Below, piece after piece: positions 1-33,998 of a stretch of DNA of 33,998 nt. A program made the position numbers and the translations under genes. Under the pieces are notes generated by a model. It ran no database searches, was not told the origin of the DNA, and worked only from the letters and a program-made list of their open reading frames with translations. The stretch's first letter is position 1. Each line of letters starts with the position of its first letter. Origin of the DNA: an uncultured Nitrosomonadales bacterium. Its GTDB lineage: Bacteria; Pseudomonadota; Gammaproteobacteria; Burkholderiales; Gallionellaceae. The DNA lies in assembly GCA_903915035.1 (NCBI GenBank), contig CAIWRI010000071.1:1-33998 (forward strand). Reading direction: 5' to 3'.

Positions 1-14
1 AAGGAGTATCGTTT

Positions 15-95
15 ATGTCGAAAACTTCATACCTGCCACACGACGAACAGGTGGGGCAATGGAGCGATGTGGTCAGCATCAAGGCCGTCAGCTAA
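15..95 (+). CDS. Short 26-codon reading frame, unknown
   Basis: An ATG eight bases after a strong AAGGAG ribosome-binding site opens a 26-codon frame ending at TAA. The peptide begins MSKTSYLPHDEQ and contains one Trp. It has no signal peptide or membrane segment. The good Shine-Dalgarno is the only support. It may be a real small protein or the 5' remnant of a longer gene cut short by a stop; I do not recognise a family. It converges on rlpA. Confidence 0.3.
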   Translation: MSKTSYLPHDEQVGQWSDVVSIKAVS

Positions 96-196
96 GCATC
101 TATTATGTCTCTATCCCCTGTGCGCCGCAGAAGATAGTCAAAAACAAGCGGTGCTTCAAGACGAGATACCTACTTACTCCTCGCCACTCACCATCC

Positions 197-1129
197 TTAG
201 TGCACGCTCACCATCGGCATAAAGCCCAGTTTATCCTTTAAGCTGGTACGATTGCTTCGCGCATCATCCAAGCTGGCATAAGGACCGATATAAACCCTGC
301 TCACCCTGTTTTTACTGAACAAGCTCAGTTTTTTGTCGGCTTCGCTCAGCTTCGCCTGCATCTGCAACAAGAATTTCTGAGCAGCTTCAGGTGTATTGAA
401 CGCACCCAGCTGCAAAAACACGCCACTCACTACCGGACTGAGCGTTAAAGGCGCGGCGGCTACAGGCTTCAGAGGCGTACTTTGTACCGCCTCAAGACGC
501 GCGATGGGCAATATACCCGGCTCAGACTGAGCAACAGACTGCGTATCAGGCGTGATGCTTTCGATTTCAACTTCAGAACTGCCGTCCCCGGTAATACCCA
601 GCTTGTGTGCGGCCGTGTAGGACAAATCAATCACGCGATCATGCAGGAACGGGCCCCTGTCGTTGATGCGTATCACCACCGTTTTTCCCGTCACCACATT
701 GGTCACGCGTGCATAACTCGGTATCGGCAGAATCGGATGCGCGGCAGTCATCAGATACATATCGTACTTGTCGCCGCTGGAAGTCGCATTTCCCTGAAAC
801 TTTTTACCGTACCAGGATGCAACGCCGCGTTCCTTGAAATTGCTCACGACGGTCAATGGTGTGTAATTTTTATCCAATGCGACATAAGGACGATTGGCAA
901 AGCGATTCAAGGGTTCTGCGACAGGAATGGCATCAGGAATTGCATCAATATTGGCCGGTGGATTATCCCCCGGACCATCGCCGTCAAGATAACCGCCGGG
1001 ATTCCGGCTAACTTGCTCAGACTTGCCCGCTGAATGATTTTTAACCGGCGCAGACTGCAATTGCGGCGCGCTGCTACAGGCGGAAAGTACCAGCGCGACC
1101 AATGCCGCTAAGATAATATTTTTATTCAT
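197..1129 (-). CDS. rlpA: RlpA septal/endolytic peptidoglycan transglycosylase, lipoprotein with SPOR domain
   Basis: A 310-residue envelope lipoprotein. The first 17 residues form a signal peptide ending in the lipobox LSAC, so Cys18 would be lipidated. After a Pro/Asp-rich linker, residues of about 103-195 form the double-psi beta-barrel typical of RlpA (GVASWYGKKFQG, LPIPSYARVTN, INDRGPF). The C-terminal 75 residues, starting at VFLQLGAF, are a SPOR domain that in this family binds denuded septal glycan. RlpA homologues are known to cleave naked glycan strands during division. It lies downstream of rodA in the elongation cluster, separated by about 270 bp of repeat-bearing spacer, so it may have its own promoter. 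The family assignment is clear; lytic activity is inferred from homologues. Confidence 0.93.
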   Translation of the reverse strand: MNKNIILAALVALVLSACSSAPQLQSAPVKNHSAGKSEQVSRNPGGYLDGDGPGDNPPANIDAIPDAIPVAEPLNRFANRPYVALDKNYTPLTVVSNFKERGVASWYGKKFQGNATSSGDKYDMYLMTAAHPILPIPSYARVTNVVTGKTVVIRINDRGPFLHDRVIDLSYTAAHKLGITGDGSSEVEIESITPDTQSVAQSEPGILPIARLEAVQSTPLKPVAAAPLTLSPVVSGVFLQLGAFNTPEAAQKFLLQMQAKLSEADKKLSLFSKNRVSRVYIGPYASLDDARSNRTSLKDKLGFMPMVSVH

Positions 1130-1403
1130 ACTTGTTCCTTGTATAACTATTTCCTGTCCACGAACAGACGATACTTATGTCCACGAAACGTGTTAAGCAG
1201 GCAATCCGCATAACGGATACTCGCAAAAACACGAACATATTAAACAGTGCTTGTGAAGTTGATTGTTTGATCGTTTCATATCTTGTAGCACATGAAAGTT
1301 AACGCCTTAAAATCACAAACATCCGGTTACATACTAGTCAGCTCAGTTCAATCCCTCTTCAGGATTTCGTGCCTTTGGTGCCTTTCGTGGACTGCTTTTT
1401 GTT
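1130..1403. repeat. rodA-rlpA spacer bracketed by GTCCACGAAA inverted repeats
   Basis: This 274-bp spacer has no credible gene. GTCCACGAAA at 1179-1188 is matched by its exact reverse complement TTTCGTGGAC at 1383-1392. A partial left copy (GTCCACGAA) lies at 1156-1164 and a related TTTCGTGCC at 1365-1373. The right side reads as a short near-tandem of GTGCCTTT units. The arms are about 200 bp apart, more like the ends of a repeat element than a terminator. An rlpA promoter must lie here if the gene is not read through from rodA, but I see no convincing -35/-10 pair. Confidence 0.55.
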
Positions 1404-2501
1404 TTAGCTCTTGACCAGCTTCTTATGTGTCTGAATACTCATCAGCATACCAAAACCCAGCAACAGTGTCAGCATGGAGGTGCCGCCATAACTTATCAGC
1501 GGCAGCGGCACGCCGACAATCGGCAGAATCCCGCTGACCATGCCCATATTGACAAAGGCATAGGTGGCGAATGTCAGGGTGATCGAACCTGCCATCAGAC
1601 GGGTGAAATAAGTCGAGGCATTCGCCGTGATGACAAAACCTCTTGAGATCACAAAAAAATAAATTGCCAATAAGATTAAATTACCGACCAGGCCGAACTC
1701 TTCTGAATACACGGCAAAGATGAAATCGGTGGTGCGTTCAGGCAGAAAATCCAGATGCGTCTGCGTACCGTTCAGATAGCCCTTGCCCAGAATACCCCCC
1801 GAACCTACCGCGATCATGCCCTGAATGGTGTGATACCCCTTGCCCAGGGCATCCTGTGTTGGATCAAACAACATTTCGATGCGATGACGCTGATAGTCAT
1901 GCAGCATCGACCACATCAGCGGTGCGCTGGCCACTGCCGCCACAAACAAACCACCCATCACGCGCCAGCTCAAGCCCGCCAGAAACAGCACGTAAAAACC
2001 ACTGGCAGAGATCAGCAGCGCCGTGCCCAAATCCGGCTGCCTTGCGATCAGCCCCACCGGCAATAGCAACAATAAGGCCGCTACCACATAGTTTTTCAAA
2101 CTCAGGCTGGTTTCATATTTTTCAAAATACCATGCCATCATCAACGGCACGCCGACTTTCATTAATTCCGACGGCTGTATGGTTGCCACGCCGATGTTCA
2201 ACCAGCGCCGTGCACCATGACTGATCTCGCCAAACAAGGCCACACCAATCAATAACACAATGCCCAGCACATAAATCGGCACGGCAGTACGCATCAGATA
2301 ATGCAGGGGCAGGTTTGCCACCACCCAAAGACAACAAAGTCCGACCAGAATATTCGCGCTCTGCGCCATGACGCGCTCAAAACTGTGATCACTCGCGCTA
2401 TACAGTGTCAGCAGGCTGGCCACCATCAGCAAAGCCATACCGGCTAACAGCGGCAAATCCAGATGCGCTGTCATTTTCTGCCAAATTTGCTGCCTAGTCA
2501 T
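1404..2501 (-). CDS. rodA: RodA, SEDS-family peptidoglycan glycosyltransferase
   Basis: A 365-residue polytopic membrane protein with about ten hydrophobic segments. SEDS signatures include ARRWLNIG, QPSELMKVGVP, ARQPDLGTALLI, LPERTTDFIFAVYSEEFG and PLISYGGTSM near the C-terminus. RodA polymerises glycan strands from lipid II in the elongasome and works with the transpeptidase PBP2, encoded immediately upstream. Its start overlaps the end of mrdA by 8 bp, which implies translational coupling. RodA rather than FtsW is supported by the mre/mrdA context and the length. The frame is intact. Confidence 0.95.
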   Translation of the reverse strand: MTRQQIWQKMTAHLDLPLLAGMALLMVASLLTLYSASDHSFERVMAQSANILVGLCCLWVVANLPLHYLMRTAVPIYVLGIVLLIGVALFGEISHGARRWLNIGVATIQPSELMKVGVPLMMAWYFEKYETSLSLKNYVVAALLLLLPVGLIARQPDLGTALLISASGFYVLFLAGLSWRVMGGLFVAAVASAPLMWSMLHDYQRHRIEMLFDPTQDALGKGYHTIQGMIAVGSGGILGKGYLNGTQTHLDFLPERTTDFIFAVYSEEFGLVGNLILLAIYFFVISRGFVITANASTYFTRLMAGSITLTFATYAFVNMGMVSGILPIVGVPLPLISYGGTSMLTLLLGFGMLMSIQTHKKLVKS

Positions 2502-4413
2502 GTTCTGCCTCCAATTGAGGTGCGTCTGCCGGTTTAATCCCTTTAGGCAAAACAGGTGCAGGTATTTTACCTAGCAGGTAATAGTCCATCACCTTGCGCG
2601 CGATTGGTGCTGCAACACCACCGCCATGCCCGCCATTTTCAACCAGCACCACAACCGCGACTTTAGGTTTATCCGCAGGTGCAAAGGAAATAAACCAGGC
2701 ATGGTCGCGATGACGTTCGTCCAGCTTGCTGGCATCATATTTCTCACCCTGTTTCATGCCGACCACTTGTGCTGTACCGGTTTTGCCCCCGATGGAATAC
2801 GGCGCTCCCGCAGAGGCTGCGACCGCAGTACCACCGGGCTGGGTTACCGCCACCATGGCACGTTTAACCATATCAATGCTCGCCGGATCTAGTTTCAGAT
2901 CAAACTCAGGCTTGTTTTCCAGCTTGCTGATCTGGTTAGTGGCTGAATTTTTCACCTCTTTTAGCAAATGCGGTTTATAACCGACGCCGTCATTCGCCAG
3001 AGTCGCGGTTGCCGCTGCCAGTTGCAATGGCGTCACCAGACTATAACCCTGACCGATGCCCACCGACACGGTATCGCCTGAATACCATTTCTGCTTGAAA
3101 CGTTTCATTTTCCATTCCTGTGAAGGCAGCAGACCTGATGTCTCGCCCTCCAGGTCGATACCGGTCTTTTTACCAAAGCCAAAACGCGACAGATAGTTAT
3201 GAATATTATCAATACCCATATCGACTGCGAGTCCGTAAAAATAGGTATCACAGGAAACGACGATCGCCTTAAACATATCAACCGAACCATGCCCGCCTTT
3301 TTTCCAGTCACGATACTGATGGCTGCTGCCGGACAAAGTATAAAAACCCGGGTCGGAAATCGCCTGAGCAGGCGAGCGGGTATGGTAGAAAAGTCCTGCC
3401 AGCGCCATAAAGGGTTTAATCGTGGAACCGGAAGGATATTGCCCGCGCAACACGCGATTATTCAGAGGATGATCCAGGGAGGTATTCAAGGCCTTCCAGT
3501 TTTCCTCATCAATCCCGTCGACGAACAGACTGGGATCGTAACCGGGCCTGCTGACAAAGGCTAACACCTCGCCGTTTCTCGGATCAATCGCCACCAGGGC
3601 GCCGCGATAATCACCAAACGCCTGCTCGGCGATATCCTGTAATTTCGCGTCAATACTTAGAATCAGAGTATTCCCGGATATCGGCGGCGTATGCGACAAC
3701 ACACGCACCGCGCGTCCGGCTGAGTCCACTTCGACCTGTTCAATGCCCGTGGTGCCATGCAATTCAGTTTCGTAAAATTGTTCCAGACCGGTTTTGCCGA
3801 TATAGTCGGTGCCACGGTAATTCGCCAGCTGGTCATTATCGTCGAGCTTGTCCTCATCAGCCTGGTTAATACGGCCGATGTAACCCAGCAAGTGTGCTGT
3901 TTTATCAGAATAAGGGTATTCACGGAACAGGCGCGCCTTGATTTCAACTCCCGGGAAGCGATACTGCTGGGCAGCAAAACGGGCGACTTCTCCATCCGTT
4001 AAGCGACTGCGTATCATCAACGTCTCAAAATTATGACTCTCGGTTTGCAGCTTTTTGAAGCGCTTGCGATCCCGGGGTTGAATATCAATCAGTTTAGCCA
4101 GTTCATTGATGACAGTCGGCAGATCACTCACTTTGCTCGGCGTAATTTCCAGCGTGTACCCGGAAAAGTTATGTGCCAGCACCAACCCGTTTCGATCCAG
4201 TATCAAGCCGCGATTGGGTATGATAGGCATCACAGAGATGCGATTTCTTTCTGCCATCGTCTGATAATAGTCATGACGCATGGCTTGCAGATACACGAAA
4301 CGCGCCAGCAATATCCCCAGCAGCAGCAAGGTAAAACCCATACCAATAAACAGCCGTAAACGAAAATTGAATATTTCCCGCTGATGATTTTTTAGCTCTA
4401 CCCGGTTCTTCAT
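2494..4413 (-). CDS. mrdA: Penicillin-binding protein 2 (elongasome transpeptidase)
   Basis: A 639-residue class B PBP with one N-terminal membrane anchor (about residues 21-43), a dimerisation/pedestal region and a C-terminal transpeptidase domain. The nucleophile is Ser330 in SGSTIKPF (SxxK). The second motif is the SCD of SCDTYFYGLAVDMG, the form usual in PBP2. The third is KTG in GGKTGTAQVV. It cross-links peptidoglycan made by RodA along the side wall. Its start overlaps mreD by 4 bp (ATGA) and its end overlaps rodA by 8 bp, so mreD-mrdA-rodA is tightly coupled. Length and motif spacing match the family. Confidence 0.97.
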   Translation of the reverse strand: MKNRVELKNHQREIFNFRLRLFIGMGFTLLLLGILLARFVYLQAMRHDYYQTMAERNRISVMPIIPNRGLILDRNGLVLAHNFSGYTLEITPSKVSDLPTVINELAKLIDIQPRDRKRFKKLQTESHNFETLMIRSRLTDGEVARFAAQQYRFPGVEIKARLFREYPYSDKTAHLLGYIGRINQADEDKLDDNDQLANYRGTDYIGKTGLEQFYETELHGTTGIEQVEVDSAGRAVRVLSHTPPISGNTLILSIDAKLQDIAEQAFGDYRGALVAIDPRNGEVLAFVSRPGYDPSLFVDGIDEENWKALNTSLDHPLNNRVLRGQYPSGSTIKPFMALAGLFYHTRSPAQAISDPGFYTLSGSSHQYRDWKKGGHGSVDMFKAIVVSCDTYFYGLAVDMGIDNIHNYLSRFGFGKKTGIDLEGETSGLLPSQEWKMKRFKQKWYSGDTVSVGIGQGYSLVTPLQLAAATATLANDGVGYKPHLLKEVKNSATNQISKLENKPEFDLKLDPASIDMVKRAMVAVTQPGGTAVAASAGAPYSIGGKTGTAQVVGMKQGEKYDASKLDERHRDHAWFISFAPADKPKVAVVVLVENGGHGGGVAAPIARKVMDYYLLGKIPAPVLPKGIKPADAPQLEAEHD

Positions 4414-4925
4414 TCCCTGTCCACGCGCATCTGCCGCATTGACTGAAACAGAAAGCTAAGCGGTATCCACAAAAAGGCAGAGGACACACAACCCAGAAAA
4501 TAACTCCACACGAGTTGACCGTTTACCTGCCAATGCACAATCGCATATACCGCATAAGTTAAAAGCAATATCCCGAATACCTGGGTCGTTTGTTCGCGCA
4601 GGTTGAACATCCGTATCCTGCTGCTTAGCACTACACCGCCAAAAGCCAGCACAGCATAAGACAGGGCATGTTGTCCGAACAGACTGGCGTCCCCTACATC
4701 AGCCAGAATCCCTATCGCCCATGACAGACCGATACCAATGCGCAGCGGCTTATGCGTACACCAGTAAAGCAGGGCCACGGCGACAAAGTCCGGACGTAGC
4801 GTCAACCACAGTCCCTGCCAGGGCAGGGCATTGAGCAACAGCGCACCGGCAATGCTGGTTATGATAAACAGATTGCTGACGGGGCGTAATATTTCCGGTT
4901 GCATTTGATCGTTAAAAGGCATCAA
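4410..4925 (-). CDS. mreD: Rod shape-determining protein MreD
   Basis: A 171-residue, very hydrophobic inner-membrane protein with five or six predicted segments, the usual size and character of MreD. It is identified as much by position (mreC upstream, mrdA downstream) as by sequence, because MreD is poorly conserved; ILADVGDASLFGQHALSYAVLAF fits the family pattern around its conserved Gly and Gln. It overlaps both neighbours by 4 bp (ATGA). MreD is a structural partner of MreC in the elongasome. Confidence 0.9.
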   Translation of the reverse strand: MMPFNDQMQPEILRPVSNLFIITSIAGALLLNALPWQGLWLTLRPDFVAVALLYWCTHKPLRIGIGLSWAIGILADVGDASLFGQHALSYAVLAFGGVVLSSRIRMFNLREQTTQVFGILLLTYAVYAIVHWQVNGQLVWSYFLGCVSSAFLWIPLSFLFQSMRQMRVDRE

Positions 4926-5815
4926 TGAACCCCTGCTTTGCGTATTTTAAGTTTTTCCGGCACGGGACGCTCAATCTGTGCAGGCATAGACGACAGGACC
5001 AGCAACAGGCGATATTTGTCCACGCCGCCTATCGGCAGACAATCAATATGTGCAAACGGGTAAGCCGCATCACGCTCTATTTTTTCTACCCTGGCAACAG
5101 GGATGCCAGGAGGATAAAGTCCGTCGATACCGGAGGTCACCAGAATATCGCCATTCTGAATATCGGAACTGACCGGCATGTAGCGCAGCAACATATGACT
5201 GGTGTCTCCTGCTCCAAAGGCGACACTGCGCAAGCCGTTGCGCAAGATTTGCACCGGCACGGCATGATCCTTTTCAGTCACCAGCGTCACCTCAGAAAGC
5301 CAGGGGTAAACACGCGTAATTTGTCCCACGATACCCTTATCATCCATGACGACTTGACCGGACTGTATATGGGCCATGCTGCCTTTGTTGATTAATACTT
5401 TGCGGCTGAACACATCGCGTTCAGCGTAGACGATTTCAGCGACCTGGGCCGTAAATACATCGCGCTTTTGCAATGTCAGCATTTGACGCAACTGCAGATT
5501 TTCCTGCAACAAGGATTGCTGTTGCACCAACTGAACGGCATCCAGTTCACGCTGACGTAGCAAGGCCTTTTTTTCGTCGAGCAAACTACTCTGCGTCACA
5601 AAGAAATCATCGGCTTCCTGCAAAAGTGCAAGTGGAAGCGTGGCCAGACGCTGTATCGGCAAAACCAGCACCGACAACGCGCTACGGGTAGATTCAAGAT
5701 AGCGGAAACGGGCATCTACAAACATCAGCAACACGGACAACACCACAAAAAACACGAGCCTCGTCCCGGAACTGGGTCCACGGTTTGAAACCTGAAAACT
5801 TTGCGTGCTGTCCAT
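4922..5815 (-). CDS. mreC: Cell-shape protein MreC
   Basis: A 297-residue periplasmic scaffold protein if started at the ATG at 5815 (MDSTQSFQVSNRG). It has one N-terminal membrane segment (LVFFVVLSVLLMFVDA), a coiled coil rich in Leu and Gln (about residues 75-115), then the beta-rich MreC core (VVMDDKGIVGQI, VTSGIDGLYPPGIPVARV). The frame stays open upstream to 5929, but those 38 codons merely translate a GTGAGTGGGAA microrepeat, so I reject the longer start. No strong Shine-Dalgarno precedes 5815. It overlaps mreD by 4 bp. MreC links cytoplasmic MreB to PBP2. Confidence 0.92.
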   Translation of the reverse strand: MDSTQSFQVSNRGPSSGTRLVFFVVLSVLLMFVDARFRYLESTRSALSVLVLPIQRLATLPLALLQEADDFFVTQSSLLDEKKALLRQRELDAVQLVQQQSLLQENLQLRQMLTLQKRDVFTAQVAEIVYAERDVFSRKVLINKGSMAHIQSGQVVMDDKGIVGQITRVYPWLSEVTLVTEKDHAVPVQILRNGLRSVAFGAGDTSHMLLRYMPVSSDIQNGDILVTSGIDGLYPPGIPVARVEKIERDAAYPFAHIDCLPIGGVDKYRLLLVLSSMPAQIERPVPEKLKIRKAGVH

Positions 5816-5822
5816 CTGAATA

Positions 5823-5930
5823 GGAAGTAGTGAGTAGCAAGTGGGAAGTGGTGAGTGGGAAGTGGTGAGTGGGAAGTGGGAAGCGGAGTAGAATTGCTTT
5901 TTACTCTCTAACTCTCCACTCACTATCAAG
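5823..5930. repeat. mreB-mreC spacer: purine/pyrimidine microrepeat hairpin
   Basis: The spacer holds two exact tandem copies of GTGGTGAGTGGGAA (5848-5861 and 5862-5875) flanked by partial GTGGGAA units. TAGTGAGT at 5828-5835 is the exact reverse complement of ACTCACTA at 5918-5925. The plus strand is purine-rich on the left and pyrimidine-rich on the right, so a transcript could fold into a long imperfect hairpin between the mreB and mreC coding regions. Confidence 0.75.
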
Positions 5931-5932
5931 AC

Positions 5933-7349
<1,417 letters not shown>

Positions 7350-7455
7350 AGAAGGGATAACGGGAAAGTGAGAAGAGCGTAACGAGAAGGGTAACTGTGG
7401 CTCAGCAGCCTCCCTCTTCCCCGATTATCCTCTTCCGCCTTCCCTGATAAATAAA
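7350..7455. repeat. gatC-gatA spacer: purine arm / pyrimidine arm inverted repeat
   Basis: The spacer starts with a purine-rich arm and ends with a pyrimidine-rich arm. GGATAACGGG at 7355-7364 pairs with CCCCGATTATCC at 7419-7430 apart from one inserted base, so the transcript could form a long imperfect hairpin. Organisation resembles the mreB-mreC spacer although the repeat unit differs. No reading frame of note is present. Confidence 0.6.
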
Positions 7456-8913
7456 ATGATAAATGCCTCACTAAATCAACTAGGCGCTGCACTGGCTGCC
7501 AAAAAAATTTCCAGCGTCGAACTGACGCAACTCTATCTTAACCGTATCGCCACGCATAACCCGGTCTATAACGCCTATCTCACCGTGGATGCAAAAACCA
7601 GCCTGGCACAAGCGGCGGCAGCAGATAGCTTGCTGTCCTCCGGCAATGCCGGGCCGCTAACCGGCATTCCGATTGCGCAGAAGGATATTTTTTGTGCCAA
7701 AGGCTGGCGCACCACCTGCGGATCGAAGATGCTGGCTGATTTCATTGCCCCCTATGACGCGCATGTCATCGAACAGTTCAATCGGGCAGGCGCAATAAAT
7801 CTGGGAAAGACCAATATGGATGAATTCGCCATGGGTTCTTCCAACGAAACATCATATTTTGGTGCGGTCAGAAATCCGTGGAATCAAAAAGCCGTGCCTG
7901 GCGGCAGTTCCGGTGGTGCCGCTTCGGCAGTGGCCGCACGTCTTTGTGCTGCTGCGACCGGCACTGACACCGGAGGCTCGATCCGCCAGCCTGCGGCGCT
8001 GTGCGGCATTACCGGCATCAAACCGACTTATGGCACCGTTTCGCGCTACGGCATGATCGCCTTCGCCTCCAGCCTTGATCAGGCAGGCCCGATGGCGAAA
8101 AGCGCTGAAGATTGCGCGCTGATGCTGAACGTGATGACCGGTTTTGATGAACGCGACTCGACTTCCTTGCAACGCGAAAAAGAGGATTACACCCGTGATT
8201 TGCATCTGCCGTTAACCGGTTTGCGTATCGGTCTGCCCAGGGAATTCTTCACCGAAGGTTTATCCTCTGATGTAGGTGCCCGAGTGCAAGAGGCAATCGC
8301 CGAATACCGCAAGCTGGGCGCGACGATTGTCGGGATCAGCCTGCCTAACACCAGGTTAGCCGTGCCTGTCTATTACGTTCTGGCACCGGCGGAAGCCTCC
8401 AGCAATCTGTCGCGTTTCGACGGTGTACGCTACGGACATCGCGCTGACGAATACACGGATCTGGCTGACATGTATGAAAAGAGCCGTGCTCAAGGCTTCG
8501 GCGAGGAAGTTAAACGCCGCATCATGATAGGTACTTATGTACTCTCGCACGGCTATTACGATGCGTATTACTTACAGGCGCAAAAGATCCGGCGCTTGAT
8601 TGCGCAGGACTTCACTGACGCCTTCGCGCATTGCGACGTCATCATGGGCCCCACCTCTCCTTCCACCGCCTTCAATCTTGGCGAAAAAGGCGATGATCCG
8701 GTGCAAATGTACTTGTCGGACATCTACACTATCGCGGTGAACCTGGCAGGATTGCCTGGCATGTCCATCCCCTGCGGTTTTGGCGCATCGGGAACCATGC
8801 CGGTGGGTTTGCAGATTATCGGCAACTATTTTGAAGAAGCTCGCATGCTGAATGTCGCGCACCAATATCAACTGGCAACCGACTGGCACACTCGTGCGCC
8901 GCAAGGTCTTTAA
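7456..8913 (+). CDS. gatA: Asp/Glu-tRNA amidotransferase subunit A (amidase)
   Basis: A 485-residue amidase-signature enzyme that releases ammonia from glutamine for GatB. The catalytic Ser-cisSer-Lys triad is visible: Lys76 in [10 protein letters not shown], Ser151 in [14 protein letters not shown] and Ser175 in [10 protein letters not shown], with spacing as in characterised GatA proteins. The C-terminal region [11 protein letters not shown] is also typical. Length is normal and the frame intact. The ATG at 7456 has only a weak Shine-Dalgarno. gatB starts 16 bp after its stop. Confidence 0.97.
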
Positions 8914-8929
8914 GGATCAAAAGGAAAAT

Positions 8930-10435
8930 ATGGCTACGTCTTGGGAAATCGTCATCGGGCTGGAAGTGCATACGCAACTGTCCACCAATACCAAAATCTT
9001 TTCGGGTGCCTCCACCACATATGGTGCCGAACCTAACACCCAGGCGGATGCCGTCAGCATCGCGCTGCCGGGCGTATTGCCTGTGCTGAACAAGGGTGCG
9101 GTCGAACGCGCTGTCAAGTTCGGCCTGGCAGTGGGTGCGCATATCGCACCGCGCTCGGTGTTTGCGCGCAAAAACTATTTTTATCCTGACCTGCCCAAGG
9201 GCTATCAGATCAGCCAGTTTGATCTGCCAGTGGTGGGCATGGGTGCAATTACCATTCAGGTCGAACCGTTATCGGGAAAAGCAGCGCCCTATGAAAAAGT
9301 AGTGCGCATCACCCGTGCCCATTTGGAAGAAGATGCCGGAAAATCGGTGCATGGCGCATCCCTTGGCATGACCGGCGTGGATCTGAATCGTGCCGGTACG
9401 CCGTTGCTGGAAATCGTCTCCGAGCCGGATATGTGTTCTGCTGCTGAAGCGGTCGCCTATGCTAAAACTTTGCATAATCTGGTGCGCTGGATCGGCATTT
9501 CCGACGGAAATATGCAGGAAGGCTCGTTCCGCTGCGATGTGAACGTCTCGGTGCGTAAACCCGGCGAGGCGCTGGGTACGCGCCGCGAAATCAAGAACCT
9601 TAATTCGTTCAAGAATATGCAGCAGGCGATCGACTACGAGGTACAGTGGCAAATCGACACCATCGAAAATGGCGGAAAGATCCATCAGGCGACCATCCTG
9701 TTTAATCCGGATACCGGCGAGACGCGTGCCATGCGCAGCAAGGAAGACGCGCACGATTATCGCTATTTCCCTGATCCTGATCTGTTGCCGCTGGATATTT
9801 CTGCCGAATTTCTCGATGCGATGCGCGCCACCTTGCCCGAACTGCCGGAAGCATGCCGTGCCCGTTATATTAACGAGCTGAGTCTGTCAGCCTATGATGC
9901 CGCTAGCCTGACCGGTTCGCGCGAAATGGCGGATTATTTCGACACAGTACTGGCAGCGCTTGCTCCCTCTCCTCAATCCTCTCCCGCAAGCGAACGTGAA
10001 AATCAATCTTCGACCCTTGCCAAATTGTGTGCCAACTGGCTGATCGGTGAAGTCAGCGCGCAGCTCAATCGCGACGGGCTGGAGATGGCGCAATGCCCTG
10101 TTTCGACACAGCAAATGAGCGGCATGCTGATACGGATTGCGGATAACACTATTTCCAACGCAGGCGCGAAGGAAGTGTTCCGCACGCTCTGGTCCGAAGG
10201 TGGTGAGGCGGATTTGATTATTGAGTCGAAAGGCTTGAAGCAGGTATCCGATTCAGGTGCAATTGAAGCACTGGTAGATGAGATCATCGCAGCGAATGCC
10301 GACAAGGTTGCCGAATACCGCAGCGGCAAGGACAAACTGTTCGGCTTTTTCGTGGGATTAGCGATGAAAGCCAGCAAGGGCAGCGCCAATCCTGCACAAC
10401 TGAACGAAGTGCTGCTGAAGAAACTGGCGGGATAA
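8930..10435 (+). CDS. gatB: Asp/Glu-tRNA amidotransferase subunit B, with repeat-derived insertion
   Basis: A 501-residue GatB from the ATG at 8930 ([17 protein letters not shown]), preceded by AAGGA; an upstream extension overlapping gatA is unlikely. The kinase-like cradle domain shows [23 protein letters not shown] and [17 protein letters not shown]. The C-terminal YqeY-like helical domain ends in [16 protein letters not shown]. GatB phosphorylates and amidates the tRNA-bound carboxylate. Unusually, residues of about 345-358 ([14 protein letters not shown]), between TVLAAL and LAKLCANWL, look like a translated palindromic repeat whose right arm has decayed. This lies at the junction towards the helical domain and should be tolerated; the frame is intact. 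Confidence 0.96.
9962..10003. repeat. CCCTC-type repeat remnant inside gatB
   Basis: The plus strand carries CCCTCTCCTCAATCCTCTCC followed by CGCAAGCG, which resembles the left arm and loop of the CCCTCTCC...GGAGAGGG palindromes common in proteobacterial intergenic DNA. The expected GGGAGAGGG right arm is not preserved. It is in frame and adds about 14 codons. Confidence 0.55.
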
Positions 10436-10499
10436 ACGATGCTTAATCAATAGGGTGATGAATCGAATCTGCTTTTACAATCATTACGTCAGGGATGCC

Positions 10500-10682
10500 A
10501 TGTCAAATTCAGCGGTTGATTTTCTTTGGGATGTTACGAAAGGTGCTGCTGCCGCTGCCGCAGTTATCGCGGCTTTGCCGGTCCTTGGCGCAGTCGGGAC
10601 TGTAAGCGCAGCGGGTGCAGTGCTCGCAGTTGGTGTAGGTGCCGTAGCGGCAGCTATTGATGCTGTTAACAAGAACGATTAG
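10500..10682 (+). CDS. Small Gly/Ala-rich hydrophobic protein, unknown function
   Basis: A 60-residue protein starting MSNSAVDFLWDVTKGAAA from the ATG at 10500, with CAGGGA upstream as a weak ribosome-binding site. Residues 15-55 are almost entirely Ala, Gly and Val with Gly every few positions (GAVGTVSAAGAVLAVGVGAV), a glycine-zipper-like pattern suited to one or two packed membrane helices. The tail DAVNKND is polar. No signal peptidase site is obvious. A 10-bp perfect hairpin follows 45 bp later. I recognise no family; a membrane peptide, bacteriocin-like peptide or toxin component are possibilities without further support. The start could be 15 codons upstream (10455). Confidence 0.55.
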   Translation: MSNSAVDFLWDVTKGAAAAAAVIAALPVLGAVGTVSAAGAVLAVGVGAVAAAIDAVNKND

Positions 10683-10726
10683 CCGAAATTTTGAAAACAG
10701 CATTCAAATCCTGTTCGCCAACAGCA

Positions 10727-10752
10727 AGCCCTGCTATGCAGCTAGCAGGGCT
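10727..10752 (+). terminator. Hairpin after the small Gly/Ala-rich gene
   Basis: AGCCCTGCTA (10727-10736) and TAGCAGGGCT (10743-10752) form a perfect 10-bp stem with a 6-nt loop. It is followed by AATTTCC rather than a clear T-run, so it is a weak or processing-type terminator. It separates the small gene from the riboswitch leader. Confidence 0.5.
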
Positions 10753-10806
10753 AATTTCCGCACTTGCTTTCTTGTTTCAGAGATTTTGAGCAAATAGCCA
10801 TTGTCA

Positions 10807-10831
10807 GGATTATGCCTTTGCAGCATAATCC
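10807..10831 (+). other. Perfect 9-bp hairpin upstream of the glycine riboswitch
   Basis: GGATTATGC (10807-10815) and GCATAATCC (10823-10831) form a perfect stem with a 7-nt loop, ending 15 bp before the first aptamer. No T-run follows. It could be a leader stem of the riboswitch transcript or an operator-like palindrome; nothing distinguishes these. Confidence 0.35.
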
Positions 10832-10846
10832 GCACTGCCGTTTAAA

Positions 10847-10923
10847 CCAGTAGGAGAGCGTGATTGTAAAATCACCGCCGAAGGCGTAACACCCGTAACC
10901 GCTCAGGCACAAAGAACTATTGG
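10847..10923 (+). ncRNA. Glycine riboswitch, aptamer 1
   Basis: The P1 stem is CCAGTAG (10847-10853) with CTATTGG (10917-10923), including one G-U pair. Inside are GGAGAGCG, a GTGATT/AATCAC hairpin, the conserved core CGCCGAAGG, and CGCTCAGGCACAAAGAAC. This is a slightly degenerate form of the family CTCTCAGGTAAAAAGGAC strand. A short linker joins it to aptamer 2, the usual tandem arrangement. Glycine riboswitches control glycine-cleavage genes, and gcvT follows directly. Confidence 0.85.
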
Positions 10924-10932
10924 TACAGGCAA

Positions 10933-11090
10933 ATCTGGAGAGCGCTGGAATCAGGAATACTGATAGCCGGCCACCGAAGGGGCACACGAATATCGTCATT
11001 TCCGCAAAAACTGAAATCTAGTCATTTAACTGGATTCCGGGTCAGGCCCGGAATGACAAATTTGTAATCTCTCAGGTATCAAGGACAGAT
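10933..11090 (+). ncRNA. Glycine riboswitch, aptamer 2, with expanded P3 arm
   Basis: P1 is ATCTG (10933-10937) with CAGAT (11086-11090). The 5' side has GGAGAGCG and a hairpin GCTGG...CCGGC with inner ATCAG/CTGAT, then the conserved CACCGAAGGGGCA. The 3' side is the near-canonical CTCTCAGGTATCAAGGACAG. Between the two conserved blocks the variable arm is enlarged by about 63 bp of palindromic repeat (10995-11057), so this aptamer is roughly twice the usual size. Because the insert is self-complementary it may stack out as an arm and leave the glycine-binding core intact. Confidence 0.88.
10995..11057. repeat. Palindromic repeat inserted in aptamer 2
   Basis: The ends GTCATTTCCG and CGGAATGAC are inverted repeats with a one-base bulge. 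An inner hairpin ATTCCGGG (11034-11041) / CCCGGAAT (11047-11054) with a 5-nt loop shares the right end. The motif GGATTCCGGGTC...CCCGGAATGAC resembles dispersed repeats seen in many proteobacterial intergenic regions. I see no target-site duplication. Confidence 0.7.
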
Positions 11091-11091
11091 G

Positions 11092-11128
11092 GGCGCAGCG
11101 CGAAATCGCGCTGCGCCTTTTTATTTTT
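11092..11128 (+). terminator. Intrinsic terminator, expression platform of the glycine riboswitch
   Basis: GGCGCAGCGCG (11092-11102) and CGCGCTGCGCC (11107-11117) form an 11-bp perfect GC-rich stem with a 4-nt loop, followed directly by TTTTTATTTTT. It begins two bases after aptamer 2 ends and stops 11 bp before the gcvT ATG, so if formed it would block the whole operon. CAGCGC in its left arm is also complementary to GCGCTG at 10942-10947 in aptamer 2, a possible alternative pairing. Family knowledge suggests glycine turns the operon on; the switching mechanism here is inferred. Confidence 0.85.
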
Positions 11129-11139
11129 GAAAGCCTGCG

Positions 11140-12267
11140 ATGACGCTAAAAACTACCTCTCTGAATGCAGTCCACCGCGAAACGGGTGCCAAAATGGTCG
11201 ACTTCGGCGGCTGGGATATGCCGGTTAATTACGGCTCGCAAATAGATGAACATCATCAGGTGCGACGCGATTGCGGCATGTTCGACGTATCGCACATGCG
11301 CGTGGTTGACATCCAAGGTGAGGGCGTGCGGGAATTCTTGCGCTATCTGCTGGCAAACAATGTAGATAAGCTGACCTTGCCCGGCAAGGCGCTTTATTCG
11401 GCCATGCTGCTGGAAAACGGCGGTGTAATCGACGATCTTATCGTGTATTTCATGGGTGAGTGCTGGTTCCGTATCGTGGTCAACGCAGGCACCGCAGACA
11501 AGGACATCGCCTGGATGAAAAAACAGGCAGGGGAATTTGTCGTCCCTCACCCTAACCCTCTCCCGGAGGGCGAGGGAACACAATCAATCGTCATCACTTC
11601 CCGCGATGATCTGGCGATGGTCGCCGTACAGGGGCCGAATGCACGTAGCAAAGTATGGTCGGCGCTGCCGGGCAGTAAGGAGCTGACCGAAAAACTGATT
11701 CCGTTCAGCGCGGCAGCAATGGACAGCATGTTCATCGCCCGCACCGGTTATACCGGCGAAGACGGATTTGAGATCATGCTCCCCGCCAAAGCCGCGCCCC
11801 TCCTATGGACAAAATTGAAAGATAACGGCGTCAAACCCATTGGTCTGGGCGCACGTGACACGCTGCGTCTGGAAGCGGGCATGAATCTCTACGGACAGGA
11901 CATGGATGAAACCGTGGGTCCGTTAGAGTCGGGGCTTGCCTGGACGGTCGACTTAAAAAGCGAACGCGACTTTATCGGCAAGGCTGCACTGCTGGCAAAC
12001 CCGCCAAATCAGAAACTGGTGGGACTGTTGTTACTGGACAGAGGCGTATTGCGCGGGCATCAGAAAGTGCACACCGCGCAGGGCACCGGTGAGATCACCA
12101 GCGGCAGCTACTCACCTACCCTGGAAAAATCCATCGCACTGGCCCGCGTGCCGAAAGACGTTGCCATCGGCGACACGGTGCAAGTGGCAATTCGCGATAA
12201 GCTGCTTACCGCTCAAGTGGTAAAATATCCGTTCGCACGAAATGGCAAGGCAGTCGTGAGCCTTTAG
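11140..12267 (+). CDS. gcvT: Glycine cleavage system T protein (aminomethyltransferase), with repeat-derived insertion
   Basis: A 375-residue GcvT that passes the one-carbon unit from the H-protein-bound aminomethyl group to tetrahydrofolate, releasing ammonia. Family motifs are [26 protein letters not shown] and [21 protein letters not shown]. Residues of about 136-146 ([11 protein letters not shown]) have no counterpart in the E. coli protein as I recall it, and are encoded by a CCCTC-type palindrome inserted before [19 protein letters not shown]. The frame is preserved. The gene sits 11 bp after the riboswitch terminator with only a weak ribosome-binding site (GAAAG). It is first of gcvT-gcvH-gcvP. 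Confidence 0.96.
11544..11576. repeat. CCCTC palindrome inside gcvT
   Basis: CCCTCTCCC (11556-11564) and GGGCGAGGG (11568-11576) form a 9-bp stem with one mismatch and a 3-nt loop. It is preceded by CCCTCACCCTAA, the usual leading part of this dispersed repeat type. It is translated in frame as [11 protein letters not shown]. Confidence 0.8.
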
Positions 12268-12321
12268 TCGCTGCTTTTGTACAGCGACAACTATCAACTA
12301 TCAACTGCAAGGAGAGACACA

Positions 12322-12711
12322 ATGAGCAATCCATCTAATTTGAAGTACACCGCTTCCCACGAATGGGTCAAAACTGAAGCCGACGGTACGATCAGCATCG
12401 GTATCACGCAGCATGCACAGGAACTGCTAGGCGACATGGTATTCGTCGAAGCGCCGGCAGTTGACCGACATTTGAAAGCCCGGGAAGAATGCGCGGTTGT
12501 AGAATCAGTCAAAGCGGCTGCCGACGTGTATGCTCCTGTTTCAGGCATCGTTACCGAAGTGAACGGCGAACTTGACAGCAGCCCTGAAAACATCAACAAC
12601 GATCCTTATGCCGCCTGGATGTTCAAAATGAAGCCTGACAACGCCGCAGATATAGACGCGCTAATGGATGCTGCGGCCTATCAGGCTGTGGTAGACAGCG
12701 AAGAACACTAA
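12322..12711 (+). CDS. gcvH: Glycine cleavage system H protein (lipoyl carrier)
   Basis: A 129-residue H protein from the ATG at 12322, preceded by AAGGAGAG at good spacing; the longer frame from 12277 translates spacer repeat and is rejected. It begins with the family's [11 protein letters not shown]. The lipoylated lysine is Lys64 in [17 protein letters not shown]. The C-terminal half has the standard [14 protein letters not shown]. It shuttles the methylamine intermediate between GcvP, GcvT and the L protein (dihydrolipoyl dehydrogenase), which is not encoded in this window. The spacer before it contains CTATCAACTATCAACT, a two-unit microrepeat. Confidence 0.97.
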
Positions 12712-12780
12712 AAACAGAATTGAGGATTGAGGACAAGCTTCCCTTCAGTCCACTGTCCACTATCCACTACCCACACTTCT
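12712..12780. repeat. gcvH-gcvP spacer with CCACT microrepeats
   Basis: The spacer includes CAGTCCACTGTCCACTATCC followed by ACTACCCAC, a run of short TCCACT-like units ending just before the gcvP ATG. It has no Shine-Dalgarno for gcvP. It resembles, in pyrimidine bias and period, the CTCCACTCACTATC arm before mreC and the text just after the rlpA stop (about 169-196). Confidence 0.55.
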
Positions 12781-15636
12781 ATGAACTCCGACCAATTTGT
12801 AAACCGCCACAACGGCCCCTCCTCCCGTGATGTGCAGGAGATGCTGGCGAAAATCGACGCGCCTACTCTGGACGCGTTGATAGACCAGACCATCCCTGCA
12901 GCGATCCGTTTAAAGCAGCCGTTGAACTTGCCGGAAGGCCTGTCCGAATACGCCTACTTGCAGCATTTGCGCGGCATTGCTGCCAAAAACAGGCTTTACA
13001 AAACGTACATTGGTCTGGGTTATTACGACACTATTTTGCCGCCGGTCATACAGCGCAACGTGCTGGAAAATCCGGGATGGTACACGGCCTACACTCCCTA
13101 TCAGGCAGAAATTGCCCAGGGACGCCTGGAAGCGCTGCTCAATTTCCAGACCATGGTGATCGACCTGACCGGCATGGAAATCGCCAATGCATCCTTGCTG
13201 GATGAAGCGACTGCCGCTGCCGAAGCGATGACCATGTTGCATGGTTTGCGTTCAAGGGAAGCTGCCGCCGCCGGTAAAAACAGCTTTTTCGTTTCTCATG
13301 AATGTTTCCCGCAAACCATCGCATTGCTCAAAACCCGCGCCAAACCGCTAGGCATTGAGCTTGTGATCGGCGACTTCAAGACCGTGACACTGAACGACAA
13401 GCTGTACGGCGCATTGCTGCAATATCCGGCGGCCAATGGCGTGGTGCATGACTATCTCGATTTTGTGAGTCGCGCCAAACAGCACGGCATGACCATCGCC
13501 GTTGCAGCCGATATTTTGAGTCTGGTGTTACTCACCCCGCCAGGCGAATGGGGCGCTGACATCGTACTGGGCTCGACACAGCGCTTCGGTGTGCCGATGG
13601 GCTACGGCGGCCCGCACGCAGCCTACTTTGCCTGTCGAGAGGCCTTTAAGCGCTCCATGCCGGGCCGCATCATCGGTGTGTCCGTTGACGCTGAGGGCAA
13701 CCCTGCGCTGCGCATGGCGCTGCAAACCCGCGAACAACATATCCGCCGCGAAAAAGCCACCTCCAACATTTGCACCGCACAGGCGCTGCTGGCGATCATG
13801 GCCGGCATGTATGCGGTTTATCACGGCCCGCAAGGTCTGCACGGCATCGCCCGCCGGGTACATTTGTCCGCCGTGGCACTGGCCGGTGAATTGAAAAAAC
13901 TGGGCTACCAGATTGCGCATGAACAGTTTTTTGATACACTGAAACTTGTCCATACCGACAACGTGAAAATTCAGTTGCTTAGCGATGCCGCGAAAATCAA
14001 CTTCCGCTACAGCAGCGAGGGGCTGGGCATTGCACTGGATCAAACCACCTCCATTGCGGACCTTAATGCCATTCTCAGCGTCTTGGCACAAGCTGCCGAA
14101 AAACCGATACCCAGATTGAGCGAGGCACAGCTAGCCTCTCAGTCCATGCATCTTACGCTCAGAAAATCCGCTATTTTAAGCCATGCGGTATTCAATTCCT
14201 ATCATTCGGAAACGCTGATGATGCGCTATTTGAAACGTCTGGAAAACAAGGATCTGTCGCTGACCCACTCAATGATTGCGTTAGGTTCATGCACTATGAA
14301 GCTCAATGCAGCCTCCGAACTGCTGTCACTGACCTGGCCTGAATTTGCCAATCTGCACCCCTTCGTGCCGGTGGAACAGGCAGCCGGATATCAGGAACTG
14401 ATTGCCGGCCTTGATGCGGCACTGTCCGAGATCACCGGCTTTGCACAGATGAGCTTTCAGCCTAACAGCGGCGCGTCCGGCGAATATGCAGGCTTGCTGG
14501 TCATTGCCGCCTATCACCGCTCGCGCGGCGAAGGGCAGCGCAATATAGCGCTGATCCCCTCCTCCGCTCACGGCACCAATCCTGCCAGTGCGGCAATGTG
14601 CGGCATGAGCATTGTGATGGTCAAGTGCGATGCCAGAGGTAATATCGACGTGGCCGATTTGCGCGAAAAGGCCGAACTACACAAGGCTGACCTGTCCTGC
14701 CTGATGGTAACCTATCCGAGCACGCACGGCGTGTACGAAGAATCCATTATGGATATCACCAGTATCATCCACGCCAACGGCGGGCAGGTATACATGGATG
14801 GCGCGAATATGAACGCGCAGGTGGGACTGACCAGTCCTGGCAATATCGGCGCGGATGTCTGCCATCTGAATCTGCACAAAACATTCGCCATCCCGCATGG
14901 CGGCGGCGGCCCGGGTGTCGGTCCGATCGGCGTGGCAGCGCATCTGGCCCCGTTCCTGCCTTCGCACCCTGTCATTAAGACCGGCGGCGAACAGGGTATT
15001 CATGCCGTGTCGGCTGCGCCTTTCGGCAGCGCGCTGATTTTAATGATTTCCTATGGCTACATCAAAATGATGGGCGGCACAGGGCTGACAGAAGCCACCC
15101 GCATGGCGATACTCAACGCCAATTACATCAAGGAATCGCTCAAAGATCATTACACGACGCTGTATTCAGGCGAAAACGGGCGCTGCGCGCATGAGATGAT
15201 TTTGCAATGTATCGATTTCAAGCGTGAAGCCGGCATCGAAGTGGCCGACATCGCCAAACGTCTGATGGACTTTGGCTTTCATGCGCCGACCACGTCCTTT
15301 CCTGTAGTCGATACCTTGATGGTGGAACCCACCGAGAGTGAATCCAAGGCGGAACTGGATAGATTTTGCGAGGCGATGATCGCGATACGTGGCGAGATCG
15401 ACGAGATTAGCGCCGGTCGCGCCGACAGAAAAAACAACGTCATCAAACTTGCGCCGCATACCGCTAAAGCGGTTGTATCGAGCAACTGGGACAGACCTTA
15501 TACGCGTGAGCAGGCCGCGTTCCCCTTGCCCTGGGTGAGGGATAACAAATTCTGGCCTGCTGTCGCAAAAATTGATAATGTATATGGCGACAAGAACCTG
15601 ATTTGTTCCTGCCCGCCTGTTGAATCGTACCTTTAA
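12781..15636 (+). CDS. gcvP: Glycine dehydrogenase (decarboxylating), P protein
   Basis: A 951-residue single-chain P protein (fused alpha and beta halves), the usual length in Proteobacteria. It decarboxylates glycine and transfers methylamine to the H-protein lipoyl arm. The PLP lysine is Lys700 in [20 protein letters not shown]. The N-terminal half starts [17 protein letters not shown], and the C-terminus has the conserved [13 protein letters not shown]. The ATG at 12781 fits family N-termini better than an upstream TTG that would translate spacer repeat. No clear Shine-Dalgarno precedes it, so coupling to gcvH or leaderless-type initiation is possible. Confidence 0.97.
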
Positions 15637-15681
15637 CCCGTTATTGTAAACATCCGGCTTACCCGGTAATCAGGAGTCATC

Positions 15682-16110
15682 GTGGCTACAAAAGAAGAAG
15701 TTGCAGCATTCATAGACACCGAATTTCCCCAGACCAAATGTGTGATCTGCGAGGTAGGTAACGGCGGTGCCACCCTGACGCACGAGGTGGGACAAGATGA
15801 GCTGCGGCCTGGTGGAACAGTTTCAGGCCCCGTGTTGATGGGCTTAGCCGATGTCGCGCTGTATGTCGCCATTCTGGGGGAAATCGGCATTGTACCGCTG
15901 GCTGTCACGACCAGTCTTACCATCAATTTTTTGCGAAAACCGGTCGCTGGCAAAGGACTCATTGCCGTGTGTAAACTGATTAAAGTGGGCCGCTCCCTGG
16001 CGGTGGGTGAAGTGTCGCTGTATTCCGAAGGCTCGCCTGATTCCGTAGCACATGTGGTCGGTACCTATTCCCTCCCGCAACACAAAGAGGCTGCGATCCG
16101 TCAAAAATAA
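15682..16110 (+). CDS. PaaI/hotdog-fold thioesterase family protein
   Basis: A 142-residue single-domain hotdog protein with a GTG start at 15682, preceded by CAGGAG. The helix GPVLMGLADVALYVAIL holds Asp57 at the position of the catalytic acid in PaaI-type acyl-CoA thioesterases. The following strands PLAVTTSLTINFLRKPV and GRSLAVGEVSLY fit the fold. The substrate cannot be read from sequence. It follows gcvP by 45 bp on the same strand and may be read through from the gcv operon, though no metabolic link is obvious. Confidence 0.82.
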   Translation: MATKEEVAAFIDTEFPQTKCVICEVGNGGATLTHEVGQDELRPGGTVSGPVLMGLADVALYVAILGEIGIVPLAVTTSLTINFLRKPVAGKGLIAVCKLIKVGRSLAVGEVSLYSEGSPDSVAHVVGTYSLPQHKEAAIRQK

Positions 16111-16203
16111 AATACTACTTATACCGCCAAACTTTAAAAGTCGGTTACGATACGATTGAGTATAGCTAGCGAGCTAATCCAATCTCCCTTTTAAGGACCT
16201 ACC

Positions 16204-16752
16204 ATGACCAAAAAAAAAGAAGCTTCAAATAAAACCGCCGTCACACTCAGCGGCGCACCTGTCACCTTGTTCGGTACCTTTCCGGCAACAGGACAAACCG
16301 CGCCAGATTTCACCCTGGTGGATAAATCTCTGCACGATGTGTCGCTGCAAAGTTTTGCGGGCAAACGCAAGGTGTTGAACATCCTGCCCAGTCTGGACAC
16401 CCCCGTGTGTGCAACTTCCGCGCGTAAATTCAACGAAGCGGCAAGCAAGCTGGACAACACCGTAGTGCTGCTCATCTCGGCGGATCTGCCGTTTGCAATG
16501 GGTCGCTTCTGCGCGGCGGAAGGCTTGGACAATGTCATTCCGCTGTCCTTGATGCGCGGTCGCGAATTCATGCGCAATTACGGCGTTAAAATTGCCGACA
16601 CCGTGCTGGCAGGGCTTACCGCGCGCGCCGTGCTGGTGCTCGACGAAAATAACCGCGTACTGCATGCCGAGCTGGTTGACGATATCACTCACGAACCCGA
16701 TTACGATGCCGCACTGGCCGTATTGCAAGCACCGCTAGCCTCTAACGACTAA
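16204..16752 (+). CDS. tpx: Thiol peroxidase (2-Cys peroxiredoxin)
   Basis: A 182-residue Tpx that reduces peroxides using thioredoxin. The peroxidatic Cys69 lies in [16 protein letters not shown], and the resolving Cys103 in [17 protein letters not shown], both with typical Tpx spacing. It is about 15 residues longer than the E. coli protein because of a Lys-rich N-terminus ([10 protein letters not shown]) encoded partly by a run of nine A, which could be slippage-prone. The ATG is preceded by AAGGA at good distance. The 93-bp upstream gap probably carries its own promoter, though I cannot identify a regulator site. Confidence 0.95.
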
Positions 16753-17030
16753 GTCTATTTACAATACAGCCGCGGTTACACTTTACGATACAAAAATTAT
16801 CCGCAGATTCACGCAGATGAAAAACGAAACGATAAGCTACCAAGCGTTAGTCAATTGTGGCGTATGTTCGTAGGATTATTGGCAAATTTTAAACAAAGCT
16901 TAAATTTCACCCGTACAAGTCGATGCCGTGGTTGTCGGGTTTAATCTGCGCAAATTTGTGTCATCTGCGGAAAAACGGGTTTAGAGCCAAGATGGCTAAT
17001 CACTTATCAACTACCAATTGGGTTAATGAC
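16753..17030. repeat. tpx-kinase spacer bracketed by CGCAGAT inverted repeats
   Basis: The left end has CCGCAGATTCACGCAGATGA (16801-16820). The right end has AATCTGCG (16943-16950) and TCATCTGCGG (16961-16970). CGCAGATGA pairs perfectly with TCATCTGCG, and CGCAGATT with AATCTGCG, so a two-motif inverted repeat brackets about 170 bp. No gene is evident between. CACTTATCAACTACC near 17001-17015 recalls the TATCAACT microrepeat before gcvH. Confidence 0.65.
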
Positions 17031-17969
17031 ATGAATACACTCATCTGCGGTTCAATGGCCTATGACACCATCATGGTGTTCAAGGACCAGTTCAAAAACC
17101 ACATCCTGCCTGAGCAGCTCCATATCTTGAACGTCGCGTTCCTGGTGCCGGAAATGCGTCGCGAATACGGCGGCTGCGCGGGCAACATCGCCTATAACCT
17201 GCAACTGCTGGGTGGTAATCCGCTGATCATGGCAACGGTAGGTGAGGATTTTGCCCCTTACGCCAGACGACTGGAAAAACTCTCCATCACGCAAAAGCAT
17301 ATCCGCCACATGCCTGACAGCTTCACCGGCCAAGCCTTCATCACCACCGATCTTGACGACAATCAAATTACGGCCTTTCACCCGGGCGCGATGGGATTTT
17401 CCGAACAGAACAAGGTTGCTGACGCCGCTGGTGTCACGCTGGGTATCGTCTCGCCTGATGGCCGTACCGGCATGATGGAACACGCCGAGCAGTTCGTTGA
17501 AGCCGGTGTGCCTTTCGTGTTTGATCCGGGTCAGGGCATGCCGATGTTTTCCGGCCCGGACCTTTTGCGCTTCATCGACCAGGCGACTTATGTAACGGTG
17601 AATGATTACGAAGGCAAGATGCTGGAGGAAAAAACCGGCAAGACATTGATGGAGATTGCCCGCTCTGTGGCGGCACTGATCGTAACGTTAGGCGCTGACG
17701 GTTCGATGATTTACACGGAAGGGCGAGAAATCAAAATTCCCACACCGAAACCTGCCGCCATCGTTGATCCTACCGGTTGCGGCGATGCGTATCGTGCCGG
17801 CCTGATGTACGGTATTCAGCAGGGCTGGGCGTGGGAGACGACCGGACGGCTGGCCTCCTTGATGGGTTCGATCAAGATCGCCAGTCGCGGCGGCCAGAAT
17901 CATGCGCCCACCCGTCGTGAAATTGAGGCACAATTCGAGCAGCACTTCGGGTTCGGTATCACGCTGTAA
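17031..17969 (+). CDS. PfkB-family carbohydrate/nucleoside kinase (adenosine kinase-like)
   Basis: A 312-residue ribokinase-superfamily enzyme starting MNTLICGSMAYDTIMVF at 17031; an in-frame ATG 13 codons upstream (16992) is less like the family. The N-terminal PfkB motif region is YGGCAGNIAYNLQLLGG. The C-terminal motif is DPTGCGDAYRAGLMYG, with Asp252 as the expected catalytic base and GCG as the anion hole. This type is often annotated adenosine kinase or carbohydrate kinase in betaproteobacteria; the substrate is not settled by sequence. No strong Shine-Dalgarno is seen. It converges on waaA with a 20-bp gap. Confidence 0.88.
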   Translation: MNTLICGSMAYDTIMVFKDQFKNHILPEQLHILNVAFLVPEMRREYGGCAGNIAYNLQLLGGNPLIMATVGEDFAPYARRLEKLSITQKHIRHMPDSFTGQAFITTDLDDNQITAFHPGAMGFSEQNKVADAAGVTLGIVSPDGRTGMMEHAEQFVEAGVPFVFDPGQGMPMFSGPDLLRFIDQATYVTVNDYEGKMLEEKTGKTLMEIARSVAALIVTLGADGSMIYTEGREIKIPTPKPAAIVDPTGCGDAYRAGLMYGIQQGWAWETTGRLASLMGSIKIASRGGQNHAPTRREIEAQFEQHFGFGITL

Positions 17970-17975
17970 AGACGA

Positions 17976-18000
17976 TGCCGGTTTATAGTTCAGACCGGCA
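17976..18000. terminator. Hairpin between convergent kinase and waaA ends
   Basis: TGCCGGT (17976-17982) and ACCGGCA (17994-18000) form a 7-bp stem with an 11-nt loop spanning the gap between two convergent genes and the end of waaA. No T-run follows on either strand, so only weak bidirectional termination is likely. Confidence 0.35.
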
Positions 18001-19312
18001 GACAGAGTTTAAGCACGGCCAGCGCCTTATCTGTCGCCCCCCGATGCGCGGCGACAAACTGCAAACCACTCTGGCGCATCGTCGCTAGCGTGTCGACATC
18101 ATTCAGCAGTTGATTCGCCACTTCAAACAATTCATCGGCATTGCTTACCCGAACCGCAGCACCGGCTTTGATCGCCAGCCGGGTCGCCTCGGCGAAATTA
18201 TAAGTATGCGGGCCAATCAGCACCGGCGTGCCAACCGAGCAGGCCTCAATTAAATTCTGCGCGCCGAAAGGCAGCAGGCTGCCGCCAATGAAAGCCAGGT
18301 CGCAGGCTGCATAATAGGCGAACATCTCGCCCATGCTGTCGCCCAACACGACCTGAATCTCAGTCGGAACGTCACAGTTTTCGCTTTTGCGCTGATAATG
18401 CAAACCGCGTTTGCCAAGCATCAAAGCCACTTCGTCAAAGCGCTGCGGATGACGCGGCACAATCACCAGCAAAATATCCTGCCGGGTCTTTTCAAACGCA
18501 TCCAGCAGCAAAGCTTCCTCGCCTTCCCTGGTACTCGCCGCCAGAAACACCTTACGCTCAATGCCAAACTGTTCACGCAAAGCCACCCCTCTTGCCAGCA
18601 ACGCCTGCGCAGGAACAATATCGTATTTGAGATTGCCCATCACCGAAACTTTTTGCGCGCCCAGCTGCATCAGCCGCGCAGCATCATCCTGTGTTTGCGC
18701 GGCGATCGCGGTGAGTTTTTGCAACGCATTACGGGTCAAACCGGCAACACGCGCATACCCTTTTGCCGATTTCTTCGACAAGCGCGCATTGAGCAACAGC
18801 ATGGGCACACGCGCCTTATGCGATTCGTGGATCAGATTGAACCAGATTTCAGTTTCCATCAGGATACCGAGACAAGGTTTGAAATGATGTAAAAAGCGCC
18901 GCACCGCAAATGGATAATCGTAGGGCAGATAGAAGCGCAACACCTCATCGCCATACAACTGCTCACTGGTCGCGCGCCCGGTTGGCGTCGTATGTGTCAG
19001 TAATATCCGGTATTCAGGATAGCTCTCGCGCAGTTTGGCAATCAGATTGACCGTGGCACGCGTTTCGCCAACCGATACCGCATGCAGCCAGATGACGGGA
19101 GCGCTTAAAAAAGGCTTTTCACATTTGTCTCCTCCCTCGTTTACGGGGGAGGAGTGAAGAGAGGGTTTTTCCGGTAAAGAGCCAGCGGGATAAAAACCAA
19201 AGCGTTCACCGATATGCTGCAAATACTCAGGTTGGCGGCGGGAACGCAAGCCCAGACGCAAAAGCACAACGGGCAGCAGCAGCCACAATAAAAAAGTATA
19301 AAGCACTCTCAC
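17990..19312 (-). CDS. waaA: Kdo transferase (3-deoxy-D-manno-octulosonate transferase), with repeat-derived insertion
   Basis: A 440-residue GT30 glycosyltransferase that adds Kdo from CMP-Kdo to lipid IV-A in LPS inner-core synthesis at the cytoplasmic membrane face. It has one N-terminal membrane anchor (residues 3-20) and motifs GERFGFYP, WLHAVSVGETRA, THTTPTGR, MGNLKYD and GGSLLPFGAQNLIEACSVGTPVLIGPHTYNF. Residues of about 46-70, between GERFGFYP and VIWLHAVSVGE, are longer than in E. coli WaaA and include HSSPVNEGGD encoded by a perfect-looking palindrome. The frame is kept. Its ATG overlaps the apaH stop by 4 bp. Confidence 0.95.
   Translation of the reverse strand: MRVLYTFLLWLLLPVVLLRLGLRSRRQPEYLQHIGERFGFYPAGSLPEKPSLHSSPVNEGGDKCEKPFLSAPVIWLHAVSVGETRATVNLIAKLRESYPEYRILLTHTTPTGRATSEQLYGDEVLRFYLPYDYPFAVRRFLHHFKPCLGILMETEIWFNLIHESHKARVPMLLLNARLSKKSAKGYARVAGLTRNALQKLTAIAAQTQDDAARLMQLGAQKVSVMGNLKYDIVPAQALLARGVALREQFGIERKVFLAASTREGEEALLLDAFEKTRQDILLVIVPRHPQRFDEVALMLGKRGLHYQRKSENCDVPTEIQVVLGDSMGEMFAYYAACDLAFIGGSLLPFGAQNLIEACSVGTPVLIGPHTYNFAEATRLAIKAGAAVRVSNADELFEVANQLLNDVDTLATMRQSGLQFVAAHRGATDKALAVLKLCLPV
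19129..19154. repeat. CTCCTCCC palindrome inside waaA
   Basis: CTCCTCCCTCG (19129-19139) and CGGGGGAGGAG (19144-19154) form an 11-bp stem with one G-U pair and a TTTA loop, and GAGAGGG follows. It lies in frame within the 5' part of waaA and adds residues absent from E. coli WaaA. Confidence 0.8.
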
Positions 19313-20133
19313 CAGTGTTTCGCTACAGAAGAATCAGTGCAAGCGATCTGTATCAACTGGCGGTCTGCCAGGCGAATTGCCGTCAACGGCCCGCCCCATA
19401 AGCAGCCTGTATCCAGCGCGATAGCATTGGGCTTGACCATTAGCCCCAGCGCCGACCAGTGACCGAAGACCACCGTTGCTTCCGCACTCTTCCGTCCCGG
19501 AATATCAAACCAGGGACGATAACCCTCAGGGATATTTTGTATTTCCGCCTTGAAATCAAATTCCATCCGGCCTTTATCCGTGCAGATGCGCATCCGGGTC
19601 AGCGCATTGGTAATCACACGCAGTCGTTTAAAGCCGGTCAGATCGGTATCCCAGGCATCCGGTTGATTGCCGTACATATGCGCAAGAAAGTCTACATAAT
19701 TATCGCTGCGCAACGTAGCCTCCACTTCATGAGCAAGTCTTGCCGCCTGCTCCACCGTCCACCCCGGCAACAATCCGGCATGCACCAGCACAAAATTCCC
19801 TTCGACATGCAGCAGGCGCTGATGTCGCAACCAGGTCAATAACTCTTCACGATCGGACGCCACCAAAATTTCATCCAGAGTATCGCCGCGATGCAATCGG
19901 TCCTCGCCGCTTGCGACTGCCAGCAAATGCAGATCGTGATTTCCCAGCACGGTGATTGCCGCATCGCCCAGCGACTTGACCAGACGCAACACAGCCAGTG
20001 AGTCCGGGCCACGATTGACCAGATCGCCCACCAGCCAGAGCTTGTCTGCGGCCTGATCGAAATTGATTTTTTCCAGCAACTGCACCAACTCTGTATGACA
20101 GCCCTGTATATCGCCTACCGCATAAATCGCCAT
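19309..20133 (-). CDS. apaH: Bis(5'-nucleosyl)-tetraphosphatase, symmetrical (ApaH)
   Basis: A 274-residue metallophosphatase that hydrolyses Ap4A to two ADP. The metal-binding motifs are intact: GDIQGC at residues 8-13, GDLVNRGPDSL, and VLGNHDLHLL; VHAGLLPGW and FGHWSALG follow. The length equals that of characterised ApaH. The ATG at 20133 is preceded by GGGGAAG. It is first of a two-gene unit with waaA, overlapping by ATGA. Confidence 0.96.
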   Translation of the reverse strand: MAIYAVGDIQGCHTELVQLLEKINFDQAADKLWLVGDLVNRGPDSLAVLRLVKSLGDAAITVLGNHDLHLLAVASGEDRLHRGDTLDEILVASDREELLTWLRHQRLLHVEGNFVLVHAGLLPGWTVEQAARLAHEVEATLRSDNYVDFLAHMYGNQPDAWDTDLTGFKRLRVITNALTRMRICTDKGRMEFDFKAEIQNIPEGYRPWFDIPGRKSAEATVVFGHWSALGLMVKPNAIALDTGCLWGGPLTAIRLADRQLIQIACTDSSVAKHW

Positions 20134-20244
20134 CGTACTTCCCCAACCAAATATTCTGATAAAACAGCGTACCAGATTTTTGCCCGGCTTTGATGGAATC
20201 CAATTCTTATTTAGCCAATTTCAACGCCATGAGTTGTTAACAAT
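20134..20244. other. apaH upstream region
   Basis: This 111-bp stretch upstream of apaH should carry its promoter (minus strand) but no clear boxes are visible. It borders the 3' end of an IS30-like remnant and may contain decayed element DNA. Confidence 0.3.
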
Positions 20245-20407
20245 TCAAAAATGACTCATCGCCCATCCATTGCGCTTCAACTCACGACTCAACGTACCTG
20301 CGGAACGACCCAATTCAAGAGCAATTTGCCCGGCTTGAATCCATTGATAACGGTGTCTGGATCAGCGCGCTCTCTTCGATACTCAACTGCTTGTCAATTT
20401 TTCCCAT
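20245..20407 (-). pseudogene. Frameshifted, truncated IS30-family transposase remnant
   Basis: From the ATG at 20407 the minus strand reads MGKIDKQLSIEESALIQTPL, like the N-terminus of IS30 transposases. The frame is then lost near 20340. In another frame it continues WIQAGQIALELGRSAGTLSR and ELKRNGWAMSHF before a stop at 20245. This is the IS30 helix-turn-helix region only; the DDE catalytic domain is absent. Ends with recognisable terminal repeats are not visible. It is a dead fragment and shows past insertion between apaH and the transglutaminase genes. Confidence 0.7.
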
Positions 20408-20615
20408 GCAACATGGTCCTCTAAAAATGTTGCGCTTGGTTTTTGAGCGCGCCTCTTTTTTGTGAAGTAAAATATGGCTTGAATTCGAATGCAAAAACTT
20501 GAATATCTTGAAGAAACACGCGAATTGCGCTGGCAATTATTCAGAAGTCGACTAAAACGTGCGCTAAGCTGATGATATTCAGAGCACTTGTTAATATTAA
20601 TAATGGAAATCAATA
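20408..20615. other. Spacer between IS30 remnant and transglutaminase genes
   Basis: This 208-bp AT-rich spacer must hold the promoter of the downstream plus-strand pair. A weak stem GCGCTT/GAGCGC (20432-20437 and 20445-20450) followed by GCCTCTTTTTTG could act as a minor plus-strand terminator. No gene is supported. Confidence 0.35.
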
Positions 20616-21413
20616 ATGTGGCTACGTATTGGATGCAGTATCACCTTCGACGTAAATGTCACCACCCCTTTTATATTGATGCTGCGTCCGCGCAACGGCA
20701 TACATCAGTGGATAGCGCGTGAATCCTACACGCTAAAACCCAGCGTACCCGCGATTGAGTATACGGATAATTTCGGCAATCTTTGCCAGCGCCTGGTTGC
20801 ACCTCCAGGTGAATTTACGATACAGACCTCTGCAGACATTTTAACCAGCGACTCCATTGATGTTCATTTCGGTGCGCCTTTCGAAGAAGTTCAGAATTTG
20901 CCAGATGAAGTACTGACTTATCTTTTGCCTACCCGCTACTGCGAATCAGACAAATTTATCGAAATGGGTCAGGAAATCGTCTCTGGCGTCCTACCCGGCT
21001 ATGATCAGGTTGCTGCAATTACAGACTGGATACGCAACAATATTCGCTTTAACTCTGACTCCAGCCACTTTCAAATGTCTGCGGTTGAAGTCAATATACA
21101 ACGTGAAGGCGTATGTCGTGAACTGGCGCATCTGGGCATCGCGCTTTGCCGGGGTTTGTGTATTCCGGCCAGAATGGTTGTGGGTTACCTGCATGAACTT
21201 AAACCCATGGATTTTCACGCCTGGTTTGAAGCCTATGTCGGCGGACGCTGGTACACTTTTGATCCGACCCAGAACAGGCCCAAGGGCGGACGAGTGACGG
21301 TAGCTTACGGACGCGATGCTGCGGATGTAGCGATTTTTAACCAGTTCGGTCCGGCGCTGTTTCCTCGCGAGATGTCTGTCCGGGTTGAATTACTGACTTC
21401 GGCACCGGAATAA
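20616..21413 (+). CDS. Transglutaminase-like domain protein (first of pair)
   Basis: A 265-residue protein with a beta-rich N-terminal domain (residues 1-85) and a transglutaminase-like cysteine protease fold. The expected triad is visible: Cys167 in [11 protein letters not shown], His201 in [11 protein letters not shown] and Asp216 in YTFDPTQN. It lacks a signal peptide and membrane segments, so it is likely cytoplasmic. The ATG at 20616 follows GGAAATCAATA. Its stop overlaps the next gene's start (TAATG), so the two are translationally coupled. Such paired proteins are widespread in bacteria; substrates are unknown, and protease, amidase or cross-linking roles are all possible. Confidence 0.88.
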
Positions 21414-22261
21414 TGCAGCGACTACGCATTAAGCATCTAACCGAATATTTTTTTTCGGATCAGGTGACGCTCAATCAACACATGCTGTTGTTGCGTCCGC
21501 GAGAAGGCCATGATGTGCGTATCGAATCATCAAAGCTGAATATTTTCCCTGCTTTCAATATTAAATGGCAGCGCGATGTATTCGATAACTCTCTGGCTCT
21601 GGTCACTTTTAAGGAGAATGCGGACAAGCTGATCATTGCCAGTGAAGTCATCATTCAACATTACGCTCCTGAACCTTATGATTTTTTGCTGCAATCCTAT
21701 GCGGTCAATTATCCATTCAGCTATGCAGCAAACGAACAGGTCGATCTGGCACCATTCCAGCAACCGTCTTTTCCAGAATATCAACAACTGATCAACAACT
21801 GGTTACATCCCTTAAAACTTAACGAAACTGAAACCTTTGCCCTACTGGTCAAGCTGAATCAAACCATTAGCCGTCAATTTCGTTATCAGGCCAGAGAAGA
21901 AGCCGGCGTACAATCGCCTGCACAAACGCTCACTCTGGGCAGCGGTTCCTGTCGCGATTACGCAACCCTCTTTATCGAAGCGTGCAGATGTATGGGTTTG
22001 GCCAGCCGTTTTGTCAGCGGCTACTTGCATGCGCCTGCGACAGAGGCAGGCAATGCAACGACCCATGCATGGGTGGAGATATATCTGCCGGGCACAGGAT
22101 GGAAGGGGTTCGATCCTACATCGGGTGAGGTTACCGGAAACCGGCATATTGCCGTCGCTGTTTCACGAAATCCTGAAGCTGTGCCGCCGGTATCCGGCAG
22201 CTTCATCGGTATCTATCCCGCTATCCTGCGAGTTAATGTACAAGTCAATCTGCTTGCCTGA
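21413..22261 (+). CDS. Transglutaminase-like domain protein (second of pair)
   Basis: A 282-residue paralogue-like partner. It starts with the bacterial transglutaminase N-terminal domain (RIKHLTEYFFSDQVTLNQHMLLLRP pattern in residues 5-29). The catalytic domain has Cys180 in GSGSCRDYATLF, His218 in TTHAWVEIYLPG and Asp234 in KGFDPTSGE. It is more canonical than its upstream neighbour. Both lack secretion signals. The alpha-E and ATP-grasp genes that often accompany this family are not present in the window. It converges on the atp operon across a parS-bearing gap. Confidence 0.9.
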   Translation: MQRLRIKHLTEYFFSDQVTLNQHMLLLRPREGHDVRIESSKLNIFPAFNIKWQRDVFDNSLALVTFKENADKLIIASEVIIQHYAPEPYDFLLQSYAVNYPFSYAANEQVDLAPFQQPSFPEYQQLINNWLHPLKLNETETFALLVKLNQTISRQFRYQAREEAGVQSPAQTLTLGSGSCRDYATLFIEACRCMGLASRFVSGYLHAPATEAGNATTHAWVEIYLPGTGWKGFDPTSGEVTGNRHIAVAVSRNPEAVPPVSGSFIGIYPAILRVNVQVNLLA

Positions 22262-22281
22262 AAAAGTCTCAGACAGTTCAA

Positions 22282-22297
22282 TGTTTCACGTGAAACA
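22282..22297. promoter_or_regulatory. parS site 1
   Basis: TGTTTCACGTGAAACA is a perfect 16-bp palindrome identical to the chromosomal parS consensus bound by ParB. It lies 21 bp after the second transglutaminase gene, about 11 kb from the presumed origin. Confidence 0.9.
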
Positions 22298-22818
22298 TTC
22301 ATCACTTAAAGCCAAACGAGTATAAAAATAATCCCTTCTGACTATGCAATGACTTTCGCAGGGATATTGCCTTTTTTGGGCAATAACTCGCCACCCCAAT
22401 TTTTTGCAGGAGAGAAGCACGATTCGTTGCTATGCGAGTTTCACGTTAAATCGGTGACAACAACGCGCAGATTCTCATTGAACGAACAACCCCCACCGAA
22501 AACCAAAACAGCAGTTAAGGCCTCGACAATCGCTTCAAATACATTTTTCTTACCGACACCTCAACAGCGAACCGCACCGCGATTGCCGCGCATTCTGAAC
22601 ACCCCCGCAAGCCTTCATTGACTTAGCTGCGTGCTCTGCAATATTTATTCGTTCTGAACCAGAATTTATGCGGAAATGGCATCACAATCTGACAATCACT
22701 ACGATGAAGCCTTCTCTGATGACACAGACGATTTTCGCGGCGGGTTTTGGCCGTGGTAAAAGTTCTCGCTTTGCTTAATATCAGATTCTAATTCCACTTT
22801 AACCGCAGCGCCATCAAA

Positions 22819-22834
22819 TGTTTCACGTGAAACA
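22819..22834. promoter_or_regulatory. parS site 2
   Basis: A second perfect TGTTTCACGTGAAACA, 55 bp downstream of the atpG stop. The surrounding AAATG...ACATTCA bases resemble those around site 1. Confidence 0.9.
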
Positions 22835-22889
22835 TTCACTTTTCATCCGATGAATATGGTTCATCGCTATGCGAGCTTTATGTAAGCGG

Positions 22890-23771
22890 CTATCCTACAG
22901 GACGGCGACCGCCTGAGAGCAGTTCATAACCTGCAATTACATCAAACAATTCTTCATCTATGCTGTTTTGCCGCAAGCGGTGAAAGTCCTGATTCAAGTC
23001 AGCCAGCAACTCTCCAATATTTTTCTCGGCACGCCGCATTGCAACCAGGCGACTGGCATTTTCACTTGCCAGCGATTCGGCACAGGCTCTGAACAGGGAG
23101 ATAAACAGATATTCGCGTACCAGTGCTTTTATCGTTGATTCAGCTCCGCCTATAATCTGCGGCAAATTTTTTGTCGGCCAGCGTATCCCGGACAAACCCT
23201 GTCGCCAGGCATCGTCCAGCGGCAGCAATCGCTGCATCACCGGTTCATACACCGAACCTGTCTTCGGGCGCTGGTGAAACAGGAAAACATGCGACACAGA
23301 ACCACGCATCGTTTCAATTTCACTGAGTATGCGTCCCACCAGAGAGGTGATCGCCGCGATTGAATTGGGTACGGAAAATCTGGCGGTGACAGGCAGACCG
23401 GCATCGGTCAAGTGCCCTTCCACCCGCTCGCCGACTGCAATCATTTGCGTCTGGCTGTTTTTCATTTTGCCGATCACATAATCTGCCAACTGCTCGTTGA
23501 ACTGCCCGACCAATCCCTGATCCGAGCCAAATACCACAGCGAGCATGCGCTCTGTCCGGTGACTATCCCCCGTATGCAAAACTGCCCCCGCCTGAGACAG
23601 ACTTGCAATCAGGCCCAGTTCTACGGTTCGATAATAATCATCCAGCGAGATGACTGCGCGCTCATATTGTGCGATGCTGGAAGCGGCCAGTGCTTTCATG
23701 GTGCGTACTACAGATTCCAGTTCAGCAGCGCCTTCAATCTTGCGATGCAAGCTCTCGGAAGTATCACTCAT
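22890..23771 (-). CDS. atpG: N-type ATPase gamma subunit
   Basis: A 293-residue central-stalk gamma subunit from the ATG at 23771 ([20 protein letters not shown]), overlapping the atpA stop by 8 bp; the longer upstream frame merely runs antisense-free inside atpA and is rejected. The N-terminal helix [20 protein letters not shown] and the central [17 protein letters not shown] (equivalent to the usual SD.GLCG.N) are visible. The C-terminal helix is [20 protein letters not shown]. It is last in the operon. Sequence is clearly divergent from housekeeping AtpG, as expected for this clade. Confidence 0.9.
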
Positions 23772-25281
23772 GCTGCTGGAATGAGCGGAGTGTTTCAGCT
23801 GCAAGCTGTAAAATTGCCGCCCGGTCACTGCTGTCGAAATTATCCGCTGAAGTGAATCGCTCAACGATTTCCTCCGGCAACAAAGCTGCTGCTTGGCACA
23901 GTGCCAGTTCAGCTTCACGCATTTTCGCCAGGGGCACGCTATCGAACAGCCTGGCAGTCAAGGCCAGCAATACGGCAATTTGTCCCGGCACTGTCATCGG
24001 TTCAAATTCAGACTGTTTAAGACAGCTGCGAATGCGCCGCCCGTGTTCGATAATTTCCCGGGTATTTTCATCCAGCCGGGTGCCAAATCGAGCAAAGGTT
24101 TCCAGCTCTTCGAACTGCGCATAAGCCAGTTTTAAGTCGCCGGCCACTGCCCGATATGCTGCCCGCTGTGCCTTGCCGCCGACGCGTGAAACAGATTTAC
24201 TCACATCAACGGCAGGAAGAATACCCAGTTCGAATAATTTGGGTGAAAGATAAATCTGCCCGTCGGTGATAGAGATCAGATTAGTGGGAATATAGGCGGA
24301 AATATTCTGCGCCTCGGTTTCGATAATCGGCAGCGCGGTGAGCGAACCTCCGCCCAGTTCATCCAGCAAATGCGTGGCACGTTCGAGCAACCGGGAATGG
24401 ATGTAGAAAATATCGCCGGGGTAGGCTTCACGACCGGGCGGGCGTCTTAACAACAGCGATAATTCACGATAAGCGCGGGCATGATGCGTCAGATCATCAT
24501 AGACAATGAGCACATCGCGACCTGCCTCCATGAAATATTCTGCGATACTGGTCGCGGCATAAGGGGCGATATAGGTTAAACCAGGCGGATCATTGCCCTC
24601 TGTTACCACCACCACCGTGTATTCCATCGCGCCGTTTTCGCGCAGACTGGCAACCGTCTGAGCCACAGCAGAGGCACGCTGGCCGATGGCGCAATAAACG
24701 CACAGCACGTCGCGCTGATTCAAAATGGTGTCTATGGCTATGGCCGTTTTTCCGGTCTGCCTGTCCCCCAGAATAAGCTCGCGCTGACCGCGCCCTATGG
24801 GTACCAGCGCATCAATGACCTTGATGCCGGTCTGCAAGGGCGTCGTCACCGGTGCACGATCCATGATGTGTGGCGCAGGTCGCTCGATAGGCAAACGTTT
24901 GTCAAACAGCACAGGCCCCCTGTCATCCAGCGGCCTGCCCAACGGGTTGATCACCCGCCCGATCAGGCCATCTCCTACCGGCACATCCATCACATGACCA
25001 CGGCGTTCAACTTCGGCACCCGCGTTCAGATGCCAGTAATCCCCAAGCAAAACAGCACCGATTTCATCCTCATCGACATTGAACGCAATGCCATACAAAT
25101 CACCTGGAAATTTCAATACCTCCTCAAAACCCACCCCAGGCAGTCCGGACACTCTGGCAATCCCGGTGGACAAACTGATGACGGTGCCAGTTTCGCATGA
25201 TGCCAACTGCGGCACATGCGCCTGTCGCGCCTGACTGACAGCCGAAAAAGTATGGTTAATTATGCTCTGCAGGCTTTTCAT
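23764..25281 (-). CDS. atpA: N-type ATPase alpha subunit
   Basis: A 505-residue F1 alpha subunit. The nucleotide-binding P-loop is GDRQTGKT at residues 172-179, followed by [37 protein letters not shown] and [30 protein letters not shown] are standard alpha motifs. It pairs with AtpD in the catalytic hexamer. Its start overlaps the end of atpF by 4 bp and its end overlaps atpG by 8 bp. Confidence 0.95.
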
Positions 25282-26027
25282 TTTGATTCGCCGGCGGGCT
25301 GCATTTTAAGCAAAGTGCTCACTTCATTTTCCAGTGTGGAAAGATAGTCCGCCACACTCCAGACAATTTTATGTCCGTGCGCGATCAGGACAATGCCATT
25401 AATGAGTTCAGGCATGACTTCAAAGTTGATCTCAGCAGGGGTCAGTTTTCTGATCGCATCTTCAATGGTGCTGCGCTCAGTCTGTGCAAATGCGCTGCGC
25501 ACCAGCACCTGAGTCGCGTTTGCGAGTTGTTGCTGCACATTAATATCCAGCATGCCCAGACGCTGAATAAACACTGCTGCCATGCGTTCTTCGAGACTTT
25601 CATCCGCCAGATCACACAGTATTTTTTTGGCTATGGCAAAAGCTTCGGCACTGGCCTTGCGGGAAATTTCATCACCCAGTTGCCGGTATTCATTTTGCAA
25701 TTGCTCCTGCTGCTTGCCGCGTAAATCATCAGCATCGCTTCTTGCAATACTGATCAGGCGCTGACGCTCGACTGCCGCATCGTCAGTTGCCTGCTTGAGC
25801 AGGACAATCCTCTCCGCCTCCAGTTCTGCTTGCTTGCGGGCATAGTCAGCCATCGAAGCATGTGCCTCGGCCTGCATCGTTTCGGCATGAGCTAACTCCG
25901 CCGCGATGCGTTTTTCCCGCGCGTCAATTGCATTAATAATCGGTGCGTATAGAAACCGCTTTAACAACCACACCAGAATGAGGAAGTTGACAGCTTGTGC
26001 CGCAACGGTAAACCAGTCGATCAGCAT
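25278..26027 (-). CDS. atpF: N-type ATPase b subunit with delta-like C-terminal extension
   Basis: A 249-residue stator subunit from the ATG at 26027, which overlaps the atpE stop by one base (TAATG). Residues 5-25 are a membrane helix. Residues of about 35-150 form a long charged coiled coil (b-type stalk). Residues of about 160-240 end in [20 protein letters not shown], similar to the C-terminal segment of delta subunits, where LIGG and a final helix recur. Ordinary b subunits are about 155-160 residues, so this looks like b plus a delta-equivalent domain, which fits the absence of an atpH gene. The delta relationship is my reading, not tested. Confidence 0.88.
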
Positions 26028-26302
26028 TATTTTACCTGCGCAATGACGTGATTCCAGAACGGATTGGCGAAGAGCAGAATCATCGAGACCACGAAACAAT
26101 AAATAGCCATAGATTCGATCATCGCAAGTCCCACGAACAGGGTACGGGTAATCGTCGAGGATGCATCCGGTTGCTGTGCAAGGGCGAGCAGAGCCGAGGC
26201 GACCGCCCGTCCCTGTCCCATTCCCGGCCCCAGAACACCCAGGCCGATGGTCAGTCCCGCAGTAATAATGGAAGCTGCTGCGATTAAAGTTGTGTTATCC
26301 AT
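26027..26302 (-). CDS. atpE: N-type ATPase c subunit with Na+-ligand residues
   Basis: A 91-residue rotor-ring subunit of two membrane helices joined by an AQQPDA loop. Helix 1 has GPGMGQGRA with Gln30. Helix 2 has MIESMAIY with the ion-carrying Glu63 followed by Ser64. In the Na+ c-ring of Ilyobacter, Gln32, Glu65 and Ser66 hold Na+; these align here, while the water-coordinating Thr67 is replaced by Met65. This points to Na+ binding, though the Met leaves affinity uncertain. The Ile/Leu/Ala content is typical. It sits between atpB and atpF, overlapping atpF by one base. Confidence 0.95.
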   Translation of the reverse strand: MDNTTLIAAASIITAGLTIGLGVLGPGMGQGRAVASALLALAQQPDASSTITRTLFVGLAMIESMAIYCFVVSMILLFANPFWNHVIAQVK

Positions 26303-26304
26303 AC

Positions 26305-26994
26305 TTATCCCCTGTCTTCGTTTATGGTGTCTGATGTGCCGCTGGCGGCTGCGATGAAAACCGTGGCGAGTACGCTGAAAATATAGGCCTGAACCATCCC
26401 GGTCAGCAGTCCCAGCATGTTCATCAGCATCGGAAAAATGAAAGGCGTGACGATCAGCAGTATCGCCAGTATCATGGTTCCGCTCATCATGTTGCCGAAC
26501 AGACGCACCGCAAGTGCTAACGTATGGGACAGTTCACTGATGATATTGAATGGCAGCATAATGAGCGTAGGCTCGGCAAATGTCTTAAGGTAGCCCGGCA
26601 GGCCGCGCTCCCTGATTGCATAGAACGGCACCGCGACAAAAACCAGCAGAGCCAGCGCAGTGGTCGTTGACAGCGAACCGGTAGGAGGTTCATAAACAGG
26701 AAAGACTGTTAACAGATTCGCAGTCGCTATGAACAGAAATAGCGTCCCTACAAAGCCCAGATACTTTTCCGGCTGTCTTAGTCCAACCTCGCCTATCTGG
26801 TTACGGATGCCGATCACGATGATTTCCAGCAGACTTTGCCAGCGTGTAATACGCACCTCATTCCCCAAATTGCGCGTGACATGCTTCGCACCGGCAACCA
26901 GCAAGATCATCAGCAGCCAGGTGGTTGCGATCGTCGCGTTAAGCTTTATTGCTCCATACTGCAAGAGGATGATTTCATCAGTGCTAAGATGCAT
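26305..26994 (-). CDS. atpB: N-type ATPase a subunit
   Basis: A 229-residue polytopic stator subunit with five or six membrane segments forming the ion half-channels. The essential arginine is Arg164 in LALAVRLFGNMMSG. The N-terminal extracytoplasmic portion is short. It is separated from atpE by 2 bp and from atpR by 17 bp. AtpB faces the c-ring and completes the ion path. Confidence 0.94.
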   Translation of the reverse strand: MHLSTDEIILLQYGAIKLNATIATTWLLMILLVAGAKHVTRNLGNEVRITRWQSLLEIIVIGIRNQIGEVGLRQPEKYLGFVGTLFLFIATANLLTVFPVYEPPTGSLSTTTALALLVFVAVPFYAIRERGLPGYLKTFAEPTLIMLPFNIISELSHTLALAVRLFGNMMSGTMILAILLIVTPFIFPMLMNMLGLLTGMVQAYIFSVLATVFIAAASGTSDTINEDRG

Positions 26995-27011
26995 GGTTAA
27001 CCTCCTTAATA

Positions 27012-27323
27012 TTAAGATTGCGCAGCCCCGCCCCCCGCATGCGGAAGGTAGTCAGGCGAGAGTGGTTTCAAGCGGGTCAGCCGGATAACGATAGCCCGTG
27101 CCGTAATGAAACCCAGCAAGCACGCCAACAGCTTTCTCCAGTCATCTCCTGCCACGAAATAAAATCCGCACAAGGTAAAGACCAGCCGCAACAACAAACT
27201 GAAAATAAACCAGCTTGCCGGGCTCACCGATGCAACGGCTTTTTTAACCGTCCACCACAGTCCGCCGAAATACAAGGTGCCCAGCAGCTCGCCAAAAGTC
27301 ATTGCCAACAGCAAGTCAATCAT
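27012..27323 (-). CDS. atpR: N-ATPase accessory membrane protein AtpR
   Basis: A 103-residue membrane protein from the ATG at 27323 (MIDLLLAMTFGELLGTLYFGG), overlapping the atpQ stop by 8 bp. It has three predicted membrane segments with arginines near or within the second and third (LLLRLVFTL, TARAIVIRLTRL). It is encoded between atpQ and atpB, the position that defines AtpR in N-ATPase operons. Its role is not established; assistance in c-ring assembly or ion handling has been considered. The C-terminus is short, soluble and Gly/Ala-rich. Confidence 0.85.
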   Translation of the reverse strand: MIDLLLAMTFGELLGTLYFGGLWWTVKKAVASVSPASWFIFSLLLRLVFTLCGFYFVAGDDWRKLLACLLGFITARAIVIRLTRLKPLSPDYLPHAGGGAAQS

Positions 27324-27618
27324 CGTTCTCCTCCAGCTCGTCGCTAATTTTTTTGCCTTCTTTATCGATCCAGTACCAGGCATTCAAACAGCCTGTGGAT
27401 AGTCCGATGATCAGCAGCGTCAGCGTCCAGGAATGAATTCCGGGATAGTGTTTATCAAGCCATAAGCCCAGCGCCGTACCAAGTAAGGTAGGTACCGCAA
27501 CTGCCCAGCCGACCAGCCCCATCATGCCAAAACCCATCCAGACCGTTTGAATGACTCTGCGTTGCGCCCTGATTTTCCGGGTTTCCTTTTCGCCCACCTT
27601 ACGAAGAAAATCAGCCAC
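27316..27618 (-). CDS. atpQ: N-ATPase accessory membrane protein AtpQ (AtpI-like)
   Basis: A 100-residue protein using the GTG at 27618, which overlaps the atpC stop by 8 bp; longer in-frame starts would lie deep in atpC. A basic N-terminus (KETRKIRAQRR) precedes two membrane segments joined by GLWLDKHYPGIHSW, similar to AtpI-type proteins. The C-terminus is acidic (DELEENDD). Its place after atpC and before atpR identifies it as AtpQ. Function in the family is unresolved; it may aid c-ring assembly or cation supply. Confidence 0.85.
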   Translation of the reverse strand: MADFLRKVGEKETRKIRAQRRVIQTVWMGFGMMGLVGWAVAVPTLLGTALGLWLDKHYPGIHSWTLTLLIIGLSTGCLNAWYWIDKEGKKISDELEENDD

Positions 27619-28015
27619 GATGATACTCCGCAAAGCGGCGCACGAAACCGCTTTCCAGTCTTGCCAGCACTGCGCGAACTTGTTTCTCTCCTTCATCGAT
27701 ATTGATAAATTCACGTTCTATGGCCTCGCGCAACTGACCTAGGCTCATGCCGGAAATTGCGTTGCGCACAGAAACAAGGACTTCGCTGCCAGCCTTTACC
27801 AGGACACCTTCATCTACCGCAAGGTAGATTTCATTATCAGATCCCATCTGATAAGTCAGAATTCCGGCTTCAAGTACCGCCACGCAGTCCAACCGGTGCG
27901 GCAGCAGGCCGAATGAGCCTTGCGCCGTTTCCGCCACGATCCTTGTTACGCCGTCTATCTGAGCGAAAACCTGATACGGCAGCAGAACTTTAAGTTTCAT
28001 AGAGGCCGTCATCAT
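27611..28015 (-). CDS. atpC: N-type ATPase epsilon subunit
   Basis: A 134-residue epsilon subunit with an N-terminal beta-sandwich (LKVLLPYQVFAQIDGVTRIVAET, GSFGLLPHRLDCVAVL) and a helical C-terminus (REAIEREFINIDEGEKQVRAVLARLESGFVRRF). The start may be the ATG at 28015 or the in-frame one at 28000 (MKLKVLLPY), which better resembles the family; Shine-Dalgarno signals do not decide. The gene abuts the atpD stop and overlaps atpQ. Epsilon second in the operon, straight after beta, is a mark of N-ATPases. Confidence 0.9.
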   Translation of the reverse strand: MMTASMKLKVLLPYQVFAQIDGVTRIVAETAQGSFGLLPHRLDCVAVLEAGILTYQMGSDNEIYLAVDEGVLVKAGSEVLVSVRNAISGMSLGQLREAIEREFINIDEGEKQVRAVLARLESGFVRRFAEYHRG

Positions 28016-32484
<4,469 letters not shown>

Positions 32485-32490
32485 TTACCA

Positions 32491-33597
32491 CTAGATACGC
32501 ATAGGCATGACGACATAGCGAAACTCAAAGTCATCGGCTGATGTGATCAAAATACTGCTGTTCGGATTGCCAAAAGAAAAAATAGCCATCTCACTATGAA
32601 TACTGCTAAGTCCGTCCATCAAATAATTAACATTAAAACCGATATCGATCGCCTCACCATGATAATCAGTTTCAATTTCAACCTGAGCCTCTTCCTGTTC
32701 GCTATTACTGCTGATAATGCAAAGATTTTTTTCAGTCAGAACGAAGCGAACGCCTCTGAATTTCTCATTGGACAAGATAGCCGCTCTTTGCAGCGCTTGC
32801 TGAACGAGTGTACGGTTGATGCTTAAATGATTGCTGTAATTAGGAATAACTCTATGATAATCAGGAAATTTACCTTCAATCAACTTGGTTGTCAGTTCAA
32901 TTCCGGAAAAGCTAGCTTTGAATTGTAATGTCGAAAATTCAAGTTCTACAGGTTCATTATCGTCACTCAATAATTTTGAAAGCTCCACAATGGCTTTGCG
33001 TGGAATAATTATTTCAATTTTATCCATCTGACAGTCTACAGGAATTGCGTTGTAAGCAAGCCTGTGACCATCAGTTGCGACAGCTCTCAAAATATTTTCC
33101 TCAATGACAATCAACACGCCATTCAAATAATAGCGGACATCTTGTTGAGCCATAGCAAACTGAACAGAGGCTAATATTTTTTTCAACGCGGATTGATTTA
33201 ACCTCAGTTTGCGTGAATCCGTGAGTTGATTACTCAGCTTGGGAAAATCTTGTGCCGGCAAAGACTGAAGATTGAATTTACTTTTACTGGATTTGATATG
33301 AGCTTTGTTATCTTTCAAATCGATTGAGACTTTACTCTGATCCGGAAGTATGCGCAATATTTCCTGAAGTTTCTTCCCGCCTACAGTAATTGCAGAAATC
33401 GAATCATCATGAATATCGGTAGCAATTGAGGTAGTAATTTGTATTTCCAGATCAGTTGAAGTAAAGCGAATTGAATCAATTTCTTTTTCAATCAATATGT
33501 TAGATAAAATAGGCATCGTTTGTTTACGCTCAACAATGCCTACTACGATTTGTAATGGCTTTAACAAATCTTCTTTTGCTATCTTTTCAATAAACAT
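32491..33597 (-). CDS. dnaN: DNA polymerase III beta subunit (sliding clamp)
   Basis: A 368-residue beta clamp, of normal length, composed of three repeats of the clamp fold. It starts MFIEKIAKEDLLKPLQIVVGIVERKQTMPILSNIL-like, with the family's LL..L..V.G.VE...T.PIL pattern, and ends in the conserved YVVMPMRI, part of the partner-binding pocket. The clamp tethers polymerase III to DNA. The ATG at 33597 is preceded by AGGT about ten bases upstream. It is transcribed away from the presumed origin; dnaA should lie beyond the right edge of the window. Base composition is noticeably richer in A and T than in the genes to the left. Confidence 0.98.
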   Translation of the reverse strand: MFIEKIAKEDLLKPLQIVVGIVERKQTMPILSNILIEKEIDSIRFTSTDLEIQITTSIATDIHDDSISAITVGGKKLQEILRILPDQSKVSIDLKDNKAHIKSSKSKFNLQSLPAQDFPKLSNQLTDSRKLRLNQSALKKILASVQFAMAQQDVRYYLNGVLIVIEENILRAVATDGHRLAYNAIPVDCQMDKIEIIIPRKAIVELSKLLSDDNEPVELEFSTLQFKASFSGIELTTKLIEGKFPDYHRVIPNYSNHLSINRTLVQQALQRAAILSNEKFRGVRFVLTEKNLCIISSNSEQEEAQVEIETDYHGEAIDIGFNVNYLMDGLSSIHSEMAIFSFGNPNSSILITSADDFEFRYVVMPMRI

Positions 33598-33759
33598 AAT
33601 ATATATACCTAATAAGACTAATAATGTCTTCAGATTGAGTTGATAACTACAAAATTTACAATTAATACAGTTGGTTATGTAAAAAAAAAGCTGTGATTTA
33701 GCTGTGGATATTCCAGCGTGCTAATGTTAATAAGTTTAACAAAAAGATTTGAGCATTGC

Positions 33760-33768
33760 TTATCCACA
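33760..33768 (+). promoter_or_regulatory. Perfect DnaA box
   Basis: TTATCCACA matches the strict DnaA-box consensus, and a relaxed box TTATGCACA follows two bases later in the same orientation (33771-33779), an 11-bp centre spacing that places both on the same face of the helix. Confidence 0.8.
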
Positions 33769-33928
33769 CTTTATGCACAGGAAAATCACATTGTTATTGA
33801 TATTCCTAAAAACCCGCTTTTAGAAAAATCTAAAAAATTTTTATGTAAATTATCCTGTTGAGTGTTTTGTTTCTTATGTTAAGAAAGTAATATAAAAAAC
33901 TAATAATCATAATAAAGCGTAACAATTA

Positions 33929-33937
33929 TGTGGATAA
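33929..33937 (-). promoter_or_regulatory. Perfect DnaA box, opposite orientation
   Basis: TGTGGATAA is the exact complement of the strict DnaA box, 160 bp from the plus-strand box and across the most AT-rich part of the region. Confidence 0.75.
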
Positions 33938-33998
33938 CCATGTAAATTATCATTAAAACAGTTAGTTAAGCTAAATTTAGCTAGCCGTTTTAGTTGTG

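Follow-up and report, generated by a model that had tools for sequence, protein, structure and literature searches.

The window is a 33,998-nt stretch of contig CAIWRI010000071.1, from an uncultured member of the Gallionellaceae. It carries gcvT with gcvH and gcvP downstream, and upstream of gcvT lies a leader with two glycine riboswitch aptamers and an intrinsic terminator as the expression platform (Table 1). Aptamer 1 scores above the gathering cut-off of the Rfam model RF00504 (32 bits). With the same model, aptamer 2 is not reported even at E ≤ 1, probably because its enlarged P2 and P3 arms break the score. Nevertheless, we found its core motifs (GGAGAG, CACCGAAGGGGCA, AATCTCTCAGG, and GGACAGATGGG), all of which are also found in relatives, and folding yields the P1/P2/P3 arrangement of an aptamer. 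So, judging by these conserved motifs and by comparison with relatives, this region appears to be a second glycine aptamer and to function as one.

Table 1. Features of the gcvT leader and of the repeat within it (positions in the window).
Feature	Position	Strand	Evidence or remarks
Glycine riboswitch aptamer 1	10841..10929	+	RF00504, 60.2 bits, E 3e-10
Glycine riboswitch aptamer 2, repeat-bearing (putative)	10930..11093	+	Motifs common to relatives; aptamer-like predicted fold
P2 arm of aptamer 2	10943..10972	+	30 nt versus the usual 15-18; TGGAATCAG in common with G090/G116
Basal P3b stem, 5' side	10987..10994	+	Opposite 11058-11064 in the predicted fold; final base is the C of the CGTC tag
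CGTC-REP unit 1, decayed	10994..11020	+	CGTC-ATTTCCGC-AAAA-ACTGAAAT-CTA; compared with intact units of relatives
Whole element, inverted dimer GTCATT...AATGAC	10995..11057		79% identity with a relative's riboswitch copy
CGTC-REP unit 2, stem intact	11031..11058	-	(T)GTC-ATTCCGGG-CCTGA-CCCGGAAT-CCA
Basal P3b stem, 3' side	11058..11064	+	Predicted fold
Intrinsic terminator (expression platform)	11091..11128	+	12-bp stem, then a T run
gcvT, regulated gene	11140..12267	+	PF01571, E 2.8e-79; gcvH and gcvP downstream

A 63-bp palindromic element is placed exactly at the tip of the P3b hairpin of aptamer 2. As originally predicted, it starts with GTCATT and ends with AATGAC. It was also predicted to be a self-complementary repeat, and it is palindromic, but it is not one clean repeat: it consists of two inverted hairpin units. 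The right unit (unit 2) has a perfect 8-bp stem (11034-11041 with 11047-11054) and a 5-nt loop, while the left unit (unit 1) keeps six of its eight stem pairs, with two broken, around a 4-nt loop. The units are tagged by CGTC at 10994-10997 and by TGTC at 11055-11058 on the minus strand, so that the tags lie on the outside. The idea that the repeat had replaced the arm does not hold, as the basal P3b stem persists below the element; the arm has been extended instead. For the P3 arm of aptamer 2, the predicted fold has a z of −3.0 and is better than that of each of 200 shuffled sequences. As for the P2 arm, it is possibly the deleted remnant of a second insertion, of the type B that is seen in G090 and G116.

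The architecture of the element fits an inverted heterodimer of the CGTC-REP super-family whose left unit has decayed. The hallmarks of this super-family are a CGTC or TGTC (or CCTC) tag, an 8-9 bp stem that starts with AT, a 4-5 nt loop, and a CCA tail, and head-head dimers predominate and are often heterodimers; its members include dRS3 of Neisseria and RPE-4 and RPE-6 of Rickettsia (Di Nocera, De Gregorio and Rocco 2013, PMC3733652). The window element has the tag, an 8-bp stem starting with AT, a loop in that range, a CCA tail (on unit 2, with CTA on unit 1), and the head-head arrangement of an inverted heterodimer. We collected 42 dimers with the tags outside, including four in riboswitches. 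A pattern search of the fetched loci identified 80 REP units, 74 of which have a CCA tail (all 80 loops are of 4 or 5 nt because the pattern fixes the loop at these lengths). Membership in REPIN/RAYT was rejected because the tag is CGTC rather than GTAG.

The original prediction, which called the element dispersed, is borne out for the units but not for the exact sequence. In the genome that the window comes from, a search with the pattern GTCATT-N-AATGAC matched this site, and the full-length 63-mer is single-copy. However, the same genome contains about eight other REP units at seven other places (E up to 0.054), and 11 of 13 relatives have 6 to 49 REP matches per genome, as expected for a multicopy dispersed family. 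Full-length copies do occur in congeners, where an inverted heterodimer of 67-69 bp is found at many unrelated loci with unrelated flanks. This dispersal suggests that the element can move, presumably by transposition. We also considered a longer element that would include shared flanks, but this was ruled out: dispersed units have varied flanks, which show a weak bias at most.

We parsed 136 Gallionellaceae leaders. The P3b arm of aptamer 2 is 20-35 nt long in 118 of them, which disposes of the repeat as an ancestral arm common to all, and it is 50-165 nt long, with a large insert, in the other 18. A repeat-free version exists close by, as had been anticipated: the nearest relative of the window's gcvT (G059) has an ordinary 22-nt arm. 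In P2 of the same aptamer, 107 leaders have 15-18 nt, 4 have 30-38 nt, and 25 have 83-160 nt, with a large insert in the tip. Taking the two tips together, 41 of the 136 leaders have at least one large insert. In contrast, the P3 segment of aptamer 1 never departs from 17 nt (135 of 135 leaders), its loop is fixed as ACACCC or ATACCC, and the linker varies by two bases only.

At least four families of dispersed repeats supplied the inserts at the two tips, so the original claim that repeats shape riboswitch architecture was, if anything, too narrow. In P3b, we found CGTC-REP monomers or dimers in eight genomes (G000, G001, G010, G012, G035, G048, G053, and G065), a second element nested inside a REP in two (G071 and G141), an element of about 150 bp with terminal inverted repeats in three, and a type of 54-61 nt in five. 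The P2 inserts comprise two additional repeat families, the nested element (as the reverse complement of the copies in G071 and G141), and singletons. Representatives of the other insert types that we tested are likewise dispersed in their genomes. The claim that the conserved positions are untouched also stood up: the core motifs CACCGAAGG and GGACAGATGGG are kept in all 18 leaders with P3b inserts. Folding predicts that P3a closes and carries the extension in every insert-bearing P3 arm, and terminators are about equally frequent and equally stable in these leaders and in insert-free ones. Insertions were also found in the spacer between the terminator and gcvT. In two leaders (G080, locus L327, and G124, locus L252), a repeat downstream of aptamer 2 is seemingly inside the loop of the riboswitch's terminator hairpin.

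Beyond the family, a REP-specific pattern had a single match in 399 genomes of the order, which is likely a chance match within a coding region, but the pattern has narrow length limits, requires the end ATCTCAGG, and misses even known Gallionellaceae cases, so this is no evidence of absence. Worldwide, the matches listed include long P3b arms in Comamonadaceae, Thauera, Clostridia, and others; among the loci that we read from these matches, no long P3b arm outside the Gallionellaceae contained a CGTC-REP. A glycine aptamer of Henriciella pelagia (L200) holds TCATCCTGAGCGAAGTCGAAG in its P3b arm. We take this sequence to resemble another common dispersed repeat, in which case the presence of repeats in aptamers may extend to the Alphaproteobacteria.

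On a gcvT tree (132 rows, quick IQ-TREE), the REP-bearing leaders do not form one clade (AU test, P = 5e-69), and several REP-bearing rows have nearest relatives with ordinary arms (G035 next to G122, G001 next to G075, G053 next to G015, and G000 next to G059). The starred branches of the tree require no fewer than 9 changes to explain the REPs, at least 10 to explain P3b inserts of any kind, and at least 17 in the case of P2 inserts, where a change may be either a gain or a loss. The smallest possible number of independent gains lies below these counts because five of the REP-bearing leaders (G001, G012, G053, G010, and G035), from four genera, have similar flanks inside the arm. In particular, G001 and G012 have 13 identical flank bases and a near-identical junction (CGAAAAACCAGTT followed by GTCATT) despite belonging to different genera, and the motif in these flanks is inconsistent in the flanks of dispersed copies. 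Some of these five copies may therefore go back to one insertion that was spread by recombination or was lost elsewhere. The other insert types remain separate events.

We propose that dispersed repeats of several families have entered the gcvT leader of the Gallionellaceae time after time and that the architecture of the RNA filters them (we put the probability of this account at about 0.78). The repeat would be transcribed as a long hairpin that lengthens P3 and leaves the glycine pocket, the contacts between the aptamers, and the terminator untouched, so that the switch would stay in working order. Selection would retain insertions only at free sites, namely the P3b and P2 tips of aptamer 2, the loop of the terminator, and the spacer between it and gcvT; the P3 segment of aptamer 1 and the linker would accept none. 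The proposal builds on the identity and dispersal of the element, the repeat-free relatives, the insertion of several families, the intact core motifs, and the predicted folds. For the Gallionellaceae, we infer that the response to glycine is retained and that the insert is nearly neutral. A stronger version is that mobile repeats are raw material for the switch, with the leader as a recurrent landing site and the hairpins as functional parts of the aptamer-2 arms that now retune switching. This seems doubtful to us.

The same filtering has to be weighed against other ways of obtaining long arms. If the long arm were an ancestral P3b that most relatives have lost, then the similar REP flanks in five leaders from four genera would be easy to understand, and REP-bearing arms should turn up in essentially all deep branches. 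This was not seen, gcvT genes with a REP in the leader do not group together as a clade, and 118 of the 136 leaders have short arms. Also, the same element of about 68 bp is found at unrelated loci with unrelated flanks, and other leaders have different repeats at the same tip. We consider this explanation very improbable. A rival that deserves more credit is that gcvT leaders were exchanged horizontally or by gene conversion and carried a few insertions across lineages: this would explain both the near-identical junctions of G001 and G012 and the conflict between the REP distribution and the gcvT tree. Yet it does not account for the variety of repeat families that share a tip; P3b alone has at least four kinds of insert. 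As a full explanation it is possible but rather unlikely; exchange of leaders complements filtered insertion and does not replace it.

Another idea is that hairpin tips are a preferred target of the element family or of its transposase, which would make riboswitch stem-loops true insertion hotspots. The high incidence of inserts at the two tips suggests this, and some REP dimers do lie within longer palindromes (Di Nocera 2013, PMC3733652). A rough estimate, which assumes that each genome has tens of repeats, some 300 kb of intergenic sequence, and 20 bp of tips, yields fewer than one expected tip insertion among 136 genomes, compared with the 41 leaders that have inserts. However, this is a weak argument for a hotspot because of shared ancestry and because of the insertions in the spacer, which occur at a broadly similar frequency between the terminator and gcvT. 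Furthermore, the flanks of 38 dispersed dimers have no excess of complementarity (permutation P of about 0.95). As the loop of the terminator and the spacer have insertions too, and as there is no preference for inverted-repeat flanks, we favor insertion filtered by architecture and find hairpin targeting quite unlikely. The insert might instead be regulatory: the REP hairpin could alter folding kinetics, pausing, read-through of the terminator, or RNA stability, and it could be kept for retuning the switch. Inserts are always predicted to be closed extensions of P3, the pairing of the basal stem is retained even in the decayed copy of the window, and repeats recur at the same arm in many lineages. 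Against this, the core and the terminator are unchanged in sister genomes that have no repeat. The insert types share neither sequence nor size (50-165 nt), which is not suggestive of one selected function, and the spacer and the terminator loop receive insertions as well. A regulatory role is therefore unlikely in our judgment.

Filtered insertion gains independent support from a studied switch. The tandem gcvT riboswitch of N. gonorrhoeae has a 73-nt loop with two stem-loops in P3 of aptamer 2, and it responds to glycine (PMC13104608), so a working switch can tolerate a long loop there. Like the window leader, it has an enlarged aptamer-2 P3 loop and a normal aptamer 1. It differs in having a translational expression platform, whereas the window leader has a terminator, and in the identity of the insert, which in the DUS-bearing relatives that we read contains a DUS hairpin and not a CGTC-REP. 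We found these relatives in a genus (L424-L430) whose loci contain the 10-mer GCCGTCTGAA at high density. We read six of its aptamer-2 P3 arms, which are 85-91 nt long, and five have a DUS hairpin (GCCGTCTGAA...TTCAGAC); G441 has a near copy, and G284, from the same genus, has a short aptamer-2 arm without the DUS hairpin. From the DUS and from matching coordinates, the genus would be Neisseria. (DUS are not mentioned in PMC13104608.) We had also considered that the arm in this genus might be dRS3, but this was rejected because it holds the DUS hairpin.

Neither the repeat family nor the riboswitch is new, and long P3 loops are known as well. S. lithotrophicus is a member of the Gallionellaceae. 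It is listed among the CGTC-positive species (PMC3733652), but the REPs described there lie between or inside coding genes, in contrast to the one inside a riboswitch aptamer in the window, and a text search of that paper found no mention of riboswitches. Similarly, the window leader resembles other tandem RF00504 switches of gcvT operons in its two aptamers, conserved core, terminator, and downstream gcvT-gcvH-gcvP genes, but its aptamer-2 P3b is enlarged by a dispersed repeat and its P2 is enlarged as well. The nearest precedent that we found comes from the pneumococcal trp operon, upstream of which a BOX element separates two T-box riboswitches (PMC3049150). This, too, is a dispersed repeat within a riboswitch leader, and the leader apparently remains functional, but the element lies between two aptamers rather than within an aptamer arm, and it is a single case. 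In the open-access papers searched, we found no report of dispersed repeats inside a riboswitch aptamer, nor of several dispersed-repeat families in the same two arms of one aptamer.

Because the repeats are caught at different positions across genomes, they amount to a natural insertion scan of the riboswitch, in which the P2 and P3b tips of aptamer 2 are free and the P3 segment of aptamer 1 and the linker are fixed. According to work cited in PMC13104608, gcvT switches form a pseudoknot between a poly-C P3b loop and a G tract after aptamer 2; the fixed P3 loop of aptamer 1 agrees with this pairing. There is also a practical consequence, as Rfam-type scans can call a tandem switch a singlet when a repeat occupies one aptamer. 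More broadly, these arms illustrate a possible route from a genomic parasite to an RNA domain.

Repeats are also seen within coding sequence. The gcvT gene of the window itself bears a palindromic repeat (CCCTCACCCTAACCCTCTCCC...GAGGGCGAGGG) as an in-frame insertion at 11544-11576, and at about 9960-10010 of the window the gatB frame contains a stretch that resembles a decayed copy of a similar repeat, again in frame. In three other loci (L046, L047, and L048), CGTC-REP copies adjoin or interrupt a sequence that reads like the hinge motif of P-type ATPases (GMxGDGIND), which suggests intragenic REP insertions in several genomes.

Follow-up and report, generated by a model that had tools for sequence, protein, structure and literature searches.

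Why do two identical 16-bp palindromes lie in a single gap between converging genes in an uncultured Gallionella-like bacterium? The gap is part of a stretch of 33,998 nucleotides, which was analysed whole and is called the window here. The initial annotation read the palindromes as perfect parS sites and the DNA between them as a dedicated ParB-loading segment, perhaps created by duplication. Our analysis indicates that the two sites, parS1 and parS2, very probably form part of an ordinary parS cluster close to the origin, serving a chromosomal ParABS system. The features of the region are listed in Table 1.

Table 1. Coordinates of the features discussed in the text (window positions)
Feature	Position	Strand	Remarks
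Transglutaminase-like protein, left convergent neighbour	21413..22261	+	PF01841, PF08379
parS1	22280..22301, core 22282-22297	.	perfect 16-bp core, sequence match
Decayed repeat copy	22338..22453	+	~122-bp family consensus; nhmmer E 8.4e-07 at 22387-22449
Interval between repeat and parS2, 363 bp	22454..22816	.	no recognisable gene
parS2	22817..22838, core 22819-22834	.	perfect 16-bp core, sequence match
Possible relic of the repeat's right end, weak	22860..22883	+	79% identical to 22423-22446
N-type ATPase gamma subunit, right convergent neighbour	22890..23918	-	PF00231
N-type ATPase operon	22890-29470		AtpR PF12966 at 27012-27383
gyrB	30052..32430	-	ORF called from 32469; start 32430 fits relatives' MSEYD start
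parS3	32453-32468	.	perfect 16-mer, dnaN-gyrB gap
dnaN	32491..33597	-	DnaA-box-like 9-mers beyond at 33760-33937

Both flagged sites are real and stand 537 bp apart, start to start, and a third perfect site (parS3) had been overlooked. The three sites are called perfect against the 16-bp sequence TGTTTCACGTGAAACA, which we take to be the parS consensus. Across 100 dinucleotide-shuffled versions of the window, parS matches with up to three mismatches averaged 0.09 and never numbered three. The core of parS1 is embedded in a 20-bp palindrome. The identity between parS1 and parS2 covers 22 bp (AATGTTTCACGTGAAACATTCA), six bases beyond the 16-mer, namely AA on the left and TTCA on the right. The stop codon of the transglutaminase-like gene lies 20 bp before parS1, and that of the N-ATPase gamma gene 55 bp from parS2. 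The search of the whole genome for further copies, which had been proposed, was carried out on the assembly of 3,158,895 bases in 155 contigs. It yielded parS3 as the one additional perfect site, so that all three perfect sites are on the dnaN-gyrB contig, and four more parS-like places with two mismatches each. One of these is at the 5' end of mnmG (C54:10031-10046).

The parAB genes, whose location was also to be looked up, are not on the window contig and were found on contig C54, in the gene order mnmG-rsmG-parA-parB-atpI (parA and parB named by Pfam, the other three by reading the ORFs). Absence of parB from the genome had been named as an argument against ParB loading, and parB is present. 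Its product matches TIGR00180 (E 3.8e-57) and carries the N-terminal, HTH and dimerisation domains (PF02195, PF17762, and PF23552). The adjacent parA encodes a protein with the AAA_31 (Walker ATPase) domain. The same genome encodes a second protein with only the ParB_N domain (L009:380-1264, contig C95), possibly of plasmid or mobile-element origin. Because this second protein exists, the pairing of the C54 ParB with the window sites is an assumption.

The sites share their contig with dnaN, gyrB, and DnaA-box-like sequences. Three DnaA-box-like 9-mers lie beside dnaN and there are no others in the window, which upholds the estimate of about 11 kb from the convergent gap to the presumed origin. 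The dnaA gene is outside the window, yet it adjoins dnaN in relatives. As judged from the sequence, the view that the window holds origin-proximal chromosomal parS sites, partly in a convergent gap, is supported. The N-type ATPase operon with AtpR adjoins gyrB in the window. The gamma gene of this ATPase occurs in 25 of 76 genus genomes; the N-ATPase adjoins gyrB in the congener G077 too, and in G029 it is near gyrB across a 3.9-kb gap.

Perfect parS sites are common in the relatives. They are present in 43 of the 61 genomes searched and, across the order, in 139 of 250. Pairs of perfect sites no more than 600 bp apart were found in 4/61 genomes (the window genome, G013, G043, and G055), and at least 11 of the 250 genomes of the order have such pairs. 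Among the dnaN-gyrB gaps of 20 relatives, the window excluded, 11 hold a perfect parS, seven hold a site with one or two mismatches and two hold none within two mismatches, frequencies that are biased upward since 19 of the 20 regions were picked for genomes with a perfect parS. In six genomes, a perfect site was found farther out on the gyrB side (the window genome, G003, G011, G015, G028, and G077). In G003 and G015, this site is between gyrB and topA, and in G011 it still adjoins topA though other genes part it from gyrB. At L041:10920, L047:15092, and L049:14440, a topA-side parS forms the middle of a palindrome of 30 bp, whose outer 7 bp differ between the genomes and remain complementary.

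The closest counterpart of parS2 is in G077, which has the order dnaA-dnaN-parS-gyrB-N-ATPase-parS-ksgA. Its perfect site lies 45 bp past the gamma stop codon, compared with 55 bp for parS2. When 25 N-ATPase gamma loci were compared together with flanks of at most about 1.5 kb, a parS-like site (three mismatches or fewer) was found only in those of the window genome and G077. The ksgA gene of the window genome is on another contig, C66. Four genomes carry a transglutaminase-like gene 77-80% identical to that of the window, and no parS within two mismatches was found in the regions fetched from them. Nor were parS1 and its surroundings found in any relative examined. Thus parS2 has a positional counterpart in G077, parS1 is without one among the relatives examined, and conservation backs only parS2 and parS3. 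On sequence comparison, parS1 and the DNA between the sites are peculiar to the window genome among those examined, and they sit where its gene order departs from that of the relatives. In the simplest history that we infer, the N-ATPase genes were inserted between gyrB and a parS site, and the window genome acquired new neighbours there afterwards.

The gap that holds parS1 and parS2 was described initially as a gene-poor interval of 520 bp between convergent genes. Convergence and the lack of a recognisable gene hold, and the length is corrected to 628 bp (22262-22889). The only ORF of at least 80 aa wholly inside the gap (22349-22621, 90 aa) has no Pfam match. No other copy of the interval between the repeat and parS2 was found in the genome itself or in 61 genus genomes, apart from one 31-bp match. 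This match is to a gene of G078, an M23-type peptidase by reading, and as a sign of a gene remnant (tblastn E 0.009 over 14 residues) it was rejected as chance. RNA families gave no match in the gap. The single match in the window is a glycine riboswitch at 10841-10929, upstream of genes reading as gcvT-gcvH-gcvP.

A direct repeat had been reported near the sites, in both halves of the interval. The exact 10-mer GCTATGCGAG does occur twice (22430-22439 and 22867-22876), with its second copy to the right of parS2 and beyond the flagged interval. When positions 22200-22900 were compared with the 61 genus genomes, no second copy of the gap was found, and 22338-22397 and 22409-22453 matched many unrelated places; 16/61 genomes, counting that of the window, gave a match. 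The two matching parts belong to a palindromic repeat family of about 122 bp, which starts TAACGGGCATGG and ends TCGCTNCGCGAGTTTCACGTTAA, its ends reading TAACG...CGTTAA. The repeat model was built from 32 of 39 full repeats found. The left half of the consensus forms 10 base pairs, and a model of this half alone detected 16 copies in the window genome. A pattern scan of named genomes gave at least 118 stretches, in records named Gallionella, Sulfuricella, Sulfurimicrobium, Nitrotoga, and others. The places of the family are the window copy, L061-L089, and L115-L232. A second mobile palindrome is nested in the window copy at about 22355-22390; this palindrome (GCAGGGATATTGCC...GGGCAATAACTCGC) is present in some copies of the repeat and also inside other repeats.

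Dispersed palindromic repeats of this sort are called MITE- or REP-like. The window repeat resembles them in being short, palindromic, apparently non-coding, and scattered through many Gallionellaceae and related records. By copy number and palindrome it is a candidate of this kind, its family membership being provisional. A literature search found no paper on Gallionella repeats or MITEs, or on repetitive palindromic DNA of Gallionellaceae. As to the second GCTATGCGAG stretch, direct comparison of the flanks gave P 0.011 against shuffles. Its status as a certain repeat copy was rejected (nhmmer E 2 over the 34-kb window), and the likeness is suggestive. The idea that GCTATGCGAG is a short motif used genome-wide was also dropped; TTCRTYGCTATGCGAG with up to two mismatches occurs at 13 places, against four for the reversed control. 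The GCTATGCGAG repeat is, by these matches, part of a dispersed palindromic element and separate from the parS unit. Such an element would have landed in the gap and then decayed.

Segmental duplication of a parS site together with adjacent sequence, resulting in a dedicated double loading segment, is very unlikely. The six identical bases beyond the core could be a remnant of an old duplication, and the 24-bp stretches around GCTATGCGAG are 79% alike, although their distances from parS1 and parS2 are unequal (141 bp and 41 bp between starts) and the first is the end of the dispersed repeat. Outside the 22 bp, the flanks share just this stretch. With parS and the repeat end masked, the right flanks resemble each other no more than shuffled sequences do (alignment score 14.0 versus a shuffled mean of 13.4). 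Moreover, true parS duplications in the order look different in that whole units are repeated. G159 carries a tandem array of a 220-bp unit in 12.4 copies with 13 perfect parS sites (L328:3565-6287, contig C61), and G115 one of a 389-bp unit in 3.4 copies with three perfect sites (L329:3062-4370, contig C1). Each array unit holds one perfect parS, and the arrays lie between ORFs reading as metK and dapF. We regard them as resembling a satellite-like bacterial centromere; in a literature search by titles alone, none named a chromosomal tandem parS array. The proposed origin by duplication therefore finds no basis in the flanks. The gap, proposed as a dedicated loading segment, contains two ordinary parS sites plus a repeat relic, and equally close pairs are present in related genomes.

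The parS sites of the convergent gap might also act as hairpins at the transcript 3' ends of both facing genes, in addition to loading ParB, and this we consider highly improbable. A stop codon lies within 55 bp of each site, and no terminator-like site turned up between 21800 and 23200. In G003, G011, and G015, the palindrome of the topA-side parS continues perfectly for another 7 bp, with letters that vary between genomes and stay complementary, and the two examples folded gave z -8.3 (G015) and z -5.0 (G011). Among 112 distinct parS contexts, array copies of G159 and G115 among them, 10 have a flanking palindrome of at least 4 bp, versus 1.2 expected. However, these three genomes represent one locus, and the extension occurs in two of eight convergent and six of 59 tandem contexts among those classified (orientation assigned from open frames of at least 120 codons). 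In the window itself, the palindromes extend by 2 bp, their folding is unexceptional (z -0.7 and -1.3), and a T tract is absent after the sites. The observation of longer palindromes thus does not explain the window pair. For Gallionella-like bacteria in general, it is an equally speculative proposal, with little chance of being right, that some parS sites just behind stop codons combine ParB loading as DNA with a 3'-end hairpin as RNA. If true, the palindrome under selection would exceed the 16 bp of parS, and the window pair would represent a weak version.

The right end of the dispersed repeat includes the half-parS heptamer GTTTCAC. The consensus of the family finishes with GAGTTTCACGTTAA, the copy between parS1 and parS2 retains the heptamer, and in Pseudomonas aeruginosa, according to two reports, ParB binds the half-sites GTTTCAC and GTTCCAC (PMC7022226, PMC10419367). 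Nevertheless, a functional link of the repeat to ParB is very improbable. Of the 16 own-genome copies, which were detected with the left-half model alone, six have a right end within five mismatches, and just two of these six retain the heptamer, which does not support its conservation; its conservation in the named-genome scan reflects how the copies were selected, since the search pattern itself contained GTTTCAC.

An ordinary origin-proximal parS cluster is thus our preferred reading. The parS sequence, ParB, ParA, and the position near dnaN and gyrB are established here, and binding and segregation would be as in the family. Each 16-bp palindrome would be recognised by ParB dimers, which would shut as CTP-bound clamps and slide out onto the adjoining DNA. 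ParA would move the ParB-parS complex, which may also load SMC, and the newly copied origin region would be partitioned. In this cluster, parS2 would be a site retained on the gyrB-side arm, at its N-ATPase end. Convergent transcription around the gap may simply make it a safe location for two sites.

The closest known parallel is the parS1-4 cluster of P. aeruginosa. According to a review, ParB binds four parS sites near oriC there, the ori domain holds most chromosomal parS sites, and the presence of more than one may contribute to robustness (PMC7022226). Both systems have the 16-bp site, parA-parB beside rsmG/mnmG, and several sites near the origin. Unlike the P. aeruginosa cluster, the window genome has two sites in one convergent gap, three on the gyrB side, and a site with two mismatches at the 5' end of mnmG (C54:10031).

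These results remove a false lead, as the shared GCTATGCGAG is part of a dispersed repeat and is no sign of segment duplication. They also show a parS site that has held its position next to an inserted operon although its other neighbours have been exchanged. For the little-studied Gallionella-like lineage, the likely centromere region is located.
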